Below are positions 1-64,000 of a DNA stretch of 64,000 nt, in pieces. The position numbers were made by a program, and so were the translations under genes. The stretch is from Flavobacterium pisciphilum. Its GTDB lineage: Bacteria; Bacteroidota; Bacteroidia; Flavobacteriales; Flavobacteriaceae. Below the pieces are notes generated by a model. That model saw only the letters and a list, made by a program, of their open reading frames with translations, was not told the DNA's origin and searched no databases. Location: NCBI RefSeq assembly GCF_020905345.1, contig NZ_JAJJMO010000001.1:1922001-1986000 (forward strand), read 5' to 3'. Each line of letters begins with the position of its first letter. Position 1 is the first letter of the stretch.

Positions 1-57
1 CTTGAGGTAAGTATTACCCGTTTGTGAGTAAAAAATATTCTTATGAAACGCTTATTC

Positions 58-133
58 TAGCCCAGATAGCAACGGCATCCTCTTGTGGTGGGGTTCACCA
101 CAAGAGATACAGTGCAGAGCTGGATTGTGCTCC
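58..133 (+). repeat. Flavobacterium-type structured intergenic element, copy 1
   Basis: A 76-base element whose left arm (58-81) matches the left arm of a second copy at 49732-49811 in 21 of 24 positions. It is followed by a perfect 11-base inverted repeat (80-90 with 96-106, loop GGGTT) and a conserved right arm beginning GATA at about 105. The hairpin arms differ completely from copy 2 but still pair, which suggests selection on RNA or DNA structure. It sits just beyond the end of the ABC1 kinase gene, which is on the other strand. No U-tract follows, so it is not an ordinary terminator. It may belong to a known Flavobacterium RNA motif such as Flavo-1, but I cannot verify that. Confidence 0.6.
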
Positions 134-1437
134 TAATATTTTTGATAATTATTTACTTGAATTTTTGCTTTTAAATCGAACATTAGATTATATAACCCGA
201 AGAAAGTACGGTTCATGTATATAAAATGTTTCGAGCCACGGTTGCCATTCATTTTTTTGAGATTGGTGTCTTTAGAAAAACGTTCTCCTAATTGGGCAAT
301 ATTATCAAAAAACTCTTCATCTGAAAAATCGAATGTATCGGATTGGAATGGTTTTGTGAATAATGATAATAAATCATGAAACATTCCTGTAAAATAGGTT
401 ATCTCTTCTTTAGTATCATCTGTTCGTAGAATTTCTAATTCGAATAGTTTCTCATTAAAAAGCTTTTCATCAGTTATCACTTCCTTATTGATTAACTCAA
501 AATAAGGGATATAAAAATCATTTGGAATTTGTTTCATGCATCCAAAATCTAAAGCTACCAACTGATTTTTATCGTTTACCAAGAAATTTCCAGGATGAGG
601 ATCTGCATGTACCTTACGCAAAACATGAATTTGATACATATAAAAATCCCAAAGTGCCTGACCAATTGTATCTGATTCTTCTTGGCTTCTACTCTTGGCA
701 GTATATTCTGAAAGATGAATTCCTGTCATCCAATCCATTGTGATGATTTTCTCTGAAGAAAACTCTGGATAGTAATTTGGGAACTCTAAATTTTCTATCT
801 TTTTACAAGCATTTACTACTTCCTGACTCTGTTCTAATTCTAATAAATAGTTAGTTTCTTCTATTAACTTATCCTCTACTTCCTTAAAATATTTATCTGA
901 ATCTTTTCCCTGTAGATTAAACATTCGTATCGCCATTGGTTTTACCAAAGCCAAATCTGATGAAATACTATTGGCAACTCCTGGATATTGAATTTTAACT
1001 GCTAACTGCTTGCCCTCTTTTACAGCTAAATGCACCTGACCAATACTTGCTGCATTTACTGAATTAGGGTTAAACTCATCAAAAATTTCATAAGGTGTTT
1101 TACCAAAATTAGTTTTAAATGTTTTTAAGACTAATGGTGCTGAAAGTGGCGGAACTGAAAATTGTGACAAGGAAAATTTTTCAACATAGGCTTGTGGCAA
1201 GAAATTCTTATCCATGCTTAACATCTGTGCTACTTTAAGCGCACTTCCTTTTAAGCTTTTAAGCCCATCATAAATATCTTCGGCATTATTTTCGTTTAAT
1301 TTATCACGAGTTACATCAGGGTTTACAATTTTTTCACCGTAATATTTCAAATAATTCACTCCAACTTTTGCTCCAGTTTGAACCAATTTGCTCGCCCTTT
1401 CTATTTTGGAAGTTGGGATATAGTCGATAGTTTTCAT
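133..1437 (-). CDS. ABC1/AarF/UbiB-family atypical protein kinase-like protein
   Basis: This is a 434-residue member of the ABC1 (UbiB/ADCK) family of atypical kinases, which in other bacteria support isoprenoid-quinone or lipid metabolism. Visible family signatures are AASIGQVH (residues 129-136, the Ala-rich loop replacing a glycine loop), the ATP-binding lysine in AVKIQ (146-150), the catalytic HADPHPGNF (277-285) and the metal-binding DFG (297-299). The N-terminal KxGQ motif is KVAQ (68-71), so the usual glycine is alanine. There are no obvious C-terminal membrane helices as in UbiB. Its start overlaps the stop of the upstream TetR-like gene by four bases (ATGA), so the two are translationally coupled. 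The substrate is unknown. Confidence 0.87.
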   Translation of the reverse strand: MKTIDYIPTSKIERASKLVQTGAKVGVNYLKYYGEKIVNPDVTRDKLNENNAEDIYDGLKSLKGSALKVAQMLSMDKNFLPQAYVEKFSLSQFSVPPLSAPLVLKTFKTNFGKTPYEIFDEFNPNSVNAASIGQVHLAVKEGKQLAVKIQYPGVANSISSDLALVKPMAIRMFNLQGKDSDKYFKEVEDKLIEETNYLLELEQSQEVVNACKKIENLEFPNYYPEFSSEKIITMDWMTGIHLSEYTAKSRSQEESDTIGQALWDFYMYQIHVLRKVHADPHPGNFLVNDKNQLVALDFGCMKQIPNDFYIPYFELINKEVITDEKLFNEKLFELEILRTDDTKEEITYFTGMFHDLLSLFTKPFQSDTFDFSDEEFFDNIAQLGERFSKDTNLKKMNGNRGSKHFIYMNRTFFGLYNLMFDLKAKIQVNNYQKY

Positions 1438-2096
1438 TGTTTACTATATATTTTTTCTTTAAAAATAAATTTACCAAAATCAAGCAAATGATTCATCGGT
1501 GCTACATTCATCAATTCAAAAGATACATTTACCGATTTTTCGATAAAAATATCTGTTTTTTCAAAAGCTGGAGATGCATCGTCTACCCAAAACTTAAGCG
1601 TAAGCAAAAGTTGCATCCATGCCGTTTCTTGAATTGCTTTTTCTTGAAAGTTTTGAAGCTTTTCTTGCTGAACTCGAAAATCATCCGTTATAATTAAACT
1701 AATATATTTTTTAAAACTATCACGAAGTGTAGTTAGTTTTACCAAGTTTTTTATTGGGTTTGAATTATTTTTTAAAGCTTGAACAGCATAGCTACGGTTT
1801 GCTGTTAATAATTCAAAAAAAGTAAAGTAAAAACTGAGCATCTTATTTTTCATATCATACTCTTGATACTCTGGATTTTTATCTAATAATTCAAGTGTGT
1901 TTTCAAAAAACAGATTAAAAATTTCTTTCTCTAGTCCTTCGAATGTCCCAAAAAAAGTATAAAATTCAGTTTCTTCAAAATCATTTGCTTTTGCAAAATG
2001 AAAAACAGTTTTAGGATTTTGTCCATGTTCCAGAACGTAATTCATATACAGAGAAACAATTTTATCTTTTGTCAATATTTCTTTTTTAGCTCCCAT
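1434..2096 (-). CDS. TetR-like transcriptional regulator
   Basis: A 220-residue all-helical protein. The N-terminal part (about residues 8-55, with 'HFAKANDFEETEFYTFFGTF') has the layout of a TetR helix-turn-helix, in which an aromatic-rich recognition helix precedes a YxxF-type turn. The rest resembles a TetR C-terminal ligand-binding domain. The DNA-binding helix is weak compared with classical TetR proteins, so it may be a degenerate or non-DNA-binding relative. It lies directly upstream of and overlaps the ABC1-kinase gene, and this pairing suggests they act in one process. A TACCTTTA box at 2127-2120 on the minus strand is a near match to a -7 element for this operon. Confidence 0.65.
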   Translation of the reverse strand: MGAKKEILTKDKIVSLYMNYVLEHGQNPKTVFHFAKANDFEETEFYTFFGTFEGLEKEIFNLFFENTLELLDKNPEYQEYDMKNKMLSFYFTFFELLTANRSYAVQALKNNSNPIKNLVKLTTLRDSFKKYISLIITDDFRVQQEKLQNFQEKAIQETAWMQLLLTLKFWVDDASPAFEKTDIFIEKSVNVSFELMNVAPMNHLLDFGKFIFKEKIYSKQ

Positions 2097-2194
2097 ACCT
2101 CTTACTTTTTTATTTGCGTATAAAGGTAAGCAACGTTTAACTATATTTACGTAATGCTAATGAAAACAAGGTGTTAAATATATTATAAACTATT

Positions 2195-3106
2195 ATGTCC
2201 AAAAACATTTTATTAACTGGTGGCTCTGGTTTTATAGGAAAGAAACTTTCAAATTTATTAATTAGTCAAGGCTATTCAGTCTCAATATTAACTCGCACTG
2301 AAAGAAAGGCTAGTGAAAATATTACTTATTATAAATGGAATATAGAAAATAATTATATAGATGAAGTTTCTGTTTTAAAAGCAGATTACATTATTCATCT
2401 CGCAGGCGAAGGTATTGCCGAAAAAAAATGGTCTAATAAGCGTAAGAAAGAAATTATTGATAGTAGAGACAAACCTATTAATCTCATTTATTCCGTTTTA
2501 AAAAAGAACAATAAATCCTTAGATGCTTTTATATCTGCATCTGCCGTTGGAATTTACGGTGCCTTTACAAGTGAAAACATCTGTACTGAAGAATCACCTG
2601 CAGCAAATGATTTTCTTGGAGAAACTTGTCAGAAATGGGAAACTGCTACTGAATGTATTAAATTACTAGGAATTCGTACTGTTATAATACGAACTGGTTT
2701 GGTTTTAGGTAAAGGTGATGGTTTCTTAAAAAAATTAGTTCCTCTTTTCAAATATCGCTTAGGATCAATTATAGGAACTGGAAAGCAATACATGCCTTGG
2801 ATTCATATCGATGACTTATGCAACATCTACCTACTTGCTATTACAAATACCAATATGAATGGTCCATACAATGCTGCCGTTGCTGATGATACAAATAATG
2901 CTATTTTTTCTAAAGCTTTAGCAAATATATACGGGTATTCTATATGGTTACCTAAAGTTCCTTCTTTTGTAATTAAATTAGTGATGGGCGAAATGAGCAA
3001 AATTGTATTAACTGGTCAACGGGTTTCTGCTCAAAAAATAAAAAATGCAGGTTTTAAATTTAAATATTCAAATTTAAAACCTGCACTTATAAGTTGTTTG
3101 AAATAA
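2195..3106 (+). CDS. TIGR01777-type SDR epimerase (YfcH/SulA-like)
   Basis: A 303-residue extended short-chain dehydrogenase/epimerase of the TIGR01777 family. It has the N-terminal Rossmann motif TGGSGFIG (residues 8-15), the family motif HLAGEGIAEKKWS (about 69-81), SASAVGIYG (about 114-122) and a characteristic C-terminal segment with LTGQRVSAQKI near residue 275. Full family length. The physiological substrate of this family is not known; homologues are often called NAD-dependent epimerases. It is transcribed alone and converges on the YceI gene, with only three bases between the two ends. A TATATTTA sequence at 2142-2149 is a near -7 match upstream. Confidence 0.88.
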   Translation: MSKNILLTGGSGFIGKKLSNLLISQGYSVSILTRTERKASENITYYKWNIENNYIDEVSVLKADYIIHLAGEGIAEKKWSNKRKKEIIDSRDKPINLIYSVLKKNNKSLDAFISASAVGIYGAFTSENICTEESPAANDFLGETCQKWETATECIKLLGIRTVIIRTGLVLGKGDGFLKKLVPLFKYRLGSIIGTGKQYMPWIHIDDLCNIYLLAITNTNMNGPYNAAVADDTNNAIFSKALANIYGYSIWLPKVPSFVIKLVMGEMSKIVLTGQRVSAQKIKNAGFKFKYSNLKPALISCLK

Positions 3107-3109
3107 CAA

Positions 3110-3649
3110 TTATTTCATCACTCCCTCCAAACTTGTATTTACTCTTTTGGATATTTTGCTTTCTATCATTGATGGTATCTTAATATTAAAATCATCTGTA
3201 TTAAGCGGAAAATCTGAAATAATTTCTATACCTCCGGCTACTTTTTTAAGTAGTGCACTTACTTCAATTTCTTTTGTCTTCCCATGAATCTGAAGTTTCC
3301 CTTTAATAGTATATGCCTTAGGTATCTCATTAATATCTTTCATGTCGAATTTTCCAATTTTGCCTTTAAATATTGCTTTCGGATATCGATCACTTTCGAT
3401 ATAATTTTCATTAAAATGGGTTTCCATTAAATCCATTTTAAATCGAAAATCCCTCATTACAGCCACGCAAACAAAACTACTTGTTCCTGGCTCCATAACC
3501 ATAATTACCGCTTTATTGACTGCATTTACCTCTTCAAAAAAAGGTACAGAAGCTTCAAAATTAATAACACCTATTGAAGTTCTCATTTTATCTTGTGCTA
3601 CAATAAAATTAACGGTAAGTAATAAAAATAAAAAAGTACTTTTTTTCAT
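3110..3649 (-). CDS. YceI-like lipid-binding secreted protein
   Basis: A secreted YceI-domain protein of about 180 residues. I prefer the start at 3649 because it gives a typical signal peptide beginning MKKSTFLFLLL and ending near VAQ; an in-frame ATG at 3661 would add four residues. The mature part shows YceI-type strands such as IGVINFEAS at the start and 'NENYIESDRYPKAIFKGKI' in the middle, and ends with a weakly conserved C-terminus. YceI proteins form a lipocalin-like barrel that binds isoprenoid or amphiphilic ligands in the periplasm. The ligand here is unknown. A (CT)8 tract lies upstream at 3788-3803. Confidence 0.85.
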   Translation of the reverse strand: MKKSTFLFLLLTVNFIVAQDKMRTSIGVINFEASVPFFEEVNAVNKAVIMVMEPGTSSFVCVAVMRDFRFKMDLMETHFNENYIESDRYPKAIFKGKIGKFDMKDINEIPKAYTIKGKLQIHGKTKEIEVSALLKKVAGGIEIISDFPLNTDDFNIKIPSMIESKISKRVNTSLEGVMK

Positions 3650-3787
3650 GACCTTCAGCAATTAAAATTAAACTCATTGCATGATATTTTTTGAAAAAAG
3701 TCTATCGAAAAAGGCAAACAAACAACAGACAGAAATCAAAAATAGAGCTATCCTTAAAAGAGATTAAACTACTAACAATGTTAAATA

Positions 3788-3803
3788 CTCTCTCTCTCTC
3801 TCT
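3788..3803. repeat. (CT)8 dinucleotide simple repeat
   Basis: Eight uninterrupted CT units (GA on the minus strand) lie in the space between the thioesterase and YceI genes, both on the minus strand and about 140 bases upstream of the YceI start. No other simple repeat of this length occurs in the intergenic DNA of the window. Confidence 0.9.
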
Positions 3804-3868
3804 TAAAGTTACGAATTTTAATCTACTTTGGTTCTTAAAACAACGCTAAAAGTTATCTTAAAGCTTCC

Positions 3869-4423
3869 TTAATTTAATTCTAATAAAACATTGTATTTAT
3901 TTAAAGTTGCCAATGTTTCGATAGAGCTATAATTAGATTCTACTGCATGATTTTCTATTTCTTTTTTTACCTCAATTTGCTTCAAACATTTACAAAAACG
4001 TCTTACTTCTTCTAGGCTAGACAAAATAAGTCCCGGAACAGGAACACTTTTCCCTTCTTTATCTTTTGCGACCATAGTAAAGTAAGAAGAATTACAATGT
4101 TTTACAGCACCTGTTTGAATATTTTCGGCCTCAACTCGAATCCCTACAATCATTGAGCTTTTACCAACATAATTAACCGAAGCTTTCATAGTAACCAATT
4201 CCCCTACTTCAATAGGTTTTAAAAAATTAACTGTATCTACTGAAGCAGTTACACAATAATGACCTGAGAATTTAGATGCACTAGCAAAAGCAATCTGATC
4301 TAACAATGATAATATATAACCTCCGTGTATCTTACCACTAAAATTAGCATGCGATGGAAGCATTAATTCTGAGATGCTTATTCTAGAACTAGCAACTGTT
4401 TTAAAGTTTGTATCTGAACTCAT
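3869..4423 (-). CDS. Acyl-CoA thioesterase (hotdog fold, YciA/BACH type)
   Basis: A 184-residue single-hotdog thioesterase predicted to hydrolyse acyl-CoA to free acid and CoA. The diagnostic N-terminal block ELMLPSHANFSGKIHGGYIL (residues 19-38) contains the HANFxGKxHGG-type catalytic region of the 4HBT family. It is followed by the long helix LLDQIAFASASKFSG and by strands with VTASVDTVNFLKPI and GELVTMKASVNYVGKSSM. The roughly 40 residues at the C-terminus are charged and poorly conserved. A 280-base spacer separates it from rmuC upstream. Confidence 0.88.
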   Translation of the reverse strand: MSSDTNFKTVASSRISISELMLPSHANFSGKIHGGYILSLLDQIAFASASKFSGHYCVTASVDTVNFLKPIEVGELVTMKASVNYVGKSSMIVGIRVEAENIQTGAVKHCNSSYFTMVAKDKEGKSVPVPGLILSSLEEVRRFCKCLKQIEVKKEIENHAVESNYSSIETLATLNKYNVLLELN

Positions 4424-4703
4424 TTTTATATTTATTTTACACCTAATGGTGAATCATTTTTTATTACTTGTATTATGAAATCACTTGTTTTTTTCCTCCA
4501 AGGGACTATTTTGTATCTTATCTATCCAATCTTACAAACTGATTTAAAGCCTTTAAAAACTTCTATAAATCTCTATCTATACGTTTGTACTCCTGAAATA
4601 CTTTACCTGAATTAGACCGAATAAATCCCTTTATTAAAGTAAGAGTCATAAGTATGAAGACTATACAAAGGAATCATTACCATTCTGCTATTCGTTTAAC
4701 AAT

Positions 4704-6062
4704 TTAGTTTTCATTATTATTTGCTCTTGTCAATATACTTTCTGGAAGTGATTTCTTAGCCTTTGCTCCCATTTTCTTTAATTTCTCAACACTTGTAATT
4801 AAATTTCCTCTGCCTTCTACTAGCTTGCTCATAGCACTTTCATACTCCGTTTTTGAGTCATTTATCTTATTTCCAATTTTAATTAAATCGCCTATAAATC
4901 CCTCAAACTTATCATATAATGCCCCTGCTTGACGAGCAATTTCAAAAGCATTTTCTTGTTGTTTCTGATTTGTCCACATACTGTCAATAGTTCGCAGAGT
5001 TGCTAATAATGTAGTTGGTGTAACAATTACAATGTTTTTTTCGAAAGCTCTATTATATAAGGTAGCTTCTTCATTTAATGCTATTGCAAAAGCGGGTTCT
5101 ATCGGTATAAAAAGCAAAACAAAATCTGGGCTTTCTATTTGATATAAATCATGATAATTTTTATTCCCAAGTTGCTCAACATGACGTTTTATAGATTGTA
5201 CATGCTCCTTTAAGTAATCGGCTTTTAGGTTATCATCTTCTTCGTTGATCCATTTTTCATACGCCGTTAATGATACTTTTGAATCTACAATCATTTTTTT
5301 GCCATCGGGCAAATGAATCACCACATCAGGTAGAACACGAAGACCAACCTCATTAGTAAAACTTTGCTGTACTTCGTATTCCCTTCCTTTTTCTAATCCT
5401 GATTTTTCAAGAACTCGTTCTAAAACCAATTCTCCCCAATTCCCTTGCATTTTACTATCTCCTTTCAAGGCTTTTGTCAAGTTCAGTGTTTCTTTACTCA
5501 TTTGAGCGTTCATTTCACTTAACCCAATTATTTGTTGACGTAAGGCAGCATGGTAATCAATACTTTCTTTATGTGTATCCTCTACTTTTTTTTCAAAACC
5601 CAAAATTTTATCTTGTAAGGGCAACAAGATATTTTTCATGTTTTCATTATTCTGTGCAGTAAATTTTGTCGATTTTTCTTCAAGTATTTTATTCGCAAGA
5701 TTTTCAAATTCTCTGGTGAATTTTTCCTGAAGTTGTTCTACTTCATTTTTTTGTTCTTTATGACGTTCCCACAAATTCTCAAAATCAACTTCTTTTTTTG
5801 ATAACTGAATTGCAAGACTATCTTTTTCGGTTCGGATAATTTCTTTATCCGAATTTGTTACTTGAAATTGTTTTTCAAAGTTATTTTTTTCTGATTGAAA
5901 ATGTTCTTTTTGCTGTTGAAACTGATTTGTCAAAGCAATTAACTTTTCGTTCAAGCTTACCTTTTCTGATTGAAATCGTGCAGAAAAAATAAGCTTACCT
6001 ATAAAAGCTCCAATAATTAAAGCAATAATAAAAACGAATAAGAAAGGAAACAGATTTGACAT
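4704..6062 (-). CDS. rmuC: DNA recombination protein RmuC
   Basis: RmuC limits recombination at short inverted repeats; the conserved core resembles a restriction-like nuclease. The protein has one N-terminal membrane helix (about residues 3-23), a long coiled coil to about residue 190, and then the RmuC domain with MQGNWGELVLERVLEKSGLE, LPDVVIHLPDGKKMIVDSKV (Asp and the DSK lysine of the nuclease fold) and 'LFIPIEPAFAIAL'. I chose the ATG at 6062 because it puts the hydrophobic helix directly at the N-terminus; an in-frame ATG at 6092 would add ten residues. Confidence 0.9.
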   Translation of the reverse strand: MSNLFPFLFVFIIALIIGAFIGKLIFSARFQSEKVSLNEKLIALTNQFQQQKEHFQSEKNNFEKQFQVTNSDKEIIRTEKDSLAIQLSKKEVDFENLWERHKEQKNEVEQLQEKFTREFENLANKILEEKSTKFTAQNNENMKNILLPLQDKILGFEKKVEDTHKESIDYHAALRQQIIGLSEMNAQMSKETLNLTKALKGDSKMQGNWGELVLERVLEKSGLEKGREYEVQQSFTNEVGLRVLPDVVIHLPDGKKMIVDSKVSLTAYEKWINEEDDNLKADYLKEHVQSIKRHVEQLGNKNYHDLYQIESPDFVLLFIPIEPAFAIALNEEATLYNRAFEKNIVIVTPTTLLATLRTIDSMWTNQKQQENAFEIARQAGALYDKFEGFIGDLIKIGNKINDSKTEYESAMSKLVEGRGNLITSVEKLKKMGAKAKKSLPESILTRANNNEN

Positions 6063-6218
6063 AAAGGGACTTTTAAAAGAGTAAAAGTACACAATAATAT
6101 GTACTCCTAAAGAAGAGATTGTTTTTTTGAGTTTTAAAAATTTCCCTTTTCAATGAGCAGCCTCCAAACACAAAAAATAATTTTTTTTGAAAAAAAAATA
6201 ATTTTAGACGCAACCTTT

Positions 6219-6250
6219 TTGACATTAGATCATCTATCTAGGTATAATCT
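6219..6250 (+). promoter_or_regulatory. Promoter: TTGACA-N18-TATAAT
   Basis: TTGACA at 6219-6224 and TATAAT at 6243-6248, separated by 18 bases, resemble the classical sigma-70 consensus more than the TAnnTTTG type common elsewhere in this window. It ends about 19 bases before the ATG at 6267, which supports that start for the lipoprotein gene. Confidence 0.55.
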
Positions 6251-6266
6251 TTTAAAAAATGAAAAA

Positions 6267-7151
6267 ATGAAAAAAATTATTTTAGGTCTATTTGTTGCTT
6301 TTGGTATCAGCTCTTGTTCTTTGAACTCTGATAATGATTATCAAAGCTGCGGTGATTATAGTAATGTTGCTTTTTCTGGTTTTCCTTTAGAATGCAACTA
6401 TACTATAAAAGACATGCCTGCTAAACCTACTGCGATAGCAATAAAAACACAAGAAAAAATGGATTCTTTTTTTGTCAAAAACACGAATCCTTGTACTACA
6501 CCAACTCCTGTAAATCCCAACATTGATTTTACCAAAAATTACTTAGTAGGTATTCTTGCTGGACCAAAACCTACAGGTGGATATGAAATAAAAATTAGCT
6601 CTATTGTAGAAAACTCTTGTGAAGTAATAGTTCAATATTATGAAAAAGAGCCTTTACCTAATGAGTCTGTTACTCCTGCCGTAACAAACCCTTATGATTT
6701 TGTTTTAATACCTAAAACAGACAAACCTATTTATTTAAATAAGGTAAGTCAAAATAAAAACTTTGTTGTTCTAGGAAGCTACAGTAGCAAATGTACTGGT
6801 CCTGATTGCCAATTATTTTTTAACATCAATAATCTAAACATACGTCAATATTTTAATGTAGTAGTTGGTCAATATGATTTTAGCAAATACAACTATAAAA
6901 CATTGACCAAAAAAGGAGATTATTCTGACTTTATAAAGCTAGTTCCTACAGAAATTTTAAACCTAAATGTTGAAAATAAAACCTACGGGAACCCAGATTC
7001 TGGTGATCAAGGAGGAATTTATTTTGAATTAAGCCAAGGCACAAAAGTCACTAAAGTACTGATAGACAACAACAACACACCTGACCAAAGCCCAGAAATC
7101 ATCACGTTTAAAAAAGCAATTAAAGATAAAATTGCAGTATTAAGAAACTAA
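6267..7151 (+). CDS. Lipoprotein with PrcB-like C-terminal domain
   Basis: A surface or periplasmic lipoprotein of about 294 residues. The reading frame is open from 6153, but the start at 6267 gives a signal peptide MKKIILGLFVAFGISSC with a lipobox cysteine, and a promoter sits at 6219-6250, so the longer form is unlikely. The first half contains 'LVGILAGPKPTGGYEIKISS' and a following VQYYEKEPLPN/PYDFVLIP segment, the pattern of the PrcB_C domain first seen in a Treponema protease-complex protein. The last third, from about NINNLNIRQYF, is not recognised. No protease gene lies beside it. Function unknown. Confidence 0.75.
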   Translation: MKKIILGLFVAFGISSCSLNSDNDYQSCGDYSNVAFSGFPLECNYTIKDMPAKPTAIAIKTQEKMDSFFVKNTNPCTTPTPVNPNIDFTKNYLVGILAGPKPTGGYEIKISSIVENSCEVIVQYYEKEPLPNESVTPAVTNPYDFVLIPKTDKPIYLNKVSQNKNFVVLGSYSSKCTGPDCQLFFNINNLNIRQYFNVVVGQYDFSKYNYKTLTKKGDYSDFIKLVPTEILNLNVENKTYGNPDSGDQGGIYFELSQGTKVTKVLIDNNNTPDQSPEIITFKKAIKDKIAVLRN

Positions 7152-7161
7152 ACTAACTTTG
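7132..7161 (+). promoter_or_regulatory. Bacteroidota promoter TTG-N19-TAACTTTG
   Basis: TTG at 7132-7134 and TAACTTTG at 7154-7161 with a 19-base spacer match the Bacteroidota housekeeping consensus exactly. The start point would be near 7168, about 30 bases before the ATG at 7201. Confidence 0.75.
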
Positions 7162-7200
7162 CGTGTTAAACAATTAACATAATTTTATTAATTTCTTAAA

Positions 7201-7602
7201 ATGAAAAAAACAATTTTAGCTCTTCTAATTATCATTTCGGTCTCAACTTATTCAGCAAATGTAGTTTTAAAGTACAATAAAGCAACTAAGCTTTACGGAA
7301 GCTGGACTTGGCAAAAATCTACAGGCGGTCAAAACGGTAATTACACCTCAACTCCTAAAAGTATTGGGAGCACTAAAAAACTTGTTTTTACAACTGAGGG
7401 TAAAGTAATTACATATAAAAATAATGTAGAAATAAGAAATAGTAAATATCAGATTACTAAAGGCATCAGCGTATTAGATAATCAAGAGCGTGATTTAATT
7501 ACTTTTGAAGGAATAACTTATATTATCGAAAAATTAGATTCTAGTAGTCTAGTTATTGTAAACAATTCAGTTGAAGGATACACTTCTACTTATAAAAAGT
7601 AG
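7201..7602 (+). CDS. Small secreted lipocalin-like protein
   Basis: A 133-residue protein with a signal peptide (about residues 1-19, MKKTILALLIIISVSTYSA). The mature part 'KLYGSWTWQKSTGG...LVFTTEGKVITYKNN' resembles the lipocalin-like family common in Flavobacterium: a G-x-W opening strand, then alternating strands ending with a serine/valine-rich sheet. It has its own consensus promoter at 7132-7161. No catalytic residues are visible and its role is unknown. Confidence 0.72.
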   Translation: MKKTILALLIIISVSTYSANVVLKYNKATKLYGSWTWQKSTGGQNGNYTSTPKSIGSTKKLVFTTEGKVITYKNNVEIRNSKYQITKGISVLDNQERDLITFEGITYIIEKLDSSSLVIVNNSVEGYTSTYKK

Positions 7603-7655
7603 AATATTAAATATACAAATACCTATTGCAATCTAATTTACTTTAAAATTATTTT

Positions 7656-8207
7656 TTGGAAGACAATTTAGACTTACTTATAAAAAAGTGCATTGACAAT
7701 GACAGAGGAGGGCAATTGAGAATTTATCAATTGTTCTCTCCTGTATTGTATGGAATTTGTCTAAAATACATGAAGAATGAAGATGATGCAAAAGATGTCT
7801 TTCAAGAAGCTTTTATAATCGTTTTTCAAAAGATTAAGCAATATAAATTCGAAGGGAGTTTTGAGGGATGGATGAAACGAATTTTCATCAATAAACTTAT
7901 AGAAACTCTAAAAAAGAAAAAAAGAGATTACCATTTTTTGGATGTTTTTGACTCAGAAACAGAAATTATCGAGGAAGAAGAACTAGAAACTATTCCGATA
8001 ACGCAAGAGAAACTAATCGAATATATTCAGGATTTACCCGACCAATACAGAATGGTTTTTAATCTATTTGTTTTCGAAAAAATGAAACACAAAGAGATTG
8101 CCGAAATGCTCCAAATTACCGAAGGGACTTCTAAATCAAACTTAAATAGGGCGAAAAAAATATTACAAACAAAAATTTTGGCCGTATTAAATTTTAAAAC
8201 AGCATGA
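7656..8207 (+). CDS. ECF RNA polymerase sigma factor
   Basis: A 183-residue group-4 sigma-70 factor. Region 2 is visible at about residues 12-80, with 'YMKNEDDAKDVFQEAFIIVF' typical of region 2.1-2.2 and 'FEGSFEGWMKRIFINKLI' of region 2.4. Region 4 with its helix-turn-helix follows (KHKEIAEMLQITEGTSKSNL, about residues 147-166). The start codon is TTG; no in-frame ATG lies close to the N-terminal helix. It overlaps the next gene by four bases (ATGA), so the sigma factor and its probable anti-sigma partner are co-translated. Confidence 0.88.
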   Translation: MEDNLDLLIKKCIDNDRGGQLRIYQLFSPVLYGICLKYMKNEDDAKDVFQEAFIIVFQKIKQYKFEGSFEGWMKRIFINKLIETLKKKKRDYHFLDVFDSETEIIEEEELETIPITQEKLIEYIQDLPDQYRMVFNLFVFEKMKHKEIAEMLQITEGTSKSNLNRAKKILQTKILAVLNFKTA

Positions 8208-9802
8208 AAAAGAAAAAAATAGAAGATATTTTTTCTTCAATAGAAAATTTTTCTAGTGTACCTCCACCAGAATTATGGGCTAAGATTGAAGAAAAATTAG
8301 ATGAACCTAAAAAGAAAAGGGTAACAGCCATTTGGTGGTCGTTAGCAGCTAGTCTTTTAATAGGTTTAGCAATCACGTCTGGTCTATATTTTAACTCAAA
8401 TGAAAATGACACTTTAAATAATAATAATAATAATAATGTTGTTCTAGATAATCAAGAGAACAACTCAAAATCAAATACAACGCCTGCTACTATTAATGAT
8501 ACCACTTTAGATAGTACAACTACAATATCAGTTGCCGAATCAGTTAGTTCGACAACTAATAAAATTTCAAACAACAATCAAGAATCAACCAAAACCACAA
8601 CAACTTCAATCAACAAAAAAGAAAAACCATCATTAAACAACAATGCTAATACCTCATTATCTGAGCAAGATAGTATTGAAATTAGCAATAACATAAACAA
8701 CAAAAAAAGTAAAAGTATTGCTTCAAGCAAAAATAATAATGAAGCTAGATTGGCTAAAGAAGATACAAACACATCTTTAACAAAGCAAAACGAGACTAAA
8801 GTTAGTGATCATTTGAACATAAATAAAAAAGAAGAAATTGCTTTAAATAGTAATGGAAAATCTTCATCTCAAAATGACATTAATAGTTCTTCAAATAGAC
8901 TAAGTACAACTAGAGTTGATAACGATTTAAAAACAAATCAAAATAAAGAAATAGCTCTAAACACTAGTTCTGAAAAAAATATTACCTCTTTTAATGATTC
9001 ATTGAATAAAGCACAAATTGCACTCGAATTGCAGCAGTTAGAAAATAGATTAAATAATAAAGAAGATAAAGACGAACCAAAAACTGAAAAAGATCTTTTA
9101 AAAGAAAAATGGTCAGTAGGCCTTTATGCAGGTGTTGCAAGTTCTCAGAGTTACGGTAATAAAAAATCACTGGGTAATGAGATCGAATCAAAACAAAATA
9201 CAGGGTATGGTATTAAAACGAATTATAAACTCAATAAAAAATGGGCTGTAAGTTCTGGTTTAAAAGTCAATGAACTAGGACAATCTGTAGCTAATGTTTC
9301 TTATTACAATAAGCAACAAAACACATTAAGCGCTGGAATTACAAATGATTTTTTCATTTCAAGCCCAAGTACAGAATATATTTCTACTAATAAAAACTAT
9401 GTCTTTTCATCGGACAACAGCAATCAAAAAATTCAGGGTAATGGCTCAAATAATCTAACAGGTAATATCGATCAACAATTACAATACCTTGAAATGCCCT
9501 TGGAAATTTCTTATTCCGTTTTAAGCACAAAAAAAGCAGCTATTATGCTTAATACTGGTGGTTTCATAGGAAAGTTGATTTCCAATGAAATTTTTCTAGA
9601 TGGTAATTCTATAGGAGGAAATCTAGATGTGAACAATTTCGTATATGGATCTAAACTAAGCAGTACTTTACAATATGAAGTCCTTAAACAAACTCGTTTA
9701 TTTGTTGAACCTGGACTAAATTATTATATCAATCCCCTAAAAACCCAATCTTTTAACCAATTTCAGTGGGGTCTGAATTTTGGGGTTAATTTTGGGTTTT
9801 AA
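8204..9802 (+). CDS. Anti-sigma-like membrane protein with outer-membrane beta-barrel-like C-terminus
   Basis: A 532-residue protein with a striking layout. A cytoplasmic N-terminus (about 1-43, containing 'SVPPPELWAKIEEKLDEPKK') is of the kind that binds ECF sigma factors. One membrane helix follows (about 44-64), then about 230 residues of Asn/Ser/Thr/Lys-rich low-complexity sequence including an AAT-triplet run, and finally about 230 residues (KWSVGLYAGVASSQSYGNKK onward) of alternating strands ending GLNFGVNFGF, typical of outer-membrane beta-barrel proteins. It overlaps the sigma gene, so an anti-sigma role is likely. The disordered segment could span the periplasm. The signal it senses is unknown. 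Confidence 0.75.
   Translation: MKKKKIEDIFSSIENFSSVPPPELWAKIEEKLDEPKKKRVTAIWWSLAASLLIGLAITSGLYFNSNENDTLNNNNNNNVVLDNQENNSKSNTTPATINDTTLDSTTTISVAESVSSTTNKISNNNQESTKTTTTSINKKEKPSLNNNANTSLSEQDSIEISNNINNKKSKSIASSKNNNEARLAKEDTNTSLTKQNETKVSDHLNINKKEEIALNSNGKSSSQNDINSSSNRLSTTRVDNDLKTNQNKEIALNTSSEKNITSFNDSLNKAQIALELQQLENRLNNKEDKDEPKTEKDLLKEKWSVGLYAGVASSQSYGNKKSLGNEIESKQNTGYGIKTNYKLNKKWAVSSGLKVNELGQSVANVSYYNKQQNTLSAGITNDFFISSPSTEYISTNKNYVFSSDNSNQKIQGNGSNNLTGNIDQQLQYLEMPLEISYSVLSTKKAAIMLNTGGFIGKLISNEIFLDGNSIGGNLDVNNFVYGSKLSSTLQYEVLKQTRLFVEPGLNYYINPLKTQSFNQFQWGLNFGVNFGF
8417..8439 (+). repeat. (AAT)n triplet run coding for poly-Asn
   Basis: A run of consecutive AAT codons at the start of the low-complexity linker of the anti-sigma-like protein. 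Slippage here would change linker length in steps of one residue without breaking the frame. Confidence 0.8.
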
Positions 9803-9850
9803 TTCTCTCTTTTGTTGTAATAACAATTGCAGACCAAATTATATCCTATA

Positions 9851-9888
9851 AAAAAAGCTAGATTCTAAAAATAGAATCTAGCTTTTTT
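9851..9888. terminator. Bidirectional intrinsic terminator
   Basis: Perfect 12-base stem (9856-9867 with 9872-9883), loop AAAA, flanked by A6 on the left and T6 on the right. It serves the beta-barrel gene on the plus strand and the T9SS gene on the minus strand, which converge here. Confidence 0.9.
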
Positions 9889-9906
9889 AATTTATAACAT
9901 TAGTGT

Positions 9907-12900
9907 TTATTTTTTTATAATCTTATCTCTAAAAACAACTTTATTATTTTCTGTTAAAGTGTAAATATAGATACCCGATTTTAAATCACTTACCTGAATT
10001 ACTGAAGTACTCTTATCCTGTCCTCCACTTACGTCAACAGGATCACCTATCATACGCCCTGTAATATCATAAAGCCTCAATTTTAATTTCTTATCATCAT
10101 TTGTTTTCACAAAAATGTTAACGACATCTGTTGCAGGATTAGGATATGCTTTTACTGCAAATTCATTATTTGTTTCAAAATCTATTGCACCTAAATTGGT
10201 TGCTTTTAATTCAAAACGAGCAATTACTGGTCCGTGATCCGATGTTGTATTTACATAATTAGAAATGTCATTACGAGGATCATAAACTGCAATAGAGTTA
10301 GCAATGTATTCGCTATTCAACTCATTAGATATCATGATATGATCCAAAAATCCACCCGAGCTCAAGAAGCTAAAAGCTCCAGCTTTACTAATTTCTAAAG
10401 TAAGTGCATTATAATTAGAAGTATCATCTACGAAAGCCTTATATGATGATGGATTTGGTGTAATAACTGATGCTTTGACATCATCATTATAATCTCCTAA
10501 AATGATTAAATTAGACTTTGAATAATAACGATCTAAACTATCCTTTAATACTTGAGCATCATATTTACGCATGTTGTATTTACTTATATCTGATCCACTA
10601 TTGGCACGTGCATGAAGATCGACCAAATTAATTAGTTTTTTCACTCCTCCAATATTTGTTTCTATTTGTACCATATATGGTAAACGCCCAGATGAAAAAA
10701 AGTTGGCATTGGTACCTGGATAATTTACTAAAGTTTCGGTTCCATTACGAAGTCCATCGTAAAAATCCTTAAACATTACGCGTTCACTTGTAACCGTTGC
10801 TGTTTCAGTATTATAAATCACAACTAATTTTTGTGGAGGGAAATTAGGATCAGCTGGATTAAATGAATAAGACCAACTAGGTGAAGTTACTTTACTAAAT
10901 GTTTTACCACCTACACTTATTTGTTTAATTAATTCATCCATAGCAGCATCATTTGACACTTCTTGTACAGCGTAAACATCGGCATCTAACTTAATCATTG
11001 CTTTAGCAACATTAGCAATTTGCAATACATTATCTGTAGGACCAAATTCTTTGCCAGAAGCATCCTTAACATCTGTACCAAAAAACTCAAGATTATACGT
11101 TACAACATCAAAAGTATCCACTTTTGGTAAAGAAGAACCAGTTAGTGTGCCAATCTCTTTATTTAATGCTGTTCCCGTTACAGTTAAAGGGCCTGCAATT
11201 TTTAAAGCTTTTGTTGATGGTGTAAATTTCGCATAAATCGTCTTTCCTGATAATGCATCAGCCTCAAGAACATTAATACTAGATTGAAAGTTAGAATTAT
11301 CAAGAGATAGTTGGTAATCTGTAGGTGCAGTAATAGTGATATCACCATAGCCACCCGCTTTAAAAGCAAAAGATTTACTAATAGAAACTCCATTCGGACT
11401 AACATCACCAAAATCCAAATTAGGATTTGAATCGACATAACCTAATTCATTAGTTATGGCTACATCATCGATTGTCCACTCAGCAGCATTACCGCTACCT
11501 CCACCGATTGTCGTTTCGTAAACCCAAGCCAAATAAGTATGATTCGTTTTATAAGCTCCTAAACTAATATATTGTGATTGTACATAAGTAGCTGTTACAG
11601 CAGGAAAACTTCCATCTAATTCTGTCCAAGTAGCAGTTTCAGGGCTACTTACACCATCATAATCTACAGAAACCATCAATTTTAAACTCGGTCCTGCAAA
11701 ATATTTACGAGAGTAAAATGACAATAAGGGAAATTTATCAAAAGTATCTAACTGTAATTTAGGAGAAATCAACCAATCTTTACTTGGACCATTATCTGAA
11801 TATCCATTCATTACTACGGCTCTAGGAGCACTTTTCGCATTAGTCGTCGTACTTATCCATTTATTACTAGTCCCAGCTACATTATAAGCTGTCCAACCAC
11901 TATTGGTTAAAACATTTGCATCATTAAAGTCTTGAATATATGGATTGATTCCAATACCAGATAAAGCAACTATTTTATTTGTCGCTCCAGTAGATTCATG
12001 AGTAATTTGTCCTGAAAAATCGCCAGTTGCATTTGGTGCAAAACGAACATATACGGTTGGTGTCGCATTTCCAGCAAAATCGGCTACATTATATTGTACC
12101 GAAGATAGAAAATTGATATTATCTTTTGAAACTGTAAAATTAGCAGGTGCAGTAACTGTTACTTCACTAGTAAGATTAGTTGCGCCTATTTGGTAATTTA
12201 AAACAGCCGAATTAAAATTTTGCTCAACTGGTACTTCAAAATTAATTGCTGCGGTACTAGTTGTTAATTTTGGTAATACAACACTTGAAGTCGTAACGTC
12301 TAATTTGTTTGCACTTGTTTGTATATTGCCATATGGGTCTTCAGAAATAGAGTAAACACTATATGATGTATTCAATGTTAAACCTGTAAACGTTTTTGAA
12401 TAAACCTGAGTCTTATCAGTAATATCTAATAGCCCTGATTGCAAAGCTGCAGTTCCACTAGCATTTAATCCATTTTTTATTTGTGAAGTAGTTGGTGCAG
12501 CATCAGTAGAAGGTACTAATACATAATATGTTTTACCAATTTCATCTATTTGATTAGAAAAATGAAACTCGTCTGATAATACATTATCTATTTTTGGATA
12601 ACCTACACTATTTATTGGAGCAACATTATCGCTTTTAATAGTTATATTGTCAATTGCAAAAGATTGACGAGAACCAGTTGTACCTGATACTAACCTAGCA
12701 ATCCATCTTATTTGCACTACAGGTTGATTATCACAATCTGAAGGCAATGTCACAGAGATTCTTGTAGTTAACATATCTAAAGGCGTAGTAACAGCTCCGG
12801 TTTGTTGAGTTATACTATTATTTAAATAAGCTGTAGATGGTAAAGTAATGAAAGCTCCTGTTGTACCAACACGATATTGCAAAGCCATCTCTTGAAGACG

Positions 12901-13356
12901 ATTAACAGATGCTCCATCGTATAGATTACGAATTATCATAGCATCATATTGAACTATTATTGCAGTATTATTAAGACTTGAAAAAGCAAAACCTAATGCA
13001 AAATCAGCAGAAGTTGTATTCAAGAACCCTATTTTACCATTATAGTTATGAACATTACCGCTAGTTGTAGAAGCAGTACTTCCCCCTACTAACGCTTTAT
13101 CACCAGTCAAACCAGTACCATAAGTAGCATTATTCTGAGTCGCACTAACTTGCCATCCTTGAAATCCAGCTGGATAAACTGTAGCTGTTGCAGGCAATGC
13201 ATCAAAATTTTGTGTATAAGGCAATGCCTGAGGCAGTGGTTGAGTCTGCGCAAAAAGATTCCCTGAAAAGCAATAAAAAAAACTAAAAAAAGCCATTAAA
13301 TGGCGCAAAGAGTAAATGTTTTTCATACGATTAAAAATAGAGTTTTTAGAATTCAA
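9907..13356 (-). CDS. T9SS-exported endonuclease/exonuclease/phosphatase-family protein
   Basis: A 1149-residue exported protein. In order: signal peptide (to about 36), an N-terminal jelly-roll-like domain, fibronectin- and Ig-like modules, a choice-of-anchor J-type domain (about 470-630), another Ig-like module, a DNase I-like EEP catalytic domain (about 745-1060), and a type IX sorting domain (about 1070-1149, with 'AYPNPATDVVNIFVK' and 'LKSGIYIYTL'). EEP motifs are intact: TYNLEFF, AVQEVS (metal Glu), LVDLHARA, ILGDYNDD and TSDHGPV (catalytic His). It probably cleaves extracellular DNA or another phosphodiester outside the cell; nuclease or phosphatase activity cannot be told apart from sequence alone. 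Confidence 0.87.
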   Translation of the reverse strand: MNSKNSIFNRMKNIYSLRHLMAFFSFFYCFSGNLFAQTQPLPQALPYTQNFDALPATATVYPAGFQGWQVSATQNNATYGTGLTGDKALVGGSTASTTSGNVHNYNGKIGFLNTTSADFALGFAFSSLNNTAIIVQYDAMIIRNLYDGASVNRLQEMALQYRVGTTGAFITLPSTAYLNNSITQQTGAVTTPLDMLTTRISVTLPSDCDNQPVVQIRWIARLVSGTTGSRQSFAIDNITIKSDNVAPINSVGYPKIDNVLSDEFHFSNQIDEIGKTYYVLVPSTDAAPTTSQIKNGLNASGTAALQSGLLDITDKTQVYSKTFTGLTLNTSYSVYSISEDPYGNIQTSANKLDVTTSSVVLPKLTTSTAAINFEVPVEQNFNSAVLNYQIGATNLTSEVTVTAPANFTVSKDNINFLSSVQYNVADFAGNATPTVYVRFAPNATGDFSGQITHESTGATNKIVALSGIGINPYIQDFNDANVLTNSGWTAYNVAGTSNKWISTTTNAKSAPRAVVMNGYSDNGPSKDWLISPKLQLDTFDKFPLLSFYSRKYFAGPSLKLMVSVDYDGVSSPETATWTELDGSFPAVTATYVQSQYISLGAYKTNHTYLAWVYETTIGGGSGNAAEWTIDDVAITNELGYVDSNPNLDFGDVSPNGVSISKSFAFKAGGYGDITITAPTDYQLSLDNSNFQSSINVLEADALSGKTIYAKFTPSTKALKIAGPLTVTGTALNKEIGTLTGSSLPKVDTFDVVTYNLEFFGTDVKDASGKEFGPTDNVLQIANVAKAMIKLDADVYAVQEVSNDAAMDELIKQISVGGKTFSKVTSPSWSYSFNPADPNFPPQKLVVIYNTETATVTSERVMFKDFYDGLRNGTETLVNYPGTNANFFSSGRLPYMVQIETNIGGVKKLINLVDLHARANSGSDISKYNMRKYDAQVLKDSLDRYYSKSNLIILGDYNDDVKASVITPNPSSYKAFVDDTSNYNALTLEISKAGAFSFLSSGGFLDHIMISNELNSEYIANSIAVYDPRNDISNYVNTTSDHGPVIARFELKATNLGAIDFETNNEFAVKAYPNPATDVVNIFVKTNDDKKLKLRLYDITGRMIGDPVDVSGGQDKSTSVIQVSDLKSGIYIYTLTENNKVVFRDKIIKK

Positions 13357-13710
13357 ATTTATAGCCTTTAAAGTTAAGCGAATATTACAAAACCTTAAAG
13401 TTATTGTTTATAAATTTATCAAATATTCAATACCAAACAACATAATATTGATTATTTGAATTCGATATATTTAACATTTTAATAAATTAAACATATAATT
13501 CACACTTTTTCCTTTTTTAAATCTGAGTCAAAACACCTCAACAATCCGAGCAATAGTAAGGCTTTTCAAACAAAAAAACACATAATAATCCCTCATTAAT
13601 CATCCTAATAATTAACCTATTTAATATTCATTAAATGAGAACTATCTCGGAGTTACTTGCAAAAATTGTACTTTTATTTAATTATCCACTAATACTAAAA
13701 ATCACATATT
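13357..13710. other. 354-base AT-rich intergenic region
   Basis: This region separates the minus-strand T9SS gene from the plus-strand small membrane protein gene. It is very AT-rich. A TAACTTTA near-match to a -7 box lies at 13376-13369 on the minus strand, suited to the T9SS gene. I see no open frame, tRNA or clear hairpin in the remainder. Confidence 0.6.
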
Positions 13711-13914
13711 ATGGACTTCTTCAAAATCAAAACTAGTTGGTCAAATGCTGAGTTTATTATATTGAAACTTTGTATTGCTTCGGCATACATTTTAATTGGT
13801 TCCTATTTCCATGATTTTTTTAGCAACTACTACCCTCCTTTAATTATCTTATTTGGTATTACAGTAATTTGGTCTGTTTATTTATGGTTGAATAAAATGA
13901 GAAACAGCAAGTAG
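13711..13914 (+). CDS. Small two-helix membrane protein
   Basis: A 67-residue protein with two predicted membrane helices (about residues 14-34 and 41-60) separated by a short loop HDFFSNYYPP, ending in a basic tail KMRNSK. The hydrophobicity pattern and stop placement look like a real short gene rather than chance. It belongs to no family I recognise. It stands between the T9SS gene and the pseudouridine synthase gene, which has its own promoter. Confidence 0.6.
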   Translation: MDFFKIKTSWSNAEFIILKLCIASAYILIGSYFHDFFSNYYPPLIILFGITVIWSVYLWLNKMRNSK

Positions 13915-13927
13915 TGATAAGGATAAA

Positions 13928-13959
13928 TTGGAATTAGTCCTCAAACAAAACTATCTTTG
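13928..13959 (+). promoter_or_regulatory. Promoter TTG-N21-TATCTTTG
   Basis: TTG at 13928-13930 and TATCTTTG at 13952-13959. The expected start point, near 13966, lies downstream of a possible TTG codon at 13957, so the pseudouridine synthase must begin at the ATG at 13975. Confidence 0.7.
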
Positions 13960-13974
13960 CACAAAAATTTCAGC

Positions 13975-14550
13975 ATGTCGCATCAACATTTTATTCTTTT
14001 TAAACCATATGGTTATTTGAGCCAGTTTATATATGAGCTAAAGAGAAAGAAAAAACTTTTAGGGGAATTACATAACTTCCCAGAGGGTACAATGGCTATT
14101 GGTAGACTTGATGAGGATTCGGAAGGATTACTTTTACTCACTACTGATGGAAAAGTGAGTGAACAAGTAAGGAGTAAAAAAGTTGATAAAGAATACTATG
14201 TTCAAGTTGATGGAATTATTACTCCTGAGGCTATTGAAGAATTACAAAAAGGAGTTGAGATTGGCTTTGATGGTGGAAAATATAAAACGAAACCTTGTAC
14301 TGCTTTTATAGTTACCGAAATACCTGATTTTGGACCAAGAGGAAAAAAAATAAGAGATGAACGACATGGACCAACTTCATGGGCATCGATAACAGTAAAT
14401 GAAGGAAAGTTTCGCCAAGTACGAAAAATGACAGCCGCAGTTGGTTTTCCTACTTTACGGTTAGTACGTGTTCGCATAGGAAATGTATATTTGCAAGGCT
14501 TAAAAGCTGGCGAAGTTTTGGAAGTTGATGATTTTCAGATTAACAATTAA
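13975..14550 (+). CDS. rluE: rRNA large subunit pseudouridine synthase, RluE-like
   Basis: A pseudouridine synthase of the RsuA/RluB/RluE family; RluE modifies U2457 of 23S rRNA in E. coli. Length (about 191 residues) fits the short RluE-type enzymes that lack an S4 domain. The catalytic aspartate is in GRLDEDSEGLLLLT (about residue 46), after the N-terminal strand HFILFKPYG. The C-terminal block EGKFRQVRKMTAAVGFPTLR is the family motif III. The start at 13975 is set by the promoter at 13928-13959. It is followed 15 bases later by trmL, so the two form an RNA-modification operon. Confidence 0.88.
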   Translation: MSHQHFILFKPYGYLSQFIYELKRKKKLLGELHNFPEGTMAIGRLDEDSEGLLLLTTDGKVSEQVRSKKVDKEYYVQVDGIITPEAIEELQKGVEIGFDGGKYKTKPCTAFIVTEIPDFGPRGKKIRDERHGPTSWASITVNEGKFRQVRKMTAAVGFPTLRLVRVRIGNVYLQGLKAGEVLEVDDFQINN

Positions 14551-14565
14551 ACAAATTAAACAATA

Positions 14566-15024
14566 ATGCTAAATATAGTTCTCGTAGAACCCGAAATACC
14601 TAATAACACTGGAAACATTGGTCGTTTATGTGTAGGTACTCAAAGCCGATTACATTTAATTCATCCTTTTGGTTTTGTTATAAATGATAAAAACCTAAAA
14701 CGCTCAGGATTGGATTACTGGGTTCATCTTGATGTAACTGAATATCAAAATGTAGCAGAATGGAAAGCTCAAATCCCTGACCTATCTCGCGTTTTCTTGA
14801 TGAGTTCTCATGCTGAAAATTCATACCTTGAAGCTGACTTTCAAGATGGTGATTGGCTAGTATTTGGCAAAGAAAGTGTTGGACTAAGTCAAGAAGTTTT
14901 AGCTCAGTTTGAAAATCATCTTACAATACCAATGTCTTCATTAATCCGAAGTTTTAATATTGCAAACTCTGTTGCTTTTGTAGTAGGAGAAGCCAAGAGA
15001 CAGATCGGTGTAAAACTTCGTTAG
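14566..15024 (+). CDS. trmL: tRNA (cytidine/uridine(34)-2'-O)-methyltransferase TrmL
   Basis: A minimal SPOUT methyltransferase of 152 residues, the size of TrmL (YibK), which 2'-O-methylates the wobble nucleotide of tRNA-Leu isoacceptors using S-adenosylmethionine. Motif 1 is VEPEIPNNTGNIGRLC (residues 7-22). The knot-forming AdoMet site includes LVFGKESVGLS (about 102-112) and IPMSSLIRSFNIANSVAF. No extra RNA-binding domain is present. It follows the rluE-like gene in the same operon. Confidence 0.93.
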   Translation: MLNIVLVEPEIPNNTGNIGRLCVGTQSRLHLIHPFGFVINDKNLKRSGLDYWVHLDVTEYQNVAEWKAQIPDLSRVFLMSSHAENSYLEADFQDGDWLVFGKESVGLSQEVLAQFENHLTIPMSSLIRSFNIANSVAFVVGEAKRQIGVKLR

Positions 15025-15047
15025 ATTGTTTATTCCTTTATAAAGTT

Positions 15048-15824
15048 TTAAGTAATTACAAATTTACCTTTTTCAGCATCAAAAGTTATATGGTCATCTT
15101 TGAATAAATTTGCAAAACTTCCAGTTGCAATTAAATTACAAGGTTCATCCTGTATAACTTTTTCAGGTGTCATTATAATCATTTCATCACTTAATTGAAT
15201 TGCTAAATCAATATCATGCGTAGAAAACAAAATGCATTTCCCTGTTTCATGTGTTAACTTCTTAAGCAATTTAAATAAGGCTACTTTGTGTAATAAATCG
15301 AGGTGTGTTGTAGGTTCATCAAGAATAATAAGTGGTGTATCTTGTGCCAAAGCTCGTGCAATTAATACTTTTTGTAATTGTCCATCACTTATTTCATAAT
15401 GCTTTTTATGCGACAAATGACTTATTTGTGTGAGTTCTAGCGCCTGATTTACTTTCTTAATATCGTATTGCGTTAAAGTCCCAATCCAGTTTGTATAAGG
15501 TTGACGTCCTAAAGCTACTAATTCAAAAACAGAAAGATTACTTGATGGGAGCTTTTCGGTTAAAACTATACTCAAATTTTGAGCTAAATCAAGTGGTTTA
15601 TATGCAAATACACTCTTATTATTTAGCAAAACTGTTCCTGATAATGGATTCTGAATACCTGTTATTGTTCGTAGTAAAGTTGATTTACCTATCCCGTTTG
15701 CACCAATTAAAGCAATGAGCTTTCCTGGCTCAAAGTTTAAATTTAAGTTTTGAGCAATAGTCACAGTAGCTTTCTTGGTCTTATAACCAATACTTAAGTC
15801 TGAAGTAGTTAGGATGCTTTCCAT
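15048..15824 (-). CDS. btuD: Vitamin B12/iron-siderophore ABC transporter ATP-binding protein
   Basis: The 258-residue ATPase of a FecCDE/BtuCDF-type importer. Walker A is GANGIGKST (41-49), the signature is SDGQLQ where most family members have SGGQ, and Walker B is LIILDEPTTHLD. It is the third gene of a btuF-btuC-btuD transcript on the minus strand, about 80 bases after btuC. The spacer carries a short repeat element. Sequence alone cannot separate B12 from siderophore transport; the position beside cobU, bluB-cobT, cobS, cobC and a cobalamin riboswitch favours corrinoids. Confidence 0.85.
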   Translation of the reverse strand: MESILTTSDLSIGYKTKKATVTIAQNLNLNFEPGKLIALIGANGIGKSTLLRTITGIQNPLSGTVLLNNKSVFAYKPLDLAQNLSIVLTEKLPSSNLSVFELVALGRQPYTNWIGTLTQYDIKKVNQALELTQISHLSHKKHYEISDGQLQKVLIARALAQDTPLIILDEPTTHLDLLHKVALFKLLKKLTHETGKCILFSTHDIDLAIQLSDEMIIMTPEKVIQDEPCNLIATGSFANLFKDDHITFDAEKGKFVIT

Positions 15825-15840
15825 TTTTTAAAATTTTATT

Positions 15841-15897
15841 CTAGCCACAGATTAACAAGATTCTCATAGATTATTCAAATTTCTTTTTAATCTATGC
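15841..15897 (-). repeat. ATCTGTGGC-type intergenic repeat with hairpin
   Basis: Read on the minus strand, this contains TTAATCTGTGGC and two variants of AATCTATG. The inverted repeat 15865-15873 with 15888-15896 forms a 9-base stem. Short degenerate repeats of this wording recur in many Bacteroidota genomes. It sits between btuC and btuD inside the operon. Confidence 0.55.
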
Positions 15898-15904
15898 AAA
15901 AAAA

Positions 15905-16933
15905 TCATTCAAAATTCCTTTTTCGCACTAATAACCAAATCACCACCGGTGCTCCTATTATAGATGTTATTGCATTAATAGGTAATGTAGTTTCTAATCC
16001 GGGCAATTGTGATGCAATATCACAAAACAACATAATTATCCCTCCATAAAAAAGGGTACTCCAATATAAAACTACATGATTACTGGTTCTAAATGTAAGC
16101 TTGGCAATATGTGGAACTGCTAATCCTATAAAAGCAATTGGTCCTGCAAAAGCAGTAACACTTCCTGCAAGAATACTTGTAGCAAGTATAATTATTAATC
16201 TTGTTTTTTTAAAATTAAGCCCCATACTTTTTGCATAGTTCTCTCCCAATAACAATGCGTTTAATGGTTTTATGCTACTAGCACTTAAAAGCAATCCAAT
16301 ACTAACGCTAATTGCTAAAACAACAATCGATGACCAAGAAAGATTTCCAAGGCTTCCTAATGACCAAAAGGTAAATTTTTGCAATTGCTCTGCAGAACTA
16401 AAATAAGTTAGAACTCCCACTATAGCACTAGTAAAACTACCAAACATAAGTCCGACAATTAAAATAGCCATTGTATTTCGTAATCGCTGTGAGACCAATA
16501 AAACTAAGAATAGAACAGAAATACTTCCTAATGTTGAAGCTAATACAATCCCGTAACTTGACAATACTATTGTATTTAAAAATGGAGGCAATAAACCTGC
16601 TCCTAAAATCACAATGGCCACTGCCAATATTGCTCCTGAACTTAACCCTAGAACATCAGGACCTGCTAATGGGTTTCTGAATAATGTTTGCATCATTAAT
16701 CCGCTTGTAGATAATCCTACACCAACTAATACTGCCGTTATAGCTTTAGGTAAACGATAATTAATTATAATATATTCCCAAGTCGACTTACTCGCTTCTC
16801 CTCCTGTTAAACTAGTATAAACTTCTTTAAAAGGGATTGTAATCGACCCGAAACTAATATCTAAAAAGAATAGTACCAAAAGTGCTAAACCGAGTATGAA
16901 AAACAAGATAGTATTTCGCTTTTGATTCGCCAA
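15905..16933 (-). CDS. btuC: Vitamin B12/iron-siderophore ABC transporter permease (FecCD family)
   Basis: A 342-residue polytopic permease of the FecCD/BtuC family with about ten membrane helices. Family features include RLPKAITAVLVGVGLSTSGL (about residues 60-79), MQTLFRNPLAGPDVLGLSSG and the cytoplasmic coupling segment ending 'GLAVPHIAKLTFRTSNHVV'. It follows btuF by seven bases and precedes btuD in one transcript. Its size and helix number match BtuC, which works as a homodimer with two BtuD subunits to move corrinoid from periplasm to cytoplasm. Confidence 0.88.
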   Translation of the reverse strand: MANQKRNTILFFILGLALLVLFFLDISFGSITIPFKEVYTSLTGGEASKSTWEYIIINYRLPKAITAVLVGVGLSTSGLMMQTLFRNPLAGPDVLGLSSGAILAVAIVILGAGLLPPFLNTIVLSSYGIVLASTLGSISVLFLVLLVSQRLRNTMAILIVGLMFGSFTSAIVGVLTYFSSAEQLQKFTFWSLGSLGNLSWSSIVVLAISVSIGLLLSASSIKPLNALLLGENYAKSMGLNFKKTRLIIILATSILAGSVTAFAGPIAFIGLAVPHIAKLTFRTSNHVVLYWSTLFYGGIIMLFCDIASQLPGLETTLPINAITSIIGAPVVIWLLVRKRNFE

Positions 16934-16940
16934 CTTGAAA

Positions 16941-18083
16941 TTAATTTAATTTAGATGCAAAAGTAAATTCATAGCTTCGCAATAACTCTGGATGAAATAT
17001 CTTAATATAATCTTTAAGAACTAAATCTGGTCGGCTTGGTGCTAATTCGTAATAAATTGTACCTCCTGTTGCCCCAAATTTACTCTCGAAAGTATATACA
17101 TTTTTTGTTTTGAAAGCGTCAAACTGACTGTAATGCGGATTGCTTTTTTCTAATTCTGCCAATGACTTAAAAGAACCTGTTGCAATCCAAACCGAAGCTG
17201 TTTTGGCTTTATCTAATATTTTTTCAAAGGACAATCCTTGGCTTCCTGTACCCTCTAAATTTGCCCATAAATAATTAGCCTTAGCATCGTCCATAAATTG
17301 CGCTACCCAACTATTCCCTTTGGCAACATACCACTGATCCATATACATCGAACCATATAAAACTGTCGAAGTAACTTCCTTAGAAGCAACTAATTTTTTT
17401 GCTTCCTTGTAGCTAGTTACAATTTTATCAAAAAGTTCTTTGGCTTGTGCTCCTTTTCCAAATAATGCTCCGTATAATTTAATCCATTCCGCTTTTCCTA
17501 GTGGAGATTGTTCCATCCAATCTGCTTGAATAAGAACTTTCAGACCGCTCTTTTGCAAATTATCCTGCATTGAATTATTATTATCAACTCCGAAAGTAAC
17601 AATTAAGTCTGGTGCCAATTCGATAAGCTGTTCGATATTTAATTTTTCATTTTGCCCAACATTTTTAACAGCTCCTTCATCAATTAATTTTCTAGTTTTC
17701 TCTGAAGAAATATAATCGGTATGTGGAAACCCTACCAAATTATTCTCAACATCTAACATTTCTAAAAACGGAATATTAGTTGTTGATGTTACTACAATTG
17801 TTTGTAATGGGACCTGAATTGTAGTGTAGTTTTTTAAACTATCTGGCACTACTCCATCTTTTTCCTTTAAAACATAAGTATAATCCTTATTCGCTTCTGG
17901 CCAAGGATTTGTAACTTTTACAACCGAATAACCTGTAAATTTATTAATAGAGAGCCCTGAAGCATATTCAATACTATTTTGCCCAGTTTCGGCTTTTATT
18001 TCTGTAGTACTTTCACTTTTCTTACAACTAATTAATACTAAAAAAGAAAAAAGAAAAACAACTTTATGTAATAACGATTTCAT
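16941..18083 (-). CDS. btuF: Corrinoid/siderophore-binding lipoprotein (BtuF-like)
   Basis: A 380-residue substrate-binding protein for the btuCD permease. The N-terminus MKSLLHKVVFLFSFLVLISC ends in a lipobox cysteine, so it is membrane-tethered rather than free in the periplasm. The class III binding-protein fold shows in 'IEQLIELAPDLIVTFGVDNN' and in the second lobe 'LDKAKTASVWIATGSFKSLA'. It is about 100 residues longer than E. coli BtuF, with extra sequence before the first lobe. A TACCTTTG -7 box at 18195-18188 suggests a leader of about 100 bases, too short for a cobalamin riboswitch. Confidence 0.85.
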   Translation of the reverse strand: MKSLLHKVVFLFSFLVLISCKKSESTTEIKAETGQNSIEYASGLSINKFTGYSVVKVTNPWPEANKDYTYVLKEKDGVVPDSLKNYTTIQVPLQTIVVTSTTNIPFLEMLDVENNLVGFPHTDYISSEKTRKLIDEGAVKNVGQNEKLNIEQLIELAPDLIVTFGVDNNNSMQDNLQKSGLKVLIQADWMEQSPLGKAEWIKLYGALFGKGAQAKELFDKIVTSYKEAKKLVASKEVTSTVLYGSMYMDQWYVAKGNSWVAQFMDDAKANYLWANLEGTGSQGLSFEKILDKAKTASVWIATGSFKSLAELEKSNPHYSQFDAFKTKNVYTFESKFGATGGTIYYELAPSRPDLVLKDYIKIFHPELLRSYEFTFASKLN

Positions 18084-18187
18084 ATATAGCTCCTATTTAT
18101 TTTTTAAAAGAATTATAGCATCACTATTTAACCTCATATCTGATTTTAAATTATAGCAATCCCATATTTTACAATGTTGGATAGCAA

Positions 18188-18195
18188 CAAAGGTA
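18188..18195 (-). promoter_or_regulatory. TACCTTTG -7 box for btuFCD
   Basis: A match to TAnnTTTG on the minus strand, about 105 bases upstream of the btuF start. No TTG element stands at the expected distance, so support is partial. Confidence 0.4.
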
Positions 18196-18261
18196 GCGCA
18201 ATTTCTAAATTTCTTGTTTACTTTTAAACTTAAAAAATTAAACAAATAGTATCTTTACAGC

Positions 18262-18627
18262 ATGAATGGTCTTAAAGTAAAAAACTGCTCAAGCTGTGGA
18301 ACCGCATTTAATTGTGGTGATTCTCCCGATGGAAACAAATGCTGGTGTAATGACTTCCCTCCAATTTTTGTACCTTCAGAAGTTGTGGATTGCCTTTGTC
18401 CAAATTGTTTTAAAAATGCCTGTACAGTAAAAATAGATGATTTTGTAAATAGAATTACTCCCGATATTGCGGTTGATAACAAAGCTTCCACTTTACCCAA
18501 AAACAATACCCTTATTGAGGGAATTGATTATTATCTAGAAAATGGGAATTATGTTTTTAAAGAATGGTTTCACTTAAAAAGAGGAAATTGTTGTGGAAAT
18601 AAATGCAGACATTGCCCATATAAATAA
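18262..18627 (+). CDS. Cysteine-rich CWC domain fused to DUF5522 domain
   Basis: A 121-residue protein with 15 or so cysteines. The N-terminal half (NCSSCGTAFNCG, CWCNDFPPIF, CLCPNCF) matches the cysteine-rich CWC family. The C-terminal 37 residues (IEGIDYYLENGNYVFKEWFH onward, then CCGNKCRHCPY) match DUF5522. The paired CxxC sets suggest a zinc or Fe-S binding site, but no function is known. It is the first gene of the plus-strand run leading to cobU and lies divergent to btuF. TATCTTTA at 18250-18257 is a near -7 box. Confidence 0.78.
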   Translation: MNGLKVKNCSSCGTAFNCGDSPDGNKCWCNDFPPIFVPSEVVDCLCPNCFKNACTVKIDDFVNRITPDIAVDNKASTLPKNNTLIEGIDYYLENGNYVFKEWFHLKRGNCCGNKCRHCPYK

Positions 18628-18648
18628 TTGTTTAGTTGTTAATTATAA

Positions 18649-18858
18649 ATGATGAAAAATAATATTGTAAAAGATAAAAAATTTGATTTTCCCATTCGTA
18701 TAGTTAGACTATACCAATACTTATGTACCGTCAAAATGGAATTCATACTTTCTAAACAACTTCTTAGGTCAGGAACAAGTATTGGCGCAATGATTAGAGA
18801 AGCAGAGCATGCTGAAAGCAAAAATGACTTTATTCATAAATTTACAATCAACAACTAA
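18649..18858 (+). pseudogene. Truncated four-helix-bundle (23S rRNA-IVP type) protein
   Basis: The 69 residues match the N-terminal half of the four-helix-bundle family often annotated as 23S rRNA intervening-sequence protein: 'FPIRIVRLYQYLC', then QLLRSGTSIGAMIREAEHAE and KNDFIHK. Full members run to about 115-120 residues; here the frame ends KFTINN shortly after the second helix, and the remaining helices are not found before cobU at 18870. This is most likely a remnant with its 3' half deleted. Confidence 0.75.
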
Positions 18859-18869
18859 TAATTAAAACG

Positions 18870-19379
18870 ATGATATACCTAATTACTGGTGGTGAACGTT
18901 CAGGAAAAAGTGGTTATGCACAAGAACTTGCATTACAACTTACAGATACGCCAATGTATGTGGCAACTGCCCGAAAATGGGATGAAGATTTCCAAAATCG
19001 GATTGGTAGACACCAACAAGAACGTGATGAACGCTGGACGAATATTGAAAAAGAGAAACATTTAAGCGAAATTAATTTTTCTGGTAAAGTAGCCTTAATT
19101 GACTGTGTAACGCTTTGGTTAACCAACTTTTTTGTGGATACCAAAAATGATGTTGCATTATCACTAGAAGAAGCTAAAGCTGAATTTTTAAAAATTGCCA
19201 ATCAACCCGACGCAACTTTAATAATTGTGACCAACGAAATCGGAATGGGACTTCATGCAGACACACATGTGGGAAGAAAATTTACAGAATTACAAGGCTG
19301 GATGAATCAGTTTCTGGCTAAAAATGCCGATATTGTTGTGCTAATGGTTTCTGGAATTCCAGTTAGAATAAAAGGGTAA
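18870..19379 (+). CDS. cobU: Adenosylcobinamide kinase / adenosylcobinamide-phosphate guanylyltransferase
   Basis: The bifunctional CobU enzyme phosphorylates adenosylcobinamide and then transfers GMP from GTP to give adenosylcobinamide-GDP. The P-loop is GGERSGKS (7-14). The guanylylated histidine is expected at H48 in RIGRHQQER. The C-terminal blocks VTNEIGMGLHADTHVGRKF and LMVSGIPVRIKG are typical. At 169 residues it is normal length. It opens the nucleotide-loop assembly run cobU / bluB-cobT / cobS / cobC on the plus strand. Confidence 0.94.
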   Translation: MIYLITGGERSGKSGYAQELALQLTDTPMYVATARKWDEDFQNRIGRHQQERDERWTNIEKEKHLSEINFSGKVALIDCVTLWLTNFFVDTKNDVALSLEEAKAEFLKIANQPDATLIIVTNEIGMGLHADTHVGRKFTELQGWMNQFLAKNADIVVLMVSGIPVRIKG

Positions 19380-19456
19380 ATTGAATCGGGTCTTTAAATT
19401 AACTTTTCAATCTTATAAGTTCCACTTTTAACCCCTCACTTTTTAAACAAAAAAAC

Positions 19457-21136
19457 ATGAGTTATTTAGATGACATATTAAAATCACGCCGTGACACACG
19501 CCATTTTACAAATGATGAAGTTCCTGATGAAGTTATTCAGAAAGCTTTACAGGCAGGACATTGGGCTCCTTCGGTTGGTTTAACTGATGCTACTAAATAT
19601 TACATCATAAAATCTAATGAAGTAAAAAAGGCTATCAAAGATTTATTTTTAGATTATAATAAAAAAGCTGAATCCCTAACTGATGATGAAGAGCAAAAAC
19701 AACATTATAAATCCTTGAAATTAGAAGCTATAGAAGAAGCTCCAATAGGGTTAATAATTGCTTATGATCGCTCGGTATTAAACAGTTTTACCATAGGAAC
19801 TGTCGGTAGTAATGAAGCTGTCAAATTCAGTTCTGTTTGTGCTGCACAAAATATATGGCTATCTCTTACGGAACAAGGATATGGCATGGGTTGGGTTTCT
19901 ATTTTAAATTATTACCAATTCAAAAAAATAATTGACTTGCCCGAAAACATAGAACCTCTAGGTTATTTTTGTATCGGTAAACCAGCAACGAACTATGATA
20001 ACCAACCGATGCTGCAACAATTAAACTGGAAACAAAAATCGGAAACTTTTAATTGTACAGAAATCAAAACCATAAATGAGAACTTTATCCCTAAGACAGA
20101 TTTTGAAAACAATTCAAAACCTGAACTTTCAAGCTCATTTAGTGAAACACTACAATTTAAAATCGACTCTAAAACAAAACCAACTGGTTCTCTTGGAGCT
20201 CTAGAGAAATTAGCATTTCAGATTGGAACTATCTTTCAGACTTTAACTCCTGAAATTATAAAACCAAACATTGTTGTTTTTGCAGCAGACCACGGTATTG
20301 CTAATCATGGAGTGAGCGCATATCCACAAGATGTGACCCGACAAATGGTTGGTAATTTCCTTGAAGAAGGAGCAGCAATCAATGTATTTTGTAAACAAAA
20401 CAAAATTAAACTATCAATTGTAGATGCTGGTGTAAATTATGATTTCCCAACAAATGCAAATTTGATTAATGCTAAAATTGCCAAAGGAACACAGTCATTT
20501 TTACACGCTCCTGCAATGAGCGAAAACGAATTACAATTGTGTTTATCTAAAGGAGGTGAAATCATTGATGCTATTGCAAAAACAGGAAGTAACTGCATTG
20601 GTTTTGGTGAAATGGGTATAGGAAATACATCTACAGCCTCGGTTTTAATGAGTGTTTTAACCGGAATCTCCATCGAAGAGTGTGTAGGTAAAGGAACTGG
20701 TGTTGACGCAGATAAATTAATTCAGAAACAGAATATCCTAAAAAAAGCCATTCAAAATTATTCTGGTCAAGCCAAATTACATGAGCAACTTGCCTTTTTT
20801 GGTGGCTTTGAAATTATGCAAATGGCAGGTGGAATGCTAACTGCTTATAAAAACAACATGCTAATTCTTGTTGATGGTTTCATTTGCACAGTTGCTTTTT
20901 TAATTGCTCATAAAATAAATCCCGAAATCAAAAAGAATGCTATTTTCTGTCATTCTTCTGCCGAACAAGCACATCAAAAATTATTGAATTACTTAGAGGT
21001 TCAACCCGTCTTACAACTAGATTTACGCTTAGGCGAAGGAACAGGCTGTGCAATTGCTTTGCCTATAATACAATCGGCTGTTGCTTTCTTGAACGAAATG
21101 GCTACTTTTGAAAATGCAGGGATTAGCAATAAGTAA
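19457..21136 (+). CDS. bluB-cobT: BluB-CobT fusion: 5,6-dimethylbenzimidazole synthase and DMB phosphoribosyltransferase
   Basis: A 559-residue two-domain enzyme. Residues 1-200 are a nitroreductase-fold BluB, which cuts reduced flavin mononucleotide to make dimethylbenzimidazole (DMB): RRDTRHF with Asp13, 'GHWAPSVGLTD', and GMGWVS with Ser148 at the positions of the key BluB residues. After a linker (about 205-225) comes a full CobT (about 226-559), which activates DMB with nicotinate mononucleotide: KPTGSLGALE (241-250), AADHGIANHGVSAYP (276-290) and the catalytic Glu527 in LGEGTG. The frame is uninterrupted. The fusion would pass DMB straight to its activating enzyme. Confidence 0.92.
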   Translation: MSYLDDILKSRRDTRHFTNDEVPDEVIQKALQAGHWAPSVGLTDATKYYIIKSNEVKKAIKDLFLDYNKKAESLTDDEEQKQHYKSLKLEAIEEAPIGLIIAYDRSVLNSFTIGTVGSNEAVKFSSVCAAQNIWLSLTEQGYGMGWVSILNYYQFKKIIDLPENIEPLGYFCIGKPATNYDNQPMLQQLNWKQKSETFNCTEIKTINENFIPKTDFENNSKPELSSSFSETLQFKIDSKTKPTGSLGALEKLAFQIGTIFQTLTPEIIKPNIVVFAADHGIANHGVSAYPQDVTRQMVGNFLEEGAAINVFCKQNKIKLSIVDAGVNYDFPTNANLINAKIAKGTQSFLHAPAMSENELQLCLSKGGEIIDAIAKTGSNCIGFGEMGIGNTSTASVLMSVLTGISIEECVGKGTGVDADKLIQKQNILKKAIQNYSGQAKLHEQLAFFGGFEIMQMAGGMLTAYKNNMLILVDGFICTVAFLIAHKINPEIKKNAIFCHSSAEQAHQKLLNYLEVQPVLQLDLRLGEGTGCAIALPIIQSAVAFLNEMATFENAGISNK

Positions 21137-21168
21137 TTAATACCAATTAAAAAAAACATCTCTTTTTA

Positions 21169-21957
21169 ATGAAAAAGCAACTCCATATTTTTTTCACAGC
21201 TTTAATGTTTTACACTCGAATCCCATGTCCGAAAAACATTGACCACAATCCTGATTATTTAAATAAAGCCAGTCGTTATTTCCCATTGATTGGATGGATT
21301 GTTGGAACCCTTTCTTTTTTAGCTTTTTATGGTGCTTCCTTTTTGGTTTCTACTGCAGCATCAGTAATTATAGGAATGATTACTGGAATCTTAACAACTG
21401 GAGCTTTTCATGAAGACGGTTTTGCCGATGTTTGTGATGGTTTTGGTGGTGGTTGGACCAAAGAAAAAATCTTATTAATCATGAAAGATAGTGCCATTGG
21501 TGCTTATGGAGCCATTGGTGTTGTGTTGCTATTATTATTAAAATTCCAATTACTTACTGAGTTAATAACCACTGCAAGTCAACAATCAATCTTTACTATT
21601 CTTCTATTGTTTATTGCAGGACATTCGCTTAGTCGCTTGGCAGCAATAAGTATTGTGTTCACACATGAGTATTCACGAGAAGATGCTTCAAGCAAAAGCA
21701 AACCTATTGCAAAGAGTTTTAGTTGGAAAGAAGTTTTAGGAGCATTCGTTTTTGGGTTATTACCTCTTTTAGTTCTTTCCTATTTTCAGTACCAATTAAT
21801 ATTGGTTGTAATTCCAGTATTCTTAACGCGTTACTTTCTGGCACGTTATTTTCAAAAATGGATTGATGGTTATACTGGTGATTGTTTAGGTGCGACCCAG
21901 CAAGTTTGCGAAGTTATCTTTTACTTAAGTGTTATAGCGATATGGAGATTTATTTAG
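21169..21957 (+). CDS. cobS: Adenosylcobinamide-GDP ribazoletransferase
   Basis: CobS joins adenosylcobinamide-GDP to alpha-ribazole (phosphate) to finish the cobalamin nucleotide loop. It is an integral membrane protein of 262 residues with several hydrophobic helices. The conserved acidic block is GAFHEDGFADVCDGFGGGWT (about residues 79-98), followed by MKDSAIGAYGAIG. The C-terminal 'GYTGDCLGATQQVCEVIFYL' is also typical. Its end overlaps cobC by 16 bases, indicating coupling. Confidence 0.94.
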   Translation: MKKQLHIFFTALMFYTRIPCPKNIDHNPDYLNKASRYFPLIGWIVGTLSFLAFYGASFLVSTAASVIIGMITGILTTGAFHEDGFADVCDGFGGGWTKEKILLIMKDSAIGAYGAIGVVLLLLLKFQLLTELITTASQQSIFTILLLFIAGHSLSRLAAISIVFTHEYSREDASSKSKPIAKSFSWKEVLGAFVFGLLPLLVLSYFQYQLILVVIPVFLTRYFLARYFQKWIDGYTGDCLGATQQVCEVIFYLSVIAIWRFI

Positions 21958-22478
21958 TTCGTCATACTGAAACGGTTTGTGAAAAAGGAATCTGTTACGG
22001 TCAAACCGATGTAGACATAGCCACTCCTTATAATTTAATTTTTGAAAATATTGCACAACAATTACCTCAAGATGCTTTATTATATTCGAGTCCACTGAAA
22101 CGCTGTGTATTACTTGCCAAACATATTCAAAAGCAAAATGACATCACAAATTACAAAGAAGACAATCGCTTAATGGAAATGAATTTTGGCGATTGGGAAA
22201 TGAAAAATTGGAACGAAATCTCTCAAGAAGATCTAAATCCTTGGATGGAAGATTTTGTAAATGTTCGTGTTCCAGATGGAGAATCTTTTGTTGACCTACA
22301 CAAAAGAGTTAGTGATTTTATAGAAAATGAAATACATACTAAGACGCCTCAAAAAGTAATCATTGTTGCCCATGCAGGAGTTGTAAGAAGCATATTGTGT
22401 CTCTTAAACTCTCTTCCTTTAAAAGATGCTTTCCAAAACAAAGTCGATTTTGGTCAGGTTATAAAAATCATAATTTAA
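21942..22478 (+). CDS. cobC: Alpha-ribazole phosphatase (histidine phosphatase family)
   Basis: CobC removes the phosphate from alpha-ribazole-5'-phosphate or cobalamin-5'-phosphate. The phosphohistidine motif VRHTETVCEKGICYG is at the very N-terminus, followed by SSPLKRC, EMNFGDWEM and the second catalytic histidine in VAHAGVVRSI. I chose the ATG at 21942 (about 178 residues) because the frame further upstream only covers the cobS 3' end. It is the last gene of the cobU-to-cobC run. Confidence 0.9.
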   Translation: MEIYLVRHTETVCEKGICYGQTDVDIATPYNLIFENIAQQLPQDALLYSSPLKRCVLLAKHIQKQNDITNYKEDNRLMEMNFGDWEMKNWNEISQEDLNPWMEDFVNVRVPDGESFVDLHKRVSDFIENEIHTKTPQKVIIVAHAGVVRSILCLLNSLPLKDAFQNKVDFGQVIKIII

Positions 22479-22530
22479 AACGACGAATAACCTCTTTTAT
22501 TTAGGCTTATAGGTTAAAAACCAAACAAAA

Positions 22531-22562
22531 TTGATTTTTAAGTATTTTTAACTTTATATTTG
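22531..22562 (+). promoter_or_regulatory. Promoter TTG-N21-TATATTTG for the riboswitch transcript
   Basis: TTG at 22531-22533 and TATATTTG at 22555-22562. Transcription should begin near 22569, exactly where the cobalamin riboswitch begins. Confidence 0.7.
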
Positions 22563-22569
22563 CATTCAC

Positions 22570-22770
22570 ATTAAGGTTGTGTTATTTTTTGAGACACATT
22601 AAAAGGGAATCAAGTAAATGAAGATTGAAAATATCAACATTCAAAAATCTTGAGCTGTACCCGCAACTGTAAACTTAGTTCCGTAAGGAATGTTTGTTGT
22701 TAACTACAAAACCACTGTTTTAGAACGGGAAGGAAAACAACAAGACGTAAGCCAGGAGACCTGCCTTTGT
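22570..22770 (+). ncRNA. Cobalamin riboswitch
   Basis: The leader carries the conserved core GCTGTACCCGCAACTGTAA (about 22653-22671) and the B12 box AGCCAGGAGACCTGCC (22750-22765), preceded by AAAAGGGAATCAAG (about 22599-22612). These are the diagnostic parts of the adenosyl/methylcobalamin aptamer. A hairpin formed by AACTCT and AGAGTT (about 22783-22803) stands just before the btuB ATG at 22811 and could hide the translation start. High B12 is expected to shut off the downstream receptor and beta-propeller. Confidence 0.96.
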
Positions 22771-22810
22771 TAACTAATATCGAACTCTCGGGAAGAAGAG
22801 TTTAGAAATT

Positions 22811-24664
22811 ATGACATTACAAAAGTTCTACATCTGTTTTTCGCTCTTAGTTTGCCAATTCATTTCGGCACAAAATGATTCTATAACAAAACTAAAAGAA
22901 GTTATCGTTTCGGATGCTAATCTCAAAAAATATTCTGATTCACAATCGGTATTAAAACTCAATGACTCCATTATTAATAAAAATGAAGCATTACTTACTG
23001 ATTTGTTAAACTTCAATTCTACTATATACTTTAAAGAATACGGTCGTGGAATGCTTTCAACAGTTGCGTTTAGAGGAACAACAGCCTCTCAAACAGCAGT
23101 TATTTGGAACGGTATTAATATCAATTCCCAGATGAATGGAAGTACCGATTTCAATACCATTTCTTCCAATGATTATAATTCGATAAGTGTAAAAGCTGGT
23201 GGTGGAAGTGTTATTTACGGAAGTGGTGCTGTTGGAGGAACTGTACATTTAAACAATGACTTAATCTTCAACGATCAATTTAGCAATAGTTTAAGACTTG
23301 ATTACGGTAGTTTTAATACTGCTGGAATCAACTACAAAACAAACATTTCGAACAAAAAGTGGAGTGCACAAATTGGTTTTTCTAAAAACAGTTCAACGAA
23401 TGATTATCCTTATGTAAATACATACAATTGGAAAGGCGAACAACGCTATAATACTAATGGACAATATGATGTGATTGGCGTAAATGCCAATTTTGGATAT
23501 AAAATAAACAAAAACAACACCATAAAATTATACAGTCAAACTTCAAATACTGACAGAAACACATCATTGATTTCAGAATCAGAAACCAAGTCAAAATACA
23601 TCAATGGTTTTAGCCGCAACTTAATAGAATACAATGGTGACTTTAATAAATTAACTGCCAATTTTAAGACTGCATATATTCTAGAAAATTATCAATATTT
23701 TGCCGACATAGACCGTGATTATTATAGTTATGGAAAAACACAAAACTTAATAACTAAACTTGATTTAGGATATCAAATATTAAAATCTATTCAAGTAAAT
23801 GGGGTTATAGATTATAGCAGGACCAAAGGATATGGGACTAGTTTTGGAAATAATGTTCGTGAAATAAGTTCTGTATCATTATTAGCAAAACAGCAAGTAA
23901 CAACCAAATGGCTGAATGAATTTGGTATTCGGAAAGAATTTACAAATAATTATAAGTCACCTGTATTATTTTCATTAGGTTCTTCTTATGAGTTTAGTAA
24001 ATTCTATAATCTAAAATTAAATCTATCCCGAAATTATCGAATCCCAACTTACAATGATCTCTATTGGGATGAAGGGGGAAATCCTAACTTAAAACCTGAA
24101 AGCTCTTATCAAGCTGAAATTGGAAATGTTTTTTCATATAAAAAAATAACACTTTCTCAAACTGTTTACTATATCAAAATTAAAGATTTACTACAATGGG
24201 TACCTGGAAACAAAGGAATATGGTCGCCACAAAACACCGACAAAGTAAACTCTTATGGAACAGAAACTATGCTAAGCTGGAAAAACAATTATGGTAAAAA
24301 CTATTTTAGTCTAAATGCGACATATGCTTATACTGTTTCTAAAAATGAAGAAACCAATAAACAAATATTTTTTGTCCCATTTAATAAAGCAACTGGAGCT
24401 ATAGCTTATGCCCGTGGTAAAATATCTGCCAACTATCAAATTTTATACAATGGCTTTGTATATACAAGAGCCGATAATAACCCAAAAGAGATTGTCAATG
24501 ATTATTTAATATCAAATATTGGTATCGATTATGATTTTCACTTCCTGTCTTCTTTCAAACTTGGTTTTCAAGTTCGTAATTTATTCAATGAAGAATATGA
24601 AAGCTTAGAAGACCGAATTATGCCTGGAAGAAATTTTAATATGTATTTAACCCTTAAATTTTAA
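22811..24664 (+). CDS. btuB: TonB-dependent outer-membrane cobalamin receptor (BtuB-like)
   Basis: A 617-residue receptor with a signal peptide (to about residue 20, ISAQ), a plug domain (about 45-150, with 'LLNFNSTIYFKEYGRGMLST' and VIYGSGAVGGTVHL) and a barrel ending in the C-terminal strand RNFNMYLTLKF. The TonB box region is probably LKEVIVSD near residue 28. Close to the length of E. coli BtuB, and much shorter than SusC-type receptors. The cobalamin riboswitch directly upstream makes corrinoid the most likely ligand. The next gene, a surface beta-propeller, starts four bases after its stop codon. Confidence 0.9.
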   Translation: MTLQKFYICFSLLVCQFISAQNDSITKLKEVIVSDANLKKYSDSQSVLKLNDSIINKNEALLTDLLNFNSTIYFKEYGRGMLSTVAFRGTTASQTAVIWNGININSQMNGSTDFNTISSNDYNSISVKAGGGSVIYGSGAVGGTVHLNNDLIFNDQFSNSLRLDYGSFNTAGINYKTNISNKKWSAQIGFSKNSSTNDYPYVNTYNWKGEQRYNTNGQYDVIGVNANFGYKINKNNTIKLYSQTSNTDRNTSLISESETKSKYINGFSRNLIEYNGDFNKLTANFKTAYILENYQYFADIDRDYYSYGKTQNLITKLDLGYQILKSIQVNGVIDYSRTKGYGTSFGNNVREISSVSLLAKQQVTTKWLNEFGIRKEFTNNYKSPVLFSLGSSYEFSKFYNLKLNLSRNYRIPTYNDLYWDEGGNPNLKPESSYQAEIGNVFSYKKITLSQTVYYIKIKDLLQWVPGNKGIWSPQNTDKVNSYGTETMLSWKNNYGKNYFSLNATYAYTVSKNEETNKQIFFVPFNKATGAIAYARGKISANYQILYNGFVYTRADNNPKEIVNDYLISNIGIDYDFHFLSSFKLGFQVRNLFNEEYESLEDRIMPGRNFNMYLTLKF

Positions 24665-24668
24665 TATA

Positions 24669-25733
24669 ATGAAGTTCAGTAAATTATTTTTAATAGTACT
24701 CAGCGTCTCATTGTTCGTTTCTTGTTCGAATGATGATAACAACGATTCAGATGACCAGAAAGGAGCATATGACAATGGCATCCTGATTTTGAATGAAGGA
24801 TCTGCAGGTCAAGGATCTGTTTCATTTATTGACAATAATCTTAATAATTTCGTACAAGATATTTACACTGCTGCAAACCCTAAAGATTTAATGGGTAAAT
24901 ATGCTCAAAACATCTTCTTTGATGGCGATAGAGCTTATATCATTGCTGGTGGCTCTAATGTAATTAATGTTGTAAACCGATATACTTTCAAGTTAATTGC
25001 AAAGATAGAAACTGGACTTAAAAACCCAAGATATGGTGTTGTAAAAGACGGAAAAGCTTATGTCACTAACGCAAATACATATTATTCTTATGAAAAGCCA
25101 GAGGAAAATCCTAATGGAAACACTGATGATTATGTTGCAGTAATTAATTTAGCGACAAATGCTGTTGAGTCTAAAATTGAATTAAATGCAACTGCTAATA
25201 GAATCCTATTAGAAGACGGTAAATTATATATTACTGAGCCCCTAAACAATGATAAATTATTAATTGTAAATATAGCTGACAAAAAACTAGAAACACCTAT
25301 AATTATTGGTTTAAGCTCTGATACTATGGAAGAAGAAAATGGGATTATATATATCTTAAGAGGACCATATGATGGCACTAGAAGTGAAATTACAAAGGTG
25401 AAAATTTCAGACAAAACAACTTCAAAAATTGAATTTCCAGCATCTTTAGATGGAGCAGGGAATTTAGATATTTATGAAAATAAAATTTATTATACTGCAG
25501 GAAGTTCGGTTTATGCTATGAACTTAAACGACACTACAGCCTCTACAACAACTATTTTAACTTCTAGTGCCGGGTATTTATATGGCTTTGCAGTTAAAAA
25601 CAATCATATTTTTGTAGCTGATGGTGGAAACTTTAAATCAGACAGTAAAGCATACATCTATTCTCTTACAGGAACTCTACAAAAAGAATTAGTTGTTGGT
25701 ATAGGTCCAAACGGTTTTTACTTTAATGATTAA
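24669..25733 (+). CDS. BtuG-like surface beta-propeller lipoprotein
   Basis: A 354-residue lipoprotein (signal MKFSKLFLIVLSVSLFVSC, then an Asp/Asn-rich SNDDNNDSDD stretch that resembles a lipoprotein surface-export signal). The mature part is built of repeated four-strand blades of the YncE/DUF5074 kind, for example GGSNVINVVNRYTFKLIAKI and 'DDYVAVINLATNAVESKIEL'. In Bacteroides, BtuG is a beta-propeller lipoprotein that caps BtuB and binds B12 very tightly. Here a propeller follows the riboswitch-controlled btuB immediately, so the same job is inferred. Sequence identity to BtuG was not measured. Confidence 0.8.
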   Translation: MKFSKLFLIVLSVSLFVSCSNDDNNDSDDQKGAYDNGILILNEGSAGQGSVSFIDNNLNNFVQDIYTAANPKDLMGKYAQNIFFDGDRAYIIAGGSNVINVVNRYTFKLIAKIETGLKNPRYGVVKDGKAYVTNANTYYSYEKPEENPNGNTDDYVAVINLATNAVESKIELNATANRILLEDGKLYITEPLNNDKLLIVNIADKKLETPIIIGLSSDTMEEENGIIYILRGPYDGTRSEITKVKISDKTTSKIEFPASLDGAGNLDIYENKIYYTAGSSVYAMNLNDTTASTTTILTSSAGYLYGFAVKNNHIFVADGGNFKSDSKAYIYSLTGTLQKELVVGIGPNGFYFND

Positions 25734-25763
25734 TTAAAATCATCCTTTTTACATTTTACTTTA

Positions 25764-25796
25764 TAAAAAAGGCTTTCATAATGAAAGCCTTTTTTA
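25764..25796. terminator. Bidirectional intrinsic terminator
   Basis: GGCTTTCAT (25771-25779) pairs with ATGAAAGCC (25781-25789), with A-runs before and T6 after. It separates the plus-strand btuB operon from the minus-strand S41 peptidase gene. Confidence 0.88.
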
Positions 25797-25801
25797 ATTC
25801 T

Positions 25802-27253
25802 TTATCTATCTTGTAATGCTCTCAAAAGTCCTTCTGGAGCTTTATCTAAATACATCTGATTTCGTATACCATCTATCGCTTTTGAATCCGTAAAGTATTC
25901 CAACTCTTTTCCTTCTTTACGCTTAATCATTTTAGCAGTTACTGAAATTTTCGATATAGCAGCATTTAACAACGGTTCTGATTCATCACCTAAAACCCCT
26001 AATGAATTTATATATTCTGGCACACTATAAGTAGGAGTCAATCCATTAGTATATTCTCCAAAATCAAGTGAGTTCACAATCTTCAAAACAATGGGTTGCA
26101 TTGCATATTTATGATTTGGATTACGATTAGTTTTCCCAAAAGTAGGCGAATCATATAAGGTAACCGAACCTACATTTTTACCTATAGTAACATCTCCTAT
26201 TTGTACTACATCAATATATGGTTTTAAACCATTAATAATTAATTCACTTGCAGATGCAGTACTTTTAGTCGTTAATATATATATCTTACCTAAATTCAAA
26301 CTATTTATAGCAACTCCATTAAATTTATCTACAAAATTATTATTAAGTGATTCTGGATCTTCACTTTCAAAATATTTATTGATTTTGGCATTCCATTTTT
26401 GTTTAGAGAAAACCTTATCTGTAAACTGTCCAGTAATCATACTTGCTAATCTGGTTGCAGTTTGTACAGAGCCTCCCCCATTATAACGTAAATCAAGAAC
26501 TAAATCAGTAATTCCTTGATTTTTTAAATCTCCAAATGCTGCATTTAATTGATCATCATAGTTACCATAAAAGCCATTATACATCAAGTAACCAATTTTA
26601 TGCCCTCCTGAATTTATTACTTTATTAATAAAAATTGGATTTTCATCCAAAACTGTTTTCGTTAATGTAAACGATTTGCCATTTGGTGTGAATGTCGTTC
26701 CATTATAATCAGTTAGATTTATCGTATAACTATCTGGAGCAAGCAATGCTTTATAATTACCATAATTAATTTGCGTGCCGTTAATACCATAAAATAAGTC
26801 TCCGCGCTTCACTCCTTTACTAGCAGCATCAGAATTAGGCAAAACATAACGAACAAAACCAATTAAATCGTTAGATCCTTTAGATACTGGGCTCAATTTA
26901 AAATCAATTCCATTATTTTTAGATGTACCCTGAAGCTCTTGTTCCAACACAGTGTAGTCGTCCACGATCCAACTAAATCGATCTATCGAAGGGTCTACAC
27001 GTAAAGAATTAAATAATGTTTCAGGATCAGGATAGCCTTTTAAAAAAGAATTCAATTGTTCTTGAGTTCCAAAACGATCATCTGCTAAATTAGGGACATC
27101 ACTTTGCCATAAATAGTACTGATTCAATCCTTTCCAGATAAAATCCTGTACCTGTAAATTCCTAGGGGCAGCCACATCATCTTGATCTTGGCAAGCTTGA
27201 AAGCAGAATATAGCTAAAAATAATAATATTGCAGTTCTAAATATTGTCTTCAT
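25802..27253 (-). CDS. S41-family (C-terminal processing type) peptidase lipoprotein
   Basis: A 483-residue lipoprotein (MKTIFRTAILLFLAIFCFQAC). It contains a PDZ-like region (about residues 120-200, with 'VRYVLPNSDAASKGVKRGDL') and the S41 peptidase core: DLVLDLRYNGGGSVQTA, TKSTASASELIINGL holding the catalytic Ser, and TIGKNVGS holding the general-base Lys. The N-terminal helical domain precedes the PDZ. It is divergent from the sigma/anti-sigma operon; whether it degrades an envelope anti-sigma factor is only a guess. Confidence 0.88.
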   Translation of the reverse strand: MKTIFRTAILLFLAIFCFQACQDQDDVAAPRNLQVQDFIWKGLNQYYLWQSDVPNLADDRFGTQEQLNSFLKGYPDPETLFNSLRVDPSIDRFSWIVDDYTVLEQELQGTSKNNGIDFKLSPVSKGSNDLIGFVRYVLPNSDAASKGVKRGDLFYGINGTQINYGNYKALLAPDSYTINLTDYNGTTFTPNGKSFTLTKTVLDENPIFINKVINSGGHKIGYLMYNGFYGNYDDQLNAAFGDLKNQGITDLVLDLRYNGGGSVQTATRLASMITGQFTDKVFSKQKWNAKINKYFESEDPESLNNNFVDKFNGVAINSLNLGKIYILTTKSTASASELIINGLKPYIDVVQIGDVTIGKNVGSVTLYDSPTFGKTNRNPNHKYAMQPIVLKIVNSLDFGEYTNGLTPTYSVPEYINSLGVLGDESEPLLNAAISKISVTAKMIKRKEGKELEYFTDSKAIDGIRNQMYLDKAPEGLLRALQDR

Positions 27254-27377
27254 AGTATAGTATCAATATAGTATTAACGTAAAAATACTACCTTTAGTTT
27301 TATTTAACACACATTTGTAACAAAAATAATTCTGTTTCGTCTTGATATTATAAGCGAACCTATAATTTGTCATTTTT

Positions 27378-27887
27378 ATGAATCAAATCGTTTTCATTCA
27401 GTTAGTAAATCCTTTCAAAGACAAAGTATTTCGTCTGGCAAAACGATTGCTCACAAGTACAGAAGAAGCTGAAGATGCTTCGCAAGAGATTTTAGTAAAA
27501 TTATGGAATAAGAAAGAAACTTTAAATACCTATAATAATGTTGAAGCTCTTGCCATGACAATGACCAAAAATTATTGTTTGGATCAACTAAAATCTAAAC
27601 GAGCCAGTAATATTACTCTTGTACATACGAATTACAAAGACAGGGAGCCACAATTAGATCAAAAAATTGAAGATAATAATAGTTTAGAATGGGTAGAAAA
27701 AATAATGAATCAGTTGCCTGAACAGCAACAAATTTTAATTCAGTTACGAGATGTCGAACAATATGAATTTGACGAAATCTCCAAAATAGTTAATATGAAT
27801 GAAACTGCTATACGAGTAGCACTTTCAAGAGCTAGAAAAAAAATAAGAGAATCTATGCTTAACACACACGAATATGGAATCAAATAA
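27378..27887 (+). CDS. ECF RNA polymerase sigma factor
   Basis: A 169-residue group-4 sigma factor. Region 2 spans about residues 12-80 ('LLTSTEEAEDASQEILVKLW' and 'VEALAMTMTKNYCLDQLKSK'), and region 4 spans about 110-160 with QLRDVEQYEFDEISKIVNMN and the helix-turn-helix TAIRVALSRARKKIRE. TTG at 27342-27344 and a TAATTTG element at 27363 sit just upstream, implying a very short leader. The next gene overlaps its end by 14 bases, as expected for a sigma/anti-sigma pair. Confidence 0.88.
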   Translation: MNQIVFIQLVNPFKDKVFRLAKRLLTSTEEAEDASQEILVKLWNKKETLNTYNNVEALAMTMTKNYCLDQLKSKRASNITLVHTNYKDREPQLDQKIEDNNSLEWVEKIMNQLPEQQQILIQLRDVEQYEFDEISKIVNMNETAIRVALSRARKKIRESMLNTHEYGIK

Positions 27888-28347
27888 AATAGAAATAATA
27901 TTAGAAAAATACTTTCAGGGAGAAAGTACTATTGCTGAAGAAAATGAATTAAAAAACTATTTTTCTTCTTCGAATGTTGCGCAGCATTTGGAACAATACA
28001 AACCACTTTTTGGTTATTTCTCTCAAGTAAAAGAACAACGTTTAACGCAAGAAATTCCACTACAAACTAAAAAACGTAATGTTGCGTGGTTATCAATTGC
28101 TGCTTCGGCTGTTATTTTACTAGGAATAAGTTCTTATTTATACTTCAACAGTACCAATAACACGGTTCCTGTTGTTACAAATTCAGATTTAGGAACTTAT
28201 GACACTCCAGAAGAAGCTTTAGCAGCAACACAAAAAGCTTTGGCTATGGTGTCACACAATGTAAATACTGGTATAGAAAGTATCCAGTACATCAAAGAAT
28301 ACGAACAATCAAAAAACTTAATTTTCAAACAAAATAAAATTCGATAA
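27874..28347 (+). CDS. Probable single-pass membrane anti-sigma factor
   Basis: A 157-residue protein. The cytoplasmic N-terminus (about 1-70) includes 'ILEKYFQGESTIAEENELKN', a wording common at the start of Bacteroidota anti-sigma-like proteins. One membrane helix follows (about 73-92, VAWLSIAASAVILLGISSYL), then a periplasmic tail of about 65 residues with a helical segment. It overlaps the ECF sigma gene and precedes two DUF4252 genes. The assignment rests on architecture and position. Confidence 0.75.
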   Translation: MESNKIEIILEKYFQGESTIAEENELKNYFSSSNVAQHLEQYKPLFGYFSQVKEQRLTQEIPLQTKKRNVAWLSIAASAVILLGISSYLYFNSTNNTVPVVTNSDLGTYDTPEEALAATQKALAMVSHNVNTGIESIQYIKEYEQSKNLIFKQNKIR

Positions 28348-28348
28348 A

Positions 28349-28912
28349 ATGAAATCAACTATTCACGAAAACAGTAAAAACTTGAGTAAAAAATTCATAA
28401 TAACACTAGTATTTATATTTGTTAGCCATGCTTTTTATGCCCAAGGAACTTTTGATAAATATGACGGACAAGATGATGTAACATCTGTAATTGTAAATAA
28501 AAAGATGTTTGATTTAATGAGCAAAGTAAAAGTTGACGCTTCAGACAAGGAAACGCAGCAATATTTAAGTCTTATTAAAAAATTAGACAATCTAAAAGTG
28601 TTTACCACAAAAAGCAGCCGAGTTGAAGCCGACATGAAACTTACAGCAGATAAATATATAAAAACTGCTGCATTAGAAGAATTAATGCGAGTAAATGACA
28701 ATGGAAGAAACGTGAAAATCTACGTAAGATCTGGATCTAGCGATACTCAAATAAAAGAATTATTCATGTTTATTGATTCAGGCAAAAACGAAGACACCGT
28801 TTTACTATCACTAACTGGTAATTTTGATTTAAATGAAATTTCAGTACTTACTGATAAAATGAAATTGCCAGGAGGATCTGATTTGAAAAAAGCATCTAAA
28901 GGAAAAAAATAA
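28349..28912 (+). CDS. DUF4252 secreted protein
   Basis: A 187-residue protein with a signal peptide (hydrophobic core about residues 16-31, ending FYAQ). The mature sequence from FDKYDGQDDVTSVIVNKKMF has the DUF4252 pattern, with 'RVEADMKLTADKYIKTAALE' in the middle and a repeated strand/helix arrangement ending FDLNEISVLTDKM. No function is known for this family. It is one base after the anti-sigma-like gene and one base before a second DUF4252 gene, so it is probably the effector part of the sigma operon. Confidence 0.82.
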   Translation: MKSTIHENSKNLSKKFIITLVFIFVSHAFYAQGTFDKYDGQDDVTSVIVNKKMFDLMSKVKVDASDKETQQYLSLIKKLDNLKVFTTKSSRVEADMKLTADKYIKTAALEELMRVNDNGRNVKIYVRSGSSDTQIKELFMFIDSGKNEDTVLLSLTGNFDLNEISVLTDKMKLPGGSDLKKASKGKK

Positions 28913-28913
28913 C

Positions 28914-29450
28914 ATGAAACGAATAACCACTATTTTCGCCTTTTTAGGATTATTACTTTTAATAAGCTGTAATTCTGAGCCTTCATTGCAAAAATATTTT
29001 GTCGAAAACACTGAAAACAAAAATTTCATTGCACTGGATGTTTCACCTACTATTCTTAACATAGATAAAACAAAACTATCTACAGAACAAAGTGAAGCAC
29101 TAAAATCTTTCGACAAAATGAATATTTTAGCTTTCAAACGAAATGACAAAAACCAAGCTGATTACGAAACAGAAAGAACTAAGGTAAATACTATTTTAAA
29201 AAATCCTAAATACCAGCAATTAATGAAGTTCGGTTCTGGTAAAGATGGTGCTTCTGTGAGCTATGTTGGAACTGACGAAAATATTGAAGAATTCGTGATT
29301 TATGCCAATAGAAACGAAAATGGCTTTGCCGTAGTTCGTGTTTTAGGAAAAAATATGAATCCAAACAACATTATGACATTAATGAGCGTTCTTAAAGAAT
29401 CTAATATCGATATGGAACAACTCAAACCGTTACAACAACTGATTAAATAA
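28914..29450 (+). CDS. DUF4252 lipoprotein
   Basis: A 178-residue paralogue of the preceding gene, with a lipobox at the end of MKRITTIFAFLGLLLLISC. The mature part is weakly similar (KYFVENTENKNFIALDVSPT, then VIYANRNENGFAVVRVLGKN and a final helix). It is anchored to a membrane, whereas its partner carries a cleavable signal, so the two may act as a soluble/tethered pair. Last gene of the operon before a terminator at 29469. Confidence 0.8.
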   Translation: MKRITTIFAFLGLLLLISCNSEPSLQKYFVENTENKNFIALDVSPTILNIDKTKLSTEQSEALKSFDKMNILAFKRNDKNQADYETERTKVNTILKNPKYQQLMKFGSGKDGASVSYVGTDENIEEFVIYANRNENGFAVVRVLGKNMNPNNIMTLMSVLKESNIDMEQLKPLQQLIK

Positions 29451-29468
29451 TTCTTACTTTAGAATCTG

Positions 29469-29497
29469 AAAAAAGCTCCAATTATGGAGCTTTTTTT
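29469..29497 (+). terminator. Intrinsic terminator of the DUF4252 operon
   Basis: AGCTCCA (29474-29480) pairs with TGGAGCT (29485-29491), loop ATTA, followed by a run of seven T. Confidence 0.9.
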
Positions 29498-29540
29498 ATT
29501 TCAGATATAATTTCATCTAACCTATTTTTTTTACTTCTAC

Positions 29541-29564
29541 AATAAAGAAAGAATTTTCTTTATT
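29541..29564. other. Perfect 10-base inverted repeat
   Basis: AATAAAGAAA (29541-29550) pairs with TTTCTTTATT (29555-29564), loop GAAT. It lies about 60 bases before the membrane protein gene at 29624. It could be a second weak terminator or an operator; it has no GC-rich core. Confidence 0.4.
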
Positions 29565-29623
29565 TTTATTTCATTAAATTGTAACTTAATCAGAAAAAGA
29601 CATACTAATTAAGTAAAAATGCC

Positions 29624-30274
29624 ATGAAAAATAAAAATCAATCAAGTATTTTAAAAACAATGTGGAGAAATTTAGACTTTACAAATATAAATATTGAACG
29701 TTCAGAATTATTTAGTATAATACACTTACGCTCCTATTCTATTGTAAAAAAGATTCTAATAATAAGTATTTTAGAGTTTTCAGTTTCTTTATTGATGTCT
29801 TATATTGCAAATCAACTAGAATACACAAAAGAAATATTAGCAGTAGAACAGAATACTATAATTATATTTCTAGACTATTTATATTATTTTATATTTTTAT
29901 ATTTTTTTGTGCAATTTTTTATTAATTACAAAAGAATTGATATAAGTTCAAACTTAAACGAATTATCTAAAAGCATCATAAGAACTAGAAAATCAGTATA
30001 TTACTATATACTTTCAAGCTTAATATTGTTTAATCTAAATGCAATTGTTTTTTCCTATATATATCTTAAAAACAATAATTCACAACTAATTTTCTTAAAC
30101 CCAAATCAATCAAGTAACAACTTATTTATTTCTCAAATTTCTTTTTATTTCATACTCACACTGTTATTAATAATTCTCTCCTCATTTATTTGGTCCATTT
30201 ATAAAATCCTTTATTTAAAACTGATAAAAAAATTAAATCAAAATTTTAAAGAATTAAACTGCATAGATTTTTAA
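29624..30274 (+). CDS. Unknown four-helix membrane protein
   Basis: A 216-residue protein with four hydrophobic segments (about residues 43-62, 82-102, 125-147 and 172-195) separated by short charged loops. The first 40 residues are polar. The composition is extreme: very rich in Ile, Leu, Asn, Ser and Tyr, with DNA more AT-rich than its neighbours. I recognise no family or catalytic motif. It converges on the XRE regulator gene. Confidence 0.65.
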   Translation: MKNKNQSSILKTMWRNLDFTNINIERSELFSIIHLRSYSIVKKILIISILEFSVSLLMSYIANQLEYTKEILAVEQNTIIIFLDYLYYFIFLYFFVQFFINYKRIDISSNLNELSKSIIRTRKSVYYYILSSLILFNLNAIVFSYIYLKNNNSQLIFLNPNQSSNNLFISQISFYFILTLLLIILSSFIWSIYKILYLKLIKKLNQNFKELNCIDF

Positions 30275-30300
30275 AAACAATTTAAAAATCAACTATCTAC

Positions 30301-30332
30301 TTTTAGGAATAAAATATTGACTAGTCCTAAAA
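30301..30332. other. Inverted repeat between convergent genes
   Basis: TTTTAGGA (30301-30308) pairs with TCCTAAAA (30325-30332) across a 16-base loop. It lies between the membrane protein and XRE regulator genes. It could be a weak bidirectional terminator; there is no proper U-tract. Confidence 0.3.
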
Positions 30333-30346
30333 TAGGTTGACAAGTT

Positions 30347-30721
30347 TTACATATTTTCATTCTTTTTTAACTGCTCTATTATTTCATCTTTATCTTTCAA
30401 CCGTTCTTCAAATAAAATTTCTATTTTTTTTACTTTTTCCTTATATTCTGCAAAAAAAAAATCAAAAGAAGTACAATCTCCGAGAGAATCTTTTTTGCGT
30501 CTAATATTATTCTTCACACCTATTCCTTTAAAAAAACATTCAGGTGAAAGATTAAAAATTATCAAAATATCTTCCAAATATTTTCCCCAAGTGAATGTTG
30601 TTCCTGACTCCAAACGAGAATATGCAGAAAGATCAATATTTAACTTTTCCGCCATTTCATTTGGAGAAAACCCTTTTTCAATACGAATTTTCTTAATTTT
30701 AACTACAATTTCAGTTTGCAT
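30347..30721 (-). CDS. XRE-family helix-turn-helix regulator with C-terminal coiled coil
   Basis: A 124-residue protein. Residues about 5-62 are a Cro/C1-type helix-turn-helix ('IRIEKGFSPNEMAEKLNI' then SAYSRLESG). The C-terminal part (about 85-124) is charged and coiled-coil-like (KVKKIEILFEERLKDKDEII). I chose the ATG at 30721 over 30751 because a promoter at 30768-30740 would start transcription near 30733, downstream of the earlier ATG. Targets are unknown. Confidence 0.8.
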   Translation of the reverse strand: MQTEIVVKIKKIRIEKGFSPNEMAEKLNIDLSAYSRLESGTTFTWGKYLEDILIIFNLSPECFFKGIGVKNNIRRKKDSLGDCTSFDFFFAEYKEKVKKIEILFEERLKDKDEIIEQLKKNENM

Positions 30722-30739
30722 AAAATGTATTATTTTAAA

Positions 30740-30768
30740 CAAATATAGCATATAAAACTAAATCCCAA
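30740..30768 (-). promoter_or_regulatory. Promoter TTG-N18-TATATTTG
   Basis: On the minus strand TTG is at 30768-30766 and TATATTTG at 30747-30740. It decides the start of the XRE regulator: only the ATG at 30721 lies downstream of the expected start point. Confidence 0.72.
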
Positions 30769-31113
30769 GACAAACACAGGGTTTTAACTTACAATAAAAG
30801 CTTTATTTTATGCGTTTTTTACTACAATAAAGTACAAATATCTTATCAATTTTACTAACAAGCAAAAAGGTATTTAACGACTTTTTGAAATTTATTATAA
30901 ATGATAAAATACTTATATCATGAACCACGGAATCGCACAATTTGTAATTTGGTTATTAAAACAACTATAAATTTAGATGTTAACCAAACTAACAATCACT
31001 ACTTTTTTTAATTAAATAACATTGATTGTAGTCAACTTTTTCAGAACGAGATAGTTATAAAAAAAGCCTCAAAATTTAAACTTTGAGGCTTTTTTTTATA
31101 ACTAGACTTGAGT
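30752..31113. other. 362-base AT-rich intergenic region
   Basis: It lies between the XRE regulator start and the carB end. It holds the XRE promoter (30740-30768), a 16-codon open frame at 30920-30970 and the carB terminator (31061-31097). The rest shows no gene or RNA that I recognise. Confidence 0.6.
31059..31098. terminator. Intrinsic terminator of carB
   Basis: AGCCTCAAA (31065-31073) pairs with TTTGAGGCT (31082-31090), with A-runs on the left that become the U-tract on the minus strand, and T8 on the right. Confidence 0.88.
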
Positions 31114-33969
31114 TTATTTACTCAAATACATTTTTCTTCTTGAATACAATTCGTAGAATTGATCATCTTTTAAGTCATCGATAAACAAGATGCTCTCTCC
31201 AGTTGATTTCATTTCTGGTCCTAATGCTTTGTTTACATTATGAAACTTACTAAATGAGAATACAGGTTGTTTAATTGCAAATCCTTTTAATTGTGGATTG
31301 AAATCAAAATCAGTTACTTTATTATGTCCTAACATTACTTTTGTAGCGTAGTTCACATAAGGCTCACCGTATGCTTTTGCAATAAACGGTACCGTTCTAG
31401 ATGCTCTTGGGTTTGCTTCGATGATATAAACTGTATCGTCTTTTATTGCAAACTGAATATTAATCAAACCTACAGTTTTTAAAGCTCTCGCAATTTTAAC
31501 CGTATGATCTTTTATTTGTTGCATCACAAATTCACCTAGGTTAAAAGGAGGCAATGTTGCATTACTATCTCCCGAGTGAACTCCACAAGGCTCGATATGC
31601 TCCATAATTCCTATGATATAAACATTACCGTCAGCATCACAAATCGCATCAGCCTCTGCCTCGATTGCTCCAGCAAGATAATGATCTAAAAGCAATTTAT
31701 TACCTGGAATCGTTTTCAATAAATTGATAACGTGCTCTTCTAACTCTTTTTTATTGATTACAATTTTCATTCCCTGACCTCCTAATACATAAGAAGGACG
31801 AATCAATAATGGAAAATCTAGAGTATCTGCTAAAGTTGAAGCTTCATCAGCTGTTTCAGCAATTCCAAATTGAGGGAAAGGAATATGTAATTCTGTCAAT
31901 AATTCTGAAAAACGCCCTCTATCTTCAGCTAAATCTAAGGCATCAAAACTAGTTCCTATGATTTTCACTCCGTATTTAGATAATTTTTCAGCTAATTTCA
32001 ATGCTGTTTGTCCACCAAGCTGTACAATTACACCTTCTGGTTTTTCATGTTGAATGATATCGTAGATATGCTCCCAGAAAACTGGCTCAAAATATAATTT
32101 ATCAGCCGTATCGAAATCTGTCGAAACTGTTTCAGGGTTACAGTTAATCATGATAGTTTCGTAACCACATTCTTTAGCAGCCAATACACCGTGAACACAA
32201 GAGTAATCAAATTCAATTCCTTGTCCAATACGGTTTGGTCCTGATCCCAAAACTATTATTTTCTTTTTATCTGTAACAACACTTTCATTATCTACATAAC
32301 GTTCTCCGTTTGCTTTTTCAATTACTGCTTCAAAAGTTGAATAGTAATAAGGAGTCTTTGCTTTAAATTCGGCGGCACAAGTATCAACCAATTTAAACAC
32401 ACGGTTGATATCCATTGTCATTCTTAAAGCGTGAACTTCACTCTCTAAACAATTCACCATGTGAGCAATCTGTCTGTCTGCAAAACCTTTTTGTTTCGCT
32501 TCAAGTAAAAGTTCCTTAGGTAGATTAGTTACTTTATAATTTGAAATTTCTTTTTCTAAAGTATAAAGCTCTTCATATTGTTTCAAGAACCACATATCTA
32601 TTTTTGTAATTTCATGGATACGGCTCAATGGAATTCCCATTGCAATTGCATCATAAATTACGAAAACACGATCCCAACTTGCAAAAGTTAGTTTCTCAAT
32701 AATTTGTTCGTAGTTTTTATATCCTTTTCCATCAGCACCTAAACCATTACGTTTGATTTCTAATGATTGAGTTGCCTTGTGTAAAGCCTCTTGGAATGAA
32801 CGTCCGATTCCCATAACCTCACCTACAGATTTCATTTGTAGACCAAGAGTTCTGTCTGCTCCTTCGAATTTATCAAAGTTCCAACGAGGTATTTTTACAA
32901 TTACATAATCCAAAGTTGGTTCAAAAAGAGCCGAAGTAGATTTTGTAATTTGATTTTGTAATTCATCTAGATTATATCCTAGCGCCAATTTAGAAGCTAT
33001 TTTAGCAATTGGATATCCTGTCGCTTTTGATGCTAATGCTGATGAACGAGATACACGTGGATTAATTTCAATCGCAACGATATCTTCTTTTTCATCTGGT
33101 GAAACTGCGAATTGTACGTTACAACCTCCTGCAAAATTTCCAATACTACGCATCATTAAGATTGCATAGTCACGTAATTTTTGGAATGTTGTATCAGATA
33201 ATGTCATTGCTGGCGCAACTGTAATCGAATCTCCAGTATGAATTCCCATTGGATCCATATTTTCGATAGAACAAATGATTACTACATTATCATTTTTATC
33301 TCTCAAAAGTTCTAATTCGTATTCTTTCCATCCCATTAAAGCTTTATCAATTAAAACTTCATGTATTGGAGAAGCTTCTAGTCCTCTTGTTAAAAGCTCA
33401 TCGAAGTCTTCTTTTTTGTAAACCACTGCTGCTCCAGTTCCTCCTAGAGTAAATGAAGGACGAATTACTAATGGAAAACCAAATTCCTGAGCAATTTCTT
33501 TTCCTTCTAAATATGAAGTAGCTGTTTTTGCAGGTGCAGTTGGCACATTAATTTTCTCAAGAAGTTGTTTAAACTGCTCTCTATCTTCAGTAATATTGAT
33601 AGCGTTTACGTCAACACCAATTAATTTCACTCCAAAATCTGCCCAAATTCCTTTTTCATCAGCTTCTAAACATAAATTCAAAGCCGTTTGTCCTCCCATT
33701 GTAGGTAAAACAGCATCAATTTGTGGATGTGCTTTTAAAATTTCAATAATCGATTTTGTAGTTAATGGCTTCAAATATATATGATCGGCCATACTTGGAT
33801 CGGTCATAATAGTCGCTGGATTTGAGTTTATCAAGATAACTTCAATTCCTTCCTCACGAATAGAACGTGCTGATTGTGATCCTGCATAATCAAATTCGCA
33901 AGCTTGACCAATAACAATAGGTCCTGAACCTATTATTAAAACTGATTTTATTGATGTGTCTTTAGGCAT
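31114..33969 (-). CDS. carB: Carbamoyl-phosphate synthase large subunit, lacking the MGS regulatory domain
   Basis: CarB makes carbamoyl phosphate from bicarbonate, ammonia (delivered by CarA) and two ATP, for arginine and pyrimidine synthesis. Both ATP-grasp halves are intact, starting with LIIGSGPIVIGQACEFDYAG and IIVLGSGPNRIGQGIEFDYS, and each contains the GGQTALNL/GGQTALKL motif. The protein has 951 residues rather than about 1070. It stops soon after GPEMKSTGES, exactly where the C-terminal MGS-like allosteric domain begins in the E. coli enzyme. A terminator follows at once, so this is not a frameshift. Confidence 0.95.
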   Translation of the reverse strand: MPKDTSIKSVLIIGSGPIVIGQACEFDYAGSQSARSIREEGIEVILINSNPATIMTDPSMADHIYLKPLTTKSIIEILKAHPQIDAVLPTMGGQTALNLCLEADEKGIWADFGVKLIGVDVNAINITEDREQFKQLLEKINVPTAPAKTATSYLEGKEIAQEFGFPLVIRPSFTLGGTGAAVVYKKEDFDELLTRGLEASPIHEVLIDKALMGWKEYELELLRDKNDNVVIICSIENMDPMGIHTGDSITVAPAMTLSDTTFQKLRDYAILMMRSIGNFAGGCNVQFAVSPDEKEDIVAIEINPRVSRSSALASKATGYPIAKIASKLALGYNLDELQNQITKSTSALFEPTLDYVIVKIPRWNFDKFEGADRTLGLQMKSVGEVMGIGRSFQEALHKATQSLEIKRNGLGADGKGYKNYEQIIEKLTFASWDRVFVIYDAIAMGIPLSRIHEITKIDMWFLKQYEELYTLEKEISNYKVTNLPKELLLEAKQKGFADRQIAHMVNCLESEVHALRMTMDINRVFKLVDTCAAEFKAKTPYYYSTFEAVIEKANGERYVDNESVVTDKKKIIVLGSGPNRIGQGIEFDYSCVHGVLAAKECGYETIMINCNPETVSTDFDTADKLYFEPVFWEHIYDIIQHEKPEGVIVQLGGQTALKLAEKLSKYGVKIIGTSFDALDLAEDRGRFSELLTELHIPFPQFGIAETADEASTLADTLDFPLLIRPSYVLGGQGMKIVINKKELEEHVINLLKTIPGNKLLLDHYLAGAIEAEADAICDADGNVYIIGIMEHIEPCGVHSGDSNATLPPFNLGEFVMQQIKDHTVKIARALKTVGLINIQFAIKDDTVYIIEANPRASRTVPFIAKAYGEPYVNYATKVMLGHNKVTDFDFNPQLKGFAIKQPVFSFSKFHNVNKALGPEMKSTGESILFIDDLKDDQFYELYSRRKMYLSK

Positions 33970-34066
33970 TTTAATTGTATTGTGTAGTTATATTTTGGCT
34001 TAATGTTCAACTCTACTTATTTAGAAATTAAAACATTACTTATTTTTTAATGACAAGGTATAAAAA

Positions 34067-34096
34067 AAGGCGATACTAAAAAAAGTAACGCCTTAT
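34067..34096 (-). terminator. Intrinsic terminator of rpmH
   Basis: AAGGCGATACT (34067-34077) pairs with AGTAACGCCTT (34084-34094) with one A/A mismatch; A-runs on the left give the U-tract on the minus strand. It separates rpmH from carB. Confidence 0.75.
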
Positions 34097-34113
34097 TTAT
34101 GTTTATAGAAACA

Positions 34114-34275
34114 TTATTTTTTGTGTCTAGGTTCGCTAGAAACAGTTAACTTATGTCTTCCTTTAGCTCTTCTACGTGCAAGAACTTTTCTTCCATTCGC
34201 AGAAGCCATTCTGTCCATAAATCCGTGCTTATTTCTTCTTTTTCTTTTCGATGGTTGAAACGTTCTTTTACTCAT
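34114..34275 (-). CDS. rpmH: 50S ribosomal protein L34
   Basis: A 53-residue protein beginning [19 protein letters not shown] and continuing [20 protein letters not shown], the universal L34 sequence, with a short C-terminal extension ending PRHKK. L34 lies in the large ribosomal subunit and is very basic. A perfect consensus promoter at 34379-34350 drives it, with a leader of about 60-70 bases. In many bacteria rpmH lies beside rnpA and dnaA; here it stands alone beside carB. Confidence 0.97.
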
Positions 34276-34349
34276 TGCTTTGTATCTTTAAATATGGTGT
34301 CTAATATCTTCTTTTTGATTTTAGAATTGTCTTCCCCTAAAACCGAGTG

Positions 34350-34379
34350 CAAATATACAAAGACTTTTTTTTCTGGCAA
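34350..34379 (-). promoter_or_regulatory. Promoter TTG-N19-TATATTTG for rpmH
   Basis: On the minus strand TTG is at 34379-34377 and TATATTTG at 34357-34350, spacer exactly 19. This is a perfect match to the Bacteroidota consensus, as expected for a ribosomal protein gene. Confidence 0.82.
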
Positions 34380-34413
34380 GTAGTTTTATAAAAATATTTT
34401 TAATTCATTTTAC

Positions 34414-34421
34414 TATCTTTG
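34414..34421 (+). promoter_or_regulatory. TATCTTTG -7 box
   Basis: A match to TAnnTTTG 23 bases before the ATG of the TPR protein gene. No TTG is found at the expected distance upstream, so it is a partial promoter. Confidence 0.5.
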
Positions 34422-34443
34422 CAATCACAAAAATACACCTATT

Positions 34444-34959
34444 ATGTTTCACAGAAATATTAAACTTATTTTAGCCGGACTATTAGTAGTTGCTGGCATT
34501 TGGCAATTCACAGAAAGTAATATTGGAAACGGAATCTTCCTTATATTATTAGCTGGAATCCCTATTTTCCTTTATTTTAAAAATGAATTCATCTTATTAG
34601 CCTTCTTAAAACTAAGAAAACAAGATTTTGAAGGTGCTAAAAAATGGCTAGCATACATCAAAAACCCAGAAACTGCTTTAGTAAGAAAACAACAAGGTTA
34701 CTTTAACTACCTACATGGTATTATGGTTTCTCAAACCAATATCAATCAAGCTGAAAAATATTTCAAAAAAGCAATTGAGCTTGGTTTATCTATGGATATG
34801 GATTTAGCTGTAGCTAAATTAAACCTAGCTGGTGTTGCTATGTCACGCCGAAGAAAGCTTGAAGCTACAAATTTATTGAATGAGGCTAAAAAGCTTGACA
34901 AACAAGGTATGCTAAAAGAGCAAATTACAATGATGAAAGATCAAATGAAAAAAATATAA
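34444..34959 (+). CDS. Membrane-anchored TPR protein
   Basis: A 171-residue protein with two N-terminal membrane helices (about residues 6-21 and 28-46) and a cytoplasmic C-terminal part of helical repeats. 'NYLHGIMVSQTNINQAEKYF' with KKAIELGL is a tetratricopeptide repeat; a second degenerate one includes KLNLAGVAMSRRRKLEATNL. TPRs mediate protein contacts; the partner is unknown. It has its own promoter box and a terminator at 34980-35013. Confidence 0.75.
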   Translation: MFHRNIKLILAGLLVVAGIWQFTESNIGNGIFLILLAGIPIFLYFKNEFILLAFLKLRKQDFEGAKKWLAYIKNPETALVRKQQGYFNYLHGIMVSQTNINQAEKYFKKAIELGLSMDMDLAVAKLNLAGVAMSRRRKLEATNLLNEAKKLDKQGMLKEQITMMKDQMKKI

Positions 34960-34979
34960 TTTCAAGATTACCTTTTACA

Positions 34980-35013
34980 AAAAAAACCATCCGCAAAACG
35001 GATGTTTTTTTTT
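34980..35013. terminator. Bidirectional intrinsic terminator
   Basis: CATCCG (34988-34993) pairs with CGGATG (34999-35004), loop CAAAA, with A-runs on the left and T9 on the right, between convergent genes. Confidence 0.85.
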
Positions 35014-35036
35014 ATGTCCAAAACTAATCGAAGGAC

Positions 35037-35693
35037 TTATTCCAAAATGATTTTTGGCAAGTTTTCATTTAACCATTTGTACTTATTCAAAATCATAATA
35101 TGTGTACCTCCTTTTACCACTTTACAATTGGCAATATATTTTATAGGGAAAACCTCATCTTGATCTCCATGAATATGAATTACATTATCATCAATTTTAG
35201 TTCTATCCCAAAGAATCACTTGTTCAACTGCCCAATCTAAATAACGGATATCGCGCACAGACAAAAACTTCTCATACAGCTTTAACCGCTTATTTATCTT
35301 TTCTCCAAAAGAAAACTTAGCTAGACTTTCTACATTTAATATCAATCGCATCGGGATTAACTTATATGCTTTGGTCGTTTTAGCAATTTTCATCCTTCTC
35401 GGAAACTCGGCATTACTCTTCACACTTGAGATAATAATTACTTTTCTAGCCTCTATATGCTTTGCCATTTCCTGAACTAAGATACCTCCAAAAGACACCC
35501 CTATCAAAACAGGATTTTCATGTTTTATGTTTCGGGTAATCCTTTTTGCATAATCAGGTAACGATTCACCATCAAGTGGTATTTCCCATTCTAATAAATA
35601 CACTTCAAAAGCATCTTCAGGCAATGCAATTCTTTCAAAAATAGCAGTACTTGCTGCAAGACCAGGCATAAAATAAACAGGAACTTTACTCAT
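35037..35693 (-). CDS. Alpha/beta hydrolase
   Basis: A 218-residue alpha/beta-hydrolase with no signal peptide. The nucleophile elbow is GVSFGG (about residues 66-71), the acid is expected in HGDQDEVFP, and the histidine in GGTHIMI. The start MPGLAAS holds the oxyanion-loop region. I prefer the ATG at 35693 (MSKVPVYFMPG); another lies two codons upstream at 35699. The substrate cannot be predicted. Confidence 0.82.
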   Translation of the reverse strand: MSKVPVYFMPGLAASTAIFERIALPEDAFEVYLLEWEIPLDGESLPDYAKRITRNIKHENPVLIGVSFGGILVQEMAKHIEARKVIIISSVKSNAEFPRRMKIAKTTKAYKLIPMRLILNVESLAKFSFGEKINKRLKLYEKFLSVRDIRYLDWAVEQVILWDRTKIDDNVIHIHGDQDEVFPIKYIANCKVVKGGTHIMILNKYKWLNENLPKIILE

Positions 35694-36004
35694 AATCATA
35701 TTTCAAATATTAATAACAACAAAAAAACTATTATTGATATAAAATTATTGCTTTTTAATGAGTACTGCTCTATTTTTCTAATAATATTATTACTTAAAAT
35801 CATAGCAAACTCGCCTGCTAGCATGAATTTCAAAAATGTAAAACATTTCCCATTCACTAAATCTTTTGTTATTGAATATCAAATGATTATATTTGTAGTA
35901 GAAATAATTTGTTTCTGACAATATATTATAAGAAGTCCACCTGAACTTATTACAAGATTCATTTCTTCTATTTTTTTTAAAATACCACGTAAAAAACAAA
36001 TAAT
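35694..36004. other. 311-base intergenic region with a promoter
   Basis: It lies between the divergent hydrolase and GNAT-like genes. The notable element is the perfect promoter at 35866-35895, which would give the GNAT-like gene a leader of about 100 bases. I see no RNA family or credible small gene in the leader. Confidence 0.55.
35866..35895 (+). promoter_or_regulatory. Promoter TTG-N19-TATATTTG
   Basis: TTG at 35866-35868 and TATATTTG at 35888-35895, spacer exactly 19. The start point would be near 35902, leaving about 100 untranslated bases before the ATG at 36005. Confidence 0.75.
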
Positions 36005-36307
36005 ATGGAACCCATTTCAGTAATGGAAATCAAAGACAATGCCTTTGCAAGACAATTTGAAATCTCAACACCTACAGGATTACTTACAATCGAATACTCT
36101 TTTCAAGAAAAAAAGATATTTCTAACAAAAGTGAACACACCCGAATCATTTGATGACCAAGAGCTTCTTTTCAACATGCTTAAAAGCATAATGGAAATTT
36201 CGATTGAACGAAAATTAAGAGTAGTTCCTATTCATCCTAAAATTGCAGATTTCTTTAAGAAAAATCCAGTTTACAAAGAACTACTCCCACCTGGAATTAG
36301 AATTTAA
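36005..36307 (+). CDS. Small GNAT-like N-acetyltransferase (YjdJ/COG2388 type)
   Basis: A 100-residue protein matching the minimal GCN5-related acetyltransferase group. Strands 'FEISTPTGLLTIEYSFQEKK' and IFLTKVNTPESFDDQELLF are followed by an alpha/beta core with RKLRVVPIHPKIADFFKKNP and YKELL. In this group the acetyl-CoA binding segment is shortened, and the usual cysteine of some members is replaced by HPK here. Its substrate is unknown. Its end overlaps the convergent transporter gene by four bases. Confidence 0.82.
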   Translation: MEPISVMEIKDNAFARQFEISTPTGLLTIEYSFQEKKIFLTKVNTPESFDDQELLFNMLKSIMEISIERKLRVVPIHPKIADFFKKNPVYKELLPPGIRI

Positions 36308-37734
36308 TAATATCCAATTATATTCATCCATAGACCTCCTATCACCATATATATGAGTAATAGGACAAGACCTGTTACAAGACCTTTTACCCACCAACTC
36401 TTTAAATCAACATAACCACTACCGAAAAACACAGGAGCTGGTCCATGACCGTAATGCGTTAATGTACCATAAAGTGATCCTACAAACCCAAGCATAAAAG
36501 CCAACAGCAATCCCGGAATCCCCAAAGAAACCCCAACTCCTAATAAAGCAGCATACATTGCCGCTACGTGAGCTGTTGCACTTGCAAAAAGATAATGACT
36601 AAAAAAGTACACAAGAATTATAATTGGAAAAGCCATTTGCCAGCTTAACCCTCCTATTTGCGCTTTTACTAAATCACTAAACCAACCAATAAAACCTAAT
36701 TCATTTAGCGAGCTTGCCATCATTACTAAAACCGAAAACCAAACAATAGTATCCCATGCTCCTTTTTCAGATTTTACATCTTCCCAAGTTAACACAGAAG
36801 TAAGTAGCAAAATCACCAAACCTATAAAAGCTGTTGTTGTAGCATCGATAGAAAATAAATCGCCTGTCATCCAAAGAAACAATAGAATAAAAAACGTTAA
36901 CAACATCAACCATTCATTCCTAGAAATCGGCCCCATATCTTTTAGCTTTTGCTTAGCAATTCCCGGAGCATCTTTTGTTGATTTTAATTCTGGTGGATAA
37001 ATTTTATATAAAACCAAAGGAATCACAAAAAAAGCAACTAATCCAGGTACAATAGCTGCAAGCGCCCAAGACATCCAAGTTATTTTGATTCCTAAATTCA
37101 ATGCAAACTTTTGGCACATCGGATTACTTGCTGTTCCTGTCAAAAACATTGAAGATGCAATAAGATTCATATTATAACTATTCAATGTCAAAAATGAACC
37201 TAATTTCCTATGTGTTTCAGGCTTATCTGGTTCTGAGCCAAAACTTATTGCCATTGATTTCATAATAGGATAAATAATCCCTCCTCCTCTTGCTGTATTA
37301 CTAGGAACCGCAGGAGCGAGACACAAGTCAGCAAGCCCCAATCCGTAAGCAAGTCCTAATGAACTTTTTCCAAATATTCGTATAAAAATAAAAGCAATTC
37401 TATTTCCTAGTCCTGTCTTAATAAAACCACGTGCAATAAAAAATGATATCCCAATTAGCCATATTACTTTATCTCCAAAACCTCTTAAGGCAAGTGTTAT
37501 TGATTTTCCAGCATCTCCTGGAGCCAATACCTGTGAGAATGCCGTTACTGCTATTGCAATCATACACATCGTTCCCATTGGAGCTGCCTTTAAAATAATT
37601 CCAACAATAGTAGCTACAAAAATGGCAAACAAATGCCAAGCTTCTTCTTTGACTCCTTCTGGAGCCGGAATAACCCAAAGACCAATAGCGATTGCAACTG
37701 TTATTAATGTCTGGGGAATTTTTACTTCTTTCAT
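36304..37734 (-). CDS. DASS-family (SLC13-type) anion:sodium symporter
   Basis: A 476-residue transporter with about 11-12 membrane helices of the divalent anion:Na+ symporter family (di- and tricarboxylates or sulfate). Family marks are 'PSNTARGGGIIYPIMKSMAI' (about residues 146-165), including the SNT motif, TGTASNPMCQKFA, and 'SATAHVAAMYAALLGVGVSL' near the end. The plant 2-oxoglutarate/malate translocators are the closest group I can recall by wording. It follows the porin gene by 21 bases, so the pair probably moves the same small anion across both membranes. Confidence 0.87.
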   Translation of the reverse strand: MKEVKIPQTLITVAIAIGLWVIPAPEGVKEEAWHLFAIFVATIVGIILKAAPMGTMCMIAIAVTAFSQVLAPGDAGKSITLALRGFGDKVIWLIGISFFIARGFIKTGLGNRIAFIFIRIFGKSSLGLAYGLGLADLCLAPAVPSNTARGGGIIYPIMKSMAISFGSEPDKPETHRKLGSFLTLNSYNMNLIASSMFLTGTASNPMCQKFALNLGIKITWMSWALAAIVPGLVAFFVIPLVLYKIYPPELKSTKDAPGIAKQKLKDMGPISRNEWLMLLTFFILLFLWMTGDLFSIDATTTAFIGLVILLLTSVLTWEDVKSEKGAWDTIVWFSVLVMMASSLNELGFIGWFSDLVKAQIGGLSWQMAFPIIILVYFFSHYLFASATAHVAAMYAALLGVGVSLGIPGLLLAFMLGFVGSLYGTLTHYGHGPAPVFFGSGYVDLKSWWVKGLVTGLVLLLIYMVIGGLWMNIIGYY

Positions 37735-37755
37735 AATATGGGAATTAAGTTATTT

Positions 37756-38907
37756 TTAAAGTCTTGTTTGAAATTGAACAATAAATAAATTGTTACTATA
37801 CATAGATGTATTGGGTATATCCTTATCAAACCTATCAATTTGAAATCCTAATCCAATCCTTCCTGTATATGCCTTTCCAAATTCAAGACTAAACATTGGT
37901 GTATATGTTTTGCGAACATTTGAATTTAATTTAAAATTGGTATCAAAAGACTCATAGCGACATGAAAATTCTAAAGAAGTCAATTTTTTATAATCTATGC
38001 GATATCGTAAATTAGGCATAACATAATAACCTCGCATCTGATAATCATCAGCATTTAAAGTTCTTTCATCTACAGGTAATGAAAAATATAAATTATGGTT
38101 TGTTCCTTGTTTATACTCAACTTGCAAATCAAAAGTAAGCTCGTCAGTAAACTTAAAATCACTTGCAAAATCAACGCCCAAAGCAAAAACATCCTGATCG
38201 AATACTTTTCCTATCCCACCATTCAATCCTAAATTAATTTTATACCGTTTAGACAATCCAAAAAGCCATCTTGTCGAATATTGTTTTCCGCTGTCTTTAT
38301 CTTTTTCCTGATTCCTTCCTGTTCCATTTAAAATAGAAATAGCATAACTTACTGGAATAATTCCAACATCAAAAGAACCTGTTGCCGAAGCTCCAATTTG
38401 AAAACTCGTCCATCCATTTTTTCCAAATTCATAATATTGATTCGAAAAGTCAAAAGATTTAATCACATCAACAGGAACAAGCTCCTCTATACCAAAGGCT
38501 GGTCGAAACTGACCTCCAGTTACTGCAAAATATTTACTAAAAGTATATTTTGCATACGCATTTTCGAGGACTTTATTTTTAGGATCTGATTTAAAATCTG
38601 CTAGATTAACTAGAATCACCACCTCTGTTTGCTCACTCAATTTTGTATTTAACCCAACACGCATTCTTTTAACATCAAATGAAGTTTGTGTAGCATCTCC
38701 TGTTGAGTTATGAACTCCAAGAACATCTACATCCTCTGAAAGTGCACCTAAAAATCGAGCTTGAAAAAGTCCTTTAAACTGAAACTGTGGGTATTTTACA
38801 ACCTCTTCAGAATTTGTTGTAGCCTGATTTACATCAGATTGAGCATTCATAAAGCAAGGCACCATTAAAATGGCAAAAACAATTTTAATCAGCTCAAGTT
38901 TCTTCAT
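37756..38907 (-). CDS. OprO/OprP-like porin
   Basis: A 383-residue outer-membrane porin with a signal peptide (to about residue 22, FMNAQ). It has alternating amphipathic strands, including 'QFQFKGLFQARFLGALSEDV' and GQFRPAFGIEELVP, and a C-terminal strand NNLFIVQFQTRL. The pattern matches phosphate-selective porin O/P proteins. Located upstream of the DASS transporter, so it may supply phosphate, sulfate or organic anions to it. A perfect 15-base palindrome at 38929-38943 sits 22 bases upstream. Confidence 0.8.
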   Translation of the reverse strand: MKKLELIKIVFAILMVPCFMNAQSDVNQATTNSEEVVKYPQFQFKGLFQARFLGALSEDVDVLGVHNSTGDATQTSFDVKRMRVGLNTKLSEQTEVVILVNLADFKSDPKNKVLENAYAKYTFSKYFAVTGGQFRPAFGIEELVPVDVIKSFDFSNQYYEFGKNGWTSFQIGASATGSFDVGIIPVSYAISILNGTGRNQEKDKDSGKQYSTRWLFGLSKRYKINLGLNGGIGKVFDQDVFALGVDFASDFKFTDELTFDLQVEYKQGTNHNLYFSLPVDERTLNADDYQMRGYYVMPNLRYRIDYKKLTSLEFSCRYESFDTNFKLNSNVRKTYTPMFSLEFGKAYTGRIGLGFQIDRFDKDIPNTSMYSNNLFIVQFQTRL

Positions 38908-38928
38908 ATATATTAAATAAAAAATTTA

Positions 38929-38943
38929 GACTAGTAACTAGTC
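38929..38943. promoter_or_regulatory. Palindrome GACTAGT-A-ACTAGTC upstream of the porin gene
   Basis: Two 7-base half-sites around a central A form a perfect palindrome 22 bases before the porin start. This is a plausible operator for a dimeric regulator of the porin/transporter operon. No protein is assigned. Confidence 0.4.
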
Positions 38944-38977
38944 AATATTATAAATCTGTTTCTTTTTATCTGTAATC

Positions 38978-40189
38978 TTATCTTCTTTCAGAACGACCAT
39001 TTGCTGGTCTTGGCGTTGCTGGTCTAGATGTCGCTGGCCTAGTCGTAGGACGCGTTACTGGTTGCGCTGGTCTAACAGCTGGACGTGTTGTGGGATTCGT
39101 TGGAGTAACCGGACGTGTCGTTGGTCTTGTTGTTGGCTGCGTAGGCCTTGTAACTGGACGCGTTGACGGATTAGTTGGAGTAACAGGACGTGTTGTTGGT
39201 CTAGTAGTACCCCCTCCTGGTCTGGTTGATGGATTTGTTGGTCGAGTCACCGGCCTAGTAGTATTCCCTCCTGGATTTGTTGGACGTGTTGTACCTGGTC
39301 GAGTAGTATTACCTGGTCTAGACGGCCTTGTAGAAGTAACTGGTGCAGGTCTTTTATAATCCCGACCATTATAAGTCGAATTATAGCGTCCATTAACTCG
39401 GTTGTCTCTAACTACCACCGATGTATTTCTTCTACTAACATAATTATTATAATATCTAGGATGTCTAATAACTGCTGTTCTTCGGTAATAAGGACTTCTA
39501 TAATAATGCCCATGGTATCCCCAATAATCATGGTAATAAACCGGACGCCAAGGGCGCCAGTAAGGAGGATAATACCCCCAATGCCAAGGTGATCTATATA
39601 CTACATATACTGGTGAAAACAAAAACAGAACCACTGGCCACGCACTCACACTAGCACTTACATAACTTGGACTAGTTGTAGTATTATAATTATTGACTGT
39701 ATTATTATTTACAATTACAGTCGCATCTCCTTTGTACCCTGGATTAGGTGTTCCCGACACATTATCCGCAGGCTCTACAACATAATTCTTACCATATAAA
39801 TCTTCATCTCCTATAGCCTGAACATGAACATTGTTCTTTTTATCTTTAACGACCTCAATAACAGCAACATCTTGAGTTTCTTTGTTATTTACAGCAACTT
39901 GAAGTACAATTACATGAGTATCACCTTCCTTATGTCCTTCGACCTCAATATAATCGATTTCTCCATCATTATTTAAGTCTAAATTATTGACCTTACTATC
40001 TGGATCATTTAATGCTTTTTCAAAATCTTCTAATGTTTTCGATTTCTGAAAAACATCCAACACTGCGTATAAATTAAGATTATCTCCTGGCAAGCCTAAA
40101 GCAACAGGCTCATCATTTGTTTGAGAAAATACAGGAAGACTAAACAAACTAGTCAACATAATAGCTAAAAATAATATATTTTTTTTCAT
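38978..40189 (-). CDS. Secreted protein with Ca-binding-like loop and Thr-Arg-Pro repeat tail
   Basis: A 403-residue protein with a signal peptide (to about residue 22). The N-terminal domain contains DLNNDGEIDYIEVEG, similar to an EF-hand calcium loop. A hydrophobic stretch WPVVLFLFSPVYVVY (near residue 190) is followed by a very aromatic, basic segment (SPWHWGYYPPYWRPWRP). The last 120 residues are repeats of T-R-P with N, Q, V and G (for example TRPVTPTNPSTRP). The tail is disordered and strongly basic; it could bind polyanions such as DNA or cell-surface polysaccharide. Family unknown. Confidence 0.72.
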   Translation of the reverse strand: MKKNILFLAIMLTSLFSLPVFSQTNDEPVALGLPGDNLNLYAVLDVFQKSKTLEDFEKALNDPDSKVNNLDLNNDGEIDYIEVEGHKEGDTHVIVLQVAVNNKETQDVAVIEVVKDKKNNVHVQAIGDEDLYGKNYVVEPADNVSGTPNPGYKGDATVIVNNNTVNNYNTTTSPSYVSASVSAWPVVLFLFSPVYVVYRSPWHWGYYPPYWRPWRPVYYHDYWGYHGHYYRSPYYRRTAVIRHPRYYNNYVSRRNTSVVVRDNRVNGRYNSTYNGRDYKRPAPVTSTRPSRPGNTTRPGTTRPTNPGGNTTRPVTRPTNPSTRPGGGTTRPTTRPVTPTNPSTRPVTRPTQPTTRPTTRPVTPTNPTTRPAVRPAQPVTRPTTRPATSRPATPRPANGRSERR

Positions 40190-40355
40190 GTTAATAAGTA
40201 GTTAATTTACAAATACGAATACTAAGGTATAAAAAAACAAATAAAGTCCAACATCATCAGAAAACTTTCTGTTTTCCCAATGAACATCGCATTAAAAAAA
40301 AATCCTGTTCTCCATTTACTTCTTAATAAAACAAGGATTGTAAGACTAATATTCT

Positions 40356-40363
40356 TAACTTTG
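40356..40363 (+). promoter_or_regulatory. TAACTTTG -7 box for the efflux operon
   Basis: A TAnnTTTG match about 95 bases before the tolC-like ATG. The nearest TTG (40338-40340) is too close, so the upstream element is unclear. Confidence 0.45.
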
Positions 40364-40457
40364 TAAATAACCGCATTCCACACAAACTCATTTCATTTGT
40401 AACATCTTACAAAAATCTGTTTACGATTTATCATATAATAGAAATAAAAAAAATACA

Positions 40458-41840
40458 ATGAGAAAACTTTCACCTATTTTCTTTTTCCTTCTTTCCATAA
40501 CTTATGGACATGCCCAAATTGAAGTCTCACCAACTTTAGAAGGAGCCATCTATAAAGCCATAGAAAAAAGTACTTCATTAAAAAACAAAGACTTAGATAT
40601 TGAAAAATTAAATCTTCAAGAGAAAGGAGTTTGGAACAAATACATCCCTACTGTCGAAGCAAGTGCGTTATATTCGTATTTTGACAATAAATTAACTGTA
40701 GACCTTCCTACTGCAACTATTCCCATTGTAAATTATCCTTTATTTGATGGGAAAACTGCCTTTAAAAATTACGGAAACATTTTTAACGCAAGCGTAATGG
40801 CAAAAACGGTCTTGTTTAGCGGTATGCAAATTCCAAATGGAGCTAAGGCGATACAAGAAAAGACTAAAGGAACTGCATTTTTAAAAGAATCTGAGAAAGA
40901 CGCAATCATAAAAGATGTCATTAATACATTTGACCAATTAGAACTATTAAAGGAAATAGATAGACTAATAAGAGAAAGCGAAAAAAGATTGGACACCGAA
41001 ACCAAACGTGTCACAAAAGCAATAGAACAAGGTCTTGCAATTCCATATGATAGAGATAAAATAAAATTAGCTTCACTTGAACTAGCTTCTAAAAAAATTG
41101 AACTAGATGGAAAACGAAAGTTAGTTTATAAAAAAATCCAGTACTTAACAGGATATACTCTTGCCGAAATAGAGAGCGTACATTATGACTTGGTTCCTTA
41201 TTTAATTACTGATGGAAAATTAAGCACTCAAAACAAACAAGAAATAAAAGCTTTGGAATCTTTTAAAACTGCATATGAATATTTGCTAAAAAAAGAAAAA
41301 GGAACCTATTTACCAACTTTGGGCGCATTTGGAGGAGTTTCTTATTCAAGCCTATTTAATGCTAACGCTACAACACCAATAGTCACTGGAATAAACCAAG
41401 CACTATATTTAGGACTAAATGAAGCAACCATAAGCAATAACTGGGTGGTAGGAGCAGCAATGAAATGGGAAGTATTCTCTGGTTTTGAAAGGAAACACAA
41501 GGTACACGAAGCCAAAATCAATATCGAACAAATGCAAAACCAAATTGATGACACCAAAGAAAAACTAGAGTTACTACTTGAAAAAAATTTGGTTGACTAT
41601 AGTGTTTTAACACAAAAGATTGATATTACCCAACAACAAGAGAAAGTAGCAGACAACAACTTAAATCTTGCCATTAAACAATATAAAGAAGGCCTTATCA
41701 ACATTTCAGAACGTCTTGATGCCGAAAATGATTCATACAAAGCATCAGTAAACAAAACAACTACTTTAATTGATCAGCGATTATCAGCAATTGAAACAAT
41801 AATTGCCACTGGCGATTTATCAAAAAAACTATCTAAATAA
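40458..41840 (+). CDS. TolC-family outer-membrane efflux protein
   Basis: A 460-residue protein with a signal peptide (to about residue 20, GHAQ) and the paired outer-membrane efflux protein repeats: long helices ('LRKRVTKAIEQGLAIPYDRD'-type segments near residue 185, and 'AVADNNLNLAIKQYKEGLIN'-type segments near 410) and short strands ('GAFGGVSYSSLFNA'). TolC forms the outer-membrane exit duct. It starts a three-gene unit with the membrane-fusion lipoprotein 12 bases later and the ABC-2 permease. Confidence 0.88.
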   Translation: MRKLSPIFFFLLSITYGHAQIEVSPTLEGAIYKAIEKSTSLKNKDLDIEKLNLQEKGVWNKYIPTVEASALYSYFDNKLTVDLPTATIPIVNYPLFDGKTAFKNYGNIFNASVMAKTVLFSGMQIPNGAKAIQEKTKGTAFLKESEKDAIIKDVINTFDQLELLKEIDRLIRESEKRLDTETKRVTKAIEQGLAIPYDRDKIKLASLELASKKIELDGKRKLVYKKIQYLTGYTLAEIESVHYDLVPYLITDGKLSTQNKQEIKALESFKTAYEYLLKKEKGTYLPTLGAFGGVSYSSLFNANATTPIVTGINQALYLGLNEATISNNWVVGAAMKWEVFSGFERKHKVHEAKINIEQMQNQIDDTKEKLELLLEKNLVDYSVLTQKIDITQQQEKVADNNLNLAIKQYKEGLINISERLDAENDSYKASVNKTTTLIDQRLSAIETIIATGDLSKKLSK

Positions 41841-41852
41841 AAGTTCTATTTT

Positions 41853-42806
41853 ATGAAAAAAGCAATTATTATAATCAATTTAATTTTCATTTTTACAAGT
41901 TGTGGAAAAGAAAAAAAAGAGAATTTGATTCAGGGGAAAATAGAAAAAGAACAGATTGCCGTAGTTAGCAAGGTTCCTGGCAAAATTTTAAAAATATTTG
42001 TCAAAGAAGGAGATATTGTCCAAAAAGGAGACACACTTGCAATTCTTGATATCCCAGAAGTAGATGCTAAAAAAAATCAGGCTGAAGGTGCCGTTACATC
42101 TGCAAAAGCTCAATATAAAATGGCTGTAAAGGGAGCTACTGAAAATCAGATTAAGCAGCTTGAAGCAAAAAAAATGGGATTAAAGGAACAATATGAATTT
42201 GCTCAAAAATCGATTAGACGATTAACAAACATGCTCAAAGATTCTTTAATATCACAACAAACTTATGATGAAACTTTTGCTAAATATCAAGGAGCGCAAG
42301 CACAATATAATGCTGTTATTGCTGAGCTCGATGATGCAAAAAAGGGAGCTCGTATTGAACAACAAACAATGGCTTTAGGTCAACAAGACAGAGCTCTTGG
42401 CGCATTACAAGAAGTAGAAACTGCCGACAAAGAACGTTATATCGTAGCTCCTCAAAACATGAGCATCGAAACCATAACTTTAACTGTTGGTGAACTTGCA
42501 TTGCCTGGCTATACTTTATTTAATGGCTATATTGCTAATAGCGCTTACTTCCGCTTCACAATACCTGAAAATCAATTAGCAAATTTTAAAAAAGGACAAG
42601 AAATAACCGTACACGTTCCATATAAAAAAGCAGACATCAAAGGAACCATTAGTACAATAAAACAACTGGGAGCTTACGGAAATATTGCAACTGCATACCC
42701 AGATTACGAAATGCAGGAAAGTTTATTTGAAATAAAAATAACTCCTTCCAACAGCAATGAAACAAAAGATTTAATTACAAAAACAACTGTTACCTTATCT
42801 CTTTAA
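41853..42806 (+). CDS. HlyD/membrane-fusion-family periplasmic adaptor lipoprotein
   Basis: A 317-residue adaptor with a lipobox (MKKAIIIINLIFIFTSC). A biotinyl-lipoyl-like half-motif sits at the N-terminus (KVPGKILKIFVKEGDIVQKG, about residues 41-60), then an alpha-helical hairpin (about 80-185) and the beta-barrel strands. It links inner-membrane permease to TolC. Its gene is two bases from the permease gene, so they are co-translated. Confidence 0.88.
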   Translation: MKKAIIIINLIFIFTSCGKEKKENLIQGKIEKEQIAVVSKVPGKILKIFVKEGDIVQKGDTLAILDIPEVDAKKNQAEGAVTSAKAQYKMAVKGATENQIKQLEAKKMGLKEQYEFAQKSIRRLTNMLKDSLISQQTYDETFAKYQGAQAQYNAVIAELDDAKKGARIEQQTMALGQQDRALGALQEVETADKERYIVAPQNMSIETITLTVGELALPGYTLFNGYIANSAYFRFTIPENQLANFKKGQEITVHVPYKKADIKGTISTIKQLGAYGNIATAYPDYEMQESLFEIKITPSNSNETKDLITKTTVTLSL

Positions 42807-42808
42807 CT

Positions 42809-43966
42809 ATGCAAAACTTCTTTTCATTGCTTAAACGGGAATTCAAATTATTCTGGAAAAACAAAGTGCTCCGATTACTTTTTATTGGTGCACCAATACT
42901 TTACGGCGTTTTATTAGGTTACGTTTATGGCAAAGGTAAAGTTACCGACTTACCTATAATTGTTGTAGATCAAGACCGTACTGAATTAAGCTCAAAAGCA
43001 ATTCAAATGTTTGAAGACAACGAAGTTGTACACATAGCTTCAATTCTATACGATCAAAACAATCTTTCTGAGATTGCCATCCAAAAAGAAGCTGCTTGTG
43101 TTGTTATCATTCCTAAGGATTTCGAAAAAATGACACTCACAAAAAAGTATCCTGAGATTACAACTATCGTAAATACATCCAATGTTCTAACCGCCAATTA
43201 TGCATCAACAGCGATACAGGTTTGCCTTGGAACATTAAAAGCAGGAGTTCAAATTGAAACTTTAAGAAAACAAGGTGTTCCCGAAAACTTACTTGCTTCA
43301 CAATACGAACCTTTTAAAACCACATTTATAAAAAAATACAACCGTAGTACCAACTATATGTATTTTCTTTGGCCGGGTGTTTTAGCAACTGTTTTACAAC
43401 AAGTTCTTCTATTAGGACTAGCACTTTCTTTTGCCTCTGAATTTGAAAATGGAACTTTTAAAGACTTAGTAAAAAGATGCCCCTCAATTCTAAATCTCTT
43501 TGCAGTAAAAATTATTCCTTATATGATAATGAGTTTTGGTGTTTGGCTTATTTATTGGCTCTTTACGCTATGGTTTAGACTTCCCTTTTACGAAAACTTA
43601 CTCCCACTTACATTCATAGCTGGGATATTTGTACTCTCCGTTTCTTTCATTGGAATCCTAGTAAGTATTGTAGTACCAAATCAATTAAAAGCAACAGAAA
43701 TCTTAATGGTTATTGCAACCCCAAGTTTTATCCTAAGCGGATTTACTTGGCCTTTAAGTCAAATGCCTCAGGCTGTGCAAGCAATTGCCAATGTGATTCC
43801 ATTAACACATTTCTTAAAAGCTTTTAGAATCTTGATTATAGAAAACGGAACTTTTTCGCAAACAACAAGACCTATCTGGAACATGATTATTATAGGCTTA
43901 GTTTGTTCTATTGCAGCATACATCGCTTTATACTACAAGAAGAAAAGCGTTTTAAAAGAAGCATAA
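42809..43966 (+). CDS. ABC-2 type transporter permease (YhhJ/YbhR-like)
   Basis: A 385-residue permease with an N-terminal membrane helix, a periplasmic domain (about 45-170) and five C-terminal helices, the ABC-2 layout. Typical blocks are 'ILSGFTWPLSQMPQAVQAIA' and NVIPLTHFLKAFR. Neither an ATP-binding gene nor a second permease follows; the operon ends at the terminator at 43987. The ATPase must be encoded elsewhere or be shared. Confidence 0.87.
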   Translation: MQNFFSLLKREFKLFWKNKVLRLLFIGAPILYGVLLGYVYGKGKVTDLPIIVVDQDRTELSSKAIQMFEDNEVVHIASILYDQNNLSEIAIQKEAACVVIIPKDFEKMTLTKKYPEITTIVNTSNVLTANYASTAIQVCLGTLKAGVQIETLRKQGVPENLLASQYEPFKTTFIKKYNRSTNYMYFLWPGVLATVLQQVLLLGLALSFASEFENGTFKDLVKRCPSILNLFAVKIIPYMIMSFGVWLIYWLFTLWFRLPFYENLLPLTFIAGIFVLSVSFIGILVSIVVPNQLKATEILMVIATPSFILSGFTWPLSQMPQAVQAIANVIPLTHFLKAFRILIIENGTFSQTTRPIWNMIIIGLVCSIAAYIALYYKKKSVLKEA

Positions 43967-43986
43967 CGTTTTTAATTAATAGACAT

Positions 43987-44026
43987 AAAAAAACGGCATA
44001 AGTTAATTAAACCTTATGCCGTTTTT
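43987..44026. terminator. Bidirectional intrinsic terminator
   Basis: AACGGCATAAG (about 43992-44002) pairs with CTTATGCCGTT (44013-44023), loop about 10 bases, with A-run left and T5 right, between convergent genes. Confidence 0.9.
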
Positions 44027-44044
44027 CATTATATACGATATAGA

Positions 44045-45679
44045 CTATTTTTCTATTTCTCTCATTGAATCCATTTTTTTGTGCGCTAAGAAACCAGCAA
44101 CATCTTCAAAATGTTCTTTAACACGTTTGTTTCCAAATTCAAAAACCTTAGTCGCTAATCCATCAAGGAAATCACGATCGTGAGAAACTAAGATTAGAGT
44201 ACCATCAAAATCACGTAAAGCATCTTTAATAATATCTTTGGTTTTCATATCCAAGTGATTCGAAGGCTCATCAAGAATCAACAAGTTAACTGGCTCTAAC
44301 AATAATTTTATCATTGCCAAACGTGTTTTCTCTCCTCCCGAAAGCACTTTTACTTTCTTTGTAATATCATCTCCCTGAAACATAAAAGCTCCAAGAATGT
44401 TCTTAATTTGTGTTCTAACATCTCCAACAGCAATCGCATCGATAGTCTCAAAAATAGTAGCATTTTCATCTAACAAAGAAGCTTGGTTTTGAGCAAAATA
44501 TCCAATTTGTGAATTATGTCCAATATCAACACTTCCTTCATCAATGCCTATTTCTTTCATGATGGCTTTAATCATAGTTGATTTTCCTTCACCATTTTTA
44601 CCCACGAAAGCTACTTTCTGACCTCTCTCAATAACTACATTAGCATCTTTAAATACTACATGATCTCCGTAAGACTTTGATAAGTCCTTTACCACAACAG
44701 GATATTGCCCTGAACGTGCTGCTGGTGGGAATTTTAATTTAAGTGCCGAATTATCTACTTCATCAACTTGTACAATAACTAGTTTTTCTAGCATCTTAAC
44801 ACGAGACTGAACTGCATCTGTCTTAGAAAAAGTACCTTTAAAACGATCTATAAATGCTCTATTATCAGCAATCATTTTTTGTTGCTCATCGTATGCCTTT
44901 TGTTGGTGTATACGACGATCTTTTCTTAACTCTAAATAATGAGAATATTTGGCTTTGTAATCATAAATTCTTCCCATTGTAACTTCGATAGTACGATTGG
45001 TAATATTATCTACAAATGCTCTATCGTGTGAGATTACAACAACTGCTTTTGCCGAATTTATTAAGAACTCTTCTAACCATTGAATACTCTCGATATCCAT
45101 ATGATTGGTTGGCTCATCTAACAAAATTAAGTCTGGCTTACGCAAAAGGATTTTAGCTAATTCGATTCGCATTCTCCATCCTCCAGAGAACTCAGAAGTT
45201 TGACGTGCAAAATCTTCACGCTCAAAACCTAATCCAACTAAGATTTTCTCAACTTCAGCTTCATAATTAACTTCTTCAATCGCATAATACTTTTCGCTTA
45301 AGTCCGAAACTCTTTCAATTAATTTCATATACCCATCACTTTCATAATCGGTACGAACAGTTAATTGCTCGTTTATTTCATCAATTTCAGCTTTCATTTG
45401 GAAAATTTCACCAAAAGCTTTTGAAGCTTCCTCCATTACAGTTGATCCATCTTTGGTCAATAAATGCTGAGGCAAATAAGCTACTACTGCATCTTTTGGA
45501 GCCGAGATACTTCCAGTAGAAGGTTTGCTTTGACCAGCAATTATTTTTAAAAGTGTCGATTTTCCCGCACCATTCTTACCCATAAGGGCAATTTTATCAT
45601 TTTCATTTATAGCAAAAGAAACATCGCTAAAAAGTGTAGTTCCACCAAACTGAACTGAAATATCATTAACTGTAATCAT
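44045..45679 (-). CDS. ABC-F family ATPase
   Basis: A 544-residue protein with two ABC nucleotide-binding domains and no membrane helices. Walker A motifs are GKNGAGKST (about 34-42) and GKNGEGKST (about 358-366). Signatures are FSGGWRMRIELAKIL and LSGGEKTRLAMIKLL, with Walker B DLILLDEPTNHMDI and NLLILDEPSNHLDM. ABC-F proteins act on ribosomes, in translation or in ribosome protection from antibiotics. A linker helix pair (about 230-300) is present. A perfect promoter lies upstream at 45769-45740. Confidence 0.93.
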   Translation of the reverse strand: MITVNDISVQFGGTTLFSDVSFAINENDKIALMGKNGAGKSTLLKIIAGQSKPSTGSISAPKDAVVAYLPQHLLTKDGSTVMEEASKAFGEIFQMKAEIDEINEQLTVRTDYESDGYMKLIERVSDLSEKYYAIEEVNYEAEVEKILVGLGFEREDFARQTSEFSGGWRMRIELAKILLRKPDLILLDEPTNHMDIESIQWLEEFLINSAKAVVVISHDRAFVDNITNRTIEVTMGRIYDYKAKYSHYLELRKDRRIHQQKAYDEQQKMIADNRAFIDRFKGTFSKTDAVQSRVKMLEKLVIVQVDEVDNSALKLKFPPAARSGQYPVVVKDLSKSYGDHVVFKDANVVIERGQKVAFVGKNGEGKSTMIKAIMKEIGIDEGSVDIGHNSQIGYFAQNQASLLDENATIFETIDAIAVGDVRTQIKNILGAFMFQGDDITKKVKVLSGGEKTRLAMIKLLLEPVNLLILDEPSNHLDMKTKDIIKDALRDFDGTLILVSHDRDFLDGLATKVFEFGNKRVKEHFEDVAGFLAHKKMDSMREIEK

Positions 45680-45739
45680 TAGACTGTGAATTTGTTTATT
45701 CGGTTAATCGTTAATTTGTCAACCCAAATTTTCGAGGTG

Positions 45740-45769
45740 CAAAGATAGATTAATTAGAGTATTAGACAA
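45740..45769 (-). promoter_or_regulatory. Promoter TTG-N19-TATCTTTG for the ABC-F gene
   Basis: On the minus strand TTG is at 45769-45767 and TATCTTTG at 45747-45740, spacer exactly 19. The leader would be about 50 bases. Confidence 0.8.
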
Positions 45770-45873
45770 TATAATTACTTCTTAGACATCTCCTTTTTTA
45801 TGTTTTATAATTTCTCCTACATATTTCATTGTATTTTATCATACCTTGTATAAGAATTTAAAAATCAGAAAAT

Positions 45874-46320
45874 ATGAGAACGAAATTAAACTTGGTAGTT
45901 TGCCTTATCGCAGGATTAATATTTGGACTTTCTGCTAATGCACAAAAAACTGTAATTAAAAAATCTGCATTACCAGTAAATGCACAAACTTTTTTGAAAA
46001 AACACTTCGCTGGACAAGAACCTACATACATCCTAGAAGACAAAGAAATCCTCTCTAAAGAGTACAAGGTTCAATTTGCAAATAATACTCAAATCGAATT
46101 TGACGGAAAAGGGAACTGGAAGGAAGCTGACGGAAAAAACGCTGCAATTCCAGCAACCATAGTCCCTATTAAAATTACTACTTATATAAAAGTCAATTTC
46201 CCTAAAACTAAAGTAACAAAAATAGAAAAAGAGTCTTTAGGTGGCTACGAGGTAAAATTAAATAATGACCTAGAACTAAAATTTAATTCTAAAGGAGAAT
46301 TTATTAAGATTTCTAAATAA
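45874..46320 (+). CDS. PepSY-like secreted protein
   Basis: A 148-residue protein with a signal peptide (cleavage near ANAQ, residue 23). It has two PepSY-like beta/alpha repeats: 'LPVNAQTFLKKHFAGQEPTY' with YKVQFANNTQIEFDGKGNWK, and 'ITTYIKVNFPKTKVTKIEKE' with YEVKLNNDLELKFNSKGEFI. This is the putative beta-lactamase-inhibitor-like PepSY domain group common in Bacteroidota. Exact role unknown; these domains often inhibit peptidases or bind them. Confidence 0.82.
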   Translation: MRTKLNLVVCLIAGLIFGLSANAQKTVIKKSALPVNAQTFLKKHFAGQEPTYILEDKEILSKEYKVQFANNTQIEFDGKGNWKEADGKNAAIPATIVPIKITTYIKVNFPKTKVTKIEKESLGGYEVKLNNDLELKFNSKGEFIKISK

Positions 46321-46335
46321 AATTAATCCAAAAAT

Positions 46336-46369
46336 AAAAAACCTCGATTTCTAGAAATCGAGGTTTTTT
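46336..46369. terminator. Bidirectional intrinsic terminator
   Basis: A perfect 16-base stem (46336-46351 with 46354-46369) flanked by A6 and T6. It is the longest perfect hairpin of this kind in the window and sits between convergent genes. Confidence 0.92.
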
Positions 46370-46373
46370 ATTT

Positions 46374-47549
46374 TTAATCTTTACGCCATTTTTTTGTTTC
46401 TTCAAAAATGTGCTCCAAAATTGCAGCTTCTTTTTCGTCAAAATCAATATTTCTGCGCCCCATAACTAATCGAGCTGTTTCAAAAGCTTTTTTAGTAACA
46501 TAGGTTGTAAAGCCAGCTGCTCCTCCCCAAGAAAAACTTGGCACAAAGTTGCGAGGAAATCCTGTACCAAAAATATTAGCACTTACTCCTATTACTGTTC
46601 CTGTATTAAACATCGTATTGATTCCACATTTACTATGATCTCCCATCATTAAACCACAAAACTGAAGTCCGGTTTTAGCGAATCCTTCTGTTTCATAACT
46701 CCACAATTTCACCTCCTCATAGTTATTTTTAAGATTCGAATTATTAGTATCTGCTCCAATATTACACCATTCTCCTAAAACTGAATCTCCCAGAAATCCA
46801 TCATGTCCTTTATTTGAATTTGCAAAAAGAACCGAATTCTTAACTTCCCCTCCTATTCTAGAACCTACCCCTACCGTTGTAGCTCCGTAAACTTTGGCAT
46901 TCATTTTAACCTGCCCACTTTCGCATAAAGCAAAAGGACCACGGATAACTGAACCTTCCATAATTTCGGCATTCTTACCTATATAGATTGGTCCTGTAGA
47001 CGCATTCAAAGTAACAAACTCAAGTTTTGCACCCTCTTCTATAAATATATTTTCGGGAGCGATAGTATTGACACTTTTAGGAATTGGTTGCGACTTTCTG
47101 TCTTCTGTCAAAAACTCAAAATCCTCGCGAATTGCAGCATCATTCTTTGAGAAAATATCCCAAGTTTTCTCTACCGTTATACAATTACCATTGTACTGAA
47201 TAATTTCATAGGTATCAAAATCAACTTCTTCTTGATTTTCGCTTGTATAAAAAGCAATGACTTCATCTCCTTTAAAGATAGCCTGATTTTCCTTTAAATC
47301 CGAAACTAGCTCTGCTAGTTCATAATTTGGCAAAAACGAAGCATTTATCATTACGTTTTCCTCAAGCTCTACCATTGGATATTTCTCTGATAGATACTCC
47401 TCAGTTATTGTAGTTGTAGTTGATCCTAAATGCATTTCCCATTTTTGACGTATCGTCATTATTCCGATTAAAATATCGGCAACAGGTCGGGTAAACGTAA
47501 AAGGCAACAAGGCATTCCGGACGGGCCCGTCGAATAGAATGTAATTCAT
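46374..47549 (-). CDS. GlmU-like sugar nucleotidyltransferase-type protein
   Basis: A 391-residue protein. The N-terminal domain (about 1-190, 'MNYILFDGPVRNALLPFTFT') belongs to the NTP_transf_4 group and lacks the classic GxGTRMxPxT motif of GlmU. The C-terminal half (about 195-360) is a left-handed beta-helix acyltransferase-like domain with hexapeptide repeats ('IGKNAEIMEGSVIRGPFALC', 'VYGATTVGVGSRIGGEVKNS'). The Bacteroidota GlmU-family protein; it probably works on an activated amino sugar, but the true activity is unproven. Confidence 0.83.
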   Translation of the reverse strand: MNYILFDGPVRNALLPFTFTRPVADILIGIMTIRQKWEMHLGSTTTTITEEYLSEKYPMVELEENVMINASFLPNYELAELVSDLKENQAIFKGDEVIAFYTSENQEEVDFDTYEIIQYNGNCITVEKTWDIFSKNDAAIREDFEFLTEDRKSQPIPKSVNTIAPENIFIEEGAKLEFVTLNASTGPIYIGKNAEIMEGSVIRGPFALCESGQVKMNAKVYGATTVGVGSRIGGEVKNSVLFANSNKGHDGFLGDSVLGEWCNIGADTNNSNLKNNYEEVKLWSYETEGFAKTGLQFCGLMMGDHSKCGINTMFNTGTVIGVSANIFGTGFPRNFVPSFSWGGAAGFTTYVTKKAFETARLVMGRRNIDFDEKEAAILEHIFEETKKWRKD

Positions 47550-47600
47550 ATATTAATTTAATTTGGCAATATTTTAAAATCTTGATTTGGTTATCGAGTC

Positions 47601-47608
47601 CAAAGTTA
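47601..47608 (-). promoter_or_regulatory. TAACTTTG -7 box for the GlmU-like gene
   Basis: A TAnnTTTG match on the minus strand about 50 bases upstream of the ATG at 47549; no TTG at the expected distance. Confidence 0.5.
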
Positions 47609-47674
47609 CAAATATTTTATTTGTTTCATTAAATGATAAGGCTTCTTAATCAAGCATTAAGGCTATATAATATA

Positions 47675-47710
47675 CAAAAAAAGCCTTCCAAAATAGGAAG
47701 GCTTTTATTT
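47675..47710 (-). terminator. Intrinsic terminator of rpmE2
   Basis: AAGCCTTCC (47681-47689) pairs with GGAAGGCTT (47696-47704), flanked by A-runs and T-runs, 20 bases past the L31 stop. Confidence 0.9.
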
Positions 47711-47730
47711 TATTCAAAAACAAACTAAAA

Positions 47731-47982
47731 TTATTTAGCGTGTTTAGCGTATTTAGTTTTGAATTTATCAATACGTCCTGCAGTATCGATAAGTTTAGAT
47801 TTACCTGTGTAAAAAGGGTGAGATGTTCTAGAGATCTCCATTTTTACAAGTGGGTATTCAACTCCATCAACTGTTATTGTTTCTTTTGTATCTGCAGTAG
47901 ATTTAGTAACAAAAACTTCTTCATTTGACATGTCTTTGAAAGCAACTAATCTGTAATTTTCTGGGTGAATTCCTTTTTTCAT
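47731..47982 (-). CDS. rpmE2: Type B 50S ribosomal protein L31
   Basis: L31 of 83 residues, beginning [18 protein letters not shown] and ending with a lysine-rich tail ([11 protein letters not shown]). The zinc-binding CxxC of type A L31 is absent, as expected for the C- (type B) form that replaces zinc-dependent L31. Conserved features are [21 protein letters not shown] promoter at 48126-48098 gives an unusually long leader of about 110 bases. Confidence 0.96.
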
Positions 47983-48097
47983 CTTTTCTTTTTATTTATT
48001 GTTTAGAGCGTTTTAATTTTGAAGCTTCTTCGTGGTTAGAAAAAGGTGTAAATGCAACTACTCTTTTTGTTTAAAATCTTTTAATTATTTCAGGTTG

Positions 48098-48126
48098 CAA
48101 ATTTACAATTATTTTTCAATAAACAA
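48098..48126 (-). promoter_or_regulatory. Promoter TTG-N18-TAAATTTG for rpmE2
   Basis: On the minus strand TTG is at 48126-48124 and TAAATTTG at 48105-48098, spacer 18. The start point would be near 48091, about 110 bases before the L31 ATG. Confidence 0.7.
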
Positions 48127-48194
48127 ACGTTTGCCCTATTTTTTTTATCTAAAATCGAAAAGCATTTTTTATCTACGAATATATTGGGAATTGT

Positions 48195-48202
48195 TATATT
48201 TG
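48195..48202 (+). promoter_or_regulatory. TATATTTG -7 box for the DUF4199/glycosyltransferase operon
   Basis: A TAnnTTTG match 27 bases before the ATG at 48229. A TTG element at the right spacing is missing. Confidence 0.5.
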
Positions 48203-48228
48203 TGGATTAATTTTAAAACATACAAATT

Positions 48229-48762
48229 ATGATTAATGAAGTTATAAAAAAGAATGGAATTACTTATGGTATAATAATAGGTGTTGTTTTATCCCTGATT
48301 ACTGCAATTATGTATTCAATAGACCTAAAACTATTCGTTTCTGGTTGGATTGGAGGTATAACATTTGTTATTTTTCTAGCAATAACTATTACTTTATTAT
48401 CAAAAACTAAAAAAGATTTAAAGGGCATTTTTACTTTTAAAGATGCATTTACAACATATTTCGTTGCCATCCTTGTTGGGATTCTAATTTCTACTTTTTT
48501 CAACATCCTTTTATTTAACGTTATTGACCCTAGTGCAAAAGACACTTTAGGTGAGTTAATCAGAAAATATATGGCTGAAACATTACAGAAATTTGGAACA
48601 CCAGCAGCGACAATAAATGAAACAATGGTAAAAATGAAAGAAAGCAATCCTTATGCTACTGCTGAATTATTAAAAGCATTAGTTTTTAGTATTGTTGGTT
48701 ATTCAATATTAGGATTAATTATGGCCGCCTTTTTTAAAAGCAAAACTACATATCAAGAATAA
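48229..48762 (+). CDS. DUF4199 membrane protein
   Basis: A 177-residue protein with four membrane helices (about residues 9-28, 36-55, 73-95 and 146-166), the DUF4199 layout. The conserved start NEVIKKNGITYGIIIGVVLS and the FTFKDAFTTYFVAILVG segment are typical. It is six bases before the glycosyltransferase gene. A role in lipid or cell-surface glycan assembly is inferred only from position. Confidence 0.83.
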   Translation: MINEVIKKNGITYGIIIGVVLSLITAIMYSIDLKLFVSGWIGGITFVIFLAITITLLSKTKKDLKGIFTFKDAFTTYFVAILVGILISTFFNILLFNVIDPSAKDTLGELIRKYMAETLQKFGTPAATINETMVKMKESNPYATAELLKALVFSIVGYSILGLIMAAFFKSKTTYQE

Positions 48763-48767
48763 AATAA

Positions 48768-49724
48768 ATGAATTTATCTATACTTATACCGCTTCTTAAC
48801 GAAGAGGAGTCACTTACGGAACTATACACATGGATCATTAAAGTGATGAAATCTAACAATTACTCATATGAAATCATTTTTGTAGATGATGGTAGTACAG
48901 ATAATTCTTGGAACATTATTGAAGGTTTTTCTAACGAAAACCCAAATGTAAAAGGCATTCGATTCATGAAGAACTTTGGTAAATCGCAAGCTTTACATGC
49001 TGGTTTTGCCAAAGCTAATGGTGATGTTATTATCACCATGGATGCCGATTTACAAGATAGTCCAGAAGAGATTCCTGGATTATTTGAAATGATTACTAAC
49101 CAGAAATTTGATTTGGTTTCGGGTTGGAAAAAGAAACGTTACGACTCTGTTGTAGCAAAAAACCTACCATCAAAATTATTCAATTGGGCTGCCAGAAAAA
49201 CTTCGGGTGTTGAATTAAATGATTTTAATTGCGGATTAAAAGCTTATAAAAATACTGTTGTTAAAAACATTGAAGTTTCCGGCGAAATGCACCGATACAT
49301 CCCTGTTTTAGCAAAAAATGCTGGTTTTAATAAAATCGGTGAAAAAGTAGTACAACATCAGGCACGTAAGTATGGCGAAACTAAATTTGGTATGGAACGT
49401 TTTATTAACGGATTCCTTGACCTTATTACAATTTGGTTCCTTTCAAGATTTGGAAAAAGACCTATGCACTTATTTGGCGCCATTGGCTCACTTATGTTCA
49501 TAATTGGTTTTTTACTGGCTGGTTATATCGGAGTATCTAAATTATACCATATGTATATGGGAATGCGCTATAACTTGGTAACGAGTAACCCTTGGTTCTT
49601 TATCGCATTAACAACTATGATATTAGGAACTCAATTATTTCTTGCTGGTTTCTTGGGCGAAATTATTTTACGCACTAAAAACAACGAGGAACGCTATAAA
49701 ATAGCCAATCAAGTTAATCTATAA
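48768..49724 (+). CDS. Family 2 glycosyltransferase (GtrB/dolichol-phosphate-sugar synthase type)
   Basis: A 318-residue GT-A enzyme. Motifs are IFVDDGSTDNS (about residues 38-48), NFGKSQALHAGF and the metal-binding DADLQDSPEEIPG (about 95-107). Two C-terminal membrane helices (about 232-256 and 267-290) anchor it to the membrane. This set is typical of polyprenyl-phosphate glycosyltransferases that load a sugar on undecaprenyl phosphate. Follows the DUF4199 gene in the same transcript. The repeat-element copy 2 begins seven bases after its stop. Confidence 0.88.
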   Translation: MNLSILIPLLNEEESLTELYTWIIKVMKSNNYSYEIIFVDDGSTDNSWNIIEGFSNENPNVKGIRFMKNFGKSQALHAGFAKANGDVIITMDADLQDSPEEIPGLFEMITNQKFDLVSGWKKKRYDSVVAKNLPSKLFNWAARKTSGVELNDFNCGLKAYKNTVVKNIEVSGEMHRYIPVLAKNAGFNKIGEKVVQHQARKYGETKFGMERFINGFLDLITIWFLSRFGKRPMHLFGAIGSLMFIIGFLLAGYIGVSKLYHMYMGMRYNLVTSNPWFFIALTTMILGTQLFLAGFLGEIILRTKNNEERYKIANQVNL

Positions 49725-49731
49725 CATAAAC

Positions 49732-49811
49732 CCTAGCCCTGATAACAGCGGCATCCTTTATGTTTTTTCTTTAAAAACATAAAGATATAGCGAATAGCAG
49801 GAGATTGCTTC
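49732..49811 (+). repeat. Flavobacterium-type structured intergenic element, copy 2
   Basis: This 80-base element matches copy 1 (58-133) in the left arm (21 of 24 positions) and keeps the right-arm wording GATA-TAGCG and AGCAGGA. The central hairpin is formed by TTTATGTTTT (49756-49765) and AAAACATAAA (49774-49783) around a six- to eight-base loop; these bases differ from copy 1 but preserve the pairing. No U-tract. It directly follows the glycosyltransferase gene. Confidence 0.62.
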
Positions 49812-49876
49812 AAGAGATTGTAACAACTCCTCAAATCGCACCATTTTTTTGACTTACAATTTAAAATAATATACAA

Positions 49877-51604
49877 ATGAATATAGCACCAAACATTTTA
49901 ACTGCTGTAAACGAATGGCTGACGCCAGCATTTGACAATGAAACACAAGAGGCGATTAAAGAGATGATGACAACATCACCTAAAGATCTTGAAGAAAGTT
50001 TTTATAAAAATTTAGAATTCGGTACTGGTGGAATGCGCGGTATTATGGGTGTTGGTAGCAACCGAATCAACAAATACACACTTGGAAGAAATACACAGGG
50101 ACTTTCTGATTACATGCATAAGGTTTTCCCTAACCAAACTCTAAAAGTAGCAATCGCTTACGATTGCCGTCACAATAGCAACACTCTTGCTAAAATCGTT
50201 GCTGATGTTTTCTCTGCAAATGGAATTCATGTTTATTTATTTTCAGACATGCGTCCGACTCCAGAATTATCTTTTGCTCTTAAATATTTAGGTTGCCAAT
50301 GTGGTATTGTACTTACTGCATCACACAATCCACCTGAATATAATGGATATAAAGTATATTGGGAAGACGGCGGGCAAATTGTTCCTCCTCAAGATGCAGA
50401 AATTATTGCCATGATTGAGAGCTTAGATTATGCTAAAATCAAATTTCATGCTAATGAGAAATTAATTGAATATATAGACAAAGAAATCGACAACGCTTTC
50501 ATCAAGTCGTCTATTGAAAACGCTAGTTTTAATACTCCGGCTAAAGCTAAAGAAGATTTACAAATCGTTTTTACATCTTTACATGGAACTTCTATAAAAT
50601 CAATCCCTCCTACTTTATCACAAGCGGGTTACACTAGTGTACATATTGTACCTGAGCAAGCTGTTCCAAATGGTGATTTCCCTACTGTAAAATCCCCTAA
50701 TCCAGAAGAGCCTGAAGCACTAACAATGGCATTGGTATTGGCTGATAAAACAAATTCAGATATTGTTGTTGGTACTGACCCTGACTGTGATCGTCTAGGA
50801 GTTGCTGTTCGTAATAATGAAGGGAAAATGATTTTGCTAAACGGAAATCAAACCATGATATTAATGACTTCCTTCTTATTACAAGAATGGAAAAAAGCTG
50901 GCAAAATTAACGGAAAACAATTTATAGGATCAACTATTGTTTCGACTCCTATGATGATGGAACTTGCAACAAGCTATGATGTTGAATGCAAAATAGGCTT
51001 GACAGGATTTAAATGGATTGCCAAAATGATTAAAGATTTCCCTGAACTTGAATTTATAGGTGGTGGAGAAGAAAGTTTTGGTTTTATGGTTGGTGATGCT
51101 GTTCGTGATAAAGATGCCGTTGCTGCTACTTTATTAATTTGCGAAATGGCTGCTCAAGCAAAAGCAAACGGAAGTTCTGTTTACAAAGAACTCTTGAAGC
51201 TTTATGTTGAACACGGATTTTACAAAGAACATTTGGTTGCCTTAACAAAAAAAGGAATAGAAGGATTAGAAGAAATTAATCAAATGATGATTAATCTACG
51301 TGAAAACCCTGTAAAAGAAATAGACGGTCAAAGAGTAATAATGGTAGAAGATTACCAATCTTCTACAGCATTAAACTTATTGAGTGGTGAAGTATCTGAA
51401 ATGACTATCCCTAAATCAAATGTGTTAATCTATTATACTGAAGATGGCTCTAAAATTTGCGCTAGACCAAGTGGAACAGAGCCAAAAATCAAATTTTACA
51501 TTAGCGTAAATACTGAGTTGCATGCTGTAGAAGATTTTGATGCAACTGAAGCAATTTTAGATAAAAAGATAAAAAACATTATCACTGCAATGCAATTGAA
51601 TTAA
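49877..51604 (+). CDS. Phospho-sugar mutase (phosphoglucomutase/phosphomannomutase)
   Basis: A 575-residue enzyme that moves phosphate between the 1 and 6 positions of hexose. The phosphoserine loop is TASHNPPEYNGYKVYW (about residue 146-161), the metal-binding loop is GTDPDCDRLGVA, the sugar-binding loop is GGGEESFGFMVGD, and the phosphate loop is RPSGTEPKIKFY. The size fits the large phosphoglucomutase/phosphomannomutase group. It can supply glucose-1-P or mannose-1-P for the glycan and storage pathways. It is 55 bases upstream of the exporter gene. Confidence 0.93.
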   Translation: MNIAPNILTAVNEWLTPAFDNETQEAIKEMMTTSPKDLEESFYKNLEFGTGGMRGIMGVGSNRINKYTLGRNTQGLSDYMHKVFPNQTLKVAIAYDCRHNSNTLAKIVADVFSANGIHVYLFSDMRPTPELSFALKYLGCQCGIVLTASHNPPEYNGYKVYWEDGGQIVPPQDAEIIAMIESLDYAKIKFHANEKLIEYIDKEIDNAFIKSSIENASFNTPAKAKEDLQIVFTSLHGTSIKSIPPTLSQAGYTSVHIVPEQAVPNGDFPTVKSPNPEEPEALTMALVLADKTNSDIVVGTDPDCDRLGVAVRNNEGKMILLNGNQTMILMTSFLLQEWKKAGKINGKQFIGSTIVSTPMMMELATSYDVECKIGLTGFKWIAKMIKDFPELEFIGGGEESFGFMVGDAVRDKDAVAATLLICEMAAQAKANGSSVYKELLKLYVEHGFYKEHLVALTKKGIEGLEEINQMMINLRENPVKEIDGQRVIMVEDYQSSTALNLLSGEVSEMTIPKSNVLIYYTEDGSKICARPSGTEPKIKFYISVNTELHAVEDFDATEAILDKKIKNIITAMQLN

Positions 51605-51657
51605 TTTTTTTTATTTCTAACCTCTTAAAGTTGATTTAAAAAATAAAAACATCTTGA

Positions 51658-53484
51658 ATGAATAATTTCAAAAGAATATTTCCTTTTATATTTCCTTATA
51701 AAAGATACGCATACATGAATATTTTATTTAATATTCTTTATGCCTTATTTAGCACGCTTTCGTTTATGGCATTAATTCCTATGATTCAGGTTTTATTTGA
51801 CCAAACAAAAAGAAACACCACTATACCTGTTTACAAAGGGCTTTGGGAGTTGAAAGATTATGCTGAAAATTACTTAAGCTACTTCATCACACAAGCAACT
51901 GACAATTATGGTGTAGGATACACCCTATCTATAATGGTAGCTGTGATTATTTCGATATTTTTATTGAAAAACTTATGTGATTACCTCGCTATGTTTTTTA
52001 TTACTTTCCTAAGAAATGGTGTTTTAAGAGATATGCGAAATGCGATGTACAAAAAAACACTTGAATTGCCTTTATCATTTTTCTCAGAAAAAAGAAAAGG
52101 TGATGTTATCTCTCGTATTGCAGGTGATGTTAACGAAGTACAAACTTCATTTCTTGCCATTCTAGAGCTTATCGTAAAAGAGCCTCTTACTATTGTATTT
52201 ACAATTATTGCAATGCTTGCAATAAGCCCACAATTAACTCTTTTTGTTTTTATTTTCATTCCTGTTTCTGGGTATATAATATCATTGATAGGAAAACAAT
52301 TAAAGAAACAATCAACAAAGGCTCAGCAAGAACAAGGAACATTTTTATCTACTATTGAAGAAACTTTAGGGGGATTAAAAGTGGTAAAAGGATACAACTC
52401 TGAAAATTATTTCAATAGTGTTTTCCAAAACTCTACTCAGCGTTTCTTTAAATTATCAAACAGCATTGGTAATCGCCAAAACCTAGCTTCTCCTGCGAGT
52501 GAATTTATGGGAATCATGGTAATCGCAATTTTACTTTGGTATGGTGGTCAAATGGTTCTAATTGAAAAGACATTAAACGGTGCTTCATTCATCGCTTATA
52601 TGGGATTAGCTTACAATATCCTTACACCTGCAAAAGCGATCTCTAAAGCTTCTTACGGCGTAAAAAGAGGAAATGCAGCAGCAGAGCGTGTATTAGAAAT
52701 TCTTGATCAAGAAAACCCTATTACAAGCAAAGTTGATGCTATCGAAAAAGCCACTTTTGACTCTGATATAACAATCAAGAATATCAACTTTAAATATGAA
52801 AAAGAGAATGTACTAAAAGACTTTTCTCTTCAAATAAAAAAAGGACAAACTGTTGCTCTAGTTGGACAATCTGGAAGTGGAAAAAGTACCATTGCCAATC
52901 TCCTTACTCGTTTTTATGATGTAAACGAAGGCTCTATTTCAATTGACAATATTAATATAAAAGACATTTCTTTACACTCACTTCGTGATTTAACGGGATT
53001 AGTAACTCAAGATAGCATCTTGTTTAACGACACCATTAAAGCGAATATTTCATTAGGAAAACTTGATGCTAGCGATGAGGAGATTATTGAAGCCCTAAAA
53101 ATTGCTAATGCTTTTGAATTTGTAAGCGAGTTACCTCTTGGTATTTACACCAACATTGGAGACAGTGGAAACAAACTTTCAGGTGGACAAAAACAACGTT
53201 TATCTATTGCTCGCGCTGTTTTAAAGAATCCTCCTATTATGATTCTTGACGAAGCAACATCTGCATTGGATACTGAAAGCGAAAAATTTGTACAAGTAGC
53301 CCTTGATAACATGATGCAAAATCGCACTTCAGTTGTTATCGCACACCGTTTATCTACTATCCAAAAAGCAGATCTGATTGTGGTTATGCAAAAAGGCAAA
53401 ATTGTTGAGCAAGGAACTCATGAAAACCTAATAGCTTTAAACGGAACATATAATAAATTGGTTACTATGCAGTCGTTTGAATAA
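51658..53484 (+). CDS. MsbA/LmrA-type ABC exporter, fused transmembrane and ATP-binding domains
   Basis: A 608-residue half-transporter. Six membrane helices lie in residues about 15-320, followed by an ATP-binding domain with Walker A VGQSGSGKST (about 402-411), signature LSGGQKQRLSIARA (about 511-524), Walker B IMILDEATSALD and the switch histidine in VIAHRLSTI. The family exports lipids, lipid A precursors, peptides or drugs as a homodimer. Its position next to sugar-lipid genes makes a lipid or glycolipid substrate plausible. Confidence 0.92.
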   Translation: MNNFKRIFPFIFPYKRYAYMNILFNILYALFSTLSFMALIPMIQVLFDQTKRNTTIPVYKGLWELKDYAENYLSYFITQATDNYGVGYTLSIMVAVIISIFLLKNLCDYLAMFFITFLRNGVLRDMRNAMYKKTLELPLSFFSEKRKGDVISRIAGDVNEVQTSFLAILELIVKEPLTIVFTIIAMLAISPQLTLFVFIFIPVSGYIISLIGKQLKKQSTKAQQEQGTFLSTIEETLGGLKVVKGYNSENYFNSVFQNSTQRFFKLSNSIGNRQNLASPASEFMGIMVIAILLWYGGQMVLIEKTLNGASFIAYMGLAYNILTPAKAISKASYGVKRGNAAAERVLEILDQENPITSKVDAIEKATFDSDITIKNINFKYEKENVLKDFSLQIKKGQTVALVGQSGSGKSTIANLLTRFYDVNEGSISIDNINIKDISLHSLRDLTGLVTQDSILFNDTIKANISLGKLDASDEEIIEALKIANAFEFVSELPLGIYTNIGDSGNKLSGGQKQRLSIARAVLKNPPIMILDEATSALDTESEKFVQVALDNMMQNRTSVVIAHRLSTIQKADLIVVMQKGKIVEQGTHENLIALNGTYNKLVTMQSFE

Positions 53485-53560
53485 TTTTTCATAAATTAGG
53501 TATACGTAAGATGTAAACCTGTTGAAAGTAAAGACAATTAACACATAGAAATATAATTCA

Positions 53561-53618
53561 AGGTGTTTCATTTTTCAAATAGTCTTATTGACTAACTTAA
53601 AATGAAACACCTTTTTTT
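53561..53618 (+). terminator. Large nested hairpin with terminator-type U-tract
   Basis: A perfect 14-base stem (53561-53574 with 53599-53612) encloses a 24-base loop that carries its own small hairpin, AGTC (53581-53584) with GACT (53590-53593). Seven Ts follow. It lies 76 bases after the exporter stop codon. Most terminators in this window have loops of 3-10 bases, so this one is unusual. Confidence 0.75.
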
Positions 53619-53681
53619 GGCTTTATAAACTATGAATTAAAAACTCCTACAGCCCCAACGGATTAATATATACAAATACCT

Positions 53682-54383
53682 ATGTATCGCCACAATTCAA
53701 ACATTAACCTTCCTGAAGACCCTAATACAATAGTCTGGAAATACTTGGATTTATCCAAATTCCTAGACTTATTGATGTCTAAAAAGCTTTTTATGTCCCG
53801 TTCTGATAAATTTGAAGATCAGTATGAAGGCACCTTTAGCGAACCCACTTACGAAGAGATTAAAAAACTTGCTATAGACAATCCTGAATTTATAGATTAC
53901 TACAAAATACACCGCGAGAAAGTAGCTATAAGCAGTTGGCATATCAATGAATACGAATCGTTTGCCATGTGGCAGATATTTACCCAAAATAACGAAGGAT
54001 TAGCTATTCAATCTACTATTGGGAGGCTACAAAAAGCATTGAAACCTGAGGATAATTTTGATCAATATATAGGCGAAGTAAACTATATTGACTACAAGAA
54101 AGAATACATTCCTTTTGATGATTTATTCTTTCCGTTTTTATTTAAAAGAAAAAGTTTTCAGTACGAGCGTGAAGTACGCATAATTACAGATTCCTCCAAA
54201 AGCGACATTAAAATTAATGATGGATTAAGAGTTAATGTCAATCTTAAATATCTTATCGAAAAAATATACATTCACCCTAAATCAGAGAACTGGTACAAAA
54301 AATTGGTAACTGATTTAGTTCATAAACTAGGCTATGACTTTGATATAGAAAAGTCAGACCTTGAAAGCGATATTTTGATATAA
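53682..54383 (+). CDS. DUF2971 protein
   Basis: A 233-residue cytoplasmic protein of the DUF2971 family. Its typical blocks are 'TIVWKYLDLSKFLDLLMSKK' (N-terminus), LFMSRSDKFEDQYEG, ISSWHINEYESFAMWQIF and FQYEREVRII. The family has no agreed function; conserved W, H, E and Y residues suggest an enzymatic pocket. DUF2971 genes are often found in accessory and defence neighbourhoods, but no defence partner is seen next to this one. The gene is monocistronic. Confidence 0.82.
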   Translation: MYRHNSNINLPEDPNTIVWKYLDLSKFLDLLMSKKLFMSRSDKFEDQYEGTFSEPTYEEIKKLAIDNPEFIDYYKIHREKVAISSWHINEYESFAMWQIFTQNNEGLAIQSTIGRLQKALKPEDNFDQYIGEVNYIDYKKEYIPFDDLFFPFLFKRKSFQYEREVRIITDSSKSDIKINDGLRVNVNLKYLIEKIYIHPKSENWYKKLVTDLVHKLGYDFDIEKSDLESDILI

Positions 54384-54392
54384 TTACATGTA

Positions 54393-55115
54393 TTAAATTG
54401 GCTTATAACTAACCACTTTCCAATCTTTAGCCCCTAGGTTAATATAGTTATAATGCAAAACATCATTTTTATCAAACTGCCCATTTTTGTTAGTATCTTC
54501 AATGGTTCTGAAATACAAACGGTTTTTTGAATCTATAACATTCCAATCTATTAGCTCTTGAAAATCTTCAGAAACTTTAACAAATCGCTCTCCACTAATA
54601 TCACTTAAATACAATGCTTTTATATCGCTAGTATCTAATTTCCCATCTTTATTAGTATCCATATCCACCATCGTATATACCATAACATGGTTATGAGTTT
54701 TATTGGCAATTGTTTTTAAATAGGTTGCGGTTTGAATTAAAACTGCTTTATCTGTCAATGGTCTTATGGAATCAGAATCTATCTTCTGGAATTTTAAATT
54801 TTGCAAATAACCCGTAATTTCATATTCACCGATATTTGAAATTGTAAAACTAATGTCATTTACACTCGATGAACCATAGCGTGCCTTAACACCTCTTTCA
54901 TATACGCGTACATCTCCAACTGGATGAATCAAATAATCTGTTCCTTCCATCTGAATTGGCAAATCGGCAATTGCAACTTGTGTCGAATCGACTTTAGCAA
55001 TTACTTTTGAAGCTGTTGAAGCGTCATAAGTAACCTTTGGTTTTTCGACTTCATTTTTGCAACTCACTAAAAGTAAAACAGAAAGGCTTATGATAGATAT
55101 ATGTAATTTTCTCAT
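54393..55115 (-). CDS. Lipoprotein with two EF-hand-like loops
   Basis: A 240-residue lipoprotein (MRKLHISIISLSVLLLVSC). The middle is an unknown domain (residues about 45-140). Two calcium-type loops of the DxNxDGxxD form follow: DTNKDGKLDTSD (about 153-164) and DTNKNGQFDKND (about 208-219). They resemble dockerin/EF-hand loops and would bind Ca2+. Function unknown. It is followed upstream by a 100-base gap to the TonB receptor. Confidence 0.72.
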   Translation of the reverse strand: MRKLHISIISLSVLLLVSCKNEVEKPKVTYDASTASKVIAKVDSTQVAIADLPIQMEGTDYLIHPVGDVRVYERGVKARYGSSSVNDISFTISNIGEYEITGYLQNLKFQKIDSDSIRPLTDKAVLIQTATYLKTIANKTHNHVMVYTMVDMDTNKDGKLDTSDIKALYLSDISGERFVKVSEDFQELIDWNVIDSKNRLYFRTIEDTNKNGQFDKNDVLHYNYINLGAKDWKVVSYKPI

Positions 55116-55216
55116 GTTCTTTTATTAAAAAATAATTTCAAATGTAATGAATTTTAAAAATGGTTCACCAGTTTGCAGTCAATTTATACATTCTAAACTA
55201 GCTTTTTCATTGGTTA

Positions 55217-57673
55217 TTATAACCTAGCAGTTAATTTTATATTAAAAACTCTCGAAGTCATATAATTAGGAATTGCATATTGATTTTTAGAATACACATC
55301 ACGAACCCAAGTATTTGTAATCGCATTTTTATTATCAAAAAGATTAAAAATCTCAAATCCTAATGACAATTCTTTAAACTCTTTAAAAAGTTTACTTTTT
55401 GCAACTCTATTATTATCAATAAAAACTTTAGAGAAACCAACATCGGCTCGACGGTAATCTTTTAATCTATTTTGATACAAATACGGATCTGAATACGAAG
55501 GTGAACCTCCAGGTAATCCTGTATTATAAACTAAATTCAAATACAATTTGACACTTGGTATATTAGGCATATAATCCTGAAACAAAAGTGCAAATTTTAA
55601 TCGTTGATCAGTTGGTCTTGCTATATATCCTTTATTAGCATAATTCTCTTCGGTCTTTAAATATCCAAAGCTAAACCAAGATTCAGTTCCTGGTACAAAC
55701 TCCCCATTTAATCTAAAATCCAATCCTTGTGCATAAGCTGTTGCATTATTATCAGCAGCATATCGAATTCTAACATTGTCTATTGTATAAACGTTTACAT
55801 CTGATAATGTTTTATAATACAGCTCTGAAACAAGTTTAAATGGTCTATTCCACATTTTAAAACCATAATCATTACTTAAAACCACATGTACCGATTGCTG
55901 TGCTTTAGTATTTGGTAATACTTCGCCACTGGCATCACGCAATTCCCTATAAAAAGGCGGTTGATGATACAATCCCCCCGAAAGCCTAAAAACCATATCC
56001 ATATCCCAATCTGGCTTTATAGCAAATTGCGCCCGCGGACTAATTACAAACTGGTTTTTACCCTCAACTATTCCTCCTGACACTTTCCAATCCTGAAAAC
56101 GAACTCCAGCATTGTACCAAACCTCGCTAGATCCTAAATTTCCTTTTCGGCTCCATTGTGCATAACCTGAAAATCGGTTTATAGTATTAAAATTTATCGC
56201 TCTTACATTTTGATAAGGAAAAAGCGGACCAGTATAAGGTTCGTATGGTTGATTATTTTTAGGCAAATTTACAATTGGTGGATTTACCGAAAAACCTGCT
56301 GAATCAATTACCTCCCACTCTGCTACGCGGTCACGGATAGATTCGCGAGTATACTTCACTCCCCATTCTAAAAGATTTTCTTTCCAATTATAAATCCCTT
56401 TTAATTCGGCATTTACAATTAAAGCATCTAAATCATTTCGTGCATGATTTAATTGCGAACCAATTCCTTTAGTATAATTCACCTCTTGCAATACTACCGA
56501 ACCATCACTATCTACCTCTCCTAAACGATATTGTGCCAAAATATCATAATGCTCTTGTTCTTGTGTATGAAATATAGAACCTATGAACTTTAAAGTAAAA
56601 TCTGGAGAAATAGTGTATGTTGATTTTATCGCACCAAAATAAGTATCATACTTATCTCTTTCTTGCCCTTCATAATACACTGCAAGCGCCATTGGCTTAT
56701 CGATTGTACCAAATTTAGTTTCTCGAGTTAATGGCTCATACAAATATTTATTTTGAGAAATAGCCCCTAGAAAACTCCATTGCCATTTTGCTGAAGCGAA
56801 ATAATTGATGTTCGTTTGAATATCTGTATATGAAGGTCTATAATTCGTTTGTGTATCTTGACTGTTTACAAGCATGCTATTGTTTCGATAACGAACTCCT
56901 GTAATTGCCGACCATTTTTTGTTTTTAGAAACAGCATCAACAGCAACACTTCCTCCTAGTAAACTAGCCTCGAAAGATGCTCCAAACTGAGTTGGTTTTC
57001 GGTATGTAATATCTAATACTGACGATAATTTATCTCCAAATTTTGCTTGAAATCCTCCTGCTGAAAAATCAACATTCTGAACCAAATCGGTATTTGTAAA
57101 ACTCAATCCCTCTTGTTGCCCCGAACGAATTAAAAACGGGCGATACACTTCGATCTCGTTTACATAAACAAGATTCTCATCATAATTCCCGCCACGAACT
57201 GCGTATTGCGTACTCAATTCGTTATTAGAATTTACTCCGGGTAAAGTTTTTAAAATATTTTCGATTCCAGCATTAGCACCTGGAATTTTCTTTATAGTGG
57301 TTTGATCTACGGTAGTGATTCCTTGTATCCTTTTTTTATTTGCCATGACAACAATCTCTCCCATTTGTTCGGCATAACTATTCATAACAGGATTAAAAAC
57401 GAATATTTCATTCGGTTTTAAAGTCACTGTAATCGTCATCATTTTCTGCGAAACGTGAGTAAAAACAAGAATCACTTTTTTATTAGATGGAATCGAAATA
57501 TCAAAAAAACCATCCGAATTAGACTGTGTTACATTTCCTGAGTGAGAAACATTTACATCAGTAACTGGAAAATTGCTTTCATTAAGAATTATTCCTTTTA
57601 CTCGGGCATTTTGAGCAAGTGAAACAAAGCCAACACACAATAAAAGGGCAACAAATAGTAGGTTCTTCTTCAA
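55217..57673 (-). CDS. TonB-dependent receptor with carboxypeptidase-like N-terminal domain
   Basis: An 818-residue receptor: signal peptide (to about residue 20), a carboxypeptidase regulatory-like beta-sandwich (about 22-100), a plug domain (about 110-230, with 'ILKTLPGVNSNNELSTQYAV' and RGGNYDENLVYVNEIEVYRP) and a large barrel ending SRVFNIKLTARL. This is the common Bacteroidota receptor type without a SusD partner. It lies 11 bases after the M23 peptidase gene in the same transcript. The ligand is unknown. Confidence 0.87.
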   Translation of the reverse strand: MKKNLLFVALLLCVGFVSLAQNARVKGIILNESNFPVTDVNVSHSGNVTQSNSDGFFDISIPSNKKVILVFTHVSQKMMTITVTLKPNEIFVFNPVMNSYAEQMGEIVVMANKKRIQGITTVDQTTIKKIPGANAGIENILKTLPGVNSNNELSTQYAVRGGNYDENLVYVNEIEVYRPFLIRSGQQEGLSFTNTDLVQNVDFSAGGFQAKFGDKLSSVLDITYRKPTQFGASFEASLLGGSVAVDAVSKNKKWSAITGVRYRNNSMLVNSQDTQTNYRPSYTDIQTNINYFASAKWQWSFLGAISQNKYLYEPLTRETKFGTIDKPMALAVYYEGQERDKYDTYFGAIKSTYTISPDFTLKFIGSIFHTQEQEHYDILAQYRLGEVDSDGSVVLQEVNYTKGIGSQLNHARNDLDALIVNAELKGIYNWKENLLEWGVKYTRESIRDRVAEWEVIDSAGFSVNPPIVNLPKNNQPYEPYTGPLFPYQNVRAINFNTINRFSGYAQWSRKGNLGSSEVWYNAGVRFQDWKVSGGIVEGKNQFVISPRAQFAIKPDWDMDMVFRLSGGLYHQPPFYRELRDASGEVLPNTKAQQSVHVVLSNDYGFKMWNRPFKLVSELYYKTLSDVNVYTIDNVRIRYAADNNATAYAQGLDFRLNGEFVPGTESWFSFGYLKTEENYANKGYIARPTDQRLKFALLFQDYMPNIPSVKLYLNLVYNTGLPGGSPSYSDPYLYQNRLKDYRRADVGFSKVFIDNNRVAKSKLFKEFKELSLGFEIFNLFDNKNAITNTWVRDVYSKNQYAIPNYMTSRVFNIKLTARL

Positions 57674-57684
57674 ACGTTATATTT

Positions 57685-59382
57685 TTATTTTATTTGACTT
57701 CTAAAAAAACGTGTCTCAAAGATAGCAGAATTCCCCACATTATCAACAACTTCTATTTTTAAATCATTCGCTCCTTCAGCAACAATACCGTCATCAAAGT
57801 CATGTGTTATTTTTTTTGTTTTATTATCATACTCAAACAAAATCCATTTTCCGTTCAAATACCCATTGTAGGATTTAATCCCCGACATACTATCACTAAT
57901 TGTAAATTGAATTTTCTTTACATCACTTATCCACTTTCCTTCAATTGGTTTTGCAATACTAATTGTTGGCTTAATAGTATCCATCACCAATCCGAATTGT
58001 CCCAAAATTCTTGACTTTGCTGTATACACTGCTCCTTTACGCGATGTAGCGTTATAACTACTATTCTTTCCTGTAATTCTACCTATGTATACTTTGTCTT
58101 TAAGATTTTCAGGATATTTATCATCTTCAATAGTTATAGTAAAATTAGAATGCACGGGAACTGTATCGTCATGAATATAAATACGATCATTTTTTACATC
58201 AAAATTCAAATTAAAATCATCATAAAATGTTCCTGCTGGAAAAAATACTGACATATTGTTCTTAGAAAAATTAGCGTCTTTATTGTATTTCACCAAATAA
58301 TCAGAAACTACAGGTGTTGGATTTACAACTACTGGTAATGAATTATACTGAACTGGAATATTAATTGTATTGGTATTTCCATAATAATCTGAAACCTCTA
58401 CACGATATGCCGAAGCGAGATTTGGTACTATTGGAAGCACTCCATTAAGTGAATCTGTTTTAATAATACTCAAAGCAAAAGGTGTTTTCATAAACAGCTT
58501 TTGTACTCTTTGACCTGTTTTTTTATACCTAGGATAATCAATCAAAGCGTTTATATAACGCATTTCATCAAATGAGTAGGTATTAAACTGATATCCATAA
58601 TTAGATTTTCCGTTGTAAAATGATTCTACTTTATAAACTCCATTCTTATTAAAAGACACATCATCGTAATCTACAGCAGTAATTCCAAAACCAATCTTAC
58701 CATTTGCTGCAACACGATCTGATAGATAGGTGCCATCTTTTTGCAATGACATATTAAGCATTAACGGCACTTTCGATTGATTAACTGTTGTATTATCGTC
58801 AAGCGGATAAACATATAAATTTGAAACTACAGGCTTTCTAGTATCTTTTATATTTTTGTCAAAACCAAAAAACATTGGATTTATAACAAATTCTGTTTTT
58901 GAATCACGGAATTCAAAATGCAAATGCGGCCCTTCTGAAGATCCAGTATTCCCCGACAGTCCTATCAATTGCCCTTTGGTAACTGCCATTTCTCCTGGTT
59001 TCAAAAACATTTCAATTTCAAAAGATTTCTCTTTATAATGCGTCTGCTTGATATATTCCTGAATCGAACCAACCATACTTTGCAAATGGCCATATACAGA
59101 TGTATATCCATTGGGATGGGTTATGTACAATGTTTTCCCATTGCCAAAAGTCGAAATTTTAATTCTTGAGATATACCCATCTGCCACAGCATACACTTTC
59201 AAACCTTCTCTTTGGTTTGTTTTTAAATCAAACCCAGCATGAAAATGATTCGGTCTTAACTCTCCAAAGTTCCCTGAAAGTTGCATCGGAATATCAAGAG
59301 GTGGTCTAAAGTAGTCTTTTGGATATTCTGTCTGAGCAGAAATAAAATTACAAAACAGCAAAAAAAGTACAGAATATTTCAT
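57685..59382 (-). CDS. M23-family peptidoglycan metallopeptidase
   Basis: A 565-residue secreted protein with a signal peptide (to about residue 16, NFISA). The N-terminal M23 domain (about 30-170) has the zinc motif HFHAGFDLK (about 47-55) and HLHFEFRD with the catalytic HxH (about 153-160). It is intact and therefore probably an active DD-endopeptidase. The remaining 380 residues are beta-rich and unassigned (an Ig-like region with 'DSMSGIKSYNGYLNGKWIL' near the end). It is upstream of the TonB-dependent receptor in one transcript; a TATCTTAG element near 59400 is a weak promoter candidate. Confidence 0.87.
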   Translation of the reverse strand: MKYSVLFLLFCNFISAQTEYPKDYFRPPLDIPMQLSGNFGELRPNHFHAGFDLKTNQREGLKVYAVADGYISRIKISTFGNGKTLYITHPNGYTSVYGHLQSMVGSIQEYIKQTHYKEKSFEIEMFLKPGEMAVTKGQLIGLSGNTGSSEGPHLHFEFRDSKTEFVINPMFFGFDKNIKDTRKPVVSNLYVYPLDDNTTVNQSKVPLMLNMSLQKDGTYLSDRVAANGKIGFGITAVDYDDVSFNKNGVYKVESFYNGKSNYGYQFNTYSFDEMRYINALIDYPRYKKTGQRVQKLFMKTPFALSIIKTDSLNGVLPIVPNLASAYRVEVSDYYGNTNTINIPVQYNSLPVVVNPTPVVSDYLVKYNKDANFSKNNMSVFFPAGTFYDDFNLNFDVKNDRIYIHDDTVPVHSNFTITIEDDKYPENLKDKVYIGRITGKNSSYNATSRKGAVYTAKSRILGQFGLVMDTIKPTISIAKPIEGKWISDVKKIQFTISDSMSGIKSYNGYLNGKWILFEYDNKTKKITHDFDDGIVAEGANDLKIEVVDNVGNSAIFETRFFRSQIK

Positions 59383-59499
59383 GATTTACATTTTTGCTAA
59401 GATAAAAAAAACTTGGCAAAATATTTAGTAAAACTGCGAAATACAATACCTTGAATTCCATTAATTTGCTATTTTTAATGCAAAAAAATCGATAAAATA

Positions 59500-59529
59500 T
59501 TGCATTAATAAAAAGGAATACTAACTTTG
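59500..59529 (+). promoter_or_regulatory. Promoter TTG-N19-TAACTTTG
   Basis: TTG at 59500-59502 and TAACTTTG at 59522-59529, spacer exactly 19. It starts the transcript carrying the coiled-coil gene and zapA, with a leader of about 20 bases. Confidence 0.83.
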
Positions 59530-59557
59530 TATGATTAAGTAATGAATAGGATTTATA

Positions 59558-59848
59558 ATGAGTGTAATTGCCGAAATAATTGATACTCTTGAATATAAAG
59601 TAGAAAAACTTTTTGCGAAGCTAAAAGGTTTAGAAAAGAACAATCAAGAACTAAAGTCAGAATTAATAGAGGCTAAACAGACTATACAAAGACAATCCGA
59701 GGAGATTGAGGGCTTGAAAAAGCAGTATGAAACACTCAAAATCGCCAATTCTTTACTTGGCAGTAACGATAATAAAAGAGATACAAAGCTTAAAATAAAT
59801 TCATTAATTCGTGAAATTGATCACTGTATAGCACAACTATCAGACTAG
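59558..59848 (+). CDS. Coiled-coil protein upstream of zapA
   Basis: A 96-residue protein that is almost wholly a heptad-rich coiled coil (about residues 10-70, with LFAKLKGLEKNNQELKSELI) and a short C-terminal helix (INSLIREIDHCIAQL). Its size, coiled-coil nature and place beside zapA resemble ZapB, a division-ring protein that partners ZapA in E. coli, but I cannot show homology. The gene is seven bases before zapA under one promoter. Confidence 0.75.
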   Translation: MSVIAEIIDTLEYKVEKLFAKLKGLEKNNQELKSELIEAKQTIQRQSEEIEGLKKQYETLKIANSLLGSNDNKRDTKLKINSLIREIDHCIAQLSD

Positions 59849-59855
59849 TAATAAC

Positions 59856-60149
59856 ATGGACGAAAAGCTTAAAATTAAAATATCAATCGCTGACAGAGTT
59901 TACCCATTAACGGTAGATCTCTCACAGGAAGAAGGCCTTAGAAGTGCTTCTAAAAAAATTGATGTGATGATAAAGCAATTTGAAGAAAACTATGCTGTTC
60001 GTGACAAACAGGACGTTTTAGCCATGTGTGCATTGCAATTTGCCTCGCAAGTAGAACAAAAACAAATTGATAAAGCAACTGATAGTGATGAAACTATCGA
60101 AAGAATTAAAAGATTAAATACCCTTTTAGATCAATATCTCGAAAATTAA
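59856..60149 (+). CDS. zapA: Cell division protein ZapA
   Basis: A 97-residue ZapA, which bundles FtsZ filaments at the division ring. The N-terminal strand pair KIKISIADRVYPLTVDLSQE and the helix LRSASKKIDVMIKQFEENY are typical, followed by the second helix (VLAMCALQFASQVEQKQI) and a C-terminal coiled coil. It follows the coiled-coil protein, and the 6S-like RNA follows it, an order also found around ssrS in E. coli. Confidence 0.88.
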   Translation: MDEKLKIKISIADRVYPLTVDLSQEEGLRSASKKIDVMIKQFEENYAVRDKQDVLAMCALQFASQVEQKQIDKATDSDETIERIKRLNTLLDQYLEN

Positions 60150-60175
60150 ACGTTCTTTACAGAAACTAAGATACT

Positions 60176-60337
60176 GCCTACATTAGTTCATATTTGGTAA
60201 ACTCAACACTAACAATTTAGAATGAGCAAATCATCACTACTAAAGCATGCCACGCTTCGGCGAGGAAACTTGAACAGTGAGTTAGCTCAAAACTTGTCTT
60301 TTCGAGTTTATACAAGCAACCTAATGTAGGCTTTTTT
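60176..60337 (+). ncRNA. ssrS: Probable 6S RNA (6S-Flavo-like)
   Basis: A perfect 11-base closing stem GCCTACATTAG (60176-60186) with CTAATGTAGGC (60321-60331) encloses about 134 bases, followed by T6. The inside is weakly paired near the stem (the expected open bubble) and has a GC-rich apical hairpin around CGCTTCGGCG (60253-60262). 6S RNA mimics an open promoter and binds RNA polymerase. The gene order zapA / 6S also fits. I see no open frame. The assignment was not checked against a covariance model. Confidence 0.72.
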
Positions 60338-60357
60338 ATATATAAATTTTAATAACC

Positions 60358-61923
60358 ATGGACAGTATAATAACGATCATTATTTCAGGAATCATAGGTA
60401 TTGCAGCAGGTTTTGGAATAGCCAAAATCATTGAAAAAAGCAATATTTCTAATTTAATCAAAAATTCAAAAAAAGAAGCAGCATCAATTTTAAAAGATGC
60501 TAATCTAGAAGCCGAAAACATTAAGAAAGACAAAATACTTCAAGCTAAAGAGCGTTTTATTGAATTAAAATCAGAGCACGAACAAGTAATTCTTTCAAGA
60601 GATAAAAAAGTAGCAGAAGTAGAAAAAAGAGTTCGAGACAAAGAATCTCAAGTTTCTAATGAATTATCAAAAGCTAAAAAGACTAATGATGATTACGAAG
60701 CTAAAACACAAGAATACAATACTAAAATTGAAGTTTTAGACAAAAAACAAGCCGAAGTAGATAAATTACACAAAAGTCAATTACAGCAATTAGAAGTAAT
60801 TTCAGGACTTTCTGCTGAAGAAGCTAAGAACCAATTAATGGAAGGTTTAAAAGCTGAAGCAAAAAGTAATGCTATGTCGCATATTCAAGATACTATTGAA
60901 GAGGCTAAACTTACTGCTCAACAAGAAGCTAAAAAAATCATCATCAATACAATTCAAAGAGTTGGAACAGAAGAAGCAGTTGAAAACTGTGTATCTGTGT
61001 TTAACATAGAATCTGATGATGTAAAAGGAAGAATTATTGGACGTGAAGGTAGAAACATTCGTGCGCTTGAAGCTGCAACTGGTGTTGAAATCATTGTAGA
61101 TGATACCCCTGAAGCAATTATCCTTTCTTGTTTTGACCCTGTACGTAGAGAAATTGCTCGTTTGGCATTACACAAATTAGTTACAGATGGTCGTATTCAC
61201 CCAGCACGTATTGAAGAAGTAGTAGCTAAAACTGCTAAACAAATTGATGATGAAATCATTGAAGTAGGTAAACGTACAGTTATCGACTTAGGAATTCACG
61301 GTTTACACCCTGAATTAATAAAAGTTGTTGGACGTATGAAATACCGTTCTTCTTACGGTCAAAACTTATTACAACACTCTAGAGAAGTATCTAAATTGTG
61401 TGGTATTATGGCTGCCGAATTAGGATTAAACGTAAAACTAGCAAAAAGAGCTGGTTTACTACATGATATTGGTAAAGTTCCAGATACTGAAAGTGATTTA
61501 CCTCACGCATTATTAGGAATGCAATGGGCTGAGAAATACGGTGAGAAAGAAGAAGTTTGTAATGCAATTGGTGCGCATCACGACGAAATCGAAATGAAAT
61601 CACTATTATCACCAATCGTTCAGGTTTGTGATGCTATTTCTGGTGCAAGACCTGGTGCAAGAAGACAAGTATTAGATTCTTACATCCAACGTTTAAAAGA
61701 TCTTGAAGAAGTTGCTTACGGATTTAATGGAGTAAAAAACGCCTATGCTATTCAAGCTGGTAGAGAACTTCGTGTAATTGTAGAAAGCGAAAAAGTATCT
61801 GATGATAATGCTGCAAGTTTATCATTTGATATCTCTCAAAAAATACAAACTGAAATGACTTATCCTGGTCAAGTTAAAGTAACAGTGATTAGAGAAACTA
61901 GAGCAGTAAATATTGCTAAATAA
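60358..61923 (+). CDS. rny: Ribonuclease Y
   Basis: A 521-residue membrane-bound endoribonuclease that starts mRNA decay. In order: an N-terminal membrane helix (about residues 3-22), a long coiled coil (about 25-190), a KH RNA-binding domain (about 205-275, with [20 protein letters not shown]) and an HD metal-dependent domain ([17 protein letters not shown], then AGLLHDIGK and AHHDEIEM). All HD-domain metal residues are present. It lies just after the 6S-like RNA; no separate promoter was found. Confidence 0.96.
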
Positions 61924-61940
61924 TTCTCTTCTTATATATA

Positions 61941-61973
61941 AAAAAAGCTCATCTATCGATGAGCTTTTTTTAT
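61941..61973. terminator. Bidirectional intrinsic terminator
   Basis: AAAGCTCATC (about 61944-61953) pairs with GATGAGCTTT (61958-61967), loop TATC, flanked by A-runs and T7. It ends the rny transcript. Confidence 0.9.
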
Positions 61974-62077
61974 GCCTTTTTTTAAAGTTGAACCTTGAAA
62001 ACTCTTTCTAAAATTTTTTGGAGTGTTTTATCTATAAAATAGAGTACATACTCAATGTGTTTTAAGCTTACCTAGCA

Positions 62078-62124
62078 ATCTTTGTCCCTTTGAACCTTTG
62101 TTACTCTGAACCTTTGAACCTTTA
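62078..62124. repeat. Degenerate tandem repeat of TTTGAACC
   Basis: About five imperfect units related to TTTGAACC or CTTTG run from 62080 to 62122; a diverged GTTGAACC unit stands at about 61987. They lie between the rny terminator and the histidine kinase end. Such short degenerate runs are common in Flavobacterium intergenic DNA. No gene is present. Confidence 0.6.
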
Positions 62125-62132
62125 TCAGCCCA

Positions 62133-63662
62133 CTATAAATCATCATTAAAAACAATTTTAAAAACAGTTCCCTCTCCAACAACACTTTCTACAGAAACCT
62201 CTCCTTTCATTGATTCTATCTGATTCTTGGTAATATACAAACCAATTCCACGCGCTTCTTTATGTTTATGAAACGTTTTATACATTCCGAATATCAAGTC
62301 ACCATATAGCTCTAAATCAATTCCGATACCGTTATCTTTAATTTTTAAAGCTTTCCGACCATCAGGTTCAATCGCAAAAATAAATTCAATTACAGGGTCT
62401 CTATCAGGATGTGCATATTTAATTGCATTAGTTGTAAAATTCAACAATACACTTTCTAGATAAGCTGGATTAAAACTAATCGTTACATAATCAGGCACAC
62501 TATTGAGTATTGTAATTTTTGTTTTACTACTAAAGGCCTTTATTATAGAAACCGTTTTATCTATACTATAACTTAGCTTAAGTGGTTTTATAACAATATT
62601 CAAATTACTCTGAATCTGCACAATCTGCGTTAAATTAGAAATTGTATCATTTAAATCATTAGAAACAGTTCGTAAATGAACCAACATTTCATCAATAGTT
62701 TCTCTACTGTGATCGTCATCTATAAAATCAAGAATACTTTTAATATTCCCTGCTTGTGTATTTAAATTATGCGAAACAATATGTGAGAAATTAAGCAATC
62801 GACTGTTTTGATCACTAAACAACTTCATCGTTTTTATGAGCTCCAATTCTTTCTCTTTCTGATAAGAAATGTCTGTGTGCGTACCTAAGACACGCAGTGG
62901 TTTTCCGTTTATATCTCTTTCAATAACCTTACCTCTATCTAATATCCATTTGTACTTACCGCTAGACGTTAGTACACGATGGTAATTTTCATAAAACGGC
63001 ACCTTATTATCAAAATGCTCTTGAATATCTGAGTAATATTTTGGCAAATCATCTGGATGGACAATTTTATCCCAACGTTCTGGATCATCAAAAATATCAT
63101 TGGATTCCAATTCTAAAATCTTCAAAGACAAAGATGAATAAAAAACCCTATTAGTCACCATATCCCAATCCCAGACCCCTACAGTAGAAGCATCTAAAGC
63201 AAATTGAAAACGCTCTTCTGATAATTTAAGTTTCAGTTCTTGATCTTTCAAATCTGTTACATCCGAAATACGCCCATAAAAACTAACCTGCCCCTCTGGA
63301 GAACCTTCAGATTTTGAACAAACTCTCAACCAACGAATTCCTTTCTTAGGCAAAACTACTCGAAATTCTAATTCCCAAGGCGTTAAGCTTTTTCTAGCTA
63401 TAGAAAGCGAACTAATAAATGTATGTTGATCTTCGGGATGCACTCTTCCGTAAATAAAAAATTTACTTCGATTAGAAAATTCAGTTGTAGACAACTCAAA
63501 TATTTCTTCCATAGACTTACTTACCAAAGGAAAGGTATAGGTATTATCGATATCGACAACAAATTGAAAAATTAAGTCAGGGATCTCAGCAAATAATTTT
63601 TTGTAAAAATTATTCAACTTCTGACAATTCTCATCTTCATATAAATCAAAAACCATAATCAT
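62133..63662 (-). CDS. Soluble PAS-domain sensor histidine kinase
   Basis: A 509-residue kinase without membrane helices, so it senses a cytoplasmic cue. Two PAS/PAC domains lie at about 15-140 and 145-275. The dimerisation helix has the phosphorylated histidine in FSHIVSHNLNTQAGNI (about residues 292-307), the HNL-type used by some Bacteroidota kinases. The ATPase domain follows, with N box NFTTNAIKYA, G1 DNGIGID and G2 RGIGLYITK. No response regulator gene is next to it. ATGs at 63662 and 63656 are both possible starts. Confidence 0.87.
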   Translation of the reverse strand: MIMVFDLYEDENCQKLNNFYKKLFAEIPDLIFQFVVDIDNTYTFPLVSKSMEEIFELSTTEFSNRSKFFIYGRVHPEDQHTFISSLSIARKSLTPWELEFRVVLPKKGIRWLRVCSKSEGSPEGQVSFYGRISDVTDLKDQELKLKLSEERFQFALDASTVGVWDWDMVTNRVFYSSLSLKILELESNDIFDDPERWDKIVHPDDLPKYYSDIQEHFDNKVPFYENYHRVLTSSGKYKWILDRGKVIERDINGKPLRVLGTHTDISYQKEKELELIKTMKLFSDQNSRLLNFSHIVSHNLNTQAGNIKSILDFIDDDHSRETIDEMLVHLRTVSNDLNDTISNLTQIVQIQSNLNIVIKPLKLSYSIDKTVSIIKAFSSKTKITILNSVPDYVTISFNPAYLESVLLNFTTNAIKYAHPDRDPVIEFIFAIEPDGRKALKIKDNGIGIDLELYGDLIFGMYKTFHKHKEARGIGLYITKNQIESMKGEVSVESVVGEGTVFKIVFNDDL

Positions 63663-63867
63663 GTTTGTGTAAGTTGTCTATTTTATTTAAAACAGAACAA
63701 AATTGATACTATTATTTAAGGCTTAAAAAAACACAACAAAAATTCGTTTTTTATTTCTTATTATAAGTATGAGAGTAAATTCTCTTTATTACAAACAATA
63801 TAGCTCCAAGATATTATTTTTTTTTAAGACAAAAACAAAATCTTATAAAAATTTTTAACAAAAACAG

Positions 63868-64000
63868 CTATCTTCTAGGATGAAAAGCATGAATTACTTG
63901 CGTTAAATACGTTCTGTCCAGATGAACATATATTTCGGTTGTGGTAATTGATTCATGCCCTAACATTAATTGTATCGATCGTAAATCGGCACCATTTTCA
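63868..64000 (-). CDS. xerD: Tyrosine recombinase XerD-type, C-terminal fragment (runs off the window)
   Basis: The last 43 residues of a tyrosine recombinase are visible, ending AFHPRR and a TAG stop at 63868-63870. They contain the conserved [17 protein letters not shown] block, with the motif-II histidine and the nucleophilic tyrosine. This wording is typical of XerC/XerD, which resolve chromosome dimers at dif. The upstream part lies outside the window. Housekeeping XerD and an integron- or phage-type integrase cannot be told apart from this fragment alone, but XerD is favoured. Confidence 0.8.

What the first reader, a model, noticed from the sequence alone, without database searches (positions are those of the whole stretch)
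58..133. Two copies of an element with changed but still pairing hairpin
Copies at 58-133 and 49732-49811 share conserved outer arms (21 of 24 positions identical in the left arm), yet their central stems have quite different bases that still pair perfectly. That is the signature of selection on structure, not of simple copying. Both lie near gene ends, neither has a U-tract, and neither ends in the usual terminator form. They may be a regulatory or small RNA, or a DNA-level element. Possible membership of the known Flavo-1 RNA family is open.
Basis: partly seen in the sequence, partly recalled or inferred. Interest (0 to 1): 0.72.

Follow-up and report, generated by a model that had tools for sequence, protein, structure and literature searches.

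The report
Flavo-1 hairpin repeats, two copies
The two elements are ordinary members of a known, functionally unexplained family of hairpin sequences scattered through flavobacterial genomes, and they behave more like a folded DNA repeat whose insides are swapped between sites than like a small-RNA gene.

Summary
The genome has 70 matches, 58 over the cut-off. Structural selection is well supported: in 37 equal-length copies, 12 of 23 pairs show two-sided changes, beyond every shuffled or slid control. G-U pairs outnumber A-C mismatches (23 v 5 and 30 v 5 in two bias-checked sets), so one strand appears to fold as a single strand. 'Not simple copying' is only half right. Between two close relatives, 2 of 17 aligned shared sites show double compensatory changes (one clear, one probable), while 5 of 17 show the hairpin tip or body replaced between like flanks. 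An sRNA gene, terminator or mRNA element is disfavoured: no promoter-motif enrichment, few U-tracts, all orientations to genes. No target-site duplications, Y1-transposase link or viral matches were found. Best reading: a dispersed strand-specific hairpin repeat, probably acting at the DNA level and exchanging bodies between copies. The function is unproved.

The parts
55..130 (+). Flavo-1 copy 1 (Rfam limits); the conserved 3' end GCTCCTA runs on to 135
   Evidence: 59.8 bits, GA 42
57..80 (+). left arm of copy 1, ending CGGCATCC
   Evidence: sequence; 21 of 24 identical to copy 2
80..106 (+). central stem-loop of copy 1, 11 pairs closing GGGTT
   Evidence: same hairpin
133..135 (-). TAG stop codon of ORF 133-1437 (ABC1-type kinase domain), lying in the conserved 3' end of copy 1
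49731..49808 (+). Flavo-1 copy 2 (Rfam limits); 3' end GCTTC just beyond
   Evidence: 69.4 bits, GA 42
49733..49756 (+). left arm of copy 2
49756..49784 (+). central stem-loop of copy 2, 12 pairs closing TCTTT
   Evidence: same hairpin
48768..49724 (+). family-2 glycosyltransferase gene ending 6 nt before copy 2 (context)
49877..51604 (+). phosphoglucomutase/phosphomannomutase gene after copy 2 (context)

Best explanation
Both copies are members of Rfam Flavo-1. Flavo-1 is best read as a dispersed intergenic hairpin repeat, not as a set of sRNA genes. Shown: a long bulged hairpin with covarying pairs and little-changing non-canonical internal-loop positions; a G-U over A-C excess pointing to one folded strand; every orientation to neighbouring genes; persistence at the same site across species, with decay in some; and replacement of tips or bodies at a fixed site. 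Inferred: the folded strand is recognised by a protein, more likely as single-stranded DNA (during replication, repair or recombination) than as RNA, and recombination between copies exchanges their insides. Recognition selects for the bulged core and for pairing but not for the stem's sequence. What the host or the repeat gains is not shown.
For: Family membership. Covariation: 12 of 23 pairs with two-sided change; covariation score 0.313 against at most 0.111 slid and 0.104 shuffled mean, 37 sequences. Loop positions in 40 copies not chosen by the exact pattern: A.G 40/40 (the G is fixed by my search expression), G.A 38/40, A.G 32/40, G.A 38/40, C.A 28/40. Strand: in well-formed central stems G-U 23 v A-C 5 (69 stems of G000, G006, G071) and 30 v 5 (105 stems of named loci, only the pairs the pattern does not fix); variable arm pairs 10 v 2 in the first set. 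Orientation: 69 own sites = tandem sense 16, tandem antisense 31, convergent 12, divergent 10; 94 usable of 105 copies from named genomes = 26, 35, 14, 19. Sense and antisense copies score alike (p = 0.92). Promoter motif TANNTTTG in 7 of 159 upstream stretches, 7.7 expected. Published transcriptome of F. [quoted passage not shown] Exchange. Persistence: 22 of 30 loci over cut-off at the copy-2 site, 10 of 30 at the copy-1 site.
Against: No protein partner was found. No replication-strand bias (29 leading, 35 lagging, p = 0.53), which a replication-linked ssDNA role might have given. No clean empty site or target-site duplication, so movement to new sites is unproved. Free-energy folds do not single out the + strand: for copy 1 the - strand is the more stable as RNA (-32.1 v -28.7 kcal/mol; z -3.5 v -2.2), for copy 2 they are nearly equal (-21.3 v -21.9), and as DNA both strands are alike. 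The G-U excess is weak in G006+G071 alone (7 v 4), and copies found with the Rfam model lean towards G-U. G-U tolerance and covariation are equally expected of RNA. Ordinary gene conversion between copies would explain the swaps without a dedicated machine. A modest antisense excess (66 v 42 tandem, p = 0.026) is unexplained.
Confidence: 0.45

Rival explanations
1. Flavo-1 acts as RNA: sense or antisense read-through transcripts carry the folded strand, which an RNA-binding protein or nuclease recognises (mRNA/asRNA processing, stability, or a protein sponge).
For: G-U tolerance on one strand and covariation; non-canonical loop positions of a kind often bound by proteins in RNA; antisense excess; antisense transcription is common in F. 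psychrophilum and several 5' transcribed regions coincide with Flavo-1 (PMC9723704, passage).
Against: No promoter-motif enrichment and few T-runs after the 3' end, no sense preference, equal scores in sense and antisense copies, and the same paper reports many hits outside transcribed regions.
Confidence: 0.33
2. A REP-like mobile repeat spread by a Y1 (RAYT) transposase.
For: Short imperfect palindrome, intergenic, tens of copies, patchy distribution.
Against: No Y1_Tnp match at E <= 0.001 in G000 (70 Flavo-1 matches) or G004 (101); none of 16 Y1 loci of relatives has Flavo-1 over the cut-off within about 1.5 kb; the element is about 85 nt with bulged arms.
Confidence: 0.07
3. An unusual transcription terminator or mRNA 3'-end element.
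For: Often close to stop codons; copy 2 lies 6 nt after a stop codon.
Against: T5 within 35 nt after the 3' end in 20 of 159; antisense and divergent placements common; in G183 and G004 a separate terminator-like hairpin, seen by eye, precedes the element at the copy-1 site.
Confidence: 0.05
4. A retro-copied, SINE-like element: RNA of the + strand with an A-rich 3' tail is reverse transcribed into new or existing sites.
For: A-rich 3' flank whatever the neighbouring gene; body replacement at fixed sites.
Against: No duplications, no dated new insertion; reverse transcriptases were not examined.
Confidence: 0.04

Closest known systems
Flavo-1 RNA (Rfam RF01705; Weinberg et al. 2010, PMC2864571, table passage seen)
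   Same: Sequence, structure and taxon; both copies over the gathering score.
   Different: The 2010 table marks it 'RNA y, cis-reg n' and Rfam files it as sRNA; the promoter, orientation and exchange evidence here fits a DNA-level repeat better than an sRNA gene.
REP/BIME repeats with RAYT (recalled)
   Same: Intergenic, palindromic, tens of copies.
   Different: Longer, bulged and structurally covarying; no Y1 transposase detected in this genome or beside copies.
ERIC, BOX and similar small intergenic repeats (recalled)
   Same: About 80-130 nt hairpin repeats in both orientations between genes.
   Different: Those are mostly described as MITE-like; no target duplication seen here.
Integron attC sites (recalled)
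   Same: Conserved bulged arms, variable tip, single-strand folding.
   Different: No cassette array noticed; attC core sites and integrase not tested.

Membership tests
Flavo-1 (RF01705) | Covariance-model score over the gathering threshold, full length | tested here: met
   59.8 and 69.4 bits v 42, model 1-76 of 76 for both
Flavo-1 (RF01705) | Conserved pairing with covariation | tested here: met
   (37 copies, copy 1 among them as L042)
Flavo-1 (RF01705) | Expressed as a small RNA (Rfam type 'Gene; sRNA') | not testable with these tools
   no RNA data; promoter motif not enriched
REP with RAYT | Y1 transposase in the genome or beside copies | tested here: not met
Intrinsic terminator | Hairpin followed by a U-tract, on the strand of the upstream gene | tested here: not met
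MITE | Target-site duplication at the ends | tested here: not met
   k-mers shared between flanks about as expected for k = 4 to 8, 160 copies; old duplications could have decayed
Integron attC site | R and L core sites and tyrosine integron integrase | not tested
   lead recalled only

The most novel reading that the evidence does not exclude
Flavo-1 is not a small-RNA family but a class of strand-specific hairpin repeats native to Bacteroidota. A machine other than a Y1 transposase recognises its single-stranded fold and drives replacement of element bodies at fixed chromosomal sites, so that each copy keeps the fold while its stem sequence turns over.
Probability: 0.25. Interest if true: 0.7.

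Novelty: new member of a known kind. Interest (0 to 1): 0.4.

Why it matters
Flavo-1 stands in Rfam as a presumed sRNA; my paper searches found no function for it. If it is a folded DNA repeat whose bodies are exchanged between sites, tens of 'sRNA' annotations per flavobacterial genome are misleading, and an unknown hairpin-recognising protein remains to be found. It also warns that covariation between dispersed copies can come partly from module exchange and not only from compensatory mutation.

Tried and rejected
sRNA gene with its own promoter: disfavoured by the motif count. Terminator: disfavoured. RAYT/REP: not supported. Phage carriage: an exact-pattern scan of IMG/VR found 0; the pattern is narrow. 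Replication-strand bias: none (five rrn copies left out; origin placed only roughly, near 2.85 Mb, from GC skew of sampled loci). Empty-site test in G006/G071: of 29 sites without a counterpart (21 in G006, 8 in G071) I tried 7. Site 259 was a partial deletion leaving the element's right end, 257 a decayed copy, 247 and 253 rewritten intergenic DNA; 271 and 262 gave no clear junction and 245 was unreadable (one flank found). Genes beside the element in named loci: 226 neighbours, largest cluster 4 members; among the 14 largest clusters, read by eye from the start of one protein each, none looked like a transposase. Papers: searches 'flavo-1 rna' (0), 'flavo-1' with Flavobacterium (2), RF01705, repetitive extragenic palindromic, small repeats, miniature inverted-repeat, and intergenic repeats with stem-loop; listings, plus passages of PMC2864571, PMC9723704 and PMC12306157, gave no function for Flavo-1.

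Caveats: element lists for searches come from a regular expression for the commoner (type A) form, which itself restricts several arm positions; copies of the GCGTGAGGG...CCCGACCC form and decayed copies are missing from those counts. This biased the strand count (78 v 13), so the report uses the recount. ORFs were called by a simple script. Match counts are capped at 15 per genome. In one search the pair 277/294 was scored in the wrong orientation; one search shows it nearly identical. Of 19 G006 loci with a G071 counterpart, 17 pairs were aligned; 241/252 and 288/237 were not; 255/252 has diverged flanks. In 269/264 the compensatory reading depends on which of two neighbouring bases pairs.

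Full report
Observation. Both copies are present as described, and both match Rfam Flavo-1 (RF01705) over its whole length at 59.8 and 69.4 bits, gathering score 42. Copy 1 lies between a DNA photolyase gene and the convergent gene of an ABC1-type kinase, whose TAG stop codon (133-135) is part of the element's conserved 3' end. Copy 2 lies 6 nt after a family-2 glycosyltransferase gene and before a phosphoglucomutase gene. By distance, the same end holds the stop codon of 14 of 76 antisense right-hand neighbours.

Number and range. The genome has 70 matches at E <= 0.001, 58 over the cut-off (one place is matched on both strands, so 69 places). Among 21 genomes (own plus 20 relatives), 15 have matches, 4 to 101 each. 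In a sample of 296 genomes of the phylum, 44 have a match and 36 one over the cut-off: 18 of the window's genus (itself included), 6 of other genera of its family, 5 of its order, 9 of its class and 6 beyond. Counts there are capped at 15 per genome, several genomes outside the genus reach 13-15, others have one, and filters were stricter. The pattern also occurs in Chryseobacterium, Kaistella, Halpernia, Polaribacter, Algibacter and others. An exact-pattern scan of viral contigs gave nothing.

Structure. On a nearly gapless alignment of 37 copies (A1; 6 from this genome, 5 from the orthologous copy-2 site, 26 from named genomes, chosen for equal length), a structure of 23 pairs has 95.2% standard pairs, 12 pairs with changes on both sides, 87 such cells (21.8 shuffled mean, at most 18 slid) and a covariation score of 0.313 (0.104 shuffled, at most 0.111 slid). 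In 135 copies one arm pair is G-C 51, A-T 46, T-A 25, C-G 5, with 8 unpaired. In 40 copies not taken by the exact pattern, loop positions A.G, G.A, A.G, G.A, C.A are kept in 40 (one side fixed by the search expression), 38, 32, 38 and 28. A second form has an outer GCGTG/CACGC stem (seen by eye). G-U outnumbers A-C in well-formed central stems 23 to 5 (G000, G006, G071; of this 7 to 4 in G006+G071) and 30 to 5 (named loci, unfixed pairs only). This points to the + strand as the one that folds, but not to RNA or single-stranded DNA. Copies are related, so these are counts, not independent events, and the Rfam model that found part of them tolerates G-U. Energy folding does not favour the + strand: for copy 1 the - strand is more stable as RNA (-32.1 v -28.7 kcal/mol), for copy 2 they are nearly equal, and as DNA both strands are alike.

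Context. Neighbouring genes show no consistent orientation: 16 sense, 31 antisense, 12 convergent, 10 divergent in the own genome, and 26, 35, 14, 19 in 94 usable of 105 copies of named genomes. Tandem sites pooled are 42 sense and 66 antisense (p = 0.026), and sense copies score no better than antisense ones in the own genome (p = 0.92). Upstream stretches are not enriched in TANNTTTG (recalled promoter consensus; 7 of 159, 7.7 in shuffles), and T-runs follow the 3' end within 35 nt in 20 of 159. The 3' flank is A-rich whatever the neighbour. Five copies lie roughly 600 bp upstream of five 16S genes, antisense to them, inside the repeated rrn region. In F. psychrophilum, Flavo-1 hits were reported as indistinctly sense or antisense to transcribed regions, with many outside them (PMC9723704, passage).

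Evolution at fixed sites. At the copy-2 site 22 of the 30 best-matching genus loci (of 198 genomes with a match) have Flavo-1 over the cut-off, all 22 in the same orientation to the query region, with arms kept and stems very different; of the other 8 some hold interrupted or degenerate copies and some none. At the copy-1 site 10 of the 30 best loci do. Two close relatives, mostly over 90% identical around shared sites, have 40 and 25 matches; 19 of the 40 have a counterpart among the 25. Of 17 aligned pairs, 267/254 shows a clear double compensatory change (A-T to G-C) and 269/264 a probable one. Five show replacement between flanks that stay alike: tip only in 243/246 and 278/296, body in 239/248, 276/250 and 285/237. 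For 239/248 and 243/246 the nearest relative is another copy in the same genome (0.90/0.93 and 0.91/0.83, against 0.74 and 0.76 for the site counterpart). For 285/237 paralogues also match better (0.83/0.80 v 0.59), and for 276/250 and 278/296 no clear donor was found. Stem turnover is therefore a mix of compensatory change and module exchange.

Mobility. No target-site duplication signal was found. Y1 transposase was not detected in this genome or in G004, which have 70 and 101 matches, and none of 16 Y1 loci has Flavo-1 over the cut-off beside it. The sites without the element that could be read in the close pair were deleted, decayed or rewritten, not clean empty sites.

Conclusion. The feature is real, structurally selected and a known family. 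The sRNA-gene reading is disfavoured. A strand-specific folded repeat acting at the DNA level, with exchange between copies, fits best at about 0.45; an RNA role through read-through or antisense transcription remains a serious rival at about 0.33.

Noticed in passing
window 60201-60309 (+): 6S-Flavo RNA (RF01685) at 82.9 bits, just under its gathering score of 85; probably a 6S RNA gene.
   Followed up: no
window 22557-22782 (+): Cobalamin riboswitch, 85 bits, just before the ORF at 22811-24664.
   Followed up: no
L001, L008, L012, L025, L026: Five rrn operons each carry a Flavo-1 copy roughly 600 bp upstream of 16S, antisense to the rRNA; L063 holds a further copy of the rrn region with only a weak Flavo-1 match nearby (32.6 bits).
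   Followed up: partly
L032, L062, L065, L309 and others: Other small palindromes (TCCCGATAGCTATCGGGA type) are inserted in loops or arms of Flavo-1 copies.
   Followed up: no
L310-L333 (copy-1 site in relatives): Intergenic DNA lacking Flavo-1 is often filled with other repeats (TTTCAGGTTTCAAGTTT; TGTCATCCTGACGAAGGAAGGATC), suggesting fast intergenic turnover.
   Followed up: no
L053 (G000 C1:1121546-1121625): One copy is a near-perfect palindrome that matches the Flavo-1 model on both strands.
   Followed up: no
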